Origin: Halovivax gelatinilyticus
GTDB taxonomy: Archaea > Halobacteriota > Halobacteria > Halobacteriales > Natrialbaceae
Length of the DNA stretch: 64,000 nt
Assembly: GCF_024300625.1 (NCBI RefSeq)
Contig: NZ_CP101322.1
Span: 1,749,992-1,813,991, forward strand
Direction: 5' to 3'
Part shown: piece by piece, positions 1 through 64,000 of the stretch
Layout of the letters: each line of letters opens with the position of its first letter
Position numbering within the stretch: the first letter of the stretch is position 1
Notes under the pieces: model-generated
The model's database searches: none
What the model was told of the DNA's origin: nothing
The model's input: only the letters and a program-made list of their open reading frames with translations
Program-made: the position numbers and the translations under genes

Positions 1-176
1 ATCGCCATGGCCGAACCGACCAGTAGCGTCCAAATGTATAACGGCGGGAAGCCGGCGACCAATTCTGGTGTATTAAACGCCGATACGATCGGGGGTGCGA
101 GCGATACATGCGCGATAACGAGAAGGACAGCAGCGATTTTCCCTTCTCTCTTCTTTGGTATGATTTTACGTATCAT
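1..176 (-). CDS. DUF3311 family small membrane protein (partial, C-terminus outside the window)
   Basis: On the minus strand an ATG at 176 opens a frame that runs off the left edge (58 complete codons). It begins MIRKIIPKKREGK, followed by two hydrophobic stretches, one ending near LAPPIVSAF and one starting at PPLYIWTLL. The proline/aromatic pattern between them resembles DUF3311, a short two-helix membrane protein. In other prokaryotes DUF3311 genes usually sit beside a sodium:solute symporter gene, so a symporter just left of the window is expected but cannot be seen. The plus-strand frame over the same bases has no recognisable content. The family call is by eye on a truncated sequence. 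Confidence 0.6.
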   Translation of the reverse strand, partial: MIRKIIPKKREGKIAAVLLVIAHVSLAPPIVSAFNTPELVAGFPPLYIWTLLVGSAMA

Positions 177-387
177 GGCACGTGCTCACCGAGTCAATTG
201 TACAAAATATAGTTAATGTATTAATTCTGGGAAATTCAATATCGGATTCTCTCCAACACGCTATGCAAAACGGTTATACTTGGATATTGTATTACGAGTG
301 TACGTTACATTGGATGTTGATACCTCTCGGATTTGTGAGTAAAGAACCACCAAACTACTAACACGTAGTCGACACAGTATCACCATA

Positions 388-1095
388 ATGGTCGCGCACA
401 CACGAATCGGGCTCATCGTCCCGTCGACGAATACGACCAACGAAGTCGAGTTCGTCGACTACGCCCCGTCCGACGTTTCCATTCACGTCGGGCGCGTCAC
501 AGGCGGCGATTGTACCGTCGAGACCCTAGAGCGAATGGCTGCTGACATAGAGCGCACTGCAGCGCTTCTGTCCGATGCGCGCGTGGATCTGATCGCGTTC
601 GGCTGTACGACCGGGAGCCTGGTTCACGGCGCCGGATACGCCGAGGAACTCATCGAGGTGATTCAGGAGGCAAGCGGCGTCCCGGCCATCACGACCGCAA
701 GCGCCGTCGTCGACGCGCTCGACGGGCTGGGGGCGTCCACACTGTCAGTCGCGACGCCGTACCCCGACGACATCAACCGACTCGTTAGTGCGTACCTGGA
801 GGACCACGGATTCTCCATCGCGCGCCTCCACGGACTCGGTCACGCATCTCCCGTCGACGTGGCGAACCGGTCGGAGACGGCCGTCTACGATCATGCGAAG
901 ACTGTCGCCGATTCCGCCGCGGACTGCGTCTTTATCAGCTGTACGGACTATCCGACGTTCGAGACCATTCGCCCGCTCGAACGCGATATCGGTCGCCCGG
1001 TCGTCACCAGCAATCAGGCGACGCTGTGGCGCGCTCTCGAACTGACCGACGTGGCGTACGACGACGTTCCACTCGGACAGTTATTCGACGTATAA
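388..1095 (+). CDS. Maleate cis-trans isomerase / Asp-Glu-hydantoin racemase superfamily protein
   Basis: The 235-residue protein begins with an IGLIVPSTNTT motif, typical of the maleate isomerase and arylmalonate decarboxylase branch of the Asp/Glu racemase superfamily. Two cysteines lie in conserved contexts: C73 in FGCTTGS and C185 in ISCTDYPT. Maleate isomerases and racemases use two cysteines, whereas arylmalonate decarboxylase keeps only the second, so an isomerase or racemase is more likely than a decarboxylase. Hydantoin racemases belong to the same superfamily, which matters because hydantoinase genes lie 21 kb downstream. The start is ATG at 388; no clear Shine-Dalgarno is seen. The exact substrate cannot be read from sequence. 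Confidence 0.75.
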   Translation: MVAHTRIGLIVPSTNTTNEVEFVDYAPSDVSIHVGRVTGGDCTVETLERMAADIERTAALLSDARVDLIAFGCTTGSLVHGAGYAEELIEVIQEASGVPAITTASAVVDALDGLGASTLSVATPYPDDINRLVSAYLEDHGFSIARLHGLGHASPVDVANRSETAVYDHAKTVADSAADCVFISCTDYPTFETIRPLERDIGRPVVTSNQATLWRALELTDVAYDDVPLGQLFDV

Positions 1096-1359
1096 GCGCC
1101 ACAATCTAGCTGAATCGAACGGGTCTGATCTGCACGGACGGGGCCGTCTCTACGCTCGATACGGTGGGCGTGGATCGACGCCGTGGCCAGTGAGGCGACG
1201 CTCGATACGTTTGCTCGCGGGACGAGTCGGAACAGACGCCGCCGTACCATCGTGTACTGGCGCGCGTAGAACGGTCCGCCTACCGACGTTCCGAAAATCC
1301 GTTATTCGCACGCCGACGGTCTGAGCACCGGATCCCACTAATTCGACCGGCCATGGTGC

Positions 1360-1746
1360 TCACTCGCGTACGGCTTCGGCTTTGATCTCGACGACCATGC
1401 CCTCTCTCGGAAGCTCGTTGACGGCGATCATGGTTGACGCAGGCTGTTCGTCGGGGAACGCTTCGCGGTGTGCGCGTCCGATCTCCTCCCAGTCGCCGAA
1501 GTCGGTCACGTACACCTCGGTGTGGATGACGTCGGTAATCGAGGCGCCTACTTCTTCGAGTGCGTGTTCGATACGATCCATAACGAACGACGCCTGCTCG
1601 TACGGCTCGCCGGGGGCGACGACCTCGCCGTCTTCGATCGGACTCGTCCCGGCCACCTGGACGGTGTTTCCGACTCTCACGGCACGATTGTAGCCGAACT
1701 GCTCTTCGAAGGTGGTCCCGGTCGAGTACGCCTCTCGGTCGGTCAT
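1360..1746 (-). CDS. RidA/YjgF-YER057c-UK114 family protein
   Basis: A 128-residue protein with the Rid fold pattern: VQVAGTSP near the N-terminus, a helical region with HALEEVGAS, an IHTEVYVTD strand and a C-terminal VEIKAEAV strand. Canonical RidA deaminates enamine/imine intermediates from PLP enzymes and needs an arginine in a PAR motif. Here the equivalent site reads PASTM, so that arginine is replaced by serine and classical 2-iminoacid deaminase activity is doubtful. The frame extends upstream to 1833, but ATG 1746 (MTDREAYS) matches the family start. It lies tail-to-head beside the flavoprotein gene at 1917-3065 on the same strand, suggesting linked function. Confidence 0.82.
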   Translation of the reverse strand: MTDREAYSTGTTFEEQFGYNRAVRVGNTVQVAGTSPIEDGEVVAPGEPYEQASFVMDRIEHALEEVGASITDVIHTEVYVTDFGDWEEIGRAHREAFPDEQPASTMIAVNELPREGMVVEIKAEAVRE

Positions 1747-1916
1747 ACGACTCGTTGGGAGAACCAGTATTTGGATGCTGTGGTAGCGGAGATGTCGAAT
1801 TCGTCGGTGTCGGCTGCGTATCCATCCTTCCACCGATTGGATACAAAATACGAGTGCAGGCCGGTTTCCACCCCAGGTTCGATACGCAGATGTGCTCCTG
1901 GGATCACCAGCCCCTG

Positions 1917-3065
1917 TTAGATGAAACTTTTCTCGCCGTCGGGAGCCGACGCCTCGAACCGGTCGCTTCCGAGCGCGGAAATGTCGACGAGCGAGGGCTC
2001 ACCGTCGAGGATGATCTCAGAGACCAGTTGCCCGGTCGCCGGCGCGTGCATGAAGCCGTGGCCCGAAAACCCGACCGCGTTGACGAACCCCGGGACGGTC
2101 TCTTCGATGATCGGATTGCTATCGGGCGTCTGGGCGTACACGCCTTCGATCGTTCGTCTGACCCGACTGTCTTCGTCGAAGTACGTGGCCAGTTCGCCGA
2201 GCGACTCGAGGACGTCGATCGTCCAGTCGATCGGTTCGTCGCCTCGATACTGATCGGGATCGACGATCGGCATCGTCTCCTGGGGTCCGCTGGTTATCAT
2301 GACCTCCTCGTTCTCCGGGTAGAAGACGGCGCCCGTATCGAGGTCCATCGTCAGCGGCAGATCGATCGGGAACGGTCGACTCGGTTCGACGAGCAGTTGC
2401 CGCCGAAGTCGCGGCGATACCGGGAGTTCGACGCCGACCATCTCCGCGATCTCGCCGGCCCACGCGCCGGCGGCGTTCACCACGTAGTCTGCGTCTACGT
2501 CTCCCTCGTCGGTGCGGACGGTGACGCGTCCTCGCTCGCCACGATCCAGGTCGATCCCGGTCACGTCGGTACCGATCGATAGCGTCGCTCCGGCCGATTC
2601 AGCGGCGTCGACGAACGCCTGAACGGCGAGTGATACGTCGACGAACCGGTCGCCGGGGGAAAAGGAGGCGCCGACGAACGGCTCCGTCGAGATACCCGGA
2701 CACCGCGAGGCCGCTTCCTCCGGCTGCAGAAACTCGTTTTCGAACCCGTATTCGCGCTGGAGGGCGACGTCCCGTTCGAGTTGCGCCGCGGTGTCTTCGG
2801 TCCGGGCGAGAAAGAGGTATCCGTGCTGTCGCTCGTTCAGATCGACGCCGAACGTCGCTTCGAACGAGTCCCAGACGGAGATACTCTCCTTCGAGAGCGC
2901 CACGTTGACCGGGGTCGAAAACTGTGACCGGATTCCCCCGCCAGCACCGGTCGCACCGGCGCCGACGTGAGATTTTTCGCAGAGGGTGACGTCGGCACCG
3001 CCGGATGCGAGATAATAGGCAGCCGACGCGCCGACGATACCCCCACCAACAACTACGACGTGCAT
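1917..3065 (-). CDS. FAD-dependent oxidoreductase, sarcosine oxidase beta / D-amino-acid oxidase-like
   Basis: The 382-residue protein starts MHVVVVGGGIVGAS, a Rossmann GxGxxG FAD-binding motif at the extreme N-terminus followed by an acidic strand end (CEK). The C-terminal GFSGHGFMHAPA motif is typical of the DadA/SoxB group of DAO-fold oxidases, which oxidise secondary or D-amino acids such as sarcosine, glycine or proline. ATG 3065 is chosen because the Rossmann motif follows directly; the frame's 44 upstream residues are arginine-rich and unlike the family. The gene is divergent from the substrate-binding lipoprotein at 3357. Its substrate is inferred only from the fold and neighbours (hydantoinase and carbamoyl amidase genes). 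Confidence 0.85.
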   Translation of the reverse strand: MHVVVVGGGIVGASAAYYLASGGADVTLCEKSHVGAGATGAGGGIRSQFSTPVNVALSKESISVWDSFEATFGVDLNERQHGYLFLARTEDTAAQLERDVALQREYGFENEFLQPEEAASRCPGISTEPFVGASFSPGDRFVDVSLAVQAFVDAAESAGATLSIGTDVTGIDLDRGERGRVTVRTDEGDVDADYVVNAAGAWAGEIAEMVGVELPVSPRLRRQLLVEPSRPFPIDLPLTMDLDTGAVFYPENEEVMITSGPQETMPIVDPDQYRGDEPIDWTIDVLESLGELATYFDEDSRVRRTIEGVYAQTPDSNPIIEETVPGFVNAVGFSGHGFMHAPATGQLVSEIILDGEPSLVDISALGSDRFEASAPDGEKSFI

Positions 3066-3322
3066 GGACCCTACTCGCCAGGCCCACCGCTTAACTCTTT
3101 GTCGCCGTTTCACAACGGGTTTGCGTGGATATTGAACCCCTATCTGACGGAAAGGTATTCTGTTGGCCAATCCGACAATCGGACTTCGCCGAACCAACTC
3201 ATTAATAGAATAAACGCGCTTTCAAAATTTACCGGTAATCGGGGGGAATGGCAATTCATATCGGTATTTACACTACCTACTTTTCCGCTTTCCGTTACAA
3301 TATTCCAACGTTTGTCCACAAT

Positions 3323-3335
3323 GCTTATGCTATTT
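3323..3335 (+). promoter_or_regulatory. Putative TATA box for the first substrate-binding protein
   Basis: The AT-rich motif gcttatgctatt lies about 25-33 bp before ATG 3357, the spacing expected for a leaderless haloarchaeal transcript. It also supports that start over the long upstream extension of the frame. Confidence 0.45.
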
Positions 3336-3356
3336 TCGCCCATGGCTTCGACTGGT

Positions 3357-4934
3357 ATGAAATTTGAGAGTGGTTCGGTATCACGCCGCGAGTTCGTTCT
3401 CGCGACTGGTGCAACCTCGGCGATGCTTGCAGGATGTCTCGGTGGAAACGGATCCGGTGACGAACAGGTGCTGCGGATCGGTCTCGACGAGGACCCCCGG
3501 ACGATCGATCCGGTCAGACACCTGAGTACACCCGATCGACAGGTGCTCAACAACGTCTTCAACAACATCGTCGCGCTGGATAACGATCTTAGCGTCGTTC
3601 CCGAACTGGCGGTGGACTTACCGGAGACCGAACAGGACGGCGCGCGGTGGATCGTCGAGATCGATTCGGACGCCGAGTTTCACAACGGCGAGCCGGTGAC
3701 GTTCGAGGACGTCGAGTACTCGATGACCCAGCCGGTGGTCGAAGACCGCGGCGACGCGGGCGACTACAACATGATCGAGTCGATCGAGGAGGTCGACGAG
3801 CACACGATCCAGTTCGATCTCGAGGAGCCCTACGCGCGATTTATGCTCTCGCTGAACACGCTGGTGGTACCCAAAGACGTCCGCGAGGAGAACAAGGGCG
3901 CCGAAGACGAGTGGGCCGAGAACATCATCGGCAGCGGGCCGTACAAGTTCGTCGAGTGGGACGAAGGCGAGCGGGTGTTACTCGAGAAGAACGAGGACTA
4001 CTGGATGGATATCGACCCGGCGCTCGACGAGGTCGAATTCCTCGAGATCGAGGAGGCCTCGACGCGGGTTACCACGCTCGAAACCGACGAAACCGATCTA
4101 ATCGAGAACGTTCCGGCCGACCTGCAGTCGACGGTCGACGCGATGGATCACTCGTCGATGGACGTGATCGAAGGGCTCAACTGCAACTTCATCGCGTTCA
4201 ACTGCATCGACGGGCCGACGGCAGACCCGCTCGTCCGCGAGGGCGTCGACGCCTGCATCGACCTCGACAACGAGATCGACCTGCAGATCGGCGACGGGGG
4301 CAGTCGGATGTATTCACCGGTGCCGACGATCCTCGCCGAAGAGTGGGATCTGCCGGTCGACGAGTGGGCCGACATTCCGGCGGAGAAAGACCACGACCGG
4401 GCGGCCGAACTGTTCGAGGAGGGTGGGCTGGACCCCGATTACGAGCTGGACATCCTGGTGTCGGGCGACGACACGCTGGCGATCTCGCTGGCGAACGAGA
4501 TCGAGGCCGCCGGCTACTCGGCGAACGTCCAGAACCTAGAGTGGGGGACGTTCATCAGCACGTTCAACTCCGGCGACGCCGACGACATGAACATCTACCT
4601 TCTCGGTCTCTCCGGCTCGCCGGACCCCGGCGCGTTCATCAACACGCTCTATCACCCGAGCCGCGAGGGCGCCGACAACGGCCACTACTACCGCGACGAC
4701 GAGTTACTCGAGTGGATGGAGGGCGCCGACGCGACCGACGACGAGGACGAACGCCGCGAGCTGTTCATCGACGCGACCACGCGCGTTCTCGAACAGCGCG
4801 TCCACCTGCCGACGTACGAGGAGATGGAGGCGTGGGGCGTCGCAAACCACGTCAACGATTTCCACGTGAACCCGCGGCCGTCGATCAACCCCCGGTTGAC
4901 CAGCGAGTGGAACAACGTCAGCATCGACAACTAA
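3357..4934 (+). CDS. Peptide/nickel-type ABC transporter substrate-binding lipoprotein (family 5), copy A
   Basis: A 525-residue extracellular solute-binding protein of the DppA/OppA family. It has a twin-arginine signal (SRREFVL at residues 9-15) and a lipobox LAGC with Cys27, so it should be exported folded and lipid-anchored outside the membrane. The core carries DPRTIDPVRH and EFHNGEPVTFEDVEYS, the usual SBP_bac_5 motifs. It is colinear, with no indels, with copy B at 15631-17208 and shares a 212-bp stretch of perfect DNA identity (3606-3817). The BCDF transporter operon at 8634-13090 lies between the two copies, so both probably feed it with overlapping ligands. ATG 3357 follows a TATA box. 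Confidence 0.93.
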   Translation: MKFESGSVSRREFVLATGATSAMLAGCLGGNGSGDEQVLRIGLDEDPRTIDPVRHLSTPDRQVLNNVFNNIVALDNDLSVVPELAVDLPETEQDGARWIVEIDSDAEFHNGEPVTFEDVEYSMTQPVVEDRGDAGDYNMIESIEEVDEHTIQFDLEEPYARFMLSLNTLVVPKDVREENKGAEDEWAENIIGSGPYKFVEWDEGERVLLEKNEDYWMDIDPALDEVEFLEIEEASTRVTTLETDETDLIENVPADLQSTVDAMDHSSMDVIEGLNCNFIAFNCIDGPTADPLVREGVDACIDLDNEIDLQIGDGGSRMYSPVPTILAEEWDLPVDEWADIPAEKDHDRAAELFEEGGLDPDYELDILVSGDDTLAISLANEIEAAGYSANVQNLEWGTFISTFNSGDADDMNIYLLGLSGSPDPGAFINTLYHPSREGADNGHYYRDDELLEWMEGADATDDEDERRELFIDATTRVLEQRVHLPTYEEMEAWGVANHVNDFHVNPRPSINPRLTSEWNNVSIDN

Positions 4935-4973
4935 TCGTTCGCCCGGCGCTGTCGGGCACACCGGCCGGCGCGT

Positions 4974-4993
4974 CGACGGTTCGGTAACCGTCG
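4974..4993 (+). terminator. Perfect 8-bp hairpin after copy A (possible terminator)
   Basis: CGACGGTT and AACCGTCG flank a CGGT loop 40 bp after the stop codon at 4934. A weaker GC-rich inverted repeat precedes it (4941-4957). No T-tract follows, so its role in termination is uncertain. Confidence 0.35.
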
Positions 4994-5038
4994 TCTCCGC
5001 GTCTGAAACTCCTCTCCGCGGCGGTACCGCTACTACCC

Positions 5039-6211
5039 GTGAACACCGAACACCTGGATACGCACCTCGACTCGATCGACGCCGATGGGTACCTGCTCGA
5101 TGCGAGCGGCTCGAACGGCGATCAACGGTACCTGTCGGGATTCGACGCCAGCGATCCGTTCGTGACGCTGTACGAACCGACCGCGTCGGAACGCCCGAAC
5201 ATTCACGTACTGATCGGCGAAACGGAGTACGGGCGCACGACGCGAGAGAGCAACGCGACCTCCGTGGAGACGTTTTCGACGCACCGATCGGCTTCGGATG
5301 GGTCCGAACGGAGCCGCGGTGGGGCGATCGCGTCGTTCGTTCGAGACCGCGACGTCAGCCGCGTTTGCGTGCCCGAACGCTTTCCCCACGGCGTCGCGAG
5401 CGAACTGCGAGCCGCGGGGATCGACGTGACGACCGACGAATCCGCGGCGGTGACGCGAACGCGGGCGATCAAATCTGCGGGCGAAATTGACCACATTCGA
5501 TCCGTCCTCGACCGCGTCGAAGCCGCGTTCGAACGTATCGAGGCGGTGTTAGCCTCGGCCGACGTCGTCGATGGGTGGTTGTACCACGGCGACGACCCGC
5601 TCACGGGCCGGACGCTCACACGCGAAATTCGGCGCGAACTGGTCGATCGCGATCTGACGACGGAGCACGTGCTCGTCGGATGCGGCGCCGATTCGGCCGA
5701 TCCCCACGGATCGACGGACGGGCCGATCGCAGCCGGCGAAAGCATCGTCGTGGATATCTTCCCGGCGGATCGACACACCGCGTATCACGCCGACACCACT
5801 CGTACGTTCGTCGTCGGAGAGCCGGATCCAGCGCTTGGCCGCCTGTACGACCAGGTCGACCGCGCACTCGATATCGCGATCGACACGCTCGGTCCCGGCG
5901 TTACTGGCGAGCAGGTAAACGAGCAGGTGCTCGGCTTTCTCGAAGGGAAGGGCCATCGCTCTCGTCGAACCCACGATTCGTTCGAATCGGGCGCGCTCCA
6001 CTACGTCGCACACGGCATCGGTCTCGACGTCCACGAGTTGCCGGTGTGTCTCCCCGACGAACCTCCGCTCGAACCCGGCGCCGTGGTAGCGGTCGAACCC
6101 GGCCTGTACTACCCGGAGATCGGCGGCGTTCGTCTCGAAGACTGCGTTTTGATCACCGAAACGGGCTGTGAACGGCTCTCTCGCCACGAACGGCGGTTCG
6201 TCGTCGACTGA
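5039..6211 (+). CDS. M24 family metallopeptidase (Xaa-Pro dipeptidase-like), copy 1
   Basis: The 390-residue protein has a creatinase-like N-terminal domain and a pita-bread C-terminal domain. All five dinuclear metal ligands are visible: D239 (VVDIFP), D252 (HADTTRTF), H325 (HGIGLDVHE), E353 (AVEPG) and E367 (RLED). This makes a metal-dependent X-Pro-type peptidase more likely than metal-free creatinase. The usual DFG at the first ligand is DIF. It starts with GTG 5039, in line with MNTEHLDTHL and the YLLDA motif shared with copy 2 at 7356. It lies just after a peptide-binding protein gene on the same strand, consistent with cleaving imported oligopeptides in the cytoplasm. Confidence 0.85.
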   Translation: MNTEHLDTHLDSIDADGYLLDASGSNGDQRYLSGFDASDPFVTLYEPTASERPNIHVLIGETEYGRTTRESNATSVETFSTHRSASDGSERSRGGAIASFVRDRDVSRVCVPERFPHGVASELRAAGIDVTTDESAAVTRTRAIKSAGEIDHIRSVLDRVEAAFERIEAVLASADVVDGWLYHGDDPLTGRTLTREIRRELVDRDLTTEHVLVGCGADSADPHGSTDGPIAAGESIVVDIFPADRHTAYHADTTRTFVVGEPDPALGRLYDQVDRALDIAIDTLGPGVTGEQVNEQVLGFLEGKGHRSRRTHDSFESGALHYVAHGIGLDVHELPVCLPDEPPLEPGAVVAVEPGLYYPEIGGVRLEDCVLITETGCERLSRHERRFVVD

Positions 6212-6343
6212 CTGCCTGCTCGCACCTCGCTAACTCCCGTTCGTGGAAATAATCTGTCCTCTCCGTCCAATAATACATAAAATTCCGCCGTAAATTCTTA
6301 TTTCTTCCCTCGATACCGGCGTACAGTGGCGGGAATCAAAGAT

Positions 6344-6352
6344 GCTATATGG
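6344..6352 (+). promoter_or_regulatory. Putative TATA box for the alpha/beta hydrolase
   Basis: gctatatgg lies about 25 bp before ATG 6373, within an unusually AT-rich stretch for this genome (about 6265-6352). Confidence 0.4.
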
Positions 6353-6372
6353 GTTTCTAGTCATGGGTGTGC

Positions 6373-7161
6373 ATGGCACAGACGAGTTCGTTTCGGACCG
6401 CGTTTCGCGAATCGTTCCTCGATCCCGATGAGGATTCCCGGGTCGAGCCGGAAGAAGTGACCTACGAAACGCCTGACGGCGAGGAACTACACGGTACGTT
6501 GTGGGACTCCGGCGTCCGACCGTCACCCGCCGTGGTGATGCTGTACAGCCCGATACTACACGTTCACGACGCCTACAAGACCTACGCCCAATTCCTCGTC
6601 AGACGCGGGTATACGGCGTTTCATCCCCACCACAGCCTTTCGGGCATGGAGGAGGCCATTCCGGAATTCGCCGCGGCCGGACGGTGGTTGAAAGACCGGG
6701 AGTGGATCGACGAAGATCGCGTCGCGGTCTACGGCCAGTCGGCCGGCGGACACGACGTTTACTTCCAGCTGTCGACGTACCCGGGTCTGTGGAAGGCCGG
6801 GATCGTCTGGGCGGGCGTCGCCGACATGATTCCGCTTCTCGAGTGGGGTCACATCCCCGATCACGTTCTGCGCCGACTCGGCGATCCGTACGAAAACGAC
6901 GAACACTGGTGGGAGCGCAGTCCCATCACGCACCTCGACAACCTCGAAGACCCGCTCTTGATTCTGCACGGAACCGCCGACGAAATCGTCCCGGCGTCCC
7001 AACCGCGACTCGTCCATCGGAAGCTGACCGCTCTCGGATTCGAAGAGGGCGAAGATTACGAGTTCGACACGTTCGCCGGAATGAAACACGGCGATCACGA
7101 CGACGACGGCGAGTACAAGAAGTGGCGCCGGATCGACGAATTCCTCGAACAGCGAGTGTAG
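6373..7161 (+). CDS. Alpha/beta hydrolase, S9/prolyl-oligopeptidase-like
   Basis: A 262-residue alpha/beta hydrolase with a full triad: nucleophile S123 in GQSAGGH, D203 in HGTADEIVP and H239 in MKHGDHD. An N-terminal YETPDGEELHG strand is typical of S9C-like acylaminoacyl peptidases and dienelactone-type hydrolases. There is no signal peptide, so it is cytoplasmic. An in-frame GTG two codons upstream (6367) is an alternative start; ATG 6373 is preferred. It sits between two M24 peptidase genes on the same strand, suggesting a role in hydrolysing an imported peptide or ester, but the substrate is unknown. Confidence 0.8.
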   Translation: MAQTSSFRTAFRESFLDPDEDSRVEPEEVTYETPDGEELHGTLWDSGVRPSPAVVMLYSPILHVHDAYKTYAQFLVRRGYTAFHPHHSLSGMEEAIPEFAAAGRWLKDREWIDEDRVAVYGQSAGGHDVYFQLSTYPGLWKAGIVWAGVADMIPLLEWGHIPDHVLRRLGDPYENDEHWWERSPITHLDNLEDPLLILHGTADEIVPASQPRLVHRKLTALGFEEGEDYEFDTFAGMKHGDHDDDGEYKKWRRIDEFLEQRV

Positions 7162-7355
7162 CGACGGATTCGCGTTCGAACGCGTTTTCGGATAGCTGCG
7201 CTGGAGCGCGAACGTCACCGCGAGTGTGGGTGACCCGTGAACACGAGATCATCGAGCACCGTCCACTGTTCGTCCGTACCGGTGGACCGTGAACCCCCGT
7301 CCTCCCGGATGTCCGGGATGCCAACGTTATTGGTCGTCTCGAACGATGCCACGAT

Positions 7356-8531
7356 ATGGCAACGCACTATCCGCAGTTGACGGATCATCTCGACTCGAAT
7401 TCGGTCGACGGCTACCTGCTCGATGCCGACGGTGAGGACGCAAACCAGTACTACCTCTCGGGCTATCACGCCCCCGACAACTTTGCCACGCTGTACGCGG
7501 ACGGGGCGGTTCACCTGTTGCTCTCCGAACTCGAGTACACCCGGGCGAAATCCGACAGCGATGGAGAGACGGTTCGGAAACTCTCCGAGTTCGACTATCA
7601 GGAGACGCTCGAGACCCACGGCCCGGAGACGGCGAGACAGCGCGTGATGGCCGCGTTCGTTCGCGATTACGGCGTCGAATCGGTCGGCGTTCCCGAATCG
7701 TTTCCCGTCGGTACGGCCGACGTCCTTCGGGATGCTGGGATCGACGTCGTCACCGACTACGCGGACGTCATCGGTACGATCCGCGCCGTCAAAACCGACG
7801 ATGAAGTCGAGCACGTTCGACGAACGCAGCGGGCAAATGAAGCGGCGATGGACGCTGCGAAGTCGATGCTCGCGGCGGCGACCGTCGAAGACGGCGTGTT
7901 ACACCACGACGGCGACGTCCTCACGAGCGAGGCCGTCCGCCGCGAGATCGAGCTAACCCTGTTGAAACGGGGGTGTGCGATGGACAACTGCATCGTCGCG
8001 TGCGGTGCCGCCGCTGCGCGCGCCCACGACTTCGGGTCGGGCCCGCTCGAACCCCACATTCCGATCGTGATCGACATCTTCCCGAAAGACAAATCGTCGG
8101 GCTACTGCTCCGACATGACCCGGGCGTTCGTCAAAGGAGAGCCCGAAGCGTGGGTGCGCGAGTGGTACGATCACACCCACGACGCCTACGAGGCGGCGCT
8201 GGGGGCAATCGAAGCCGGCGTGACCGGCGAGGCGGTCCACGACGCAGTCTGTGACGTCTACGAGGCGGCCGGCTTCCCGACGCTTCGATCCGACGAATCG
8301 ACGGAAGACGGGTTCTTCCACAGCACCGGCCACGGGGTGGGCCTCGACGTCCACGAGGCTCCCCGACTCGGACAGGGTGGCGGCGAACTCGAAGACGGTC
8401 ACATCGTTACGGTCGAACCGGGCCTGTACGAGCAGGGAACCGGCGGCGTTCGAATCGAGGACATCGTCGTCGTGAGAGACGACGGATACGAGAACCTCAC
8501 CGAGTATCCGACCGAACTGACCGTTCTTTAA
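7356..8531 (+). CDS. M24 family metallopeptidase (Xaa-Pro dipeptidase-like), copy 2
   Basis: A 391-residue paralogue of the gene at 5039, with the same N-terminal pattern (DGYLLDADG, YYLSGYHAPD) and the same DIF variant at the first metal site. Ligands D240, D253 (YCSDMTRAF), H326 (TGHGVGLDVHE), E354 (TVEPG) and E368 (RIED) are all present, so an active dinuclear peptidase is expected. ATG 7356 is preceded by a TATA-like ttattgg about 27 bp upstream, implying its own leaderless transcript. It converges on the transporter operon that ends at 8634. The pair probably arose by local duplication with later divergence. Confidence 0.85.
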   Translation: MATHYPQLTDHLDSNSVDGYLLDADGEDANQYYLSGYHAPDNFATLYADGAVHLLLSELEYTRAKSDSDGETVRKLSEFDYQETLETHGPETARQRVMAAFVRDYGVESVGVPESFPVGTADVLRDAGIDVVTDYADVIGTIRAVKTDDEVEHVRRTQRANEAAMDAAKSMLAAATVEDGVLHHDGDVLTSEAVRREIELTLLKRGCAMDNCIVACGAAAARAHDFGSGPLEPHIPIVIDIFPKDKSSGYCSDMTRAFVKGEPEAWVREWYDHTHDAYEAALGAIEAGVTGEAVHDAVCDVYEAAGFPTLRSDESTEDGFFHSTGHGVGLDVHEAPRLGQGGGELEDGHIVTVEPGLYEQGTGGVRIEDIVVVRDDGYENLTEYPTELTVL

Positions 8532-8633
8532 ACGCGCCCCGGGCGACGAATCCTCCGACGTTCGCCACGTCGAGCCGCCCGTTGGGTACGAAGGCTTCCA
8601 CTGTATTCTACCGGGACGAAAACGATCGTCGCG

Positions 8634-10010
8634 TTACCGTTCGGGGGCCGATTCGATCCGTTGTGGAGCAACGGCGTGGCAGGAACAGAAATGCCGGTCC
8701 GAACCAAATTTCGCCTCCAGCTCGTACTCGGGGAACTCGCGAGCGCAAATGCTCTTCGCCTCGATGCGGGTTGCGACGGTTTCTTTTGCCGTCTCCCAGT
8801 CGTCTTCTTCGATTTCGTCTAACGTTTGCTGAAGGATCGCGTTCACGTCACTCGGCAGTGAAACGTCGCCGAAGTACTCGGCTTCGATGTCACCTCTCGA
8901 GTACGTCGGATCGATCCGCTGGCGACGGACCGCACGAACGTACGTCCGGACGGAATCCCACTGCTCGTCTGACAGCTCGAATTCGTCCGGACAGATCAGC
9001 TCGGGACACCGCGTTCGGAACCGACATCCACTCGGCGGATTCGTCGGACTCGGCACCTCTCCTTCGAGCACGACGCGCTCACCGCTCCGGTCCGGATCCG
9101 GGATCGGAAGCGCCTGCAGGAGTGATTTGGTGTAGGGATGCTGGGGGTTGTCGAACAACTCGTCCGTCTCTGCGACCTCGACGATCTTGCCCAGGTACAT
9201 CACGGCGACCCTGTCGGCGATGTATCGAAGCACGCTCAGGTCGTGCGTGATGAAGAGGTAGGTGAGCCCGAACTCCGATTGCAGCCGTTTCATCGTGTTG
9301 AGGATGCGAGCCTGAATCGAGACGTCGAGCGCGCTCACCGGCTCGTCACAGACGATGAACTCGGGATCGACGGCGATGGCCCGCGCGAGGTTCACCCGCT
9401 GGCGCTGGCCGCCGGAGAATTCGTGCGGATACCGATTGTAGTGACTCGGCTCGAGACCGACCCGTTCGAGCAAGTCTACCGTCCGCTCTTTGCGCTTCGA
9501 TTTCGTCAACATCCCGTGGGCCTTCATCGGCGCTTCGATGATCTGGCCGACTTTCATTCGGGGGTTTAGCGACGACTGTGGGTCCTGAAAGACCATCTGG
9601 ACGTCTTTTCGTTGCCGTCTGAGCTCTTCGCCGGAGAGCGCCGACAGGTCGGTTCCGTTGAAGGTGACGCTCCCCTCTGACGGCGGAATCAGATTCAAGA
9701 GCGCCCGGGCGAGCGTACTCTTCCCACAGCCAGATTCGCCGACGAGACCCAACGTTTCGCCGCGCCGAATGTCGAACGAGACGTCGTCGACCGCCTTCAC
9801 CTCCGACGGGTTGAACTGGACGGGTTTGCGTAGGTTCGAAAGGTCGACCTCGAGCGAATCGAACGGCGTATCGTCGTTCGAGAAGAACTTCGAGAGCCCG
9901 TCGACCTCGACGAGTACCTCTTCTTCACCTCCCGACGTCGTCTCGTCGGCTCGCGCGTCGGTGGCGTCCGTCTCGTTTTCGAATCGGACCGCTTCGTCTG
10001 CGTTACTCAT
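8634..10010 (-). CDS. dppF: Oligopeptide/dipeptide ABC transporter ATP-binding protein (DppF-like)
   Basis: A 458-residue ATPase with Walker A GESGCGKST, signature SGGQRQRV and Walker B CDEPVSALD. A C-terminal oligopeptide/nickel-type extension carries GCRFRTRCPELIC. It is roughly 100 residues longer than typical bacterial DppF because of an acidic C-terminal tail ending in CSCHA, which contributes extra cysteines. It is the last gene of a four-gene operon and overlaps the preceding ATPase gene by 8 bp (10003-10010), consistent with translational coupling. With the other ATPase it should power uptake of ligands delivered by the two substrate-binding lipoproteins. Confidence 0.92.
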   Translation of the reverse strand: MSNADEAVRFENETDATDARADETTSGGEEEVLVEVDGLSKFFSNDDTPFDSLEVDLSNLRKPVQFNPSEVKAVDDVSFDIRRGETLGLVGESGCGKSTLARALLNLIPPSEGSVTFNGTDLSALSGEELRRQRKDVQMVFQDPQSSLNPRMKVGQIIEAPMKAHGMLTKSKRKERTVDLLERVGLEPSHYNRYPHEFSGGQRQRVNLARAIAVDPEFIVCDEPVSALDVSIQARILNTMKRLQSEFGLTYLFITHDLSVLRYIADRVAVMYLGKIVEVAETDELFDNPQHPYTKSLLQALPIPDPDRSGERVVLEGEVPSPTNPPSGCRFRTRCPELICPDEFELSDEQWDSVRTYVRAVRRQRIDPTYSRGDIEAEYFGDVSLPSDVNAILQQTLDEIEEDDWETAKETVATRIEAKSICAREFPEYELEAKFGSDRHFCSCHAVAPQRIESAPER

Positions 10011-11115
10011 CGGTCACTACCACCTCCGACGTCTTCGCGTCGCTCGTTCCATCGGATGCGAGCGGATCGCTCGACTCGTAGCCGACGTCGAACGCGTCGT
10101 GTTTGAAACAGGCTGCTCGGTGGGCGTCACTCGCTCGCGCGTCGTCGTCAGTTTCGTTCATCTCTTTTAATTGAGGGGACAGGTTCGTACAGACGTCACG
10201 GGCATCCGGACACCGCGGGTGGAAGTAACACCCGCTCGGCGGGGCGAGCGGATTCGGCATCTCACCGGCGACCGGGTTCAGATGATCGACCGGCTGGTCC
10301 GGCCGGGGAATTGAGTTTAAAAGCGCCGTCGTGTACGGGTGTTTCGGATCGTTAAACAGCTGTCGTATCGGGGCCTGTTCGACGATCTCTCCGAGGTACA
10401 TGACGTTCACTCGATCGCAGATCTCGGCGACGATCCCCATATCGTGGGTGATCCAGAGAAAGCTCGTCCCGTACTTCTCCTGGAGTTCGTCGACGAGTTT
10501 GATGATCTGTCCCTCGACGGTCACGTCCAGGGCCGTCGTCGGCTCGTCGGCGATGATCAGCGACGGCTCGCACGCGAGCGCCATCGCGATCAGGACCCGC
10601 TGGCGCATCCCGCCGGAGAACTGGTGGGGGTGTTCGTCGTATCGCGAGACCGGATCCGGGATTCCAACTTCGTGGAGCATTTCGATGCCGATCTCTCGCG
10701 CTTCGGACGTCGTCACGTCGCGGTTCGTCGTGATGATCTCGTTCATCTGGGTGCCGACGGTGAAAACCGGATTGAGCGACTCCATCGGGTCCTGAAAGAT
10801 CATCGCGATCTCCGTTCCCCGAATCTCCGATTTGAACGCGTCCATCGTCAGCGATTCGTCCGTGGCGTCGTCGGACGCGTCGAATATCGTCTCGCCCTTG
10901 AAGGAGATCTCTCCCGACACGATGTCACCCGGCGACGATATGAGCCGGAGTAAACTTCGTCCGGTGACGCTCTTTCCGGCACCGGACTCGCCGACGAGTC
11001 CGACGAGTTCGCCTTCGTGAATGTCGAAGGAAACGCCGTTGACGGCGTTTACTGTGCCTGCGTCCGTCTCGAATACGACTTCCAGGTCGCGTACGCGTAG
11101 CAGTGGATCAGTCAT
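10003..11115 (-). CDS. dppD: Oligopeptide/dipeptide ABC transporter ATP-binding protein (DppD-like)
   Basis: A 370-residue ATPase: Walker A GESGAGKSV, signature SGGMRQRV, Walker B IADEPTTALD and H-loop WITHDMG. The oligo_HPY-type C-terminal segment includes GCYFHPRCPDARDVC, a cysteine cluster common to this transporter class. It overlaps the DppF-like gene at its 3' end and starts 2 bp after the DppC-like stop at 11118, a tight operon. The two ATPases are expected to form the nucleotide-binding heterodimer under the two permeases at 11118-13090. Confidence 0.92.
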   Translation of the reverse strand: MTDPLLRVRDLEVVFETDAGTVNAVNGVSFDIHEGELVGLVGESGAGKSVTGRSLLRLISSPGDIVSGEISFKGETIFDASDDATDESLTMDAFKSEIRGTEIAMIFQDPMESLNPVFTVGTQMNEIITTNRDVTTSEAREIGIEMLHEVGIPDPVSRYDEHPHQFSGGMRQRVLIAMALACEPSLIIADEPTTALDVTVEGQIIKLVDELQEKYGTSFLWITHDMGIVAEICDRVNVMYLGEIVEQAPIRQLFNDPKHPYTTALLNSIPRPDQPVDHLNPVAGEMPNPLAPPSGCYFHPRCPDARDVCTNLSPQLKEMNETDDDARASDAHRAACFKHDAFDVGYESSDPLASDGTSDAKTSEVVVTDE

Positions 11116-11117
11116 TG

Positions 11118-12092
11118 TTAGTTGTTGATGCGTGGATCGAGTGCGTCTTGCAACCCGTCACCGAAGGTGTTGAACGCCACGACGGTGATCAGTATCGCGA
11201 TGCCTGGCCACACGCTGAACCAGGGGTTCGGTATCATGTAGTCGCGCGAATCGGCGAGCATCTGGCCCCATTCGGGCGTCGGCGGCTGTACCCCGAACCC
11301 GAGGAACGAGAGGCCGGCGATCGCCAGGATGGCGAATCCGATCTGGAGCGTCGCCTGAACCAGGACCGGGGCGAAACTGTTCGGAATGACGTATCTGAGG
11401 ATGATCGTCCGCGTCTTTATCCCGCTCGCCCTGGCGGCTTCGATGTACTCCTCTTCGCGAACGCTGACGACGCGAGACCGGATCAACCGGTTGAACACCG
11501 GCATCGAGATCAACCCGATTCCGACCATAGCGAACATGAGACTCTGTCCGAACGCCGTCATGAACGCGATGACCAGGATCAGAAACGGGATCGCGTACAG
11601 CGTCTCCATCAGGCGCTGGAGGACGTCGTCGACCCACCCGCCGTAGTAGCCCGAGACCGCCCCGATCAGCGTTCCGCCGATGAACCCGATCGCGGTGGCG
11701 GCGAGTCCGGCGAGGAACGCGATTCGCGTACCGTAGATCAGTCTCGTCAGGACGTCACGACCCCGTTGGTCGGTTCCCAGCGGGTGTTCCCACACGCCAC
11801 TTCCGAACTGGTTGTCGAACCCGACGGGCGGCAACAGTCGTTGTTGTTCATCCGGATCCTGCTCTGGGTGATGGAGAACCGTCTCCGCAATCGTATAATC
11901 TAGCAGATAGTAGTCTATCGACGTGATCGCGGCGACCGCGGTAACGAACAGGATGATGTACAGCCCGATTCGTGCGGTCGTATCGCGTTTGACCTGGCTA
12001 ATCGTGTAGCTGAGGCCGACCTTCGCTTCGACGCGGGGCTCTGCGTCCGCCCCATCGTCCAGTTTCTCCGTTTCTCCGTGGTCGATGCTCAT
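11118..12092 (-). CDS. dppC: Peptide ABC transporter permease (DppC-like)
   Basis: A 324-residue inner-membrane permease with an N-terminal cytoplasmic stretch, a first transmembrane segment (RIGLYIILFVTAVAAITS), the OppC-type PLGTDQRGRDVLTRLIYG motif and an EAA loop (EAARASGIKTRTIILRY) that contacts the ATPases. The C-terminus FNTFGDGLQDALDPR is characteristic. Its start overlaps the DppB-like stop by 4 bp. It pairs with DppB to form the translocation channel. Confidence 0.93.
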   Translation of the reverse strand: MSIDHGETEKLDDGADAEPRVEAKVGLSYTISQVKRDTTARIGLYIILFVTAVAAITSIDYYLLDYTIAETVLHHPEQDPDEQQRLLPPVGFDNQFGSGVWEHPLGTDQRGRDVLTRLIYGTRIAFLAGLAATAIGFIGGTLIGAVSGYYGGWVDDVLQRLMETLYAIPFLILVIAFMTAFGQSLMFAMVGIGLISMPVFNRLIRSRVVSVREEEYIEAARASGIKTRTIILRYVIPNSFAPVLVQATLQIGFAILAIAGLSFLGFGVQPPTPEWGQMLADSRDYMIPNPWFSVWPGIAILITVVAFNTFGDGLQDALDPRINN

Positions 12093-13090
12093 GCGTCATC
12101 ACCGTACGTGACGCGCGGATCGATGTACGAGTAGGCCAGGTCGGTAAGGATCGTCCCGACGACGAACATGAGGCCGTAGATAAGCGTGGTTCCCATGATC
12201 AATTCGTAATCCTGCGTGTTTATCGCCTGAATAATCAGCCGGCCCATCCCGTTGATCTGAAAGACCGTCTCGATGAGCACCGTTCCGCCGAGCGCCGTAC
12301 TCAAGCCGAGGCCCACGATCGTTATCACGGGCGTCTGGGCCGGTCGAAACGCGTACTTTCGAACGATCTTCTTCTCCGAGACGCCGTAGGCTTCCATGAG
12401 TTCGACGTAGTCCTTCTGGAACGAGTCGACCATCGACGATCGTTCGATTCGCGTTATCTGGGCCATCTGGAGCGTTCCCAGCGCGATCATCGGCATGATC
12501 AGGTGTCTGAGCGATTCGTATATCACGTCCAGTTGCGTCTCGGCTCCTCTGATCGAATTGGGAGAGTCCCAGGGGAGCGGCAGCCCGGTGGCGGGCAACC
12601 AGCCCAGGTGGAACGCAAAGAGGATGAGCAAGACGAGTCCGATCCAGAAGTCCGGCGTACTTACGCCGATCAGCGAGACCACGCGCGAGCCGTGGTCGAC
12701 GGGCTCGTTGCGCCGCTTCGCCGAGATAACGCCGAGCGGTACGGAGACGGCGATCGCGAATACGAACGCTGAGAGGACCAAAAAGAGCGTCACCGGGATC
12801 CGGTTCGCGATCACCGTCGTCACCGGCATGTCGTAGTAAATACTCCAGCCGAGGTCACCCTGGGCTATGCCAGCCAGATAGTTGAAGTACCGTTCGTGCA
12901 GCGGTTGGTCGAGTCCGTACCGGGCCTGGACCGCTTCGATCGTTTCTGGGGGAACGTCTTGACCAGCCAGCATCACTTCCACCGGATCGCCCGGAATCCG
13001 GTTCGTCAGGAAAAAGGTGATCGTAACGATTCCCAATACAACGGGGAACGCTTGTATCAGGCGCCAAAGAAGGTATTTTCCGTGTTTCAT
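12089..13090 (-). CDS. dppB: Peptide ABC transporter permease (DppB-like)
   Basis: A 333-residue permease, first gene of the BCDF operon. It has the N-terminal OppB motif (VVLGIVTITFFLTNRIPGDPV), six predicted membrane spans, an EAA loop (EAYGVSEKKIVRKYAF) and the C-terminal YSYIDPRVTYG. ATG 13090 is the first in frame. Upstream on the minus strand a TTTAACA element at about 13126-13134 may be the promoter, leaving a short leader. No binding-protein gene lies in this operon; instead the two lipoprotein genes flank it on the opposite strand. Confidence 0.93.
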   Translation of the reverse strand: MKHGKYLLWRLIQAFPVVLGIVTITFFLTNRIPGDPVEVMLAGQDVPPETIEAVQARYGLDQPLHERYFNYLAGIAQGDLGWSIYYDMPVTTVIANRIPVTLFLVLSAFVFAIAVSVPLGVISAKRRNEPVDHGSRVVSLIGVSTPDFWIGLVLLILFAFHLGWLPATGLPLPWDSPNSIRGAETQLDVIYESLRHLIMPMIALGTLQMAQITRIERSSMVDSFQKDYVELMEAYGVSEKKIVRKYAFRPAQTPVITIVGLGLSTALGGTVLIETVFQINGMGRLIIQAINTQDYELIMGTTLIYGLMFVVGTILTDLAYSYIDPRVTYGDDA

Positions 13091-13449
13091 TTGATGGGGT
13101 TGTTAGTCACTCCGGGTCCGTCGCATGTTAAAGGCTACCGTATCCCCATAAACTTTCCTTCATCGATAGTGGTACTTCTCACAGATCTCTTTCTCCTCAC
13201 AAAACACGATTGTCGGGCTTCTTTCGGCAATTTCCGATTTCGCACACCAAAATAACTCTGGTAGATTACATATCAAAAAGCCTGATTAATCTCGTCCGAC
13301 GTCGCTCACGGGGACACCGAGTGAGGCGAGTGAATCGACTTCGGTGGCTGTATGTGGGATTCCCGTGTTTCGAGCTAACTTCAGGCGGTTCGACGGCGTG
13401 TGTTTGCCGTAACGCACACATTCTTGCCCGTCACTTCGGTACAGTGTGT
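13091..13449. other. Divergent intergenic region between dppB and the CocE-like gene
   Basis: This 359-bp gap separates two divergent genes. It is AT-rich for the genome in its middle (around 13130-13290) and holds candidate promoter elements on both strands. No credible small gene, RNA or repeat is seen. The in-frame extension of the downstream gene (from 13210) is arginine-rich and not family-like. Confidence 0.5.
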
Positions 13450-15453
13450 ATGTGTGCCACTAGCACTGACGTCTCGAATATCGACCGAACTGCGGGGATC
13501 TCGATCCCGGTCGGGGGCGAGACCGTTTCCGCGACGAGATACCGGCCGGCGGATGCGAGCGAGCCGTTGCCGGCGCTGTTGCTGTACTACCCGTATCGGA
13601 AAGACGACCATCTCGTCTACGGCGCGTACGCGCCCATCATCGAGTACCTCGCGGCGCACGGCTACGCGGTCGTTACGGCCGATATGGTCGGAACGGGAGC
13701 GTCGACGGGAACGAAGACGGAGACGGGTGACTACGAATCGGAGGGGGCCGAGGCGGTGGCGATCGTCGAGTGGCTCGCGGACAGATCCTGGTGTACCGGA
13801 AGTGTGGGGATGTTCGGTAAATCCTACGGTGGGAGCACGTGTCTCTCGGCGGCCGTTCACGATCCCGAGCCGCTGAAGGCGATCGTTCCGATCATGGCCG
13901 GTATTTCGACGTACGAAGAGGTCGCCTACCTCGGCGGGACGCTCAGCCCGTTCGAACGCGCCGGTCACTGGAACTCCCAGATGCTCGCGCTGCAGTCGTT
14001 ACCCTCGAGCTATCGCGACCCGGACGGACAGTGGTCCGAGGCGTGGAAGGACCACCTCGCACAACTCGAGGAGGGTGACCCCTGGTTGTTCAACACGATG
14101 GATCACGACCTGAAAGACGAGTACTGGGACCGTCGGGAACTCCCGGTCGAGGACGTAACGGTCCCGACGTTCGCGGTGAGCGGCTGGCGCGATTACTTTC
14201 CCACCCCGACGCTTTCGTTCGCCGAGCGGATCGACGCACCCACGCGCGTACTGCTCGGTCCGTGGCGCCACGCCATGCCACACCGAGCCCGAGAGACGAC
14301 GATCGACTTCCGGCCGCGGGTTCGAGCGTGGTTCGATCACTTCCTGAAAGACGAGCCGGTCGCGGAGTCCGATCAGATAGAGGACGTCCGTTCGTGGCCG
14401 AAGATCGCGTTCTGGACCGAGCGCGAGGGTGGCGGCGTCGTCGAGGGCGGGACCTGGCGCGCGACGGAGACGTGGCCGCCATCGGAACAGACGTTCACCG
14501 TTCGCGCGACGGAAACCGGTCTCACGCCGACGGAACTCGACGACGGCGAGCGCCTCGAAGTCGAGTACGATCACGATCACACCGTCGGCATGTACTCGCC
14601 CGACGACCGACCGTTTTCGGTGCCCGCCGACGTCGATCCGGACGACCGCCGCTCGCTTACGTTCGAATCCGACCCGTTCGAGGACCCGATCGAGCTCACC
14701 GGCTCACCGACGGCGACCGTCACGCTCACCTCGAGCGTCGAAGATCCGATGCTCGTCGTTCGACTGACCGACGTCGCCCCGGACGGAACCACGCGTCTCG
14801 TCTCTCACGGACGGCTCCGATTGAGTCACAGGGACGGGCACGACGAACGGCGACTGCTCGACCCGGGAACGGAGTACACGGTCGACCTCCGGTTGAAACC
14901 GAAGTCGCACGTCTTCGAGACCGGACACCGCCTCAGACTCGCGATCAGCGCCGGGTTCTTTCCGCTCGTTCATCCGACCGCGAGAGAGCCCGGGCGATAC
15001 ACCGTGCGTTCGTCGACCGACGCGCCAACATCGGTCCGATTCCCCGGTGTCGCCCACACCGACGGCGTCTCGTTTCCCGACGCGATCGAAATGGGCGACC
15101 CAGACGAGGAACTCGTGCCGGCGTCCTCGCCGTACACCACGTCGAAACGAGGGAGATGGGAAACGAGCCGCAATCAGTTGACCGACGAGGCGACCGTTCG
15201 GACGACGATGGCCCACGCGATGGAGCTTCCCCACGGCGGGACGATGTCGTTCGACCAGGAGATCGAGGCGACCGCCGAACCCGACGACCCGACCGCGTAC
15301 GTCGTCACGTCGGAAACCGAAGCGACCGTCGATTACGGGGCACAGCGTGCTCGTTCGGAGGTGACCTGCCGATTGACGCCGGACGTAACGCACTACTCCG
15401 TGACGACCACGTTCGACGATCACCTCGTCTTTCACAGGACGTGGCGGCGATAG
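13450..15453 (+). CDS. CocE/NonD family (X-Pro dipeptidyl-peptidase S15-like) hydrolase
   Basis: A 667-residue enzyme whose N-terminal alpha/beta hydrolase domain has nucleophile S125 in GKSYGGST, an acid in a SGWRDYF segment and the catalytic-His region GPWRHAMPHR. It is followed by a beta-rich PepX_C jelly-roll domain from roughly residue 330. Families with this layout include cocaine esterase, glutaryl-7-ACA acylase and X-Pro dipeptidyl peptidase. It is longer than usual through an extra C-terminal beta segment of about 100 residues. ATG 13450 (MCATSTD) is chosen because similarity begins soon after. Between a peptide transporter and a peptide-binding protein, an acyl-peptide or ester substrate is likely, but not shown. 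Confidence 0.85.
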   Translation: MCATSTDVSNIDRTAGISIPVGGETVSATRYRPADASEPLPALLLYYPYRKDDHLVYGAYAPIIEYLAAHGYAVVTADMVGTGASTGTKTETGDYESEGAEAVAIVEWLADRSWCTGSVGMFGKSYGGSTCLSAAVHDPEPLKAIVPIMAGISTYEEVAYLGGTLSPFERAGHWNSQMLALQSLPSSYRDPDGQWSEAWKDHLAQLEEGDPWLFNTMDHDLKDEYWDRRELPVEDVTVPTFAVSGWRDYFPTPTLSFAERIDAPTRVLLGPWRHAMPHRARETTIDFRPRVRAWFDHFLKDEPVAESDQIEDVRSWPKIAFWTEREGGGVVEGGTWRATETWPPSEQTFTVRATETGLTPTELDDGERLEVEYDHDHTVGMYSPDDRPFSVPADVDPDDRRSLTFESDPFEDPIELTGSPTATVTLTSSVEDPMLVVRLTDVAPDGTTRLVSHGRLRLSHRDGHDERRLLDPGTEYTVDLRLKPKSHVFETGHRLRLAISAGFFPLVHPTAREPGRYTVRSSTDAPTSVRFPGVAHTDGVSFPDAIEMGDPDEELVPASSPYTTSKRGRWETSRNQLTDEATVRTTMAHAMELPHGGTMSFDQEIEATAEPDDPTAYVVTSETEATVDYGAQRARSEVTCRLTPDVTHYSVTTTFDDHLVFHRTWRR

Positions 15454-15594
15454 ACGAACCGGATCGTCGGTACAGAGACGAACGAATTCGGACGCGTCCG
15501 TTCCTCGCCGTCTCGTCACACCGTCTCGCTGATGTAAATTATCTGTCTGAGTACACATTTCAACTAACCAAAATCGCGCCATACAGGCTACACA

Positions 15595-15604
15595 AACCTT
15601 AATA
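15595..15604 (+). promoter_or_regulatory. Putative TATA box for substrate-binding protein copy B
   Basis: accttaata ends about 27 bp before ATG 15631 and matches haloarchaeal core promoters. The upstream region is unlike that of copy A, so the two copies may be regulated differently. Confidence 0.45.
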
Positions 15605-15630
15605 GCTGAAGGTGCATGGTAGTGATTGTC

Positions 15631-17208
15631 ATGCAATTAGAAGATCTCCCACTCTCGCGACGCGAGTTCGTTCTCGCGACTGGTGCAACCTCGGCGATGC
15701 TCGCAGGGTGTATCGGTGGAAACGGGTCGGACGATGAACAGGTGCTTCGAGTCGGACTCGAGTCGGACCCCCGGACGATCGATCCGGTCAGACACCTGAG
15801 TACACCCGATCGACAGGTGCTCAACAACGTCTTCAACAACATCGTCGCGCTGGATAACGACCTCGCGTTCGCCCCCGAGCTGGCGGTGGACTTACCGGAG
15901 ACCGAACAGGACGGCGCGCGGTGGATCGTCGAGATCGATTCGGACGCCGAGTTTCACAACGGCGAGCCGGTGACGTTCGAGGACGTCGAGTACTCGATGA
16001 CCCAGCCGGTGGTCGAAGACCGCGGCGACGCGGGCGACTACAACATGATCGAGTCGATCGAGGAGGTCGACGAGCACACGATCCAGTTCGACCTGGAAGA
16101 GCCCTACGCGCGATTTATGCTCTCGCTGAACACGCTGGTGGTGCCCAAAGACGTCCGCGAGGAGAACAAGGGCGCAGAAGACGAGTGGGCCGAGAACATC
16201 ATCGGCAGCGGGCCGTACAAGTTCGTCGAGTGGGACGAAGGCGAGCGGGTGTTACTCGAGAAGAACGAGGACTACTGGATGGATATCGACCCGGGACTCG
16301 ACGAAGTGGAGATTCTCGAGATCGAGGAGGCCTCGACGCGGGTTACCACGCTCGAAACCGACGAAACCGATCTGATTCAGGAGGTGCCGACGGACTTACA
16401 GGAAACGGTCAACTCGATGGATCACTCCTCGATGGAAATCGTCCAGGGTCTCAGGTGCAACTTCATCGCGTTCAACTGCATCGACGGGCCGACGGCCGAT
16501 CCGCTCGTTCGCGAGGGAATCGACGCCTGTATCGACCTCGACAACGAGATCGACCTGCAGATCGGCGACGGAGGCGAACGAATGTTTTCGCCCATCCCAT
16601 CCAGCCTCGCCGAAGAGTGGGATCTTCCCGTCGACGAGTGGGCGGAGATTCCCGCAGAAAAGGACCACGATCGAGCGGCCGAACTGTTAGACGAGGGCGG
16701 ATTGGACCCCGATTACGAGCTGGACATCCTGGTGTCGGGCGACGACACGCTGGCGGTCTCGCTGGCGAACGAGATCGAAGCCGCCGGCTACTCGGCGAAC
16801 GTCCAGAACTTAGAGTGGGGGACGTTCATCAGCACGTTCAACTCCGGCGACGCCGACGACATGAACATCTACTTCCTCGGGCTGTCGGGAGCGCCCGATC
16901 CCGGCGCGTTCATCAACACGCTCTACCACCCGAGCCGCGAGGGCGCCGACAACGGCCACTACTACCGCGACGACGAGTTGCTAGAGTGGATGGAGGGCGC
17001 CGACGCGACCGCCGACGAGGACGAACGCCGAGAGCTGTTCATCGACTCGGTCACGCGCGTCCTCGAAGAACGCGTCCACCTGCCGACGTACGAACAGATG
17101 GAAGCGTGGGGCGTCGCCGACCACGTCAACGACTTCCAACTCAACCCGCGGCCGTCGATCAACCCCCGGTTGACCAGCGAGTGGAACAACGTCGGTATCG
17201 ACCGATAA
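15631..17208 (+). CDS. Peptide/nickel-type ABC transporter substrate-binding lipoprotein (family 5), copy B
   Basis: 525 residues, exactly colinear with copy A (constant offset of 12,274 bp, no indels). It has the same Tat signal (SRREFVL, residues 9-15) and lipobox Cys27. DNA identity is mosaic: the segment matching copy A 3606-3817 is identical over 212 bp including silent sites, whereas the segment around 16375-16460 differs at many positions, changing for example LIENVPADLQ to LIQEVPTDLQ. This points to duplication followed by partial gene conversion, with the divergent patches perhaps tuning ligand specificity. The frame opens five codons earlier at 15616, but ATG 15631 aligns with copy A. 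Confidence 0.93.
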   Translation: MQLEDLPLSRREFVLATGATSAMLAGCIGGNGSDDEQVLRVGLESDPRTIDPVRHLSTPDRQVLNNVFNNIVALDNDLAFAPELAVDLPETEQDGARWIVEIDSDAEFHNGEPVTFEDVEYSMTQPVVEDRGDAGDYNMIESIEEVDEHTIQFDLEEPYARFMLSLNTLVVPKDVREENKGAEDEWAENIIGSGPYKFVEWDEGERVLLEKNEDYWMDIDPGLDEVEILEIEEASTRVTTLETDETDLIQEVPTDLQETVNSMDHSSMEIVQGLRCNFIAFNCIDGPTADPLVREGIDACIDLDNEIDLQIGDGGERMFSPIPSSLAEEWDLPVDEWAEIPAEKDHDRAAELLDEGGLDPDYELDILVSGDDTLAVSLANEIEAAGYSANVQNLEWGTFISTFNSGDADDMNIYFLGLSGAPDPGAFINTLYHPSREGADNGHYYRDDELLEWMEGADATADEDERRELFIDSVTRVLEERVHLPTYEQMEAWGVADHVNDFQLNPRPSINPRLTSEWNNVGIDR

Positions 17209-17253
17209 GAACGAGCGTCGATTTCCCTCGGAACCGTCTGTTCTCCGTACCAG

Positions 17254-18387
17254 TTACAGCGGTTCCCAGCCGTGATCGGAGCCGTTCAACCGCTCCGATC
17301 CGTCGTCCGTGACGAGAACGATGTCTTCGACCCTGATTCCCCACTCCTCTGGCTCGTAAATCGCCGGCTCGACGGTCAACACCATTCCCTCCTCGAGTTC
17401 TAACCGATTGCCACCGTCCATGTACGAGCCGGACATGAGGTACGGCGGTTCGTGAATGCCCAACCCGAGGCCGTGTCCGGTCACGTGGAGGAACTGCCCT
17501 TCGTAGCCCGCTTCTTCGATAATCGAGCGGGCGGTCGCGTCGACGTCGGCGGCGACGACGCCGGGTTCGATCATCTCAATCGCGGCCTCCTGGGCCTCTC
17601 GGACCGTCTCGAACGCGTCGACGAATCCGGCGGGTGGGTCGCCGCCGGCCACGAGTACGCGAGATTGATCCGACAGATAGCCGTCGACCGAACAGCCGAA
17701 GTCGATGATCACCGGATCGCCGTCCTCGATCGTCCGATTGCTGTAGGCGTGGGGCGGGTGAGATCCGTTCGGTCCGCTCGCGACCTGCGTCGAGCCTCGA
17801 TCACCGGCTCCGTATTTCCGAACGCGGTATTCGATCTCGGCTGCGAGTTCGTTTTCGGTCATCCCGACGACGTCGAGCGACCGAACCTCCTCGGAGACGG
17901 TGTCCGTGATGTCGGCGGCCTCTCGCATCTTGTCGATCTCACTCTCGCTCTTTCGCCGTCGGAGCGATAACATGAGATCGGTGGAAGTCGAAAACTCCGC
18001 GTCGAGGACCGACACGAGGTCGATCACGTACATCCCCCACATCTCCTCGTTGACGAGTACGGTCTCGGCGTCGGCGATGCCGATCTCCGCAACCGCCTCG
18101 CGTAGCTTCTCGATCGGGTCGTCGCTATCCTCCCAGATGTGCATCGTCGGGACCCACGACTGATTTTCGAGCTGTCGTCGGTACGGGTCCGGGGCGAAGT
18201 ACGCCGGCTCCCCCTCGGCCGGGACGATAAGAAAGAGGTGGCGCTTTTGTTCTCTGGTCAGAAAGCCGCTCAGGTAGTACTGGTCGATTCCCTTCGAAAG
18301 AATTAGCGCATCGGCGTCACGCTCTCTCAGTAGCTTCTGTGCCCGTTCGGTTCGCTCTCGCCGATCGTCTGTGGGTTGGTATTGCAC
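17254..18387 (-). CDS. M24 family metallopeptidase (Xaa-Pro dipeptidase-like), copy 3
   Basis: A 377-residue Xaa-Pro peptidase with the standard IIDFG at the first metal site. Ligands are D229, D240 (LSDQSRV), H305 (TGHGLGLGIHE), E340 (VEPAIY) and E354 (RVED). It is clearly less similar to the DIF-type pair at 5039 and 7356, so it is a separate lineage. The start is taken as GTG 18387 (MQYQPTDDRR) because a TATA-like ctattatc lies about 24-33 bp upstream, inside the longer frame that opens at 18438. It converges on copy B of the binding protein with a 45-bp gap. Confidence 0.83.
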   Translation of the reverse strand: MQYQPTDDRRERTERAQKLLRERDADALILSKGIDQYYLSGFLTREQKRHLFLIVPAEGEPAYFAPDPYRRQLENQSWVPTMHIWEDSDDPIEKLREAVAEIGIADAETVLVNEEMWGMYVIDLVSVLDAEFSTSTDLMLSLRRRKSESEIDKMREAADITDTVSEEVRSLDVVGMTENELAAEIEYRVRKYGAGDRGSTQVASGPNGSHPPHAYSNRTIEDGDPVIIDFGCSVDGYLSDQSRVLVAGGDPPAGFVDAFETVREAQEAAIEMIEPGVVAADVDATARSIIEEAGYEGQFLHVTGHGLGLGIHEPPYLMSGSYMDGGNRLELEEGMVLTVEPAIYEPEEWGIRVEDIVLVTDDGSERLNGSDHGWEPL

Positions 18388-18535
18388 ACCTCTATCTTCG
18401 CCGTTGGCGCGATAATAGTTAGGGTAGAATACCGTCACTGTACGACAATGAACCGTCTCTCAATTATTTTCTACCGCATATAGGGATTTAGCCGACCGAA
18501 TGGAATTTTATCTGGGCGGAACGCGAACGTTGTCG

Positions 18536-19681
18536 TCAGGGTTCTCGCGGCTCGGCGATCTCGTCGATCACCTCGAAGACGGCGTCGATTTCCTCGTCGT
18601 ACGTGAAGAAATGGGGTGCGACGCGGATGCCACCGGCCCGGCTGCTGACGTTGAATCCGCGCTCGTGGAGGTCCTTCGTCACCCGTTTTGCGTCGGCCAC
18701 CTGCACGTTGACGAGCCCCCCTCGACGGTCGCTCTCGTGTGGCGTCGCGACCGAGAATCCGTAGCGTTCGGCGGTTTCGATCGCTCGATCGGTCAGGGAA
18801 ACGACGCGGTCTCTGACGTTTTCGACCCCGAACTCGCGGATGGTCTCGATGCCGGCGGTGGCCGTGTACGCGTTCGATACCGCGGGCGTTCCGAGTTCGA
18901 AGCGCCGGGTTCCGTCCGCGTAGCCCGGCTCGTAGATGTCGAAGTCGAACGTCTCTTCCACCCCGAACCAGCCGCGACTCGTCGGTTCGAGCTGGTTGGC
19001 CAGCTCCTTTCTCACGTAGAGAAATGCGATCCCCGGCCCGCCGAGTAAGAACTTCAACGTCCCGGTCGTGAGCATATCGATGTTCTGTGCTTTGACGTCG
19101 ATCGGGACGATCCCCGCCGACTGGTAGGCGTCGACGAACAGGTACCCACCGCGGTCGTGAACGGCGTCGGCGACCGATTCCACGTCGATGAGGCCGCCGG
19201 TGAACGGTGAGGCGTGGGCCGTACAGACCATGAGGGTGTCTTCGGTCAGCTGCTCGGCGTAGGACTCGACCGGCACGTACCGTCGATCACCCGGATCGGC
19301 AAATTTCAACGCGGCTCCCCGCTCGCGCTGGGCGTGCCAGAATTGCGGGACGGTCGGAAAGTCGAGCGTGGACGTGACGACTTCGTGTCTGTCCGTATAG
19401 TCGAACGCGCTCGCCACCTGTGAAATGGCCGAGGTCGCACTCGAAACGACGGCGATTTCGTCGGGTTCGGCGTTGATGAGCGCGGCGAAGCTCTCCTTTG
19501 CGTCTTCGACGGCCACCAGCCACTCGTCCCACGGCCGAGCCTTCGTCACCCAGTATCGCTCGTACTCCCGCCGGGCCTCCAGGCCGCTCCGTGGAACCGG
19601 ACCGACGGAACAGTTTCGGAGATGGACCCAGCCTTCGTCGGCGATGGCCGGAAACCGGTCACGCCACGACTCGATTGACAT
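18536..19681 (-). CDS. Aminotransferase class V-fold PLP enzyme, paralogue 1
   Basis: A 381-residue fold-type I PLP enzyme of the class V group (cysteine desulfurase, isopenicillin N epimerase, kynureninase relatives). The PLP aspartate is in FVDAYQSAG (about D184) and the Schiff-base lysine is K210 in TGTLKFLLGGPG. No SufS-type active-site cysteine loop is evident, which argues against a desulfurase. The N-terminal LRNCSVGPVPRSG motif is shared with paralogue 2 at 20462. A TATA-like motif lies about 30 bp before ATG 19681. The reaction (epimerase, lyase or hydrolase on an amino acid) cannot be fixed, but the RidA-like gene between the two paralogues suggests a reactive imine or enamine product. 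Confidence 0.82.
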   Translation of the reverse strand: MSIESWRDRFPAIADEGWVHLRNCSVGPVPRSGLEARREYERYWVTKARPWDEWLVAVEDAKESFAALINAEPDEIAVVSSATSAISQVASAFDYTDRHEVVTSTLDFPTVPQFWHAQRERGAALKFADPGDRRYVPVESYAEQLTEDTLMVCTAHASPFTGGLIDVESVADAVHDRGGYLFVDAYQSAGIVPIDVKAQNIDMLTTGTLKFLLGGPGIAFLYVRKELANQLEPTSRGWFGVEETFDFDIYEPGYADGTRRFELGTPAVSNAYTATAGIETIREFGVENVRDRVVSLTDRAIETAERYGFSVATPHESDRRGGLVNVQVADAKRVTKDLHERGFNVSSRAGGIRVAPHFFTYDEEIDAVFEVIDEIAEPREP

Positions 19682-19834
19682 AGTATCGCACGTATTTACG
19701 CTGAGTACACATAAATGAACGCAGTGCTGTCGGCCCGTCTACTCCTAAATTGTTTGATTCACATCATCATTTCCGGGCGCTCCGGTGCCGACTACGGACT
19801 CGAAACTCTCGGGAACCCGACCGGCGTCCTCGCG

Positions 19835-20305
19835 TTATCTGGAGACGTGTTCTAGTTCCCACTCGTCGGCCGGGATGACGGCCTCGGCGTCGGCTTCGAT
19901 TCGCATCCCGTCGAGGCCCACGCTCGGCGATGTGATCATCGTGCTCGCCGGCAGGTGATCGTCGGGCAGGACCGATTCGCGGACGCGGCAGGTCTCGATG
20001 TACTCGTCGTCGTCGAGTGCTTCGGTGACGAGTTCGAGCCTGACGACGTCGCGCAGGTCACCGCCGGCGAGCGCCAGTAACTCTTCGATCGTATCGAGGA
20101 CGTATTGGAGCTGTTTCGCGACGTCGTCGGGCGCGACGACGTCCCCGTTCGAATCCAGCGGACCGGTCCCCGAGACGTACAGCTGCTTGTGCGTCCCGTG
20201 ATCGACGACCACCGCCTCCGAGTGCGGGAGGCCGCTAACGCCGTCGACGGAATCGAACACCGACAGGTCGCTCCCGACGTCAGCACCGATAACGGTCTTT
20301 TTCAT
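19835..20305 (-). CDS. RidA family protein
   Basis: A 156-residue Rid-fold protein: LYVSGTGPLD, TIEELLALAGGDLRDVVRLE and a final MRIEADAEAV strand. As in the copy at 1360, the arginine of the RidA active site is replaced (PASTMI), so it falls outside the classical deaminase subgroup. It lies between two paralogous class V PLP enzyme genes, on the same strand as the first (18536-19681) and divergent from the second (20462). That position suggests it handles an unstable product of these enzymes, or another hydrolysis step. Confidence 0.82.
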   Translation of the reverse strand: MKKTVIGADVGSDLSVFDSVDGVSGLPHSEAVVVDHGTHKQLYVSGTGPLDSNGDVVAPDDVAKQLQYVLDTIEELLALAGGDLRDVVRLELVTEALDDDEYIETCRVRESVLPDDHLPASTMITSPSVGLDGMRIEADAEAVIPADEWELEHVSR

Positions 20306-20430
20306 ACGAAATCGATCGCAGAGCGTCTACTTTATGCTATTGTGTAGCACCTAACGAGTTCGTCGACGCGATCCGCTCGAACCTCTCGGATTCGTAATCA
20401 CTTCAACGGCCGGTAGCCGGTAAACCAGGG

Positions 20431-20440
20431 TTTAATAGAC
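20431..20440 (+). promoter_or_regulatory. TATA box for the second class V PLP enzyme
   Basis: tttaatagac is centred about 28 bp before ATG 20462, with the start codon directly at the expected transcription start: a clear leaderless promoter. Confidence 0.55.
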
Positions 20441-20461
20441 GACGCTCGCTTCTAGCAGTGA

Positions 20462-21601
20462 ATGTCTATCGAATCCTGGAGAGCTAGATTTCCCGAGATT
20501 TCGACGGGAGATCGAATCCACCTGAACAACTGTTCGGTCGGCCCCATCCCCGAAACCGGGCTGGAGGCGGCGGATGCGTTCAAACGCTCGTTAGTCGAGG
20601 AGATCAATCCGTGGGAGGCGTGGCTCGAGACGGTCGACGAGGCCGTCGAACGCTTCGCCGAACTCATCAACGCCGACGTCGACGAGGTCGCGATCATGAC
20701 GAGCGCGACGCAGGCGATTTCTGGCGTGGCGAGCGCGTTCGACTTCGACGAGCGAGACGAAGTCGTCACGTCGGACCTCGACTTCCCGACCGTTCCGCAC
20801 GTCTGGCACGCACACGAATCGCGGGGTGCGACCGTTCGATACGCTGAATCGGGCGACCGTCACCACGTGCCGGCCGAGGCGTACATCGAGGAGCTCTCTG
20901 ACCGAACCCAGCTGGTCTGTACGGCCCACGCCTATCCGTTCACCGGCGGGTTACTGGACGTCGAACCCGTCGCAGACGCCGTTCACGACCGGGGTGGGTA
21001 CCTCTTTCTGGACGCCTACCAGTCGGCGGGGATCGTTCCGATCGACGTCAAAGCACAGAACATCGACATGCTCACGGCCGGCTCGCCGAAATTCTTACTC
21101 GGCGGACCCGGCATGGCGTTCCTGTACGTCGACCGTGACGTCGCGAACGAACTCGAACCCACCGCGAGGGGCTGGTTCGGCGTCAAGGACCGATTCGACT
21201 TTCCCCTCCGCGATCCGGAGTACGCACCCGGCACTCGTCGCTTCGAGATGGGGACGCCGCCCGTTCCGAGCGCGTTCACCGCCAATGCCGGTCTGGAAAC
21301 CCTCCTCGAGTACGGCATCGAGAACGTCAGAGAGCGCGTCGTCGAGACCTCCGGCCACCTGATCGAGGCGGCCGAAGCACGGGGGTATTCCGTAGCGACG
21401 CCGCGCGACGACGAGCGACGGGCCGGCGTCGTCAACGTGCAGGTCGAAAACCCGGACGCGACACTGGAGGCCCTCCACGAGCGAAACGTCAAGGTGAGCG
21501 GTCGAAACGGCGGCATCCGTGCGGGCGTCCACTTTTTCAACACCGAATCGGAGATGGACGCGTTCGTCGACGTCCTGGACGACGTGACGAACCCGCGGTA
21601 A
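20462..21601 (+). CDS. Aminotransferase class V-fold PLP enzyme, paralogue 2
   Basis: A 379-residue enzyme strongly similar along its whole length to the gene at 18536, with shared blocks such as MSIESW, NCSVGP, YQSAGIVPIDVKAQNIDML and RGWFGV. The lysine is K210 in AGSPKFLLGGPG. Differences cluster in the substrate-facing loops (for example TGTLKF against AGSPKF), so the paralogues may act on different or opposite-configuration substrates. The leaderless ATG 20462 has its own TATA box and is divergent from RidA. An 8-bp hairpin follows the stop codon. Confidence 0.82.
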   Translation: MSIESWRARFPEISTGDRIHLNNCSVGPIPETGLEAADAFKRSLVEEINPWEAWLETVDEAVERFAELINADVDEVAIMTSATQAISGVASAFDFDERDEVVTSDLDFPTVPHVWHAHESRGATVRYAESGDRHHVPAEAYIEELSDRTQLVCTAHAYPFTGGLLDVEPVADAVHDRGGYLFLDAYQSAGIVPIDVKAQNIDMLTAGSPKFLLGGPGMAFLYVDRDVANELEPTARGWFGVKDRFDFPLRDPEYAPGTRRFEMGTPPVPSAFTANAGLETLLEYGIENVRERVVETSGHLIEAAEARGYSVATPRDDERRAGVVNVQVENPDATLEALHERNVKVSGRNGGIRAGVHFFNTESEMDAFVDVLDDVTNPR

Positions 21602-21615
21602 GCCGAGCGCCAGGA

Positions 21616-21636
21616 CCCGGTCGCCGTTCGACCGGG
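21616..21636 (+). terminator. Stem-loop after the second PLP enzyme gene
   Basis: CCCGGTCG and CGACCGGG form a perfect 8-bp stem around CCGTT, starting 15 bp after the stop at 21601. It is a possible terminator between convergent genes; no T-tract follows. Confidence 0.35.
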
Positions 21637-21649
21637 CATCCTCGCGCGT

Positions 21650-21752
21650 TCGAATCTGCGTCGAAATTCGGTCGATCGTCCACGCCCGGCTCGAATCTGC
21701 GTCGAAATCCGACTATTCGTTTGCTACCTGCTCAAACTGTATCGAAATCCGA
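21650..21752. repeat. Three degenerate direct repeats, period about 41 bp
   Basis: tcgaatctgcgtcgaaat occurs at about 21650 and 21691, and a decayed third copy (tcaaactgtatcgaaatcc) lies at about 21731. They occupy the gap between the convergent PLP enzyme and HyuA genes. The regular spacing suggests a repeat unit rather than chance; its function is unknown. Confidence 0.5.
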
Positions 21753-21858
21753 TCCGTGAGCAACGCGAGTAGTCGGTGACAATCCGGGCGAAGCGATCTC
21801 GATTCGACGACCAGGAGGAGTCGGGAGCCGTCTCACCAGCCAGCGGGCGAGCCCGATC

Positions 21859-23934
21859 TTACGGATCGGATCGGACGGTCGGTATCTCGGCTCCCTCGTC
21901 GGTGATCACGACGTTTCCGTTCGTGGTGACCGTCGCGACCTTCTCCGGCGGAACGATCGTCGTCGAACCCGTTTCCTTGAGGATCGCGGGACCATCGACC
22001 GTCTCTCCGACGGCGAGGTACCGGCGATCGTGTACGTCGGCCGAGACGAATCCGGTCTCCGAGAAGTAGACGTCGCGTTCGTCGAGCCGGCTGTCTCCGT
22101 CGGCGGCGACCGTCGCCGGATCGTAGCCGGCCGACTCAACCGTTCCGGACACCCGGAGGATCACGGTCTCGACCGGTTCGGACCGGCGCGCGTGTCCGTA
22201 CATTCGCCGGTGCATCTCGTGGAAGGCCTCCGTCGTCCGGGAGAATACGTCCGCGTCGATCGGCTCGCTCGTATCGGCGGGGACGGGAACGGTCAACTCG
22301 TACGATTGGCCCGCATAGCGCATGTCGATGGCGCGTTCTGCGGTGACGTCGTCCGGTTCGAAATTCTGCTCGGTAAAGCGCTCGAACACCGTCGAGACGA
22401 GTTCGTCGAACTGCTCGTTCACCGTCTCTAGATCGAGTTCCGACTTTCGATACGAGTGGGATTCGTCGACGCGAACGTCGGCGACGAGCAGCCCGTTCGC
22501 CGAGAAGACGCCCGGATTGTTTGGAACGAGGACGCCTTGCATGTCCATCGCGTCGGCGACCGGCACGGAGTGAAGCGGGCCCGCGCCGCCGAACCCGACC
22601 AGCACGTAGTCGCTCGGGTCCTCGCCTCGTTCGACGGTCACTCGCCTGATTTCGCGCGTGAGACTCGCGTTCGAGACGTTGACGACGCTCTGGGCCGCCT
22701 CCTCGACCGACTGACCGAGCGGCTCGGCGATCTGCTCTCTGAACAACTCGCGAGTCCGATCGACGACCAGGTCGACGTCGCCGCCGATGAAGCTGCTCGG
22801 ATCGATTCGACCGAGCAGGAGGTTCGCATCGGTGAGCGTCGCCCGCTCGCCCCCGCGATCGTAACAGATCGGACCGGGGTCGGCTCCCGAGCTCTCCGGC
22901 CCGACGCGGAGGGCGCCACCGTCGTCGACCCTCGTGATGCTTCCCCCGCCGGCGCCGACCGTACTGAGGTCGATCATCGGCGTCTTGATCGGGAGGTTGT
23001 TGATCTCGCTCTCGGTCGTTCGGACGATTTCGCCGTCCCTGACGATGCTGACGTCGGTACTCGTTCCGCCCATGTCCATGCCGATCGCGTTCGGATACCC
23101 CACCTGCGCGCTGGTGTGTCGGGTGGCGACGGCGCCGGCCGCCGGCCCCGAAAGGACCGTTCGGATCGCGTTCTCCGTCGCTTGCCCCGCTCGAAGGAGT
23201 CCGCCGCCGGTGTGCATGATGTTCAACGGCACGTCGATGCCGCGCGATTCGAGCTCGGACTCTAAGTTGTTGATGTAGTCGCGGATCTTCACTTTCACCG
23301 CCTCGTTCAGGGCGGTCGTGATGGTCCGCTCGTACTCGCGAATCTCCGGATACACGTCCGATGAGAGGGCGTAGGAGGTGTCGTCGGCGTGGCGTTCGAT
23401 CAACGAACCGACCTGCTGTTCGTGGTCGCCGTTGAGATACGAGTACAGCATCGAGACGACGATCGATTCGACGTTTTCGTCCGTGAGTGTCTCGATCGCC
23501 GCCCGCGCCGCCTCCTCGTCGAGCGCTTCGATCTCCTCGCCGCTGTAATCGAGCCTCCCGGGGACTTCCGTTCGGAGGTGACGCGGGATAACCGCGGGCG
23601 GCTTATCGGTAAACAGGTTGTACAGCTCGGGACGCGTTTGATCGCCGATCTCGATCACGTCGCGCAGGCCGTCGTTCGTTATCAGGCCGATTTTCGGCAG
23701 TTCCCCCTCGAGCACCGCGTTCGTCCCCACCGTCGTCCCGTGGCTCAAAAACCCGACGTTCTCCTCGCGTTCGTCGTTCTCTTCTAAGGCTTTCGTGACG
23801 CCGGTGATCACGCCCCGTTCGAACGCGTCGGGGGTCGACGGCGTTTTGGTGGTGTAGACGGTGTTGCCCGCCTCGTCGAACAGCACGATATCGGTGAACG
23901 TTCCGCCGATGTCTACGCCGAGTCGAAGGCTCAT
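21859..23934 (-). CDS. hyuA: Hydantoinase/oxoprolinase family protein, A subunit (HyuA)
   Basis: A 691-residue protein with an actin/hexokinase-like ATPase start (LGVDIGGTFTDIVLFD), a second GMDMGGTSTDVSIV motif near the middle and the C-terminal hydantoinase A domain. In this family (N-methylhydantoinase, 5-oxoprolinase, acetone carboxylase, caprolactamase) the A subunit binds ATP and activates a cyclic or carbonyl substrate. The gene overlaps the hyuB-type stop by 4 bp (ATGA), so the two are translationally coupled. Length is normal for a separate A subunit. Sequence alone does not show which lactam or hydantoin is opened. Confidence 0.88.
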   Translation of the reverse strand: MSLRLGVDIGGTFTDIVLFDEAGNTVYTTKTPSTPDAFERGVITGVTKALEENDEREENVGFLSHGTTVGTNAVLEGELPKIGLITNDGLRDVIEIGDQTRPELYNLFTDKPPAVIPRHLRTEVPGRLDYSGEEIEALDEEAARAAIETLTDENVESIVVSMLYSYLNGDHEQQVGSLIERHADDTSYALSSDVYPEIREYERTITTALNEAVKVKIRDYINNLESELESRGIDVPLNIMHTGGGLLRAGQATENAIRTVLSGPAAGAVATRHTSAQVGYPNAIGMDMGGTSTDVSIVRDGEIVRTTESEINNLPIKTPMIDLSTVGAGGGSITRVDDGGALRVGPESSGADPGPICYDRGGERATLTDANLLLGRIDPSSFIGGDVDLVVDRTRELFREQIAEPLGQSVEEAAQSVVNVSNASLTREIRRVTVERGEDPSDYVLVGFGGAGPLHSVPVADAMDMQGVLVPNNPGVFSANGLLVADVRVDESHSYRKSELDLETVNEQFDELVSTVFERFTEQNFEPDDVTAERAIDMRYAGQSYELTVPVPADTSEPIDADVFSRTTEAFHEMHRRMYGHARRSEPVETVILRVSGTVESAGYDPATVAADGDSRLDERDVYFSETGFVSADVHDRRYLAVGETVDGPAILKETGSTTIVPPEKVATVTTNGNVVITDEGAEIPTVRSDP

Positions 23935-25772
23935 TGGCCACCACCTCCCGAGCGAGCGGCGGTCCCATCTCCCGCCCGATCGTCACGGGCGGACGCTCCC
24001 GGGCGTGCCGTCGTCGGCTCCGACCCGTTCGCTTCGCTCCCTTCGGCGTCACCGCGCCGTTCGCTGCGTAGGCGTTCAGTCTCCTCCAGATCGATCTCCC
24101 GGTTCGATCGGTCGACGACGACGCCGTATACGTCCCGGGCCTTCTCTACGGATACCTTCTCGTCGATCACGTCCTGCAAGACCAATTCCGGGTCGCGCTC
24201 GAGCGGACTCCCGTAGCCACCGCCGCCGGGCGTCTGAATGCTCGCGACCTGTCCGGCGTCCAGCCTCGTCGTCGACTTGGAACCGACCTCCCGTTCTTCG
24301 CCCGTGTCCGGATCGATCACGTACCTCGCCGGTTTCGCGTCTTCGCCGCCGAAGAGCCCCCACGGGGCGAACTTCGAGCGATCGGACAGCACGGTGAACG
24401 AGGACTCGTGGTCGTAAAACTCCATATCGCGGCGGACGCCGAGTCCCCCGCGAAACCGACCGGCTCCCTCCGAGTCCTGGCGCAGCTCGTACGCTCGGAC
24501 GTACATCGGAATCTCCCCTTCGATCTCCTCGATCGGGCTGTTTGCGGTGTTTTGCAGGTGCGGTTGGACGGCGTCCATGCCGTCTTTCGTCGGGCGGGCG
24601 CCGTAGCCGCCGGCGAACGTTTCGTAGTAGACGTAGGATTCGCCGTCGCGCGGATCGGTTCCACCGTAGGCGACGTTCACGACGGTTCCCTTCGTCGCGG
24701 CGATGACGCGGTCTGGGATCGCCTCAGAGAGGCACTTTATGACGAGGTCGGGGACGCGCTGGGTAACCTCGCCGGTCGCGGCGATCGGCGCGTTCTCGTC
24801 CGGATTGACCATCGATCCCTCGGGCGTGATCAGTTCGAACGGGCGATAGAACCCCTCGTTCTGGGGCAGATCTTCCTCGAACAGGCTGCGGATCGCCATC
24901 ATGACGGCGGCGAAGACGGTGGAGGGATTCGAGTTGAGCGGCCCGCGGTTCTGGTCGGCCGTTCCCGTGAAGTCGAAGGTCAGCTCGTCGCCGTCGATTC
25001 GCACCTCGAGTTCGAGTTTAACGGGTTCGTCGACGATACCGTCGCCGTCGAGGTAATCCGTCGCGTGGTAGTGGCCGTCCGGCAGTCGGTCGATCTCCGC
25101 GCGCACTCGCTGCTCGGTGTACTCCAGCAACTCGTCGATGTGTGCGCCGAGCGCTTCGCGCTGATACGCTTCGAACACCTCGGTGTAGCGTCGGGACCCG
25201 ATCTGGTTCGCGCCGAGCTGGGCGTGGTAGTCGCCGACGCGCTGTTTGGCTCCTCGAACGTTTCGCGTGAGGACGCGAAGCATCTCTTCGTCGTACTCCC
25301 AGCCTCGAACCGCCTTCATGCCGGGCATGATCAGCCCCTCGCCGTAGAGGCTCGTACTGTCGGACGGGATCCCGCCGGGCGTTTCTCCGCCGATGTCGAC
25401 GTGGTGTGCGTCGTTCCCGACGAATCCGATCACCTCGCCGTCGTGGAACACCGGCGAGATCAACATCACGTCTGGCAGGTGGACGGCGCCACCCTGGGCC
25501 GGATCGTTCAGAAGGAATCCGTCGCCCGGCTCCAGGTCCCCCTTTCGTTCTTCCATGATCGCTGGGGTCGCGTACAGAAGTGCCGCAACCTGGGAGGGAG
25601 CCGCGGTAAACTGAGCGATGTGGCGACAGTCGGCGTCGAACAGCGCACAGGAGTAATCCCGCCTGATCTTGATGTTAGTCGAGTAGGAGGTCCGCTCTAA
25701 GGTCACTCCCATCTCCTCTACAATTCCCTGTAATTCGTGACGGAATATCTCGAGTTCGTCACCAGAAACCAT
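23931..25772 (-). CDS. hyuB: Hydantoinase/oxoprolinase family protein, B subunit (HyuB)
   Basis: A 613-residue B subunit with the family N-terminus (EIFRHELQGIVEEMGVTLERTSYSTNIKIRRD, shown here only as a pattern of short blocks: HELQ, EEMG, TSYS), the HHVDIGGE metal-site region and a C-terminal GGGYGSPLERDP motif. The last 50 residues are an unstructured, charged Ser/Gly-rich tail beyond the usual family end. It is the first gene of a two-gene operon with HyuA. ATG 25772 is the first in frame. The isochorismatase-like amidase gene lies just upstream in sequence (25966) on the same strand, consistent with one pathway. Confidence 0.88.
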   Translation of the reverse strand: MVSGDELEIFRHELQGIVEEMGVTLERTSYSTNIKIRRDYSCALFDADCRHIAQFTAAPSQVAALLYATPAIMEERKGDLEPGDGFLLNDPAQGGAVHLPDVMLISPVFHDGEVIGFVGNDAHHVDIGGETPGGIPSDSTSLYGEGLIMPGMKAVRGWEYDEEMLRVLTRNVRGAKQRVGDYHAQLGANQIGSRRYTEVFEAYQREALGAHIDELLEYTEQRVRAEIDRLPDGHYHATDYLDGDGIVDEPVKLELEVRIDGDELTFDFTGTADQNRGPLNSNPSTVFAAVMMAIRSLFEEDLPQNEGFYRPFELITPEGSMVNPDENAPIAATGEVTQRVPDLVIKCLSEAIPDRVIAATKGTVVNVAYGGTDPRDGESYVYYETFAGGYGARPTKDGMDAVQPHLQNTANSPIEEIEGEIPMYVRAYELRQDSEGAGRFRGGLGVRRDMEFYDHESSFTVLSDRSKFAPWGLFGGEDAKPARYVIDPDTGEEREVGSKSTTRLDAGQVASIQTPGGGGYGSPLERDPELVLQDVIDEKVSVEKARDVYGVVVDRSNREIDLEETERLRSERRGDAEGSEANGSEPTTARPGASARDDRAGDGTAARSGGGGQ

Positions 25773-25965
25773 GCTAACGGCTTTCGAAGGAGCGGAGTTA
25801 ACACTACCGTCTTACTGTTTCAACGAAGACATATAGGAAATATGTGAATATAGGTGGTGTGTCACGTCGGGGTGCGCGCACTCTCGCGATACTATCTGCG
25901 GTATTCGGGTGATTGATGGCTCGAAACGCCGAATCTCTGTTTCTCCATCACGTAAAAATCATCCG

Positions 25966-26613
25966 TCACTTCTCGGCTGCAGACAGCGACTCGAAATACG
26001 TGACAACTTCTTTTACTGAAACGACGTCGCCGATCCGTGCGTGGATGTCGACCAAACTCGCTTCGGCCTGGTCGGGCGACCGGTCGCCGACGGCCCGGTC
26101 GGGGACGATGACGCGATACCCTCTGGCACACCCGTCAGTCGCCGTGGCTCGAATACAGCCGCTCGTCGAGCAGCCCGAAAGAATCAGGGTGTCTATCTCC
26201 CACGCGTTCAACAGCGTGGCCAGCTCCGTCTCGTGGAAGGCGTTCGCCTGGTGTTTGTCGACGATCGCGTGCTCGTCTCCGACACACAATCGATCGTCGA
26301 GCGAGCCGGATTCCGTCTCGGGATCGTACGCCGAGGGATCGGCGTTCAGTTTCGCCCACTTGCCGATCAGTTCCCGATTGGGATACGGGACGTTCCGAAC
26401 GAATACGACGGGAAATCCGCCCCGGTCGGCCGCGGAAACGAGTTCGTTCGAGGCCGATATCACCGCGGACAGATCCGTTCCGTGATAGTCGTCCTCGCGC
26501 GTGAGTACGTTCTGCAGGTCGATGACGACCACCGCCGGCCGTTTCCCGAACCCGATACGCTGACTCGACAACCCGACCCGGTCTTCGATCGTTTCAGCGT
26601 CGATTCGCTCCAT
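25966..26613 (-). CDS. Isochorismatase-fold cysteine hydrolase, N-carbamoylsarcosine amidase / maleamate amidase-like
   Basis: A 215-residue cysteine hydrolase with the complete triad D32 (VVIDLQN), K120 (IVDKHQANAF) and C153 (GCSTSGCIRATATD). The downstream VPDRAVGDRSP and LVDIHARIGDVVS motifs are typical of N-carbamoylsarcosine amidohydrolase and of maleamate amidohydrolase. The first would act after hydantoinase, giving sarcosine, CO2 and ammonia. The second would make maleate, a substrate for the isomerase-like protein at 388. It lies 193 bp upstream of hyuB on the same strand. Cytoplasmic, probably oligomeric. Confidence 0.83.
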   Translation of the reverse strand: MERIDAETIEDRVGLSSQRIGFGKRPAVVVIDLQNVLTREDDYHGTDLSAVISASNELVSAADRGGFPVVFVRNVPYPNRELIGKWAKLNADPSAYDPETESGSLDDRLCVGDEHAIVDKHQANAFHETELATLLNAWEIDTLILSGCSTSGCIRATATDGCARGYRVIVPDRAVGDRSPDQAEASLVDIHARIGDVVSVKEVVTYFESLSAAEK

Positions 26614-26704
26614 CTCTACGAGGTACTCGACGCATTCGACTATGACACTACTGGCTCGAACCCGACAGGAACTTTCGGCGGAGACCCACCGACGGTGTGG
26701 TAAC

Positions 26705-27694
26705 TTACGTGCCGGCGCCGCCGTCGAGCACCGCTTTGAGTCCCTCCTCGATGCGCGGCGGATTCGGCAGGTAGTAATCTTCCATCCCGAGCATCGGGAT
26801 CGGGACGTCGAAGCCGGTCACTCGCTCGATCGGCGCCTCGAGGTACATCAGCGCGTCCTCGTTGATGGTTGCGACGAGCTCGGCGGCGAACCCGCCCGTC
26901 TTTGGCCCCTCGTGAACTACCGCCACCTTCCCGGTTTTCTTCACCGACTCGACGATCGTTTCGCGGTCGAGCGGCGAGATCGTCCGCAGATCGATCACCT
27001 CGATCGAGATGTCGCGTTCGGCCTCGAGATTCTCGGCCGCCGCCATCGTTTCTGGCATCATCGAACCCCAGGAGATGACGGTGATATCCTCGCCCTCGGT
27101 CCGGACCGCGGCTTCGCCGAGCGGAATCGTGTACTCCTCTTCGGGAACCGGTTCGCGGAACGATCGGTAGAGGCGTTTCGGTTCGAGGAACAAGACCGGA
27201 TCGGGATTCTCGATCGCCGAGAGGAGCAACCCCTTCGTGTCGGCGGGGGTACTCGGAACGACCACCTGCAGGCCCGGAATGTGGGCGTAGGCGGCTTCGA
27301 GGCTCTCTGAGTGATGTTCGAGCGCGCGCACCCCGCCGCCGTAGGGAGCCCGGATGACCATCGGCGCGCTCATCTCTCCGCGCGTTCGCCACCGGATTCG
27401 GCTGGCCATCGAGACCAGTTGATTGAACGTCGGTGGAAGGAATCCGGAGAATTGAATCTCTGCAACCGGCCGATACCCGTACATCGCCAGTCCGACGGCC
27501 GAGCCGGCGATCGCGATCTCCGTGATCGGGGTATCCAGGACGCGTTTGGGGCCGAACTCGTCTTTGAGCCCCTGCGTGGCTCGAAAGACGCCGCCCGTTT
27601 CCGCGACGTCCTCACCGTAGACGACGACGTTCTCGTCGCCCGCCATCGCGGTGTGCAGTGCATCGTTCACCGACTCGACGATTGTTGCGTTCAT
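26705..27694 (-). CDS. 2-oxoacid dehydrogenase E1 component, beta subunit
   Basis: A 329-residue transketolase-like protein with the family N-terminus VYGEDVAETGGVFRATQGL, the central RAPYGGGVRALEHHSES block and the C-terminal transketolase_C domain (KVAVVHEGPKTGGFAAEL). With the alpha subunit it forms the TPP-dependent E1 of pyruvate, branched-chain or acetoin-type dehydrogenases. The alpha gene ends 6 bp upstream, an obvious operon. No lipoyl E2 or dihydrolipoamide dehydrogenase gene occurs in the window, so the partner subunits must lie elsewhere or the E1 acts alone. Confidence 0.9.
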   Translation of the reverse strand: MNATIVESVNDALHTAMAGDENVVVYGEDVAETGGVFRATQGLKDEFGPKRVLDTPITEIAIAGSAVGLAMYGYRPVAEIQFSGFLPPTFNQLVSMASRIRWRTRGEMSAPMVIRAPYGGGVRALEHHSESLEAAYAHIPGLQVVVPSTPADTKGLLLSAIENPDPVLFLEPKRLYRSFREPVPEEEYTIPLGEAAVRTEGEDITVISWGSMMPETMAAAENLEAERDISIEVIDLRTISPLDRETIVESVKKTGKVAVVHEGPKTGGFAAELVATINEDALMYLEAPIERVTGFDVPIPMLGMEDYYLPNPPRIEEGLKAVLDGGAGT

Positions 27695-27700
27695 TGGTGA

Positions 27701-28876
27701 TCACCCCTTCGGTCGGTGTTCGATGAAATCGTACGCGTCCGGTCGCTCGTCCAGGAACTGTTCAAATTCCGCCAGCTGCCGTTCGAGTTCGGGGGGCGTC
27801 TCGTCGTACACGTATTTGAACATCTCCTCGACGCCGCCCGATTCGTACGCGTCGGCCGCTTCTTTCGCCCGGTCGAACTCGGCGTTGGCCTCCTCCCGGA
27901 TCTCGTCGGGGTCGACCCGATCCCAGACGCCGCGCTGGCGGAGAAATCGCTCGAACCGACCGACGGGCTCTTTTTCTTCCCATCGATCGACCTCCTCGTC
28001 GCGACGATAGAGCGACGGATCGTCGTTCGTCGTGTGGGCGTCGAGTCGGTAGGTCACCGCTTCGACGATGGTCGGGTTCCCATCTGCGACGTGGGCTCTG
28101 GCCGTTCGAACCGCATCGTAGACGGCGAGAACGTCGTTACCGTCGACTCGTATCCCGTTCAACCCGTACGCGATCCCCTTCTGTGCGACCGTTTTCGCCC
28201 CGGTCTGGCGCTCGAACGGCGCGGAGATAGAGTACCCGTTGTTCTGACAGTAAAACAGCGTCGGCGTATCCATCACGCTGGCTAAGTTCATGCCGGCCTG
28301 ATACTCGCCGGTGCTCGGATGGCCGTCGCCGTGATACAGCGCCGAGATCGAATCCGCGTCGTCGAGGGCCATCCCCCAGGAAAAGCCGACCCCGACCGGG
28401 ATGTGCGTCCCGATCGCGATCGCCGGGGGGAACGTCCGGTTCGCCCGCTGTTTGTTCGCGTCCTCGACGCCGCGCCAGTACAGGAGTAGATCGCGCAACG
28501 GCATCCCCTGGATGCACAGGGCGGTCGCCTCCCGACCGTACGGAAACAGCCAGTCCGGTTCCTCGAGTGCGTACGCACAGCCGACGATGCTCGCTTCTTG
28601 CCCGCGCCCCGAAGCGTAGGTCCCCATCTCTCCACGTCGCTGGAGCTTCACCATCCTGACGTCGATGACCTGCTGGAGGACCATCCACCGGTAGAGTTCG
28701 ATCAGTTCGTCGTCGGTGAGTGCGGGTACGCGCTCTGGGTCGTACGTCCCGTCCTCGTCGACGATTTGATACCTCGGCGGCAACTCGGACGGTTCGGTGA
28801 GCGTACACTCCGCGATGGACTGGCTCGTGTTCCCGTCTAGAATCCGGCTATCGGTGTGATCCACAACCTCGCCCAT
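27701..28876 (-). CDS. 2-oxoacid dehydrogenase E1 component, alpha subunit
   Basis: A 391-residue TPP enzyme with the binding motif GDG...NN visible in YHGDGHPSTGEY and FYCQNNGYSIS, plus the phosphorylation-loop-like region around RLDAHTTNDDPS. It decarboxylates a 2-oxoacid; the chain resembles branched-chain/acetoin-type E1 more than bacterial homodimeric PDH. ATG 28876 is preferred over GTG 28882 two codons upstream; an A/T-rich element (about 28889-28899) lies 5' of both. Coupled to the E1 beta gene. In this island it could oxidise the oxoacid formed from an amino acid, but that is an inference. Confidence 0.9.
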   Translation of the reverse strand: MGEVVDHTDSRILDGNTSQSIAECTLTEPSELPPRYQIVDEDGTYDPERVPALTDDELIELYRWMVLQQVIDVRMVKLQRRGEMGTYASGRGQEASIVGCAYALEEPDWLFPYGREATALCIQGMPLRDLLLYWRGVEDANKQRANRTFPPAIAIGTHIPVGVGFSWGMALDDADSISALYHGDGHPSTGEYQAGMNLASVMDTPTLFYCQNNGYSISAPFERQTGAKTVAQKGIAYGLNGIRVDGNDVLAVYDAVRTARAHVADGNPTIVEAVTYRLDAHTTNDDPSLYRRDEEVDRWEEKEPVGRFERFLRQRGVWDRVDPDEIREEANAEFDRAKEAADAYESGGVEEMFKYVYDETPPELERQLAEFEQFLDERPDAYDFIEHRPKG

Positions 28877-29091
28877 TATCACGTGCAGTATTTTTTAGAA
28901 TCCTCTTAGGTGTTGGGATGGCAAATGTCATGTGTGCAGAAACTGCACTAACTTCGTTCAATGTTTGGTGATAGTGCTCCAAAAACGTGACAAAATGGGC
29001 TGGTATCTCGCTTCCACCCGTCACTGTCCATCGGGTGTGCAGTCGTCGAGCCCTCTCGGTTCCTATCGAGGTGACGGGCCCGACGCGCCGA

Positions 29092-29862
29092 CTACCGCTC
29101 GTTCCACTCGGGTTCTCGATCCTCGAGCTGAGCCGAGATACCCTCGCGGTAGTAGGGATCCTCGCGTGCGCTTTCGAGGGCGATCGCTTCGAGGTAGGAC
29201 CGACTCGCCCGGGGCGACATCTCGGCGGCGGCGTAGATGCCGCGTTTGGCTTTTTCGACGATTTCGGGCGGTTTCTCGCGCAACGAGTCGACGACGCGAG
29301 CCACCTCGTCGTCGAGGTCGTCGGCGGGGACTGCGCGGGCGACGAGGCCGCGATCGGCGGCCTCGCGACCGGAGATGGGGTCGCCCGTGAGGATCATGTC
29401 GAGCGTCTTGGTGAGTCCGACCGTCTCCTGGAGGATCGGCGGCGAGAAGTGGTTGACGATGCCCAGGCCGGTTTCGGGCTGGCCGAGTCTCGCATCCTCG
29501 GCGGCGATCGGAATGTCGGTGTGCAAGACGAGATCGAAGCCGCCGCCGAGCGCCCAGCCGTCGACCCTGGCGACGGTCGGGACGGACAGCCCCATCATGG
29601 CCTCGAACAGCTCGTTCCAGCTCTCGGTGAACGGAGAGAGCGCGTAGTCGAGGTCGCGAACTTCGCCGATGTCGCCGCCGGCACAGAAGACGTCGCCCTC
29701 GCTACTGAAGACGACGACGCGGACGTCGTCGCGCTCGCCGTACTCGCGGACGCGTTCGATGATCGCGTCTTTCGTCTCGAGATCGACGGCGTTCAACGCC
29801 GACGGTCGTTGCAACTCGATCCGCCCGACGCCGTCCTCGACGGCGAACCCGGCGTTGACCAT
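29092..29862 (-). CDS. Enoyl-CoA hydratase/isomerase family protein
   Basis: A 256-residue crotonase-fold protein with oxyanion-hole segments FCAGGDIGEV and DGWALGGGFDLVLHTD. The second catalytic glutamate is present in LGQPETGLG, but the first position (GGGxE in classical hydratases) is Asp here (GGGFDL), so isomerase or another crotonase reaction is possible. It acts on CoA thioesters in the cytoplasm. The SDR gene lies 60 bp upstream on the same strand, and acyl-CoA dehydrogenase and MaoC genes follow on the other strand, giving a small beta-oxidation-like set. Confidence 0.85.
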   Translation of the reverse strand: MVNAGFAVEDGVGRIELQRPSALNAVDLETKDAIIERVREYGERDDVRVVVFSSEGDVFCAGGDIGEVRDLDYALSPFTESWNELFEAMMGLSVPTVARVDGWALGGGFDLVLHTDIPIAAEDARLGQPETGLGIVNHFSPPILQETVGLTKTLDMILTGDPISGREAADRGLVARAVPADDLDDEVARVVDSLREKPPEIVEKAKRGIYAAAEMSPRASRSYLEAIALESAREDPYYREGISAQLEDREPEWNER

Positions 29863-29922
29863 AGCGAGAGCCTCGCCGCGACATTCCGTTAGTGTTTCGA
29901 CCCCGGTGATCCGCTCGACGCG

Positions 29923-30723
29923 CTACTGTACGGTACTGCCGCCGTCGACGACGAGCGTCTCGCCGGTGACGTAGGAGGCCATGTCGCTCGCCAGAAAGCA
30001 GACGGCGTCGGCGACTTCTTCGGGTCTGGCGAACCGGCCGGCGGGCGTCCGATCGACGAGTCGGTCGTAGAGCTCGTCGTTCTCCTGGACGGGCTGGGTG
30101 AGGTCGGTGTCGACGTATCCGGGAGCGACGGCGTTGACGCGGACGTCCGGCGCCCAGTCGAGCGCGGCGCTCTTCGTGAAGCCGACGAGTCCGTGTTTCG
30201 AGGCGACGTAGCCGTGCTGGCGCTTGATCCCGACGACGCCGGCGGTGCTGGCGACGTTGACGACCGCGCCGCCGCCGTCCAACAGGGCGTCGCCGGCCGC
30301 CCGCGTGCAGGTGATCGCTCCCTCGAGGTTGACCTCGAGGACATCCCCGACGGCGTCGGTGTCGAGCGCTTCGGGCCGCCCCATCGCCGAGACGGGGTTG
30401 ATGCCCGCGTTGTTGACGAGAACGTCGATCCCGCCGAGCTCGTCGACGACGCGGGAAACGAGCGCATCGACCGCGTCGTCGTCGGTGACGTCGGTCGGCT
30501 GTTCGAGGCTGTCGGCACCCAGCTCGCGTACCGCGTCAGCCGCCTCGGCGACGTCCTCGTCGGTCCGAGAGACGGGAACCACGTCCGCGCCCGCGACCGC
30601 TACCGCCTCCGCGACGGCCCGGCCGATGCCCCGCGTCCCGCCGGTGACGATCGCGACGCGGCCGTCGAGGTCCGGGCCGACGGATGCCGGCGGTCGTCGG
30701 TCTGTCGACTCGTCCGCACTCAT
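29923..30723 (-). CDS. SDR family NAD(P)-dependent oxidoreductase
   Basis: A 266-residue classical short-chain dehydrogenase: cofactor motif TGGTRGIG, NNAG (LVNNAGINP), catalytic Ser in NVASTAG and YVASK. The C-terminal TGETLVVDGG motif is typical of FabG-like 3-oxoacyl reductases and related alcohol dehydrogenases. ATG 30723 (MSADES) is chosen; the frame runs 21 codons further, but that part is unlike the family. Probably co-transcribed with the downstream crotonase gene and acting on a hydroxyacyl-CoA or hydroxy acid. Confidence 0.88.
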   Translation of the reverse strand: MSADESTDRRPPASVGPDLDGRVAIVTGGTRGIGRAVAEAVAVAGADVVPVSRTDEDVAEAADAVRELGADSLEQPTDVTDDDAVDALVSRVVDELGGIDVLVNNAGINPVSAMGRPEALDTDAVGDVLEVNLEGAITCTRAAGDALLDGGGAVVNVASTAGVVGIKRQHGYVASKHGLVGFTKSAALDWAPDVRVNAVAPGYVDTDLTQPVQENDELYDRLVDRTPAGRFARPEEVADAVCFLASDMASYVTGETLVVDGGSTVQ

Positions 30724-31029
30724 CGTCCCCACCGTCCGTCGAGAGAGTCTCCCATCACGATGCGAACCCTGTGTCGGCGGAGACAAAGCGTTTTCCGCTC
30801 TCGGGCGGTCGGTCGGTTACTCGGTCGGACGCCCGCGTGTGAACCGGCCGGATCGACACCGCGTCGTGCTGCCGTTCGACACGTCAGACGAGTCGCCGGT
30901 CTCGACTGACCTCGGCGCGACCGGCCCCGGTAAACGTCTCGCCCCGCTGACGCGTGGCGTTAATCTGTCCCCGGCCGGTCGCGAAACCGTGGGTCACCTT
31001 CATGTCCGTGCCGTTCTAGTCCCAGACTG
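30724..31029. other. Divergent intergenic region, SDR / RidA
   Basis: A GC-rich 306-bp gap between divergent genes. A possible TATA-like gttaatctg lies near 30959, about 70 bp before the RidA start, too far for a leaderless transcript. No small gene, RNA or repeat is recognised. Confidence 0.4.
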
Positions 31030-31494
31030 ATGGACAAAGAGATCGTGACGCCGCCGGAATTGGCGGAGCCTCGCGGCTTCAACCACGGCTTTCTGATCGA
31101 GGGCGGAAAGACACTCTACCTCGCGGGACAGGACGCGACCGGGTCGGACGGCGAGATCGTCGCCCCCGGCGATCTCGTCTCGCAGTTCGAGCAGGTGATG
31201 TCGAACCTGGCGGCCGTCGTCGAGGAAGCCGGCGGCACGAGCGAAGACATCGTGAAGCTGAACGTCTACGTCGCCGATCGCGACGAGTACCGCGACAACC
31301 TCTCCGAAGTCGGCGAGATCTTCGCCGAGTACGTCGACGACTACCCGGCGATGGCGCTGTTCGAGGTGAGCGCGTTCTACGAGGCCGACGCGCTGATCGA
31401 GATGGAGGGCTTCGCCGTCCTCGACGACGAACCGGGTCGGACGGGAGACGACGAATCGACACCGGACGGCGATCGGTCGTCGGATCGACGATGA
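31030..31494 (+). CDS. RidA family protein
   Basis: A 154-residue Rid-fold protein (LYLAGQDATG, AAVVEEAGGTSEDIVKLNVYV) with an extra acidic, disordered tail of about 25 residues. The active-site arginine position is methionine (YPAMALFEV), unlike RidA and unlike the PAST variant of the other two copies here. Its last four bases overlap the acyl-CoA dehydrogenase start (ATGA at 31491), so the two are translationally coupled. That suggests a role in the acyl-CoA pathway rather than imine clearance. Confidence 0.8.
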   Translation: MDKEIVTPPELAEPRGFNHGFLIEGGKTLYLAGQDATGSDGEIVAPGDLVSQFEQVMSNLAAVVEEAGGTSEDIVKLNVYVADRDEYRDNLSEVGEIFAEYVDDYPAMALFEVSAFYEADALIEMEGFAVLDDEPGRTGDDESTPDGDRSSDRR

Positions 31495-32645
31495 TCGAAC
31501 GATTCGCCCTCGAGGATCGCCACGTCGCCCAGCGAGAACGGGTGCGAGAGTTCTGTGAGCGGGCGGTCGAGCCGGTCGTCGACGCACACGAGACGTCGGG
31601 AGAATTCCCGGAGGAGCTCGTTCGTCGTCTCGGCGACGAGGCGTTCATCGGGGTTCCGTACCCGACGGACGTCGGCGGCGCCGGTCAGGACTTTCGTTCG
31701 TTCGCGATCACGGTCGAGGAGCTAGCGCGTTCGTGGAAGTTGCTCGCGGGGGCCGTCAACATCGCCTGCGGCCTCGTCGGGTACCCGCTCTCCGAGTTCG
31801 GCGACGACCGCCAGCGCGAGGAGTGGCTGGCGAACGTCTGTACCGGCGAGTGGATTCCGGCGTTCGCGCTCACCGAACCGGGGTCGGGCAGCGACGCCGG
31901 CTCGCTCGAGACGACGGCCCGACGCGAGGGCGACGAGTGGGTGATCGACGGGCACAAGTGGTGGACCACCCACGGCGCGATCGCCGACCTGCTGTTGATC
32001 GTCGCGCGAACGGATCCGGACGAATCGGGCCACGCCGGCATCAGCCTCATCGGCGTCCCGAATCCGCACGAGCGCGACGGAATCGAGGTGATCCGGGACA
32101 TTCCGTGCATGGAGGGCGACGTCGCCATCGAGAGCGAACTCCGATTCGACGGGCTCCGGGTCCCCGCGGCAAACCTCGTCGGCGAGGAGGGTCGCGGCTT
32201 TCGCTACATCATGGAGGGGCTCGACATCGGCCGGCTGGGGACGGCCGCCCAGGGCGTGGGCATCGCCGAGGGCGCGTTCGCCGCGAGTCGCGAGTTCGCG
32301 GGCGAGCGCGAACAGTTCGGCCAGCCGATCGCGGAATTCCAGGGCGTGGGCTTTTCGCTCGCCGATATGGCGTCTCGAACGGAGGCGGCCCGACTACTCA
32401 CGCTGTCGGCGGCCGACCAGCGCGACCGCGGCGAGCGCATCACGCAGGCGGCGGCGATGGCGAAGACGTTCGCGACCGACGCGGCGATGGAGATTGCGAC
32501 CGACGCCGTCCAGGTACACGGCGCCCGGGGCTACTCGACCGACTACCCCGTCGAACGCTACATGCGCGAGGCGAAAGGGACCCAGATCTACGACGGCACG
32601 AACGAGATCAACCGCCTCGTGATCGCAAACCGAATGTACGAGTGA
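31491..32645 (+). CDS. Acyl-CoA dehydrogenase family protein
   Basis: A 384-residue flavoprotein with the N-terminal helical domain, the FAD-binding FALTEPGSGSDAGS motif, the WWTTHGAIAD region and the C-terminal helical domain. At the position of the catalytic base (IYEGT in medium-chain types) it has Asp368 (QIYDGTNEIN). Either aspartate serves as a shorter base or the base comes from another site, as in isovaleryl-CoA dehydrogenase. It is followed after 28 bp by a MaoC hydratase, consistent with dehydrogenation and then hydration of a CoA ester. Confidence 0.9.
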   Translation: MIERFALEDRHVAQRERVREFCERAVEPVVDAHETSGEFPEELVRRLGDEAFIGVPYPTDVGGAGQDFRSFAITVEELARSWKLLAGAVNIACGLVGYPLSEFGDDRQREEWLANVCTGEWIPAFALTEPGSGSDAGSLETTARREGDEWVIDGHKWWTTHGAIADLLLIVARTDPDESGHAGISLIGVPNPHERDGIEVIRDIPCMEGDVAIESELRFDGLRVPAANLVGEEGRGFRYIMEGLDIGRLGTAAQGVGIAEGAFAASREFAGEREQFGQPIAEFQGVGFSLADMASRTEAARLLTLSAADQRDRGERITQAAAMAKTFATDAAMEIATDAVQVHGARGYSTDYPVERYMREAKGTQIYDGTNEINRLVIANRMYE

Positions 32646-32673
32646 GCGACTACGAGAACGAGACTTCCAACCT

Positions 32674-33111
32674 ATGACACCCCACCTCTTCTTCGAAGAC
32701 ATCGCCGTCGACGACGCCTGGGAGGCCGGCACCGCGACCATCACCGAGTCGGAACTCCTCGAGTTCGCCGAGCGGTACGACCCGCAGGCGTTTCACGTCG
32801 ACGAGGCCGCGGCCGAACGCAACTTCGGCGGACTCATCACGAGCGGCTGGCACACCGCCGCGGCGTGTATGCGCCCGTTCGTCGACGCCGTTCTCACCGA
32901 CATCGCCGTCGTCGCGGCCGCCGGCGTCGACGACCTCCGGTGGCACGCACCGGTTCGCCCCGACGATACGCTTTCGGTCACCGCGACCGTCGTCGAGAAA
33001 GCACCCTGGAACGACGAGCGGGGGCGCGTCTCGTTTCGAATCGAGGCCCACAATCAGGACGGCGAACTGGTCCACTCGCGGACCGATCTGGTGATCGTCG
33101 AACGTCAGTGA
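32674..33111 (+). CDS. MaoC family dehydratase (R-specific enoyl-CoA hydratase-like)
   Basis: A 145-residue hot-dog-fold protein with the hydratase-2 motif: YDPQAFHVDEAAA carries the Asp and His of the active site, followed by FGGLITSGWHTAA. It would hydrate a 2-enoyl-CoA made by the preceding dehydrogenase. Last gene of the RidA-ACAD-MaoC operon. Its coexistence with a crotonase-fold hydratase 3 kb away gives two unrelated hydratase folds in one cluster. Confidence 0.88.
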   Translation: MTPHLFFEDIAVDDAWEAGTATITESELLEFAERYDPQAFHVDEAAAERNFGGLITSGWHTAAACMRPFVDAVLTDIAVVAAAGVDDLRWHAPVRPDDTLSVTATVVEKAPWNDERGRVSFRIEAHNQDGELVHSRTDLVIVERQ

Positions 33112-33266
33112 CGGATCGCCGCCGGTCAACGCCTTCGTCATCTCCTCGCTGTCGCCTCTCTTCGATCGTTTCTCCGGTCCCCGTACCCACTACTCACGGC
33201 ACACACCGCTCGTCTACGTCCGACTCTTCCCGGCCGCCGATCGTCGACCGACGTGTTCGACGAATC

Positions 33267-33275
33267 TATTTATAT
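33267..33275 (+). promoter_or_regulatory. TATA box for the four-helix membrane protein
   Basis: tatttatat lies about 26-34 bp before ATG 33301, a well placed haloarchaeal core promoter. Confidence 0.5.
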
Positions 33276-33300
33276 TCCGGCCGGGAACTAGCCCAATGAA

Positions 33301-33669
33301 ATGGCCGATTCACGCCCGAGCGTTCGACCCGACCCGCCCGGTGTCGGGACGGTAGCCCTGGCGTGCTTTTCACTTCTGTCCGTGGCGATTGTCGCCGGGA
33401 CGCGTCACGTTCTGTGGCCCTGGATCGCGTTCGGTACGATCGTCATGGCGGGACTGACCGGTCCGATCGCCCACGCCCGAACCTGGGACTGGCTGTTCGA
33501 TCGAAAATCGGTTTCGGCGGGCGTACTGATGGGCTGTACGCTGTTCGCGATCGGGACGCCGCTTCTGATCGGCGAATCCGCCGAGGCGTCGATGAGCGTC
33601 GTCTACGGCGGCGTCATCGGCGGGTCGGTCGTAACGATCGGTTCGTTCGTGCGTGGTTCTGGGAGGTGA
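33301..33669 (+). CDS. Hypothetical four-helix membrane protein
   Basis: 122 residues with four hydrophobic segments at about 15-34, 38-58, 70-90 and 96-116 and a short basic C-terminus (RGSGR). No catalytic motif and no family is recognised. ATG 33301 has a clear TATA box, and codon use is like its neighbours, so it is probably a real gene. It stands alone between the MaoC gene and a 309-bp gap. Confidence 0.65.
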   Translation: MADSRPSVRPDPPGVGTVALACFSLLSVAIVAGTRHVLWPWIAFGTIVMAGLTGPIAHARTWDWLFDRKSVSAGVLMGCTLFAIGTPLLIGESAEASMSVVYGGVIGGSVVTIGSFVRGSGR

Positions 33670-33978
33670 CGGTGCGCCACGGTGGAAGGCTCCCGGCGGG
33701 TACTCGACAGATCGACGCTCGGTGCGTCGTTCGAACCGGCCTGACTCGCATCGACCAGTCCGGAAACTACCGCCACTGCGTTGCTGCGAGCAAAAGCGCT
33801 TACCCGGTGGGGCGAAAACCGATCACCGACCGATGGGACCGACCACGCCGGCGTTCGAACGCGGGGCTGTACTCTCCGAGTCCGCTCGTGGTCTGTTCGC
33901 CGGCCGACACGCACGTTCGCTCTCGCTGTGGGTAATACTCGGCGATGTATCAACCCCCGACGGAGCGTGGGTAATGCA
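33670..33978. other. Intergenic region before the YeiH-type gene
   Basis: 309 bp with open frames on both strands that lack family features or a credible start context. The in-frame upstream extension of the next gene (from 33781) is arginine-rich. Nothing else is recognised. Confidence 0.4.
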
Positions 33979-34983
33979 GTGATCCGTCGATCCCTCTCAG
34001 CCTTCGCGCCCGGCCTCGCGTTGCTCGGTGCAATCGCCGTCGTCGCGTCCGCGCTCGCGTCGCTCGTCGGCGTGACTCCCATCCTCCTCTCGATCCTGCT
34101 CGGACTTGTACTCGGCAACACCGTTTCGCTCTCGCCGGCCTATCGGCCGGGTATCGAGACGCACACGCGCTGGCTCGAGGCGGGAATCGTCCTGCTCGGT
34201 GCGACGATCGCCGTCGATCAGATCGCGGCGTCGGGCGTCGCGTTGCTGGCGCTGATCGTCGGCGTCGTCTGCTGTAGCATCCTGCTCGTCGAGGTACTCA
34301 CGCGCGTCGTCTTCGGACTGAAGGGCGAACTTCCCTCCCTGCTCGCCGCCGGAATGAGCGTTTGCGGGGTTTCGGCGGTCGTCGCCGTCGCCGGGGCTAT
34401 ACGCGCAGACGAACGAACCATCGCGTACGTGGTGACCGGAATCGTCCTGTTCGATACGATCACGCTCTTCGCCTACCCGGTCGTGGGGACGCTACTCGGC
34501 TTGCCGGACCGCGTGTTCGGCATCTGGGCGGGCGTCAGTATGCTGAGTACGGGGCCCGCCACGGCCGCCGGCTTTACGTACTCGACCGAAGCGGGCGAGT
34601 GGGCCACCCTGACGAAGCTCACCCGCAACGCGTTGATCGGGTTCGTCGCACTCGCGTACGCGATGGTCTACGCCCGGGAAGCGACGAGCGCCTCGCGCGT
34701 CTCACACCTGCGTACGCTGTGGGAGACGCTTCCGACGTTCGTCGTCGGGTTCACCGTCCTGCTCGTCCTCTCTGCGATGGGGCTCTTTTCGGACCGGCAG
34801 GTCGAGATACTGGAGACGACCTACACCTGGCTGTTCGTCGTGGCTTTCGCCGGTCTCGGTCTCTCGATCCGGGCGCGACAGCTTCGAACCGTCGGCGTAA
34901 CGCCGATCGCGATCATGGCGGTCGGGCTCGCGACGATCAGCGCACTCTCGCTCGGGGTCGTCTTCGTCGTCTTCGGCGGTTGA
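33979..34983 (+). CDS. YeiH/UPF0324 family putative sulfate exporter
   Basis: A 334-residue integral membrane protein with about ten hydrophobic segments and the family blocks GIVLLGATI, GMSVCGVSAVVAVAGAI and GPATAAGFTYS. The family is annotated as putative sulfate or small-anion exporters, though few members are characterised. The start is taken as GTG 33979 (MIRRSLSAFAPG), directly before the first membrane helix; a GTG four codons upstream is possible. Monocistronic here. Confidence 0.83.
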   Translation: MIRRSLSAFAPGLALLGAIAVVASALASLVGVTPILLSILLGLVLGNTVSLSPAYRPGIETHTRWLEAGIVLLGATIAVDQIAASGVALLALIVGVVCCSILLVEVLTRVVFGLKGELPSLLAAGMSVCGVSAVVAVAGAIRADERTIAYVVTGIVLFDTITLFAYPVVGTLLGLPDRVFGIWAGVSMLSTGPATAAGFTYSTEAGEWATLTKLTRNALIGFVALAYAMVYAREATSASRVSHLRTLWETLPTFVVGFTVLLVLSAMGLFSDRQVEILETTYTWLFVVAFAGLGLSIRARQLRTVGVTPIAIMAVGLATISALSLGVVFVVFGG

Positions 34984-35114
34984 TCGACGGAACCCGGATA
35001 GCCGTCGGTCTACCCGAGTGACGACGTCGCGGTCTCCGATCCGATCGGACCCACGTATAACTGATCGGTCGAAGATATTCGCCCGAATTCCCGCGTGCTC
35101 CCACGGTGTGGGAA

Positions 35115-35152
35115 CCACCTCTACCCCTTGATAGTGTGGGGTTTGAAGGTGG
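35115..35152. promoter_or_regulatory. Nested inverted repeat upstream of the multicopper oxidase
   Basis: CCACCT (35115) pairs with AGGTGG (35147), and inside it ACCCC (35123) pairs with GGGGT (35138). The centre, ttgatagtgt, lies where the TATA box of ATG 35161 is expected (-24 to -33). An operator over the core promoter is a good possibility; a leader hairpin is the alternative. Confidence 0.45.
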
Positions 35153-35160
35153 CGTTGTAC

Positions 35161-36318
35161 ATGACTCATCTCGATCGAGCCCTTGATCGACGGACCGTTT
35201 TGACGATGACCGGGGCGGGTGCGCTGGCCACGCTTGCCGGTTGTATCGGCTCTAGCGACGAAGACGACGAGGCGCCGTCAACACCCGACGAGTCGGAGAG
35301 CGGATCCGGCGACGACGGTCCGCTGACCGACTACGACTACACCGCGCCGCCGCCGATCGTCGACCTCCACGAGCAGGGCTACGAGTCGACGCTCAAGACC
35401 GTCCCGGCCCGTCACCAGTTAGTGGCCGACGGAGCCGAAGGGGGACCGATCACGCTGGAGGAAGTCTGGGCGTTCCAGGCCGACGATCACGCGCCGAGTG
35501 TTCCGGGGCCGATTTATCGGGTTCCTGAAGGAGAGACCGTCGAACTCACCTACGAGAACACGGAACACAACCACGACCACACGCTTCACGTACACGCGGT
35601 AAACAAATCGTGGCACGACGACGGCGCACCCGACACGACGGGCCACGAGATGGTCCACCCCGGAGAGTCGGGAATCTACACGATCGAGGCCGACGTCCCG
35701 GGGACGCACTTCTATCACTGTCACGTCCAGACGGACACGCACCTCGAAATGGGAATGTACGGCATCTTCCACGTCATCCCCGAAGATCGCGAGAAACCCG
35801 ACCGCGAGTACTTCCTGACGATCCGTGACTGGGACACCCGCCTCCACGACCAGTACGCCGGCGGCGATTCGGAGTACGATCCGGTTGATCGACGGACCGA
35901 CACCTACACGATCAACGGCCGGTGCGCCCCGACGACGTTCCACCCCGAACTCGGGACCCCGCTCATCGTCGAGGAGGGCGAGCGGGTCAGACTGCACGTC
36001 GTCAACGCCGGCTACGATTCTCATCCGTTCCACACCCACCGTCACCGCTTCCAGACGGTCCGGAAAGACGGCGGTCGGATCGACCCAGTCGCCCGTCACG
36101 ACGAGGACGTGGTCACCATCGGACCCGCCGAGCGATACACGATCGAGTTCGACGCCGACGCAGAGCCCGGGCTGTACCCAGTCCACTGTCACAAGGTCGA
36201 CCACGTCACGAACCAGGGCGTCTACGCCGGCGGGATGTTGACCTCCATCGTCTACGAATCCGCGATGGAGACGGAGGAGTTCGCGGCCGTCATGGACGAG
36301 GCCGGCTTCGAGGGCTAA
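35161..36318 (+). CDS. Two-domain multicopper oxidase, Tat lipoprotein
   Basis: 385 residues. A twin-arginine signal (DRRTVLTMTG) and lipobox LAGC with Cys28 predict export and lipid anchoring, followed by an acidic linker (31-57). Two cupredoxin domains are visible. Domain 1 has HVH (143-145), H183 and HCH (186-188) with H194 and M197/M199. Domain 2 has HPFHTH (288-293) and HCH (342-344) with H348. Both domains therefore carry a Cys-containing type 1-like motif plus His pairs for a trinuclear centre. This resembles two-domain laccase/nitrite-reductase ancestors. Likely an extracellular copper oxidase, with Cu, Mn or phenolic substrates possible. Confidence 0.87.
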   Translation: MTHLDRALDRRTVLTMTGAGALATLAGCIGSSDEDDEAPSTPDESESGSGDDGPLTDYDYTAPPPIVDLHEQGYESTLKTVPARHQLVADGAEGGPITLEEVWAFQADDHAPSVPGPIYRVPEGETVELTYENTEHNHDHTLHVHAVNKSWHDDGAPDTTGHEMVHPGESGIYTIEADVPGTHFYHCHVQTDTHLEMGMYGIFHVIPEDREKPDREYFLTIRDWDTRLHDQYAGGDSEYDPVDRRTDTYTINGRCAPTTFHPELGTPLIVEEGERVRLHVVNAGYDSHPFHTHRHRFQTVRKDGGRIDPVARHDEDVVTIGPAERYTIEFDADAEPGLYPVHCHKVDHVTNQGVYAGGMLTSIVYESAMETEEFAAVMDEAGFEG

Positions 36319-36353
36319 CTGACCGATCGTTTTCTGACCGCGAACGAGTTCGC

Positions 36354-36647
36354 TTACTGAACGTACAACGAGTAGGCGATCACCAGAAAGCCGATCAGGA
36401 CGAGCACGCTCTCGACGAGAACGCCGAATTCGAGGCTGACGTCGAGAATTTCGTGGAGCAAGCCGGCGAAGGCGAGTCCGAGCGTGACCAGCCCGAATCC
36501 GGTCGCCAGCAGTCCGAGGGCCCGTTGTCTGGTTCGTCGATACGCCTTGAACGCGAAGTAGGTGATCACGCCACCGACGATCAGGACGAGCGTCTTCACG
36601 ACGGCCAGGGCGATGGTCACCTCCGTTGTAGCTGTGTATAGGCTCAT
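36354..36647 (-). CDS. DUF7521-like three-helix membrane protein
   Basis: A 97-residue protein from ATG 36647 (MSLYTATTEV), with three hydrophobic segments and the pattern VLIVGGVITYFAFKAYRRT followed by LGLLATGFGLVTLG. This matches a haloarchaeal family of small membrane proteins found next to wHTH regulators. The start codon overlaps the stop of the upstream regulator by 4 bp (ATGA). The function is unknown; it may sense or act with the regulator. Confidence 0.75.
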   Translation of the reverse strand: MSLYTATTEVTIALAVVKTLVLIVGGVITYFAFKAYRRTRQRALGLLATGFGLVTLGLAFAGLLHEILDVSLEFGVLVESVLVLIGFLVIAYSLYVQ

Positions 36648-37021
36648 GTTTCTCGTCTGACCTCCGACCACAGATCGGCGAGTCGTTCGTCGGCCGTTCG
36701 GGCGGGCCGCTCGACTGCGACGTCGAGGGTGTGGTCTTCGTCCATGGTAATTCTGATCTCTTCGAACGCGATCGAGTACTTACTCGCGTGGTGACCGTCC
36801 CGTCGTATCTCGGTCGACTCCTCGAGCAGCGTCGCGTCCGTGAGCTGCTCTAACTTTCGATAGAGCGTCGACTGGGGGATGTCACATCGCTCCTGTATCT
36901 CCGCGGCCGTCAGCGGCGTTTCGAGCGCGCGGATGATCTCGCGACAGTCCGGATCGTCGAGCGCCGCACAGACTTCGGCGGCAGAAGGTTCGTTCGTGGA
37001 TGCGAGCGGATCCCGGACCAT
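36644..37021 (-). CDS. Winged helix-turn-helix transcriptional regulator
   Basis: A 125-residue ArsR-like wHTH protein. DNA-binding helices lie in CREIIRALETPLTAAEIQERCDIPQSTLYRKLEQL, read in blocks, and are followed by a beta wing (DGHHASKYSI) and an acidic C-terminal strand region. ATG 37021 (MVRDPLAST) is preferred; an in-frame GTG at 37078 would add 19 residues. It is coupled to the DUF7521-like gene. It converges with the multicopper oxidase gene, so regulation of that gene is possible but not shown. Confidence 0.8.
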   Translation of the reverse strand: MVRDPLASTNEPSAAEVCAALDDPDCREIIRALETPLTAAEIQERCDIPQSTLYRKLEQLTDATLLEESTEIRRDGHHASKYSIAFEEIRITMDEDHTLDVAVERPARTADERLADLWSEVRRET

Positions 37022-37388
37022 TCGTACGGGGCTTCTCACCGCCCCCTCATAGTCGCGTCGGTGACGAACAACGCTCACAGTGGCCCGAATCGAACGTATT
37101 CGGCTCTCTCACTCTCGTCTGAACCAGCGAGTGGCGTGCGTGGAAACTGTTCTCGCATTCGAGCCCTCGAACGAAGCGCCCTTACGCGCGCGTGACCGAG
37201 CGTACGACGCGCGGGTATCATCCGATCAGACCAGACCTACGAGGGCGGCGTGACCGATCGGCCTCCGCCCGCGCGATACTACTCCTGATGGCGCCGTCGT
37301 CGGGTACCGGACCAGTACGCTTCAGCTCAGGTAGCCTGACAGCGTCCAGTAGACGAATCTCGCCGGCCAAACGTGGTTGTCATTCACA
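37022..37388. other. Non-coding region upstream of the rRNA promoters
   Basis: About 370 bp between the regulator gene and the first rRNA promoter. Short frames exist, but none has a family feature. No RNA or repeat is recognised. Confidence 0.4.
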
Positions 37389-37394
37389 TACACA

Positions 37395-37402
37395 TTTATA
37401 TA
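37395..37402 (+). promoter_or_regulatory. rRNA operon promoter P1 (TATA box)
   Basis: tttatata within cacatttatatacacc, the most distal of five core-promoter-like elements before 16S. Confidence 0.5.
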
Positions 37403-37475
37403 CACCACCACGTCCGGCCGTACGTGCAAAACCGTGCCATGGTAGCGGGATGCGAAGCGCCGTTCGTTCGACGGC

Positions 37476-37483
37476 GTTATATA
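37476..37483 (+). promoter_or_regulatory. rRNA operon promoter P2
   Basis: gttatata follows gttcgacggc, matching the TTCGA...TTA layout of haloarchaeal rRNA promoters. A downstream block, atccgatagaatgcgaacg, recurs in altered form after P4. Confidence 0.6.
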
Positions 37484-37640
37484 GGGACCCGGCCATCCGA
37501 TAGAATGCGAACGACGTGGCGCACACCGCCACTCCCTCTGGCCGCGACCCGGCACGGAGGTAGGAACCATCCACCCTCGTCGACGGGTCGGCCGTCACGG
37601 TGGGCAACTGGAACTAGGCCTTGCGGTCGAAGACGATGCC

Positions 37641-37649
37641 CTTATATAC
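37641..37649 (+). promoter_or_regulatory. rRNA operon promoter P3
   Basis: cttatatac preceded by gtcgaagacgatgc, sharing the gatgccctta context with P4. Confidence 0.65.
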
Positions 37650-37722
37650 TCTGGGCGTCTACCAATAGTTCCACGATGTCCGTTCCGGATGCGACTTCCG
37701 GGACGACTTCGATCCGTTGCCC

Positions 37723-37730
37723 TTAAGTGT
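37723..37730 (+). promoter_or_regulatory. rRNA operon promoter P4
   Basis: ttcgatccgttgcccttaag closely matches the conserved haloarchaeal rRNA promoter (TTCGA, then GCCCTTAAGT). Confidence 0.75.
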
Positions 37731-37813
37731 ACGAGGGCACTCGGATGGAATGCAAACGTGTGATCGCCGGTGCGACTCTCGTGCCGGTGGTCGGACGGTT
37801 CCGCTTCGAAGGG

Positions 37814-37821
37814 GTTAAGTA
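37814..37821 (+). promoter_or_regulatory. rRNA operon promoter P5 (proximal)
   Basis: cttcgaaggggttaagtacc, again a TTCGA plus TTAAGT element, about 210 bp before 16S. The GGGG-TTAAGTA-CCCC surround is self-complementary. Confidence 0.6.
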
Positions 37822-37903
37822 CCCCTCGGAGGGTAGGAATACGTCCGAAGGAAATGAGGATTCCACCCCTGCGGTCCGCCGTAAAGATGGAATCTGATGT
37901 TAG

Positions 37904-37931
37904 CCTCGACAGTTCGGTGACGCTCGATCGG
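37904..37931 (+). other. 16S processing stem, 5' strand
   Basis: 37904-37915 pairs with 39582-39593 and 37922-37931 with 39566-39575, both perfectly. Between them GGT can pair with ACC, leaving 3-nt bulges GAC and TTT. This is the bulge-helix-bulge layout cut by archaeal splicing endonuclease to free pre-16S. Confidence 0.8.
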
Positions 37932-38003
37932 TCGGTCCGATCTGATCACCGAACCTAGACCAAGTTACGTGTGAGTGTGAACTATACATTCACCGCCAAA
38001 CCT

Positions 38004-38020
38004 CCCTGGCTTCGCCAGGG
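38004..38020 (+). other. Hairpin just before mature 16S
   Basis: CCCTGGC and GCCAGGG form a 7-bp stem around TTC, ending 6 nt before the 16S start; probably part of pre-rRNA folding or end trimming. Confidence 0.5.
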
Positions 38021-38026
38021 GATAGC

Positions 38027-39499
<1,473 letters not shown>

Positions 39500-39565
39500 A
39501 CTGATCGGGACTGGGGCGACGCCCCAGCCCACTATCGGTCTGCGTTCGCACGATCGCCGTTTCGG

Positions 39566-39593
39566 CCGATCGAGCACCTTTGAACTGTCGAGG
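39566..39593 (+). other. 16S processing stem, 3' strand
   Basis: Complementary partner of 37904-37931; see that entry for pairing. It lies 66 nt after the mature 16S end and before tRNA-Ala. Confidence 0.8.
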
Positions 39594-39619
39594 CTAACGA
39601 ATCCCCTCTCTCGAGGGGT

Positions 39620-39691
39620 GGGCCCATAGCTCAGTGGGAGAGTGCCTCCTTTGCAAGGAGGATGCCCTGGGTTCGAATCCCAGTGGGTCCA
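39620..39691 (+). tRNA. tRNA-Ala (TGC) in the 16S-23S spacer
   Basis: Acceptor strands GGGCCCA and TGGGTCC close the molecule with discriminator A39691. The anticodon loop TTTGCAA gives TGC at 39652-39654, and the T-loop is GGTTCGAATCC. No intron and no encoded CCA. Its location is the standard euryarchaeal spacer position. Confidence 0.97.
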
Positions 39692-39721
39692 TGTCTCGGG
39701 TGATGATCGTGAACCGATCCC

Positions 39722-39729
39722 CTTAAGTG
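39722..39729 (+). promoter_or_regulatory. Internal promoter in the 16S-23S spacer
   Basis: gaaccgatccccttaagtgg resembles P4 before 16S (CCCTTAAGTG core). It lies between tRNA-Ala and 23S and could supply extra 23S-5S transcripts. Confidence 0.55.
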
Positions 39730-39835
39730 GGTGACGGCGCTACGATTTGATCCCGACGAACCGATGCACCACTCCGCGCAAGCGTGGGTGGGAAGGGTTG
39801 ATGCACGCCGGCCGTCTACCGGCGCTGCAAATGAG

Positions 39836-39882
39836 ACTGTGTGTACGTGTAGTCCAGGCGTCCACTGGACCCGTTCCCGGGT
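39836..39882 (+). other. 23S processing stem, 5' strand
   Basis: ACTGTGT and TACGTGTAGTCCAG (39836-39857) pair with 42888-42910, and CTGGACCCGTT-CCGGGT (39865-39882) with 42863-42880 apart from one mismatch. The unpaired 39858-39864 and 42881-42887 segments, with a short GCG/CGC helix, form a bulge-helix-bulge site for excision of pre-23S. Confidence 0.8.
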
Positions 39883-39927
39883 CACAATTCGTTACACCTC
39901 TGGTGTAACACACCGATCCGTAAGAAC

Positions 39928-42844
<2,917 letters not shown>

Positions 42845-42862
42845 TTCGCATGGATCTACTGT

Positions 42863-42910
42863 ACCCGGAAACGGGTCCAGGCGCTATCTGGACTACACGT
42901 ATGACACAGT
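42863..42910 (+). other. 23S processing stem, 3' strand
   Basis: Complement of 39836-39882; its distal part runs up to the t-element in front of 5S. Confidence 0.8.
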
Positions 42911-42915
42911 CACCA

Positions 42916-42979
42916 CCGATACTGGGAACTCGGATCGCAATGGCGATCCGAGAGAGCGGTTCGAATCCGTTGATCGGCA
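42916..42979 (+). other. tRNA-like t-element upstream of 5S rRNA
   Basis: An acceptor-like stem CCGAT/ATCGG (42916-42920 with 42973-42977) encloses a perfect 10-bp hairpin (42929-42938 with 42943-42952, loop AATG) and a T-arm with GCGG-TTCGAAT-CCGT at 42956-42970. It ends directly at the 5S start. In Haloferax volcanii such t-elements direct 5S maturation by tRNA-processing enzymes. Confidence 0.75.
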
Positions 42980-43101
42980 TTAAGGCGGCCACAGCGGTGG
43001 GGCAACACCCGTACCCATTCCGAACACGGAAGTTAAGCCCACCTGCGTGTCGGCCAGTACTGGAGTGGGAGACCCTCTGGGAACTCCGATTCGCCGCCTC
43101 C
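42980..43101 (+). rRNA. 5S ribosomal RNA
   Basis: 122 nt from TTAAGGCGGCCACAGCGG to TTCGCCGCCTCC. The terminal helix GGCGGCC/CGCCGCC, the CCCGTACCCATTCCGAACACG loop region and the AGTACTGGAGTG segment all match haloarchaeal 5S. The 5' end may be 42980 or 42981. Confidence 0.97.
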
Positions 43102-43112
43102 ATTCATACTGA

Positions 43113-43132
43113 GCGATCCCGTCTGGGATCGC
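43113..43132 (+). terminator. Hairpin after 5S
   Basis: GCGATCCC and GGGATCGC form a perfect 8-bp stem with loop GTCT, starting 12 nt after 5S; likely 3' trimming or a pre-terminator structure. Confidence 0.45.
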
Positions 43133-43139
43133 CACATTA

Positions 43140-43172
43140 CCCTCACACAGCACCGGCTGTGTGGGGGTTTTT
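43140..43172 (+). terminator. rRNA operon terminator
   Basis: CCCTCACACAGC pairs with GCTGTGTGGGGG (12 bp, one T-G pair) around ACCG and is followed by TTTTT at 43168-43172. This fits both stem-loop and T-tract termination. Confidence 0.7.
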
Positions 43173-43236
43173 GTATTTATACTGGTGTCGCCGTGGCCGT
43201 CCCACAACGGCACCGTTGTCAGCTGTTCAATCGAAG

Positions 43237-43245
43237 TATATTTAC
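43237..43245 (+). promoter_or_regulatory. TATA box for the GNAT gene
   Basis: tatatttac lies about 25 bp before ATG 43267 and fits a leaderless transcript. Confidence 0.5.
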
Positions 43246-43266
43246 ATACTGTACCGAAGTTCGGAT

Positions 43267-43791
43267 ATGCAGATACGTCGCTTGTCTTCGGATGACGCGG
43301 CCGTCGCTCGGTACGTCGAGGAACTGTGGATTCCGTATCACCGGGACATGGGTGCGGTCGTCGAGTCCCACGAGCTCGTCGAAGACGAAGATACCGTACG
43401 CGAGGTAACCGAGTACCTGGCGGGCGGTCTCGACTCGAGCGAGCGCTACTTGTGGATCGCGATCGAAGGGGCAAGCGATCCGTTCGCCCGAATCGATACC
43501 ATCGACGGGACGTTCGCCGGGTTTTTGCTGGGTGCCGTGGAGTCTTCGCCGCCGACGTTCGACTGGCCAGACCGGTTCTTAATTGGCGATCTCTTCGTTC
43601 GAGAGTCCTATCGCGGATCTGGATTGGCCGAGACGCTCCTCGCGCGCGCCGCCGATCAGGCCCGTGAGGACGGCTGTTCGGAACTGGCGCTGGATGTGGA
43701 CGTGGACAACGAGCGAGCGCGTGCGTTCTACGAGAAGATGGGCTTCGAGACGGAACGGCATCGAATGCGGCTTGCGACAGCGCAGGTGTGA
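43267..43791 (+). CDS. GNAT family N-acetyltransferase
   Basis: A 174-residue single GNAT domain: MQIRRLSSDD at the N-terminus, the acceptor beta strand FLIGDLFVRESY, then the acetyl-CoA pyrophosphate loop RGSGLAETLL and the terminal FYEKMGFETERHRM. It transfers an acetyl group from acetyl-CoA to an unknown amine or protein. ATG 43267 is set by the TATA box; the upstream frame runs into the 23S/5S region and is not coding. Monocistronic between the rRNA operon and tRNA-Cys. Confidence 0.88.
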   Translation: MQIRRLSSDDAAVARYVEELWIPYHRDMGAVVESHELVEDEDTVREVTEYLAGGLDSSERYLWIAIEGASDPFARIDTIDGTFAGFLLGAVESSPPTFDWPDRFLIGDLFVRESYRGSGLAETLLARAADQAREDGCSELALDVDVDNERARAFYEKMGFETERHRMRLATAQV

Positions 43792-43947
43792 ACGATTCTC
43801 GACGGAGCACTCGGACGACGCTCCGTGCGGGTTCTTGATGGCCCGGTTCGGTTACGTCGATCCGCGCGAGCTCGGAGTGACGGTGGTCGTCGGTGTCACC
43901 GGTTGATCCGATGGGCTTAAGCGATCAAGGCGGATAGCATAGAGTGC

Positions 43948-44024
43948 GCCAAGGTGGCAGAGTCCGGCCGAACGCATCCGCCTGCAGAGCGGAACCCCCG
44001 CCGGTTCAAATCCGGCCCTTGGCT
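43948..44024 (+). tRNA. tRNA-Cys (GCA)
   Basis: GCCAAGG and CCTTGGC close the acceptor stem with discriminator T44024. The anticodon loop CTGCAGA between CCGC and GCGG gives GCA, and the T-arm is GCCGG-TTCAAAT-CCGGC. No encoded CCA or intron. tRNA-Cys commonly follows haloarchaeal rRNA operons; here a GNAT gene has come between. Confidence 0.95.
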
Positions 44025-44103
44025 CTTCTGCGAGCGACGAATCGTCGCGAGCGAGAGCAAGACGTCGATTTGAGCCCAGCGAACGATCGAAGCGAGTTTG
44101 CGC

Positions 44104-44126
44104 GGTTCAAATCCGGCCCTTGGCTT
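44104..44126 (+). repeat. Exact 23-bp copy of the tRNA-Cys 3' end
   Basis: cggttcaaatccggcccttg plus gct repeats 44002-44024 (T-arm and acceptor strand) without a mismatch, 102 bp downstream of the original. tRNA 3' ends are classic integrase attachment sites. Confidence 0.8.
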
Positions 44127-44213
44127 CTTGCGCCGATCGAAGGTGAGGAGCAGAAGCCAGATGAGGATTTGAATCCTATCAGTCGCGCGCAGCGAAGCGA
44201 GTACGTCTGAGTC

Positions 44214-44230
44214 CGGTTCAAACCCGGCCC
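44214..44230 (+). repeat. Decayed copy of the tRNA-Cys 3' end
   Basis: cggttcaaacccggccc matches the tRNA at 16 of 17 positions and then diverges (gttgcg). It is the third member of the series, 110 bp after the second. Confidence 0.65.
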
Positions 44231-44418
44231 GTTGCGCGAAGAGCGTTACTTCTCCGATATGTGTACGTATGGATCGCCGGGTGTTGCAGTCCTGCTAGGG
44301 TCGCCGTGGTAGCCACCGGCGGCCAGGCCAACCGCCGACGAGCGGGCGAGTGCGTTCGAGTCACGTACACGCACTGGCGGTAGTTCGCGGTGCGTCTTCC
44401 GAACGACGTTCCCGACGA

Positions 44419-45246
44419 CTATCGGGTTGCGGTGACGACGTAGGATTCCATCGGCGAGACGATTCCGTCGTCGTCGACGTACTGTCTCATCTCGTCTTCG
44501 ACGTCTCGGAGGAGGTCGTCTCGGGTGGCTCGGTCGACGGCCGCGATCGGTTCGGAAAGCGGGGAGCTCGCCGCTTCGCGTCGAACGAACGCCTCGACGG
44601 ACGGATAGCGGATGGAGCCGATCTCGACGGTGATCGATACGTCGTCGAATCCCGCATCCAGAACGAGGGTTCGCACGTCGGTTGCGTTCCAGTCGGGGAA
44701 CGGAGAGCGCATCATCGTCCCGGCTTCGTCGCCGACGTGTCGCTCTAAGGCCTCGGCTAGCACCGCGTACGCGGGGTGGTACTCGAGGGGCCGCCAGACG
44801 CTGAGTGTCAGAATTCCGGTTGGAGTGAGCACTCGCCTGATTTCTTCGACGGCAGCGGTCGGGTCGTCGACGAACTGAATCGATTGCTGCGCACAGACGG
44901 CGTCGAACTCTTCGTCGGGAAGCGGGAGGTCGGTCGCGTCGCCCCGTCGCCACTCGATCTGTGGTTGGCTGTCGGTCGCGGTTTCTTCCGCGACTGCGAG
45001 CATGCCGTCGTTGACGTCGAGTCCGACGACGCGTCCACTCGTCCCGACACGGGGTGCGGCCCGGCGGGCGACGATACCGGTTCCACAGCCGACGTCCAGG
45101 ACCCGGTCTCCGTCACTGATACCGCTGGTTTCGACGAGTTGGTCGGCCCACGGCGCGAACATCGGTGGTACCAGGTACCGCTCGTAGGCTTCGGAGGCGT
45201 TCTGTTCGAGTTGCCAGCCGGTCGGACGACGCGCGTGATCGGTCAT
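44419..45246 (-). CDS. Class I SAM-dependent methyltransferase
   Basis: 275 residues: SAM motif I VLDVGCGTGIVARR, acidic motif II GLDVND, motif post-I RGDATDLPLPDEEFD, and a VLTPTGILTLSVW strand. The layout matches the UbiE/Methyltransf_11 group acting on small molecules such as quinones or sterol-like lipids. ATG 45246 is the first in frame. The FilR1-type regulator gene ends about 105 bp upstream on the same strand, so co-regulation is possible. The substrate is unknown. Confidence 0.87.
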   Translation of the reverse strand: MTDHARRPTGWQLEQNASEAYERYLVPPMFAPWADQLVETSGISDGDRVLDVGCGTGIVARRAAPRVGTSGRVVGLDVNDGMLAVAEETATDSQPQIEWRRGDATDLPLPDEEFDAVCAQQSIQFVDDPTAAVEEIRRVLTPTGILTLSVWRPLEYHPAYAVLAEALERHVGDEAGTMMRSPFPDWNATDVRTLVLDAGFDDVSITVEIGSIRYPSVEAFVRREAASSPLSEPIAAVDRATRDDLLRDVEDEMRQYVDDDGIVSPMESYVVTATR

Positions 45247-45351
45247 GCTGATTCACCACGGAACCGACTCCGCTGGGAGTGAACGTATAAATGTCTAGTG
45301 AAATATTTCACGCCGTGAAAGCCCGGTCGGGCGTCTGGGGTCGGAGATGGA

Positions 45352-46170
45352 TCAGTGAAACGGTTCGACCGATTGAAGGTCGGTTTCGTCGTCGATCGTT
45401 CTGGCCTCGTTTCGGAGCTGTTCGTAGTGCGACCGCGCCCACGCCCGAAGGTCGTCGCTTTCGGTGTCGACGAGCGCCTGTAAGGCACCCGTGTTCGGGT
45501 CGTAACAGCAGAGACTGACGCGATCGTCGAACAGGCAGATGCCACACCGGTCGTCGAGCGGGAGGTCGTCGTGTACGAAGACGGTGTAGTTTGGTTGTGT
45601 CACCGTCTCTACGACCGTCTCTTCGTCCCACGAGAGTAGATCGTCTAACACGGTGGGCGGGTAGATGTACTCACACTCCAGACCGGTTCGGATCTGATCG
45701 AAGAACTCGGTTAAATTTCCCGATTTGAGAAGCGCCATACCGAATCCGGACATCGTTCTCGTCGCTTCGAGACACTCGGTGAGCCGTTCGATGGGCGTGA
45801 ACGGATAGCCGGGTCCGGGGTGAGAAACCACCACGTCGGTGAATAATTCGACGCTAAATCCGTCGATATCGTGCGGGAGCCACGGCCATACCTCGCGGAG
45901 TCGCCGCTGGTAGGCCATCGCGCGCTGAAACTGCCCAAATTGATCGGCGACGTACGCCCCCAGGTCGGTAATTCGGTAGGTCGTTCCGTCTCGTTCGATC
46001 CAGTGGCGATCCTGAAAGTCAGCGAGGATTCGGCCCATGGTCGGCGCGGATGCGCCCGTTTCGGCGCGGAGGTCGGTCCGATCGCGCGGACCGTCGGCTA
46101 GCGCTTCGAGTACGCCGATCCGGTGGGCCGAACTGACCAGAAACTCGATATCGTCTGTGGGCGAATTCAT
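45352..46170 (-). CDS. Helix-turn-helix regulator with FilR1 (DUF1724-like) domain
   Basis: A 272-residue regulator. An N-terminal winged helix (about 10-80) has RTDLRAETGASAPTMGRILADF, followed by a wing, IERDGTTYRITDLG. The C-terminal half resembles the methanogenesis regulator FilR1 middle domain (FVHDDLPLDDRCGICLFDDRVSLCCYD), a haloarchaeal family that often responds to small ligands. ATG 46170 (MNSPTDD) is preferred over the upstream ATG at 46191. It is divergent from the membrane gene at 46365 and upstream of the methyltransferase. Confidence 0.8.
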   Translation of the reverse strand: MNSPTDDIEFLVSSAHRIGVLEALADGPRDRTDLRAETGASAPTMGRILADFQDRHWIERDGTTYRITDLGAYVADQFGQFQRAMAYQRRLREVWPWLPHDIDGFSVELFTDVVVSHPGPGYPFTPIERLTECLEATRTMSGFGMALLKSGNLTEFFDQIRTGLECEYIYPPTVLDDLLSWDEETVVETVTQPNYTVFVHDDLPLDDRCGICLFDDRVSLCCYDPNTGALQALVDTESDDLRAWARSHYEQLRNEARTIDDETDLQSVEPFH

Positions 46171-46364
46171 GTTTATGCTATGTATTGGCATACAATACTC
46201 GTATAGCTACGGGGTCCCGTCGATTGTCGGCCGATTGATGCCGAGGAACGCGTTCTTCTTCGATTCGTCTCGTACCGATCGACCCGACGGCTGAGCGCTT
46301 TCGTGCGTGAATTTCTCTCGCCAAAACCGATGGCTTGATTGAGGAGCGATAGCCATCGGTGGGT

Positions 46365-46802
46365 ATGTCAACGACCGATAGTCTGTCGAACGAAGCGGGT
46401 GAGATGAGCGAGACGATGCTGACGGTCATCGGCTGGGGGTCGGCTGTCATGTACGTCGTCGTATTCACCGCCGTCGGCGAGCTCGCGCTGGAAGACGCCG
46501 TTTACGGGGCGGTCGCGGGTATCATTGCGGGTGTAGGTGCGTTCTTGTTCATGCCGTGGTTCCTCCAGCTCTCTGCCATCCAGAACGAGGCGGCCGACGA
46601 CGTGGCGTTTTCCGACGTCGTCGATCGGGCAACGGGAAGTACGCAACTCGGCGTGCTCGGGTTCGGCCTGGAGAGCGGGTCGATCCTGATGCTCGCCGCT
46701 GGCTTTGCGCTCGAGGAGCCGAATCTGCTCGTCGGTGCCGGCGCGGCGCTGGGTGGCGCGCTCGTCGTGTTCGCGCTAGGGTCGTTCGTCCTCGATCGGT
46801 GA
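46365..46802 (+). CDS. Hypothetical four-helix membrane protein
   Basis: 145 residues with hydrophobic segments at about 18-38, 45-68, 96-116 and 120-143 and a soluble loop (70-95) rich in acidic residues. No family is recognised. ATG 46365 is preferred to GTG 46359 two codons earlier. It lies 104 bp before the LUD gene on the same strand; co-transcription is possible. Confidence 0.65.
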   Translation: MSTTDSLSNEAGEMSETMLTVIGWGSAVMYVVVFTAVGELALEDAVYGAVAGIIAGVGAFLFMPWFLQLSAIQNEAADDVAFSDVVDRATGSTQLGVLGFGLESGSILMLAAGFALEEPNLLVGAGAALGGALVVFALGSFVLDR

Positions 46803-46906
46803 TTCTCCCGGGTGCCGTCGGTCGGCACGTTCGCCAACGGGCCCGCCGTGGGGAGCCTCTTGGGTCCCCGGCCCGTTTTATCCCACTGTGCGGTGTGCGT
46901 CGGCGT

Positions 46907-47572
46907 ATGCCGGACGAGTACTTCACGAAGGACGATTTCGACGACGCCCTCGATATCGAGGCGGAGACATTCGACCAGGTACCAGATGACGAGACCGTAG
47001 AGCGGGTGATCTCGAACGTCGAAGATCGCAATATCGCAGTCAGCGTGTTCGACGAGCCAGACGCGGCGGTCGAACACCTCGAAGCGCAGCTTTCGGGAGC
47101 CGAGACGGTGAACAACGGTCACTCGACGACGCTGAAGGAGATCGGGTTCGTCGACGTGTTAGAGGCCGAAGACGGGTTCGAGTACGTCGGCAACCGGATC
47201 GCCGAGATCGACGACGATGACGAGCGCTTCGAGGCGCGGCGAAACGCGATGACGGTAGACCTGTTGTTCGACAGCGTGAACGCGATCGCCGAGAGCGGCG
47301 AACTGATCGGTGCGAACGCGCTCGGCAACGGCGTCGGCGCGTGGCCCTTCGGAGCGAAGCGACTCATTCTCGTCGGCAGTACGAACAAGATCGAACCCAG
47401 CTGGGCGGCCGCCGTCGAGCGCGTCAGGGAGTACGCCCTGCCACTAGAGGACGCCCGGGCTGAAGAGGTATACGGCCAGGGCAGCACCGTCGGGAAGCTA
47501 GTTAGCATCGAGCGCGAGACAGTCGACGACCGAACAGAGCTCGTGTTGCTCGACGACCGGTACGGGTTCTGA
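46907..47572 (+). CDS. LUD domain protein (LutC/DUF162-like)
   Basis: A 221-residue LUD protein with the motifs NNGHSTTLKEIGF, ALGNGVGAWPFGAKRLILVGSTNKIEP and a C-terminal strand region. LUD proteins include LutB/LutC of lactate utilisation, but no LutA or LutB partner lies nearby, so the role is open. ATG 46907 is set by homology; the frame upstream is shadow sequence. Confidence 0.82.
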   Translation: MPDEYFTKDDFDDALDIEAETFDQVPDDETVERVISNVEDRNIAVSVFDEPDAAVEHLEAQLSGAETVNNGHSTTLKEIGFVDVLEAEDGFEYVGNRIAEIDDDDERFEARRNAMTVDLLFDSVNAIAESGELIGANALGNGVGAWPFGAKRLILVGSTNKIEPSWAAAVERVREYALPLEDARAEEVYGQGSTVGKLVSIERETVDDRTELVLLDDRYGF

Positions 47573-47629
47573 CCTGACTATTCGACGGATCAGAGAGCGA
47601 GATCGCTCTCGGTGCTGTCCGTGTGCAGG

Positions 47630-48925
47630 TCAGCCACCCTGCGTCGACGAGGCCGGGTCGGGGAGTCGCCAGACGGCGATCGTCGCGGCGAGCGTCCCGA
47701 GTCCGAGGGCGATGACTCCCGAGGCCGAGATGGCGATCGACGGCACGGTAACGAGTCCCTCGTAGCCGACGATCCGGGCGACCAGGGCGTTGAGCCCCGA
47801 CGCCGCGGGGTAGGCCAGGGCGATGCCGATCAGCCAGCCGCCCAGCCCGATGAGGCCGCCCTGGACCATCACCATGCCGGCGATCGTCCGTCGCGAGATA
47901 CCGATGGCGCCGAGCGTTCGGAACGTCTCGCGGCGCAGGTAGACGTGCAGGGAGAGAAGCGTCGCGGTCAGCGCGGCGCCGGTGAGGACGGCGACGCCGG
48001 CGAGCAGTCCGGCGCCGACGAAGATGGCGGTCTGGTGGCCGATGACCGCCTCTAGCTGCTCTTCGTTCGTCCGGATCGCGTACTCGGGATGGGCGGCCTG
48101 GAGGTCTTCGCGGACGGCCGCAACGTCCGCGTCGTCGTCGACGGTGATGGCGATCATCGTCGCGGCGTCGGTGCCGGCGGTCCCCGAGAGGGTCTGGAGT
48201 TCGCTCGTTCGGAGCGTCACCGTCGCGGTTCCGAGAAACGAACTGAACGTTTCGGAGGTGCCGACGACTTCGTAGCGGGTCTGGCGGGCGGTCGAGAGCG
48301 AGCCGCCGAGGTAGACGTCGTCGCCGACTTCGAGGTCGAACCGGTCGGCGGTCGCCTCGTCGACGAGCAGTTGACCCGAGAGCGGCCCGTCGTAGGCGCC
48401 GTCGGCGTAGTGGGTATCCGGTCCCGAAAAGCCCTCGCCGTCGGCGATGGAGATTGCACTCCCGCCGCCGGGGACGCCGGTCGCGACGACGGTCTCTAGC
48501 TCGTCAGACTCCGTCCCGACGTAGAGCGTCTGAAACGCCATCGGGGCCGCCGTCGAGACGTCGTCGCGCGCTTCGATTTCGGCGGCGAGGTCGTGTGAGT
48601 CGTGCACCGTCGCCTCGAATCCACCGCCGCCGGCGACCGTCAGGCCGATCGCCTCACCCGTGAGCCAGAGGTCGCGGTCGGCCTGTTCGAACTGCTGGGC
48701 GCCAGTATCGAGGACGCCGGCGCTCGCGCCGCCGAGCAGGACCAACGTGAGCACGGCCAGCGCCACGCCGAACACGGCGAGGAGCGAGCGACCGCTGGCG
48801 TAGGTGAGGTCGCCCCAGGCGAGACCGACGATCGCCCGGAGGCGTCTGGGCAGTGATCGAAGCCGGCCCGCTTCGTCTCGCGATCTGCCGTCCCTTCGCG
48901 GCCGTCGGTCAGCCACGGAGATCAC
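47630..48925 (-). CDS. FtsX/MacB-like ABC transporter permease, subunit 2
   Basis: A 431-residue permease with one N-terminal helix (SLLAVFGVALAVLTLVLLGG), a large extracellular MacB-PCD-like domain (about 75-285) and three C-terminal helices forming the FtsX domain, including the coupling segment RRETFRTLGAIGISRRTI. It overlaps subunit 1 by 17 bp (48909-48925). Such systems export lipoproteins, peptides or act mechanically on surface proteins; the cargo is unknown. Confidence 0.85.
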   Translation of the reverse strand: MISVADRRPRRDGRSRDEAGRLRSLPRRLRAIVGLAWGDLTYASGRSLLAVFGVALAVLTLVLLGGASAGVLDTGAQQFEQADRDLWLTGEAIGLTVAGGGGFEATVHDSHDLAAEIEARDDVSTAAPMAFQTLYVGTESDELETVVATGVPGGGSAISIADGEGFSGPDTHYADGAYDGPLSGQLLVDEATADRFDLEVGDDVYLGGSLSTARQTRYEVVGTSETFSSFLGTATVTLRTSELQTLSGTAGTDAATMIAITVDDDADVAAVREDLQAAHPEYAIRTNEEQLEAVIGHQTAIFVGAGLLAGVAVLTGAALTATLLSLHVYLRRETFRTLGAIGISRRTIAGMVMVQGGLIGLGGWLIGIALAYPAASGLNALVARIVGYEGLVTVPSIAISASGVIALGLGTLAATIAVWRLPDPASSTQGG

Positions 48926-50102
48926 CGCCCGTCTCTAGCTGTCGTATCGCGATCGCGACGCTCGGCAGCGAACAGCACGCGATCACCCACGCGACGACCA
49001 ACCCGTAGCCGAGAAAGAGCGGGTGGAACGCGAGCGGGGCTTCGAAGCCCGTCACCGTCCGTGTGAGCGCGTTTCCACCGCGGATGGTAGCGACGCCGAT
49101 AGCGGTCCCGACGAGCCCGCCGACCGTCGCAAGAGCCAGCGCCTGAACGACGAACAGGCCTCGCCGTCGTCGCCGCGGAACGCCGATCGCGGCGAGCGTT
49201 CCGAGTTCTCGCCGATCGGCGAGGACGTCCATCGCGGTCGTGACGGAGACGAAGATCGTCCCGACGAGGATCGATACCACGAGGGCGGCCACGGAGAGCG
49301 CGAGCGGCAGGTCGGCCTCGCCGAGTCTCCCCATCGCGAGTTCGTCGCTGGAACTGACCTCGCTCTCCGGGTAGACGGCCTCGAGTTCGTCCGTATCGAC
49401 GCCGGAGCCCCGAACGACGAACTGGTCCGCCGTGTCGTCGGCGTCGAGGAGGTCCTGTAACTGGCTCAGTTCGAACACGACGAGCGGGCTGGCGCTGGCC
49501 AGGCCGTCCGCGCCGCCGACGTCGGCGACCGTGCGGTCGCGCTCACCGATCGAGACGGTCTCGCCGGCGCGGACGTCGAGACGCGAGGCGGCTCCGTCGC
49601 TCACCACCACTCCGTCCGGTGCGGACGCGAGCGGCGACGGATCGATCCCGTAGAGGTCGATTCCGGCCGACGGATCGAGCCCGACCGCGACGACGAACTC
49701 GCCGCGATCGGTCCGAACCACGTCGGTGCGAACCGGCGTGACCGCGTCGACGCCGTCTACCGATCTGAGTCGGTCAGCGCCCTCGGTCACCGAGCCGAAC
49801 TGGGGTCCGTCGGTCGCCACGAGCGGCGAGCTGGCGTCGTCTTCAGGGCTCACCCAGTACTCCTCGCCGCCGATCCCGGTCGCGGGGCCGACCATTCCGA
49901 GCGAGAGCGCGGAGACGACGAGCAAGAGCGAGACGGCGATCGCGACGCCCCCGATGGCCGCGAGAGTGCGCCGCGGTGCCGTCTGCCGGAGTCTCGTCCA
50001 GGTTCGCCGGGCGCCAAGTCGCCACCAGCCGATCCGCCGCCGGGTCCACGTGGCCAATCGTCCCCTCGATTTCGACGGACGATCGGACGCGTCGTCGCTC
50101 AT
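48909..50102 (-). CDS. FtsX/MacB-like ABC transporter permease, subunit 1
   Basis: A 397-residue permease with the same architecture as subunit 2: N-terminal helix (LAAIGGVAIAVSLLLVVSAL), extracellular PCD domain with VDGVDAVTPVRTDV, and three C-terminal helices with DRRELGTLAAIGVPRRRR. The two permeases should pair as a heterodimer. Its start overlaps the stop of the ATPase gene by 4 bp, completing a three-gene operon. Confidence 0.85.
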   Translation of the reverse strand: MSDDASDRPSKSRGRLATWTRRRIGWWRLGARRTWTRLRQTAPRRTLAAIGGVAIAVSLLLVVSALSLGMVGPATGIGGEEYWVSPEDDASSPLVATDGPQFGSVTEGADRLRSVDGVDAVTPVRTDVVRTDRGEFVVAVGLDPSAGIDLYGIDPSPLASAPDGVVVSDGAASRLDVRAGETVSIGERDRTVADVGGADGLASASPLVVFELSQLQDLLDADDTADQFVVRGSGVDTDELEAVYPESEVSSSDELAMGRLGEADLPLALSVAALVVSILVGTIFVSVTTAMDVLADRRELGTLAAIGVPRRRRRGLFVVQALALATVGGLVGTAIGVATIRGGNALTRTVTGFEAPLAFHPLFLGYGLVVAWVIACCSLPSVAIAIRQLETGGDLRG

Positions 50103-50893
50103 GCGGTTCGAATCGCGTCGGCTCGGTCGCGGTCGACTCGCCGGCCGTCCCGGAGCCGGACGACCCGATCGACCGACTCGAGGATCGATTCGTCGTGGGT
50201 CGCGAGGACGACCCCGCGGTCCGTGGCGTGTTCCCGTAGAATCGCCAGCACGTCGGCGCCGGTCTCGGCGTCGAGTTCGCCGGTCGGTTCGTCGGCGATG
50301 AGCAGCGCGGGTTCGGTGACGAGCGCGCGGGCGATGGCGACGCGCTGGCGCTCGCCGCCGGAGAGCTGGGCCGGTCGGTGGTCGATTCGATCTCCCAGCC
50401 CGACCGACTCGAGCAGGTTCGTCGCTCGCTCGCGTCGCCGATCCGTGCGAACGCCGAGTTCGACCAGCGGCAACGCGACGTTCGTTCGGGCGGAAAACGA
50501 CTCGAACAGACGGAAGTCCTGGAAGACGAAGCCGACGTGTCGGAGCCGGTGCCGGGTGAGTTCTCGCGAGCTACAGGTCGCGAGGTCGGTTCCTACGGCC
50601 GTGACGGATCCGTCGTCCGGCCGGGTGAGCCCGGCAAGCATCGAAAGCAGCGTCGACTTTCCGCTCCCGCTCGGGCCGGCGATTCCGACGATTTCGCCCC
50701 GACGGATCGTCAGCGAGACGTCGTCGACGGCGGCGACGATCGGCGCTTCGGCCGCGGTACCCGATCGGAGTCGCGACAGGCGGGAACCAGCCGATCGTCG
50801 ATACCGCTTTCCGACGCCGTCGGCGCGGACGAGGGCGTCGTCGGCCGGGTCGTCGCGGGGGTTCGAGCGGGCGGATGATGCCTGTCGGGTCAT
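50099..50893 (-). CDS. MacB/LolD-type ABC transporter ATP-binding protein
   Basis: A 264-residue ATPase: Walker A GPSGSGKST, Q-loop FVFQDFRLF, signature LSGGERQRV, Walker B LLIADEPTGELD and H-loop ATHDES, all typical of the LolD/MacB subgroup. An atypical basic linker (RYRRSAGSRLSRLRSG) separates the first strand from Walker A. ATG 50893 (MTRQASS) is preferred; the frame opens at 50941. It powers the two FtsX-like permeases downstream. Confidence 0.88.
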   Translation of the reverse strand: MTRQASSARSNPRDDPADDALVRADGVGKRYRRSAGSRLSRLRSGTAAEAPIVAAVDDVSLTIRRGEIVGIAGPSGSGKSTLLSMLAGLTRPDDGSVTAVGTDLATCSSRELTRHRLRHVGFVFQDFRLFESFSARTNVALPLVELGVRTDRRRERATNLLESVGLGDRIDHRPAQLSGGERQRVAIARALVTEPALLIADEPTGELDAETGADVLAILREHATDRGVVLATHDESILESVDRVVRLRDGRRVDRDRADAIRTA

Positions 50894-51004
50894 CGGGGAG
50901 TTGACGGTGATGGGTAGTACGACGCTATGAATGTTTGCCATCGGCGGCTCGGCCGCGCCGTCGTCGACCGCGGCTCCTGGGGTCTCGGGAAGAATCAGCG
51001 CCGG

Positions 51005-52972
51005 TTAGTCGAGACGCCGGCGGGCGACGAGCAGCGTTAGCGAGATGGCGAGCAGTGCGGCGACGGGTCCGAAGCCGGGGATTCCGTCGTCGTCTTCGAC
51101 GGTGACGGTTCCGATGGTGGCGTCGTTGATGGCGATCTCGTACTCGCCTTCGTCGTCGAACGTGTGGGTGAACGAGACCGTTTCCTCTTCGCCGGGTCCG
51201 AGGCTGATAGTCGTCGAGTCGACGGCCTCACCGTCGACGAACAGTTCGGCGGTGTGAGTGCCGGCCTCGCCGCCCTCGTTGACGATCGTCGCCGTCACGT
51301 CGATCGATTCGCCGGTCTCGACCTCGGTGTCGCTCACGAAGGCGTTACCGGTGACGAACTTCGCGGGTTCGGGTTCCGGTGGCTCGGTGTCGTCTTCGAA
51401 GGTGACGGTGGCGATCGATTCGCCGTTGACCGCGTAGTCGTAGGTGCCCGCGCCGGGCGCGTCGGAGACGGTGACGCTCTTGTCTTCGCCGGCGTCGAGC
51501 GAGACGGTCTCGGTGTGGATGACCTCGCCGTCGCGGGTGAACTCGAGCGTCGTCGTGCCGGAGGCGTCGCCGGTGTTCTGGACGGTCGCCGTGAGTTCGA
51601 CCGACTCGTCGGCGCCGAGTTCGGTCGCGGAGGCGCCGGTCTTGACGATCTCGAAGGAGGCTTCAGGCGGGTCCGGCGGCGGTGGCGGGATGACTCCCGG
51701 CGAGTCTTCTTCGATCTCGATCGTCCCTTCACTCGTCGCGATCTGTTCGCCGTCTTCGGTGGCGGCGACGTGGACCCACTGGTACTCGCCCTCGGCCCAG
51801 TCTTCGAGCGTTTCGATGTCGACGGTGGCGTCGCCGTCGGCGCTGAGGGTGGTGACGGAGGCGTCGAGGCTCTCGTCACCGGGGTCGACGGTCGGTTCGT
51901 CCTGATCGAACTCGCCGGCGACGAACGAGAGGACGTCGGTCACCGCGTAGGTGCCGGAGACGCTCGTCGGTTCGATCGCCGAGCCGATCAGTGGCGCGTC
52001 CTCGTCGAGGTCGGCGACGCCGTACACCTCGCCGATCTCGGGCTCGAAGATGACGTCCTCGGAGCTGAAGTCCGTACTCGGGGCTTCGGTGACGTTGATG
52101 ATGGTTTCGCTGTTTTCGAACGTTTCCTTGTGGTAGAGCGCGACGCCGTGGTGGACCTCGCCGTCGAAGGTGGTTCCGACGTCGAAGGAGGCGGTGTCGC
52201 CGGGTTCGATGTCTTCGACGCTCACCTCGGAGGATTCGGACTGGACGAGCAGGCCGTCGGCGCCGACGAGGGCGGAGTGACCGTTGACGGCGAGGTCGCC
52301 ATCAGATGCGGAGAAGCCGGTTCCATCCTCGGTCACGGTGACCATGACGACGTACTGACCGGCACCGTCACCGAATTCCTCGTATTCTTCGGGAGTGAAG
52401 TTTATCGTGGTATCCTCGCCATCGAATTCGTTGATCGAATCAATTTCTTCGAACGTGACGTTTTCGTTCAGATTCTCTAGGCCGTCTTCGTCGAGCTTGT
52501 CCTGAAGTGCCCCGATGTCCATCGGGAAGTCGAGTAGAGACTGGGCGCTTTCGGAGTCAGAATCGAGCTGTCCAGCGATTACCACTAAATCAGATTCTTC
52601 AATCTCGGAAAAATCAGCATAGCCGCTTCCGAAATCGAGTGACACTTCTTCAGTAGCGTTGTAAACACCGATATTGTCGTATTCTGCTGGGGTTGTATAG
52701 TCTTCCCACGTGTTGACGAATAGGTGCTGATTCTCAATTTCCCATGCGGCAGTAGTAGTGTCTGCCCGTAGAGTCAGGGGCATAGGCTCCCAGACGGAGA
52801 GGTTGTCGTTTACCGTGTAGGTGTCGTCAAACTCACTCTCTTGTTGTGTATCGATACTGACTGAGGGGGTCAAATCGGCGGATGTCGTCGTGCCCGCGCT
52901 GGCTGCCACGCCGGCCATCGGCGAGATAACCAGCAGGGCTGCGACGATCACGATTGCCGGAATTCGCAGCAT
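51005..52972 (-). CDS. Surface protein with CARDB-like repeats and a PGF-CTERM tail
   Basis: 655 residues: a Sec signal peptide (residues 1-26, ending VAASAG), an acidic N-terminal surface region (about 30-400), a PPPPPDPP linker, two CARDB-like beta domains (about 440-535 and 545-625) and a C-terminal GIPGFGP followed by a hydrophobic helix and ARRRLD. The last part is an archaeosortase-A-type PGF-CTERM signal, so the protein is probably cleaved and lipid-anchored in the S-layer. NxT/NxS glycosylation sites occur (for example NVTF, NFTP). It lies upstream of the ABC operon on the same strand. Confidence 0.82.
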   Translation of the reverse strand: MLRIPAIVIVAALLVISPMAGVAASAGTTTSADLTPSVSIDTQQESEFDDTYTVNDNLSVWEPMPLTLRADTTTAAWEIENQHLFVNTWEDYTTPAEYDNIGVYNATEEVSLDFGSGYADFSEIEESDLVVIAGQLDSDSESAQSLLDFPMDIGALQDKLDEDGLENLNENVTFEEIDSINEFDGEDTTINFTPEEYEEFGDGAGQYVVMVTVTEDGTGFSASDGDLAVNGHSALVGADGLLVQSESSEVSVEDIEPGDTASFDVGTTFDGEVHHGVALYHKETFENSETIINVTEAPSTDFSSEDVIFEPEIGEVYGVADLDEDAPLIGSAIEPTSVSGTYAVTDVLSFVAGEFDQDEPTVDPGDESLDASVTTLSADGDATVDIETLEDWAEGEYQWVHVAATEDGEQIATSEGTIEIEEDSPGVIPPPPPDPPEASFEIVKTGASATELGADESVELTATVQNTGDASGTTTLEFTRDGEVIHTETVSLDAGEDKSVTVSDAPGAGTYDYAVNGESIATVTFEDDTEPPEPEPAKFVTGNAFVSDTEVETGESIDVTATIVNEGGEAGTHTAELFVDGEAVDSTTISLGPGEEETVSFTHTFDDEGEYEIAINDATIGTVTVEDDDGIPGFGPVAALLAISLTLLVARRRLD

Positions 52973-53269
52973 GGAACTACAATGTTATCGACTGGAGTTA
53001 TAGGTTACCCATTATGTTTATAGTCCGTCGTTGATATTTTCCCGGCCGGCCGGATACCGTCTGCTCGCTGAGGGTTCACTCAACACCGTCCCGCCGTGTG
53101 ATGAATCCTCCGTGTCGGCGCGAGGGAAGAACTGCGCCGATCGCGATCGATCGAAGTCTGGCCCAGCGGGCTGTCGAATGTATTCGACCGAAAGAATTAC
53201 GGTTCATTCGGCGACACTCTCACCAAATTCAGACCGCCGTCGGGTCCTGCCCGCCGTCGATACACCACC

Positions 53270-54319
53270 ATGCCCAACGCTCGCCCTGCCCTCCTCGTCC
53301 TCGTCGCGGTCGGTCTCGCCGTCGGTCTCCTGGCCGTCGGCACGATCGCGACCGATTCGTACGGCCTCTCGACCAGCCAGTCGACCGATACGCCCACGCA
53401 GACCGTGACTATACACGGCGACACGTACACGATCACGTCGATCGCGACGGCCGACCCCGACGCATCGTTCTCGGCCACGATCGACGTTCCGGATGGCTCG
53501 TCGTGGGTGCTCGATATCTACAACGATAACGAGCAGATCGAGATCGATTCGATCACCGGTGGCGGGCCGGATACCGTGACAGTCCCCACAGACGGCGTCG
53601 AGCCCGGAACCTACGCGCTGACGCTACAGTCCGGCGGCGACGTACAGGTCGTCAAACCCCTCGTCGTCGAGGGATACGCCGTCGACCTGAACGCGCCGAG
53701 TAGCCACCCGCCAGACGAACCGCTAGACCTGACCGTCGACGCGACGCCAACGGCTGCCTCGGGTGATCCCCCCGCCGTCGAGGTGGTCGTCTGGAACGGC
53801 GACTCTCACGAACGGCTCACCGCCGAGTCGGTCGGCGAGTACACCTACGAGGCGACCGTCGACGGACTCGAACCCGGCAGTTACCAGATCTACGCGGCCG
53901 CCGTCGGCACCGACACCGTCATGGGCGAACCCGAAGTGCTCGGCGCGAGCGGCGGGTCGTGGGTGACGGTCGAGGAGAGCGACGATTCGCCGCCCGAAAA
54001 CGGGGACGACGGCGGAGACGACGATGAACCCGGAGACGGCGACGATGCGGATGACGACGGAAGCGGGGACGATGCGAATGGTGACGACGGTGACGACACC
54101 ACTGGAGCGGACGGATCGAACGATGATCGAACCGACGATGCCGGCTCTGGCGACGCTGAAGACGACAGCAGCGACGACGCCGACACGATCGAGCCCGCCG
54201 ATCCCGAAGACGGTGACGACGGTGACGACGGCACCGAAGCGATCCCCGCGTTCGGACTCGTCGCGGGAGTGTTCGCCGTGCTATTCGGGGCATCGTTCGC
54301 CGTTCGACGACGCGGCTAA
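53270..54319 (+). CDS. Surface protein with an acidic stalk and a PGF-CTERM-like tail
   Basis: 349 residues: an N-terminal signal or anchor helix (7-28), a beta-rich ectodomain (about 40-235), a low-complexity Asp/Gly/Asn stalk (about 237-320) and a terminal AIPAFG with helix and RRRG. PAFG replaces PGFG, so it is a variant sorting signal or a plain anchor. The stalk resembles the spacer of haloarchaeal surface glycoproteins. It is divergent from the surface gene at 51005, suggesting joint envelope function. Confidence 0.75.
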   Translation: MPNARPALLVLVAVGLAVGLLAVGTIATDSYGLSTSQSTDTPTQTVTIHGDTYTITSIATADPDASFSATIDVPDGSSWVLDIYNDNEQIEIDSITGGGPDTVTVPTDGVEPGTYALTLQSGGDVQVVKPLVVEGYAVDLNAPSSHPPDEPLDLTVDATPTAASGDPPAVEVVVWNGDSHERLTAESVGEYTYEATVDGLEPGSYQIYAAAVGTDTVMGEPEVLGASGGSWVTVEESDDSPPENGDDGGDDDEPGDGDDADDDGSGDDANGDDGDDTTGADGSNDDRTDDAGSGDAEDDSSDDADTIEPADPEDGDDGDDGTEAIPAFGLVAGVFAVLFGASFAVRRRG

Positions 54320-54329
54320 CTCGCGCCGC

Positions 54330-55310
54330 TCACTCGGGCCGATCGGCGTCTCGTCCGTCGCGGTGATCGTTCGCGACGCGATTGGGGCCGACTCCTTCCG
54401 GCGCGACGTCGAGCGCACCCGCGCGTTCGGTCTTCGGAAGCGAATCTCGAAACCGGCTGAAGACCGCTCTCGCCTCCGCGAGTTCGGGTTCGCCGACGGC
54501 CTTTAATAGCGCGAGCGCGCGGCGAGCGCGCGTCCGACGCCAGGACCGCTCGCGGTGTTCGTACGTCCTGACCGCGCGCAGGAAGTCGGCCCGGGAGAAG
54601 GCGGGCCAGTGGGGCGTACAGAAGTAGACGGCGGCTTCGTTGCCGTTGGCGTGCCATGGCAGGAAGTTCGAGGTGCGCTCGTCGCCGCCGGTGCGGATGA
54701 TGAGGTCGACGTCGCGGACCGGCCGCTCGTAGAGTCGCCGCTCGATCGCTTCGACGTCGATGTCGTCCGGATCCAGGTCGCCGCGTTCGACGTCGCCGGC
54801 GACGCTCCGGGCGGCGGTGAGCAGTTCGTTTCGGCCGCCGTAGGCCAACGCGACGTTGAGCACGAACCGGTCGTACTGCGCGGTTCGCGACTCGGCGTAC
54901 TCGATGGCCTCCTGGACGCGCTCTGGAAGTCGCTCGACGTCGCCGAGCGCGCGAATGCAGACGTCGTTCTCGTGGACGCGGTCGGCGTCGGCGAACTCCC
55001 GGAGTTTCTCACAGAGTAAGTCGAACAACGCCGCTCGCTCGTCGGGCGGTCGGTTGAAGTTCTCGGTCGAAAACGCGTAGAGGGTGAGTTCCGAGACGCC
55101 GACGTCCTGACACCACTCGAGGACGCGTTCGGTGGTCTCGGCTCCGGCGCGGTGACCGGCGGTCGCGGCCTCGCCCTTGCGCCTCGCGTAGCGCCGATTT
55201 CCGTCCTGAATCACGGCGACGTGCGTGGGCGCTCGATCGGGCCCGTCGAGTTCGCGCTGGAGCAGGCGCTCGTAGTACGCCCCGAGTCGCCGCCGAAACC
55301 GGCCGAGCAT
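54330..55310 (-). CDS. uppS: Cis-polyprenyl diphosphate synthase (UppS-like)
   Basis: 326 residues with the cis-prenyltransferase signature: IQDGNRRYARR (catalytic Asp), LTLYAFSTENFNRP, and RTGGDERTSNFLPW for IPP binding. It elongates farnesyl or geranylgeranyl diphosphate with IPP to make the dolichol-type lipid carrier for glycosylation. A C-terminal extension of about 50 residues is polar and variable. ATG 55310 (MLGRFRRRL) fits family starts; upstream ATGs at 55334 and 55373 are possible. Proximity to surface proteins and a sugar epimerase fits envelope glycan assembly. Confidence 0.9.
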   Translation of the reverse strand: MLGRFRRRLGAYYERLLQRELDGPDRAPTHVAVIQDGNRRYARRKGEAATAGHRAGAETTERVLEWCQDVGVSELTLYAFSTENFNRPPDERAALFDLLCEKLREFADADRVHENDVCIRALGDVERLPERVQEAIEYAESRTAQYDRFVLNVALAYGGRNELLTAARSVAGDVERGDLDPDDIDVEAIERRLYERPVRDVDLIIRTGGDERTSNFLPWHANGNEAAVYFCTPHWPAFSRADFLRAVRTYEHRERSWRRTRARRALALLKAVGEPELAEARAVFSRFRDSLPKTERAGALDVAPEGVGPNRVANDHRDGRDADRPE

Positions 55311-55385
55311 TACCTGACCGTATTCTCCGTCCATGTATGTGTGTTGTGGCTTCCATCTGGACGCGAGAGCCACGAGACGGGTCGA

Positions 55386-55937
55386 TCACGTCCGGTGGCC
55401 GAACGTGCGCTGTATCCGGGCGATGACGGGCTCCGTTCCGGGATAGCCGTGGCCGCGCCAGACGTAGAGGGCGATCGCCGCCAGGACGAACTCGGAGAGG
55501 AAGTAGGGATCGCCGAGCGACTGTCTGAACAGTTCAGCTATCGAGGGAACCCCCGTCTCGTAGGGTTCGACCGACAGCACGGGCCACAGCAGGAATCTCG
55601 CCTCGCCCGCTCCCCAGAGGGCGGGTAGCGCGTCGACGAGGGCGTGCGAGAGCGCGCCGATGGCGAACGCGACGCCGAGTTCGGATCGGCCGAGGCGTCG
55701 AGTCGCCGCGTAGACGACGATCGAGACCGGAACGAGGACGAGTAGCGAGTGAGCGAGCGTCCGGCCAGTCGGGAGCGCACCGAGGTACCACGCGAGGGGC
55801 TTGTCGACAAGATCTGGAAACTGGCTTCCGATCGCGAGCGCGACGACGGGCAGCACGAGCGGCGGGCCCAGCGAGCGAACTCGGCGCGCGAGGGCGTACA
55901 GGAGGTAAGCGACGGCGAGGTGTCCGAGCGGCCACAT
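55386..55937 (-). CDS. DUF457/YdjM-type membrane-bound metal-dependent hydrolase
   Basis: 183 residues with several hydrophobic segments and the family metal motifs: GHLAVAY at the N-terminus, GSQFPDLVDKP, LAHSLL and GALSHALVDALP. These proteins are annotated as metal-dependent hydrolases of the inner membrane; substrates are unknown. ATG 55937 is the first in frame. It lies between the epimerase and uppS genes on the same strand, within about 80 bp of each. Confidence 0.85.
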   Translation of the reverse strand: MWPLGHLAVAYLLYALARRVRSLGPPLVLPVVALAIGSQFPDLVDKPLAWYLGALPTGRTLAHSLLVLVPVSIVVYAATRRLGRSELGVAFAIGALSHALVDALPALWGAGEARFLLWPVLSVEPYETGVPSIAELFRQSLGDPYFLSEFVLAAIALYVWRGHGYPGTEPVIARIQRTFGHRT

Positions 55938-55988
55938 CGTCTACGGAGTCGTCCGGGGACGCCCATAAACGACGCGTTCTACAACGAC

Positions 55989-56999
55989 TCACTCGCCGGC
56001 CGATTGCCGGCGGTACCACTCGACGGTCTCGCGGATGCCTTCCTCGATGGGGACGGTCGCTTCGAAACCCAGTTCCTCGACGGCCCGCGAGACGTCGGCT
56101 TCGGAGCGTTCGATATCGCCCGCACGCGGGTCGGTGTAGACGATATCGGCGTCCGATCCGGCGGCCTCGCGGATGATCTCGGCGAGTTCGGCGATCGAGA
56201 TCGAGCGGCCGGTGGCGACGTTGTACGCCCGTCCGACGCGGTCGGTCGTCGCGGCGGCGAGGTTCGCCCGGACGACGTCGTCGACGGCGACGAAGTCGCG
56301 GGTCTGGTCGCCCTCGCCGTGGACGGTGATCGGACCGCCCGAGAGCGCCTGTTCGACGAAGACGCGGATGACGCCCGCGTAATCGCCCCCGCTCTGGCCG
56401 GGGCCGTAGACGTTGAAGTAGCGAAGCGCGACGGTCTCGACGCCGTAGAGGTCGTGATAGAGGGTCGCGTAGCGGTCCGCGGCGAGCTTTTCGAGCCCGT
56501 AGGGCGACGTCGGCCGTTTCGGATCGGGTTCGGCGATCGGCACCGACGCTGGCTGGCCGTAGATCGCCGCCGACGAGGCGATAACGACGCGCGTATCGTG
56601 GCGTCGCGCCGCGTCGAGTAGTGCGAGTGTAGCTTGCGCGTTGACCGCGTGACTCTCTCGGGGCGTCTCGATCGACCGCTCGACGCTGACGACGGCCGCC
56701 TCGTGAAAGACCACGTCGGCCGCGGCGACGGCCGACTCGAGCGCCTCCTCGTCGCGAACGTCCGCCCGTACGACCGACGCCCCGTCGGGCACCGCCTCGC
56801 GATCGCCCGACTCGAACGAGTCGTAGACCGTGACGTCGGCGACCGGCGAGAGCGCCGCCGCGATCTTCGAGCCGATGAAGCCCGCCCCGCCGGTGACGAG
56901 CACCGCGCGTTCTCGCAGTTCGGGTGGCGGGGTCACCGTCGGTGCGGTTCCGACTGTGTCGACGGATTCGGCGTCAGGTTCTTCGTTCCGAGTTCGCAT
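55989..56999 (-). CDS. NAD-dependent epimerase/dehydratase (UDP-glucose 4-epimerase-like)
   Basis: 336 residues of the extended SDR family: NAD motif TGGAGFIGS near residue 35, catalytic Ser in VIASSAAIYG and YGLEK (YxxxK), plus the ALRYFNVYGPGQ block typical of GalE-type enzymes. An N-terminal extension of about 30 residues is unusual. ATG 56999 (MRTRNEE) is chosen; the frame extends to 57113, but that part is basic and shadow-like. It makes or interconverts nucleotide sugars for envelope glycans. Divergent from rdfA. Confidence 0.87.
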   Translation of the reverse strand: MRTRNEEPDAESVDTVGTAPTVTPPPELRERAVLVTGGAGFIGSKIAAALSPVADVTVYDSFESGDREAVPDGASVVRADVRDEEALESAVAAADVVFHEAAVVSVERSIETPRESHAVNAQATLALLDAARRHDTRVVIASSAAIYGQPASVPIAEPDPKRPTSPYGLEKLAADRYATLYHDLYGVETVALRYFNVYGPGQSGGDYAGVIRVFVEQALSGGPITVHGEGDQTRDFVAVDDVVRANLAAATTDRVGRAYNVATGRSISIAELAEIIREAAGSDADIVYTDPRAGDIERSEADVSRAVEELGFEATVPIEEGIRETVEWYRRQSAGE

Positions 57000-57121
57000 T
57001 CGTTGAATCCCTCTCCGGGAGCCGCTTTCAGTGTGGCGGTCGCCTGCACGCAGTGGTCTGTGCGACGATTGCCGCCCGTCTGAGCCGAGACGCTTTTTTC
57101 CCGGCCGCGTCACGTCCAGGC

Positions 57122-57748
57122 ATGGACAGTGGGGAGTCGGCCGGTGATCCGACGGACAGCAAGGTCGGGCGACTCATCGAGACGTACGGACTTTCGGGGT
57201 TGGGTGAGGAACTCGCGGCGCGCTGGACCGCGCCGGCCGACGAGCGATCGAGCCTGCGCGAACTCGCCGACGTCTTCAACCGGCGATTGCTTTCGGCCGC
57301 GCTCGAAGACGCCGGCGTCGAGACGATCGACGGCGACGTCGAGAGCGTCTACCGCGTGCTAACCGACGACGTCTCGGCCGGGGTTCGAACGGAGACGAAG
57401 CGCCGACTCCGACGGGAGGGTGTCGACGTCGACGAACTCGAGTCGGCGTTCGTCTCTCACCAGGCGATCCACACCTACCTCAGAACCTACCGGGACGTCG
57501 CGTACGAACCGGACGAACGGAGCCCCGAACGACAACGCGAGATCGAGCGCGATCGCATCCGTCGCCTTCGGCGTCGGACGGAGGTCGTCACCGAAGACGC
57601 GATTTCACGACTGGCCGGATCCGACAGGCTGTCCGTCGGCGATTCGAGCGTCCTCGTCGACGTTCGGGTCTTCTGTGACGACTGCGGGACGGACTACACG
57701 GTGGACGAGTTACTCGATCTGGGCGGCTGTGCGTGCACGGAGACGTGA
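57122..57748 (+). CDS. rdfA: Rod-determining factor RdfA-like protein
   Basis: 208 residues starting MDSGESAG...SKVGRLIETYGL, matching the haloarchaeal RdfA family needed for rod shape in Haloferax volcanii. The middle is helical and charged. The C-terminus has a cysteine cluster, CDDC (185-188) and CAC (203-205), suggesting a zinc knuckle. There are no membrane segments. It lies 89 bp before the SMC-related gene, the same neighbour as in Haloferax, supporting the assignment. ATG 57122 is the first methionine after the divergent promoter gap. Confidence 0.8.
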   Translation: MDSGESAGDPTDSKVGRLIETYGLSGLGEELAARWTAPADERSSLRELADVFNRRLLSAALEDAGVETIDGDVESVYRVLTDDVSAGVRTETKRRLRREGVDVDELESAFVSHQAIHTYLRTYRDVAYEPDERSPERQREIERDRIRRLRRRTEVVTEDAISRLAGSDRLSVGDSSVLVDVRVFCDDCGTDYTVDELLDLGGCACTET

Positions 57749-57837
57749 TCGTCCCGTAAGCGGCTGCGGACGCCGCGACGCGGGTACGAAGTCGAAAACG
57801 CCATCATCTTTATCCCGCCGTGAGTACAGGCGCTACA

Positions 57838-59778
57838 ATGGATCAGCAGTCACCCGTCGCCGACCGCGTCGAAGTCGACGTCGAGAACGTCGGCGGGATC
57901 GACGAAACTCGCGTCGAGTTTTCACCCGGGATAACGGTCCTCACCGGGCGGAACGCGACGAACCGTACGTCGTTTCTCCGATCGCTGATGGCCGTCCTCG
58001 GAAGCGACGAGTACTCGTTAAAGAGCGACGCCGACTCGGGGCGAGTCGAACTCTCGATCGGTGACGAAACCTTCACGCGGACCTTAGAGCGGACGAACGC
58101 CACCGTCACGAGCGGCGGCGAACCGTACCTGGACGACCCGACGCTGGCCGACCTGTTCGCGTTCTTGCTCGAGTCGAACGAGGCGAGGCGGGCCGTCGAG
58201 CGCGGCGGTGACCTGCGCGAACTCATCATGCGCCCCGTCGACACGGAGGCGATCCACGCCGAGATCGACCGATTGCGCGAGCGGAAGGCGTCGATCCGCG
58301 ACGAACTCGACGAGCTCGACGAACTAGAGCGCGAGCGGACGCGCCTCGAATCCGAGCGGACGCGCCTCGAATCCGACCTCGAGACTGCCCGAGACGAACG
58401 CGACGAACGCGAACGCTCCCTCGAATCCTACGATCGAGACGTCGAGGAGACTCGCTCGGAAAAGGACGAACTCGAGTCGGCGCTTTCTGAACTCAACGAG
58501 GTACGTTCGGAACTCGAATCGGTGCGTTTCGAGATCGAAACCCAGCGAGAGAGCATCGAAACGCTGCGCGAGGAGCGAGAATCGCTGGGCGAGCGCCTGG
58601 ACGAGGACGGCTCAGTTCCCGCCGAGGAACTGGCCCGGATCGAGGGTCGTCTCGAGGCGCTCCGCGAGCGAAAGGCCGAAGTCGAGTCGCTGGTCACCGA
58701 CGTCCAGCGGATCGTTCGCTTCAACGAGGAGGTGCTCTCGGGCGACGAGGGAACCGTCGCGACCCTGCTCCGGTCCGACGAGGACGACCCGACGGACGCC
58801 CTCGTCGCCGACGAGGTGGTCTGCTGGACGTGCGGGAGCGAGGTCGAGACGGACCGCATCGAATCGACGCTCGATGAGTTGCGCGAGCTTCGCGTCGAGA
58901 CGTCGGCGACCCGTCGCGATCTGAACGCGGAGATCGACGAGGTATCCGCGGAGAAACGACGACTCGAATCGGAGCGAGAGTCGATCCGAGACGACAGCCG
59001 GCGACTCGACCGGATCGACGCCGAACTCGACGATCGCGAAGCGACCGTCGCGTCGCTGGTAGACGACCGCGAGCGACTGACCGAGCGCGTCCGATCGCTC
59101 GAAGCCGAGGTCGAGGAACTCGACGTCGTCGACGAGTACGACGAGATGCTCGATCGCCACCGAGAGCTAAACCAGGCGGAGTTTCGCATCGACCAGCTCG
59201 AAGACGAGCTGGCCGAAACCGAGCGGGAGATCGACGCACTCGACGAGCGACTGGGCGAGCGTTCGACGCTCGAATCCCGCCTCGAGGACGTCTCGGCCGA
59301 ACTCGACTCGCGCCGGACCGAGATCGAGCGGATCGAAGCCGACGCCGTCTCGCACTTCAACGAGCACATGGAGGAGGTACTCGACATCCTCGAGTACGAC
59401 AACCTCGATCGGATCTGGATCGAACGCACGACGACGGAGAAACGTGAGGGCCGTCGGACGGTCGAAGCGAGCACGTTCGACCTCCACATCGTCCGTTCGA
59501 CGGACGCGGACGTCGCCTACGAGGATACGGTCGACAACCTGAGCGAGAGCGAGCGCGAGGTGACCGGCCTGGTGTTCGCGCTGGCGGGCTACCTGGTCCA
59601 CGACGTCTACGAAACGCTTCCGTTCGTCCTGCTGGACTCGCTCGAGGCGATCGACGCCGACCGAATCGCGCGACTCGTCGAGTACATCGGCGCCTACGTC
59701 GACGCGCTCGTCGTCGCGTTACTGCCCGAAGACGCCGCGGCGCTCTCAGACGAGTACGAGCGCATTACGGAGATATAA
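57838..59778 (+). CDS. Archaea-specific SMC-related protein (Sph3-like)
   Basis: 646 residues with SMC/Rad50-like layout: Walker A variant TGRNATNRTS (36-45), first coiled coil (about 137-300), a CWTC zinc-hook-like motif (329-332), second coiled coil (about 340-490), a globular ATPase half, ABC signature NLSESERE and Walker B FVLLDSLEAID. It is about half the size of a true SMC, typical of haloarchaeal Sph proteins. A TATA-like ctttatccc sits about 30 bp before ATG 57838. Adjacent to rdfA, so a role in cell-shape or chromosome control is likely. Confidence 0.87.
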   Translation: MDQQSPVADRVEVDVENVGGIDETRVEFSPGITVLTGRNATNRTSFLRSLMAVLGSDEYSLKSDADSGRVELSIGDETFTRTLERTNATVTSGGEPYLDDPTLADLFAFLLESNEARRAVERGGDLRELIMRPVDTEAIHAEIDRLRERKASIRDELDELDELERERTRLESERTRLESDLETARDERDERERSLESYDRDVEETRSEKDELESALSELNEVRSELESVRFEIETQRESIETLREERESLGERLDEDGSVPAEELARIEGRLEALRERKAEVESLVTDVQRIVRFNEEVLSGDEGTVATLLRSDEDDPTDALVADEVVCWTCGSEVETDRIESTLDELRELRVETSATRRDLNAEIDEVSAEKRRLESERESIRDDSRRLDRIDAELDDREATVASLVDDRERLTERVRSLEAEVEELDVVDEYDEMLDRHRELNQAEFRIDQLEDELAETEREIDALDERLGERSTLESRLEDVSAELDSRRTEIERIEADAVSHFNEHMEEVLDILEYDNLDRIWIERTTTEKREGRRTVEASTFDLHIVRSTDADVAYEDTVDNLSESEREVTGLVFALAGYLVHDVYETLPFVLLDSLEAIDADRIARLVEYIGAYVDALVVALLPEDAAALSDEYERITEI

Positions 59779-60040
59779 GGCGTCGACGGTTCAATCTCCA
59801 ATCGTCGCTACTTGTGTGCGTTAGAACGCGCCGGCCGAGTAAGGGGGATCACGCCGGCCGGCGAGTCGAATTCAAATGGCAGGGGTCTGGCCATTGACGT
59901 CGGTGTGTCGGCCCCGCCAGTTCACCCTGGGCTATCCGCCATAAAAGAAGTACTGGCCAAATTCAGACACTATAGCGGCCATAGCGCCTGGAACGGTGAT
60001 TCGGGTTGGTTGTGCTGTGGCCGACCATCGACCATGTGGC

Positions 60041-61240
60041 TTACGCCCGCGGCATCCGAAGCGTCAGACCGATGACGACGACCATGATGACCGCGAGCGC
60101 GAGGTAGCCCTGATCGAAGAAGCCGTACTCGCCGATCACGCCGAAGACGACCGGTCCCGCTGCGCCGAGCGTCGCCGTCGCCGTTCGGACGACGCCGAGG
60201 CCGGCGCCCTGTCGCTCGTCCGTGAACGAGTCGGCCAGAAACGACTGGGTGATCGCCCCGGAGCCGAGCATGGTGGCGACGAGCGCGGTGACGGCGACGA
60301 GCGCCCACAGCTCCGAGACGAACGGGAGCGCGAGCAGGCCGACCGTCGGCGGGCTCAACACGGCGACGAGCGATCGGCGCATGCCGAATCGGTCGTAGGC
60401 GGCGCCGGCAAGCGGTTTGACGACGACGCCGACGGCGAAGAAGAACCCGAACAGCAGGCTCGCGACCGCCGGCGACAGCCCCTTGATCGACTCGAGGTAG
60501 GTGGGGTAGAAGGCGGTGAACGACTGCCAGAGAAACATGAACAGAAACAGGATCACCGCCATGGTGCCGATCTCGGACGTGCGAAGCTCTCGAAAGACGC
60601 CGAGGGTCTCCCGGAGGGTGAGCGGCTCGTGGTCGACGTCGGTCGGCCGGGCCGGCACCGCGAGGTAGATGGCCAGCGCGCCGACGACCAGCAGCGGGAC
60701 GACGAACCCGAGGCCGGCCTGCCAGGCGACGACGCCGGCGACGACGGTCGCGATCGGGGGCAAGATCGTCTGTCCGACGTCGCCCGTCGCCATCGTCACG
60801 CCGAGGGCGCTTCCCAGCCGATCCTGGTAGAGTTTCGAGAGGACGGTGATCCGCGCGATCGGGTACATCGAGTGGCCGACGCCCCAAAGCGCGGTCGCGA
60901 GAAACAGAACGGCCGGCGTGCTCGCCGTCACCACCAGCGCGAGGGCGACGGCGACGACGAGCGCGCCGCCGGCCATGAGCGTCCGCTCGGGGTAGCGATC
61001 GGCGAGAACGCCGCCGGGAAGTTGTCCGAGCGCGGCGAACAGCCACAGGACGGAGACGAGCAATCCCGCGACCGGGAGCGAAAGCGCGTAAGTCTCCTGG
61101 AGCGAGGGGATGAGAACGGGCAGGATCATCCGGGCGCCGACGAGCACGCCCCAGACGCTCGCGACTGCGAGCAGGGCGGTGCCGGTCCCGCCGTCCCACA
61201 GCGCCGAGAGTTCCCGTTTCAGCCCGGATCGAACGCCCAT
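60041..61240 (-). CDS. MFS transporter
   Basis: 399 residues with twelve predicted membrane segments. The loop 2-3 motif GVLADRYPERTLM matches the MFS signature A (DRxxRR type) and is repeated in the C-half as GAAYDRFGMRRS. Substrate unknown. ATG 61240 starts just before the first helix. It converges with the SMC-related gene across a 262-bp gap. Confidence 0.88.
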   Translation of the reverse strand: MGVRSGLKRELSALWDGGTGTALLAVASVWGVLVGARMILPVLIPSLQETYALSLPVAGLLVSVLWLFAALGQLPGGVLADRYPERTLMAGGALVVAVALALVVTASTPAVLFLATALWGVGHSMYPIARITVLSKLYQDRLGSALGVTMATGDVGQTILPPIATVVAGVVAWQAGLGFVVPLLVVGALAIYLAVPARPTDVDHEPLTLRETLGVFRELRTSEIGTMAVILFLFMFLWQSFTAFYPTYLESIKGLSPAVASLLFGFFFAVGVVVKPLAGAAYDRFGMRRSLVAVLSPPTVGLLALPFVSELWALVAVTALVATMLGSGAITQSFLADSFTDERQGAGLGVVRTATATLGAAGPVVFGVIGEYGFFDQGYLALAVIMVVVIGLTLRMPRA

Positions 61241-61394
61241 TGCCTACGCGCACACAGGGTGGGTTCGCGGATAACCGTTGGTTCCGCCGCACGGATTTCC
61301 GGTTCGTGCGGACTCGTCGGGTGTGAACCCGGATTCGTTCGCGCTCCGGGTTCGTTCTGGCTCAGGGTCGACCGTGGCCGATTCGGCCGCGCAG

Positions 61395-62813
61395 TCACTC
61401 GGCCTGCGGTCTGACCTTGAACCCGTAGCGGGTGACGCCCTCCTGGGTGTAGATCCGGCGGATCGTCGCCTCGATCCGGTCGCCGACGGCGAAGGCCGAG
61501 GGGTCGGCGTCGGTTCCCATCGCCGGGGCGCTGACCGAACTCCCGCCGTCCGGCGCGTCGAAGGCGACGACGACGGCCGCGTAGTCGCCCGATCGCGACT
61601 GCTGTTCGGCGAATTCGGGCGGGGCACCACCCTGCGAGATGGTCGTGACCGACTCGATCGTTCCCGTTCCCGGGAGCGCGACGGGTTCGTACTCGACGAG
61701 GGTTCGACAGTCCGGACAGGCACCCTCGGGCGGGAAGGATATCGCCTCGCAGGCGGGACAGCGGCCGGCTTCGAGTCGGTACCGCTGAGGAATCGATCGG
61801 CGCCACGTCGGGACGCTGACGTAGGCGCCGCCGCCCGACGGCGAGCCGGAGGTAACGTCGCCGCGCTGGCGGAGGTACTCGGCGTAGGTGCAGGGCTGCT
61901 CGCCGTCGACGTCGACGGCCGTCGGGACGGCCGCGTCCGATTCGATGGCGACGGCCTGTGCACTCTCGCCGTAGCCGACGGCCAGGATCGAAACGTGGCC
62001 GTCGGCCAGCGCGTTCGCGAGCGTCACCGGGACGCTCGCCGCCCCGAGGTCGCCGAGGTCGTGGACCGTCGCGCACGCGGCGATCGCGTCGGTGTCGACG
62101 CCGAGGGCGCCCGCCGCGCGGTAGGGCAGTTTTCCGTCCGGGGCCTGGATCGCGACGGCGTCGGGCTCCGGATCACCATCGAGGCCGGAGACCGCGCCAC
62201 GGACCGCCTCCGTGAACGCGTCTCGATCGTACTGCGTGACCGAGAGTCCTTCGGTCGAGCGCTCGCCCGCCCGTCGAAATCGCGTTCCCGGGGTGGCCAC
62301 AGACCAGCTGGCGCGATCTACGATCTGTGCCGGGCCGTCTGCCGTGAGCACGAACGCCGCGGCCCCGGCCCCGGCGGCGTGGTCGATCGCGTCGTCCGGC
62401 TCGCCCCGCGGGGCGTCCGCGACGACGACGAGCGCGCACTCGTCACGGTCCGCCGCGTCCATCGCGGTCCAGATCGCGCTCGTTCCGGCGCTCGTGCCCC
62501 CGGCGAACAACCGCCGGCTCGCGCCGGCGTCGATCCCGAGCATCTCGCCCAGTCGCGAGGTCGACTCGCCTTCTTCCACCGGCGGGGTCGTCGTGGCGAA
62601 CCCGAGCCACGTGACGTCGTCCGGCTCGACAGACCCGACGTCGAGAGCCCGGCTGGCGGCCTCGTACCCCATCGTCAGGGCGTCCTCGTCGGCGGCGGGG
62701 ACGGCCGTCTCGCGGATGCCGGCGCCCTGGAACCGACCCCACGCCTCCTCGTACTCCTCGGCCGCGATCCGGAGCCGCGGGGCGTACGCGGCGCCAGCGG
62801 TGATCCCCGTCAT
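61395..62813 (-). CDS. HMG-CoA-synthase-fold / DUF35 OB-fold fusion protein
   Basis: 472 residues. The first 290 match the HMG-CoA synthase/KAS III thiolase fold (AGAAYAPRLRI, DEDALTMGYEAA), but the catalytic Cys position is Thr107 (GGTSAGTSAI) and the HxPxxK region reads QAPDGK (Q223). The C-terminal part (about 345-472) is a DUF35 module with a zinc ribbon (C352, C355, C366, C369) and an acyl-CoA-binding OB fold. It overlaps the thiolase stop by 4 bp. It is likely a non-catalytic or acyl-channelling partner of the thiolase rather than an HMG-CoA synthase. Confidence 0.83.
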   Translation of the reverse strand: MTGITAGAAYAPRLRIAAEEYEEAWGRFQGAGIRETAVPAADEDALTMGYEAASRALDVGSVEPDDVTWLGFATTTPPVEEGESTSRLGEMLGIDAGASRRLFAGGTSAGTSAIWTAMDAADRDECALVVVADAPRGEPDDAIDHAAGAGAAAFVLTADGPAQIVDRASWSVATPGTRFRRAGERSTEGLSVTQYDRDAFTEAVRGAVSGLDGDPEPDAVAIQAPDGKLPYRAAGALGVDTDAIAACATVHDLGDLGAASVPVTLANALADGHVSILAVGYGESAQAVAIESDAAVPTAVDVDGEQPCTYAEYLRQRGDVTSGSPSGGGAYVSVPTWRRSIPQRYRLEAGRCPACEAISFPPEGACPDCRTLVEYEPVALPGTGTIESVTTISQGGAPPEFAEQQSRSGDYAAVVVAFDAPDGGSSVSAPAMGTDADPSAFAVGDRIEATIRRIYTQEGVTRYGFKVRPQAE

Positions 62814-63982
62814 ACCATCACCTCTCGTTCGAAGACGCAGACGACGGCGGCGCCGCCGCTCCCGCCCACGTTGTGCGTGAGTCCGTAGACCGGGTCGTCG
62901 ACCTGGCGATCGCCCGCCTCGCCGGAGAGCTGTGCGAACGCCTCGACCACCTGGCCGGCTCCGGTCGCGCCGATCGGGTGGCCCTTCGACTTGAGGCCGC
63001 CGGAGGTGTTGACCGGCAGGTCGCCGTCGCGTTCGGTCCGTCCGGACTCGATCAGGTCGCCCGACTCGCCCCGCTCGCAGAAGCCGAGGTCCTCGTAGGC
63101 GAGCAGCTCCGCGATGGCGAAGCAGTCGTGGACCTCGGCGAAATCCAGGTCGTCCGGGCCGACGCCGGCCATCTCGTAGGCGGCCTCGGCGGCCCGCCGG
63201 CTGGCGGGGATCTCGGTGTACGATTCGCGCTGGAACAGTCCGACGGCGTCGCTGCCGGCGCCGACGCCGGCGACCCGAATGGGGTCGTCCGTGTACGACT
63301 CGACGACGTCCTCGCTCGCGATCAGCGCGCAGGCGGCCCCGTCGGACGTGGGACAGCAGTGATAGAGCGTGAGCGGGTCGGCGACGACGGGTGCCGACTG
63401 GGCGTCCTCGAGCGTGCACTCGAAGCCGAGCTGTGCCTTGGGGTTTCTCGCGCCGTTTTCGTGATTCTTCACGGCGACCCGCGAGAGCTGCTCGCGCGTC
63501 GTTCCGTAGCGCTCCATGTGCGCCGACGCCATCTGGGCGTAGACGCCGGAGAACGTGGTGCCCGACAGGCGTTCCCACTCGGTCTCGCCCGAGACGCCGA
63601 GCCAGTACTTCGTCGCGTCGGAACTCGCGTCCGTCATGACCTCGAACCCGCCGGCCAGGACGACGTCCGCCATCCCGGACTTGACCGCCTGGACGGCCTG
63701 TCTGATCGAAAAGCCGCTTGCGGCGCAGGCGTTCTCGACGCGCGTGCAGGGGACGCCGCCGAGGCCGACGTGTTCGGTTACGGCCGGCCCCGAGAGGCCG
63801 AGTTGCCGGCCGCCGACGCCGAGGGTGCCGACGAACGCTTCGTCGATCGCGTCCGGATCGAAGCCGGCCGGGACGCTCTCTACCGCCGCTTCGAACGCCG
63901 TCCGAAACAGCGAGCGATAGCTCTCGTCGGGAAACGCCCCGTAGGCCGACTGACCCGCACCGATCAGGTACGCATCTCGCAT
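62810..63982 (-). CDS. Thiolase family protein (SCP-x/archaeal acetyl-CoA C-acyltransferase-like)
   Basis: 390 residues of the archaeal SCP-x-type thiolase group: nucleophile C86 in ENACAASG, HDCFA, GGLKSKGHPIGATG with the active-site His, and the terminal HNVGGSGGAAVV. It condenses or cleaves 3-ketoacyl-CoA. ATG 63982 is 18 bp from the window edge, so upstream operon partners cannot be seen. It is coupled by ATGA to the HMGCS-fold/DUF35 gene, mirroring archaeal thiolase-DUF35 complexes. Confidence 0.9.
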   Translation of the reverse strand: MRDAYLIGAGQSAYGAFPDESYRSLFRTAFEAAVESVPAGFDPDAIDEAFVGTLGVGGRQLGLSGPAVTEHVGLGGVPCTRVENACAASGFSIRQAVQAVKSGMADVVLAGGFEVMTDASSDATKYWLGVSGETEWERLSGTTFSGVYAQMASAHMERYGTTREQLSRVAVKNHENGARNPKAQLGFECTLEDAQSAPVVADPLTLYHCCPTSDGAACALIASEDVVESYTDDPIRVAGVGAGSDAVGLFQRESYTEIPASRRAAEAAYEMAGVGPDDLDFAEVHDCFAIAELLAYEDLGFCERGESGDLIESGRTERDGDLPVNTSGGLKSKGHPIGATGAGQVVEAFAQLSGEAGDRQVDDPVYGLTHNVGGSGGAAVVCVFEREVMV

Positions 63983-64000
63983 ACTCGCTACTCTGTGCGC

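What the first reader, a model, noticed from the sequence alone, without database searches (positions are those of the whole stretch)
35161..36318. Two-domain multicopper oxidase with type 1-like motifs in both domains
Domain 1 has HCH with downstream His and Met, and domain 2 has HCH with downstream His. Known two-domain oxidases mostly keep one type 1 site; retention in both (type A) is rare and regarded as ancestral-like. The domain 1 motif carries a two-residue insertion before its His.
Basis: partly seen in the sequence, partly recalled or inferred. Interest (0 to 1): 0.5.

Follow-up and report, generated by a model that had tools for sequence, protein, structure and literature searches.

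The report
Haloarchaeal oxidase with two blue-copper sites
This salt-loving archaeon carries a two-domain copper oxidase whose sequence keeps a complete blue-copper site in both domains, a known but little-studied arrangement that is the rule in this archaeal enzyme family rather than an oddity of this genome.

Summary
Window 35161-36318 (+) encodes a 385-residue Tat-type lipoprotein with two cupredoxin domains. Domain 1 has H140-C187-H194-M199 and domain 2 has H288-C343-H348-M359, each a full type 1 copper set; eight further His form a trinuclear set. All 16 residues are identical in 88 of 88 unique full-length haloarchaeal relatives. By sequence it is a "type A" two-domain multicopper oxidase, a class already reported from haloarchaea (Ausec 2011). 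There it is common: 79 of 125 genomes of the window's family group carry a near full-length copy. The "two-residue insertion" is standard spacing for domain-1 sites of type C enzymes. The closest solved relatives, 3g5w and 2zwn, are type C: domain 2 has Asp for Cys but keeps the His ligands. Type A is one clade, but its place relative to types B and C is unresolved, so "ancestral" is untested. Copper geometry could not be checked: the model is weak in exactly those loops. New in passing: a DUF7521 membrane protein and a winged-helix gene conserved beside the oxidase.

The parts
35161..36318 (+). type A two-domain multicopper oxidase gene, 385 aa
   Evidence: ORF and translation; Pfam Cu-oxidase_3 + Cu-oxidase_2
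35182..35244 (+). Tat-type signal with lipobox (residues 8-28, RR...AGC)
   Evidence: read from the sequence; R10, R11, G27, C28 in 87 of 88 relatives. The names Tat and lipobox are from general knowledge
35578..35595 (+). domain 1 HTLHVH (H140 type 1; H143, H145 trinuclear set)
   Evidence: invariant 88 of 88; aligns with 3g5w and 2zwn
35716..35757 (+). domain 1 HCHVQTDTHLEMGM (C187, H194, M199 type 1; H186, H188 trinuclear set)
   Evidence: invariant 88 of 88 at the named residues; Cys+7 His spacing in all 88
36022..36039 (+). domain 2 HPFHTH (H288 type 1; H291, H293 trinuclear set)
   Evidence: named His invariant 88 of 88
36184..36237 (+). domain 2 HCHKVDHVTNQGVYAGGM (C343, H348, possible axial M359 type 1; H342, H344 trinuclear set)
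   Evidence: named residues invariant 88 of 88; Cys replaced by Asp in 3g5w, 2zwn and two Deinococcus proteins
36354..36671 (-). DUF7521 small membrane protein, conserved neighbour
   Evidence: PF24365 E 7.1e-32; next to the oxidase in 30 of 32 close relatives
36644..37078 (-). winged-helix regulator (HTH_20), conserved neighbour
   Evidence: PF12840 E 2.9e-14; next to the oxidase in 31 of 32 close relatives

Best explanation
It is a membrane-anchored (Tat lipoprotein) type A two-domain multicopper oxidase of haloarchaea. Shown here: the sequence, the two cupredoxin domains, and the invariance of two complete type 1 ligand sets and one trinuclear set. Inferred from related solved enzymes: it forms a trimer in which each trinuclear cluster lies between domain 1 of one subunit and domain 2 of the next, and each HCH motif wires a type 1 copper to a cluster. 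Each cluster would then have two type 1 coppers, one from each side (five coppers per subunit, fifteen per trimer), able to deliver electrons for reduction of O2 to water. The substrate is not shown. The most likely one is Cu(I), or electrons from a halocyanin-type blue copper protein outside the membrane, i.e. a copper-handling or extracellular electron-sink role rather than a lignin laccase.
For: Pfam domains. 16 of 16 ligands invariant in 88 of 88. Comparator table: the 16 columns are complete only in the haloarchaeal rows; type C rows lack the domain 2 Cys, type B rows lack the domain 1 set, NirK rows lack trinuclear His. Each domain alone is nearest to 3g5w or 2zwn, and the predicted fold matches 2zwn (Z 20.1, rmsd 3.7, 256 aligned) and 3g5w (Z 20.0, rmsd 4.0, 257 aligned), tied with CuNIRs and other small multicopper oxidases. 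Ausec et al. list haloarchaeal type A genes (passages read). Copper link: plastocyanin-type genes within the flanks of 14 of 42 loci, the source locus of the query included; the only other HTH-DUF7521 pair of this genome lies about 2.4 kb from a DUF326 Cys-rich protein gene.
Against: No coordinates of the model were available and its confidence is low at the two type 1 loops, so copper geometry is untested. M359 as axial ligand is uncertain: all four type C rows, which have no domain 2 Cys, still keep the GG motif before that position, with Met, Ile, Ile and Pro there. Trimerisation, copper content and O2 reduction are inferred from homologues. The neighbours of this gene differ between lineages, so no single pathway is indicated; NorB in the flank of 8 of 42 loci and CydAB at one locus point elsewhere than copper handling.
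Confidence: 0.8

Rival explanations
1. Domain 2 keeps the Cys and His but its site is redox-silent or structural; only the domain 1 site works, so the enzyme behaves like a type C oxidase.
For: Whole-protein and single-domain searches put type C enzymes first. In type C the domain 2 loop with its GG motif persists without Cys. The domain 2 loop to M359 is long and poorly modelled.
Against: C343, H288, H348 and M359 are invariant in 88 of 88. Type B proteins that use domain 2 for their type 1 site have the same kind of layout, HCHxxHH...GGGGL, as the window's HCHxxxH...GGM.
Confidence: 0.2
2. It is a copper nitrite reductase (NirK) relative working in denitrification.
For: NCBIfam Cu_nitrite_red matches at 68 bits, far under its 296-bit cut-off. 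NorB lies in the flank of 8 of 42 related loci.
Against: Where the two NirK rows have Asp and Ala, the full trinuclear His set stands in all 88. The genome has a separate NirK-like gene with the NirK residues.
Confidence: 0.04
3. It is a type A oxidase whose main role is phenol oxidation (a true laccase).
For: Closest solved relatives are named laccase or multicopper oxidase.
Against: No phenol-degradation genes appeared among the annotated neighbours that I looked at. A type B two-domain enzyme was judged unlikely to degrade lignin polymers efficiently in vivo (PMC13151041, abstract and passages).
Confidence: 0.2

Closest known systems
Type A two-domain multicopper oxidases of haloarchaea (listed by Ausec 2011 from Halogeometricum, Haloterrigena, Haloarcula marismortui and Halobacterium NRC-1)
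   Same: Type 1 sets in both domains; the Haloarcula marismortui pNG600 relative (P0001, match 51% identical) has all 16 residues
   Different: Nothing found that sets the window protein apart. That P0001 is one of Ausec's two H. marismortui genes was not checked by accession
Type C two-domain oxidases 3g5w (Nitrosomonas europaea) and 2zwn (metagenome)
   Same: Closest solved relatives (122 and 109 bits), same domain 1 site and Cys+7 spacing, same trinuclear His set
   Different: Domain 2 has HDH in place of HCH, so no type 1 Cys there
Type B two-domain oxidases (cyanobacterial, Deinococcus wulumuqiensis, DUF4396-fused, Leisingera and Burkholderia rows)
   Same: Domain 2 type 1 set and trinuclear His set; long loop with GG motif in the DUF4396-type rows
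   Different: Domain 1 has Thr, Ser/Thr/Pro and Gln at the type 1 His, Cys and His positions
Copper nitrite reductase NirK
   Same: Two-domain cupredoxin fold, domain 1 type 1 set
   Different: Lacks the full trinuclear His set and the domain 2 Cys

Membership tests
type A two-domain multicopper oxidase | two cupredoxin (Cu-oxidase) domains and no third | tested here: met
   PF07732 and PF07731 stretches, 385 aa
type A two-domain multicopper oxidase | type 1 ligand residues in domain 1 (H, C, H, M) | tested here: met
   H140 C187 H194 M199, 88 of 88
type A two-domain multicopper oxidase | type 1 ligand residues in domain 2 (H, C, H; axial residue) | tested here: met
   H288 C343 H348, 88 of 88; M359 as axial ligand is inferred
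type A two-domain multicopper oxidase | eight trinuclear-cluster His | tested here: met
   H143 H145 H186 H188 H291 H293 H342 H344, 88 of 88
type A two-domain multicopper oxidase | copper bound with type 1 geometry in both domains | tested here: inconclusive
   model pLDDT under 50 at 193-197 and 346-359, no coordinates
type A two-domain multicopper oxidase | homotrimer with interfacial clusters; oxidase activity | not testable with these tools
   single chains only; no assay
type C two-domain multicopper oxidase | type 1 site in domain 1 only | tested here: not met
   domain 2 also has Cys and both His
type B two-domain multicopper oxidase | type 1 site in domain 2 only | tested here: not met
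   domain 1 also has the full set
copper nitrite reductase (NirK) | type 2 site with Asp and a reduced His set | tested here: not met
   positions 143 and 188 are His, not Asp and Ala as in the two NirK rows; under the NCBIfam cut-off
three-domain laccase | three cupredoxin domains | tested here: not met
   385 aa, two domains

The most novel reading that the evidence does not exclude
Haloarchaeal type A oxidases really run with five coppers per subunit, so that every trinuclear cluster has two distinct electron inlets: one in domain 1 for a halocyanin-type partner and one in domain 2 for a small donor such as Cu(I). They would be governed by a dedicated winged-helix plus DUF7521 membrane-protein module. 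Type C enzymes would have arisen from such an enzyme by loss of the domain 2 Cys.
Probability: 0.25. Interest if true: 0.55.

Novelty: new member of a known kind. Interest (0 to 1): 0.3.

Why it matters
Type A enzymes are the class in which both sites survive together with a trinuclear cluster, yet none of the solved entries whose alignments I read shows both Cys in a two-domain protein. A widespread, strictly conserved haloarchaeal family makes the question of two electron inlets per cluster testable by spectroscopy and single Cys mutants. For this window alone the finding is ordinary.

Tried and rejected
Rejected: NirK (residues wrong; a separate NirK-like gene exists). Rejected: the domain 1 insertion as a special feature. 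Not usable as support for an old type A state: a tree of 29 rows with the type 1 columns removed; type A is one side of a branch (98/100), but the branch that puts types B and C together has only 68/85, and an A+C clade is not rejected (p-AU 0.22). Two three-domain rows (L106, L108) were dropped before that tree; their rows are misaligned in domain 2. Led nowhere: the viral-contig scan found no relative; a general clustering of ORFs around the oxidase was swamped by antisense ORFs; PHROGs gave nothing for three neighbours.

Caveats on counts: relatives come from searches with this protein, ranked from the best down, so distant haloarchaeal copies that had lost a site could be missed. The 79 of 125 was counted by hand from listed rows. 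Most context loci have only 1.5 kb of flank. The 42 loci include the window, the source loci of the queries and some repeats of one genome. Outside the class, searched 392 genomes of the phylum, 84 matching; three of these lie outside the window's order and match weakly (best E 2.2e-23); they were not examined.

Literature: statements about print rest on the searches. Lawton 2009 and Nakamura and Go 2005 are not held, and the original paper with the A/B/C scheme was not seen.

Full report
Observation. The ORF lies where stated: ATG 35161, stop ending 36318, 385 aa, plus strand. Pfam gives Cu-oxidase_3 at residues 113-208 and Cu-oxidase_2 at 257-352. Residues 8-28 read as a Tat signal with a lipobox Cys (motif names from general knowledge). 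The ligand positions are, in domain 1, H140, H143, H145, H186, C187, H188, H194, M199, and in domain 2, H288, H291, H293, H342, C343, H344, H348, M359.

Conservation. A first alignment of 54 family members (L002, the NirK-like paralogue, set aside) had all 16 positions invariant. A wider set used 115 loci: 3 copies under 360 aa were dropped and duplicates collapsed, leaving 88 unique full-length proteins; again 16 of 16 positions were identical in 88 of 88. Cys-to-His spacing is 7 in domain 1 and 5 in domain 2 in all 88; His-to-Met in domain 2 is 11 in 83 and 15 in 5. Strict conservation of both Cys argues that both sites are used, but the set was gathered by similarity to this protein.

What it is. 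PDB relatives by sequence are first 3g5w and 2zwn, for the whole protein and for each domain alone (the query begins one codon early). Both have HCH with Cys+7 His in domain 1 and HDH in domain 2. A table of comparators separates the classes. The haloarchaeal rows have all 16 residues. Four type C rows (two Deinococcus, 3g5w, 2zwn) lack the domain 2 Cys but keep H288 (4 of 4) and H348 (3 of 4). Eight type B rows have Thr, Ser/Thr/Pro and Gln at the domain 1 His, Cys and His. Two rows like 7rab (Rubrobacter, Rhodococcus) have the domain 1 set and no domain 2 Cys. Two NirK rows have Asp and Ala at two trinuclear positions. A ninth type B-like row (Leifsonia) was added for the tree and its motifs were read only by eye. 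His residues retained in type C are what loss of a former domain 2 site would leave, but this is not proof.

Structure. AlphaFold2 with a 16-sequence alignment gave mean pLDDT 63 and pTM 0.68, with pLDDT under 50 at 193-197 and 346-359. The fold matches small two-domain oxidases and CuNIRs: 3gdc (Z 20.9, rmsd 3.2, 248 aligned), 5zl1 (Z 20.4, rmsd 3.3, 254 aligned), 2zwn (Z 20.1, rmsd 3.7, 256 aligned), 7rab (Z 20.0, rmsd 3.1, 246 aligned) and 3g5w (Z 20.0, rmsd 4.0, 257 aligned), all within 1 of each other and so tied (Foldseek list). Copper geometry was not tested.

Known status. Ausec et al. 2011 (PMC3192119, passages) state that type A genes found in their searches came solely from Archaea, naming Halogeometricum, Haloterrigena, Haloarcula marismortui and Halobacterium. 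Rese et al. 2026 (PMC13151041, abstract and passages) repeat the A/B/C scheme and characterise a type B enzyme. A 2022 paper (PMC9038741, passages) uses 'ancestral' for two-domain proteins with two type 1 sites that lack type 2 and 3 sites, which is not this protein. A 2022 Haloferax mediterranei survey (PMC9240420, passages) lists an uncharacterised multicopper oxidase-domain protein. I found no characterised type A enzyme in the listings, which cover only an open-licence library.

Distribution and phylogeny. Of 125 genomes of the window's family group, 121 have some match at E 0.001, and 79 have a near full-length match at E below 1e-100. In a class sample, 276 of 292 had some match, which includes NirK and other relatives. 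Haloarchaeal type A is one side of a branch (98/100) among 29 rows; its relation to types B and C is open.

Surroundings. Convergent to the oxidase lie DUF7521 (36354-36671) and a winged-helix gene (36644-37078). Among 32 close relatives (60-72% identical) a winged-helix relative is present in 31 and DUF7521 in 30, downstream on the opposite strand. Among 58 more distant loci, 19 have a winged-helix relative upstream on the opposite strand and 11 a DUF7521; most of these loci have only 1.5 kb of flank. The own genome has only two DUF7521 genes over the cut-off. A caution: the trio sits about 1 kb from an rRNA operon, and so it does in relatives whose flank reaches far enough (L119, L016 and L117 from one genome or near-copies, L115), so part of the synteny may be plain inheritance of a stable place. 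The distant loci, with another orientation, speak for a real link. In other lineages the oxidase stands near NorB (8 of 42 loci), a plastocyanin-type protein (14 of 42), or a CtaA-DsbA-DsbB-CPBP set (2 of 42).

Mechanism. By analogy with solved trimers, electrons would pass from either type 1 copper through its HCH motif to the trinuclear cluster at the subunit interface, where O2 is reduced. That the two inlets have different donors is speculation. Substrate: copper handling or blue-copper-fed oxidation is my first guess; it rests on weak context evidence.

Verdict. A sound observation; a member of a known class, common in haloarchaea, with no biochemistry that I could find.

Noticed in passing
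window 36354-37078 (-): DUF7521 membrane protein and winged-helix regulator conserved beside type A oxidases (30 and 31 of 32 close relatives; 11 and 19 of 58 distant loci, there in another orientation).
   Followed up: partly
L135 4174-4584 and 7027-7700 (own genome): The genome's only other HTH-DUF7521 pair lies near a DUF326 Cys-rich protein, a DsbA-like protein and a pyridine nucleotide-disulphide oxidoreductase, suggesting a metal-related role for such pairs.
   Followed up: partly
L134 1755-7437 (own genome): NirK-like gene in a cluster with a UbiA/CtaA fusion, a plastocyanin-type protein, SCO1 and a thioredoxin-like protein.
   Followed up: partly
L112 6133-8415: In Halobellus limi the oxidase is directly followed by a NorB nitric oxide reductase gene; NorB lies in the flank of 8 of 42 loci.
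   Followed up: partly
window 38027-42842 (+): Complete SSU - tRNA-Ala - LSU rRNA operon starting about 1 kb beyond the winged-helix gene; the oxidase trio keeps this place in several relatives.
   Followed up: partly
L064 2288-3610 and L065 2261-3580: Deinococcus plasmid type C oxidases with an extra C-terminal stretch that looks like a third small cupredoxin (read by eye).
   Followed up: no
L043 and L018: Copies of the oxidase with an interrupted frame in two relatives.
   Followed up: no
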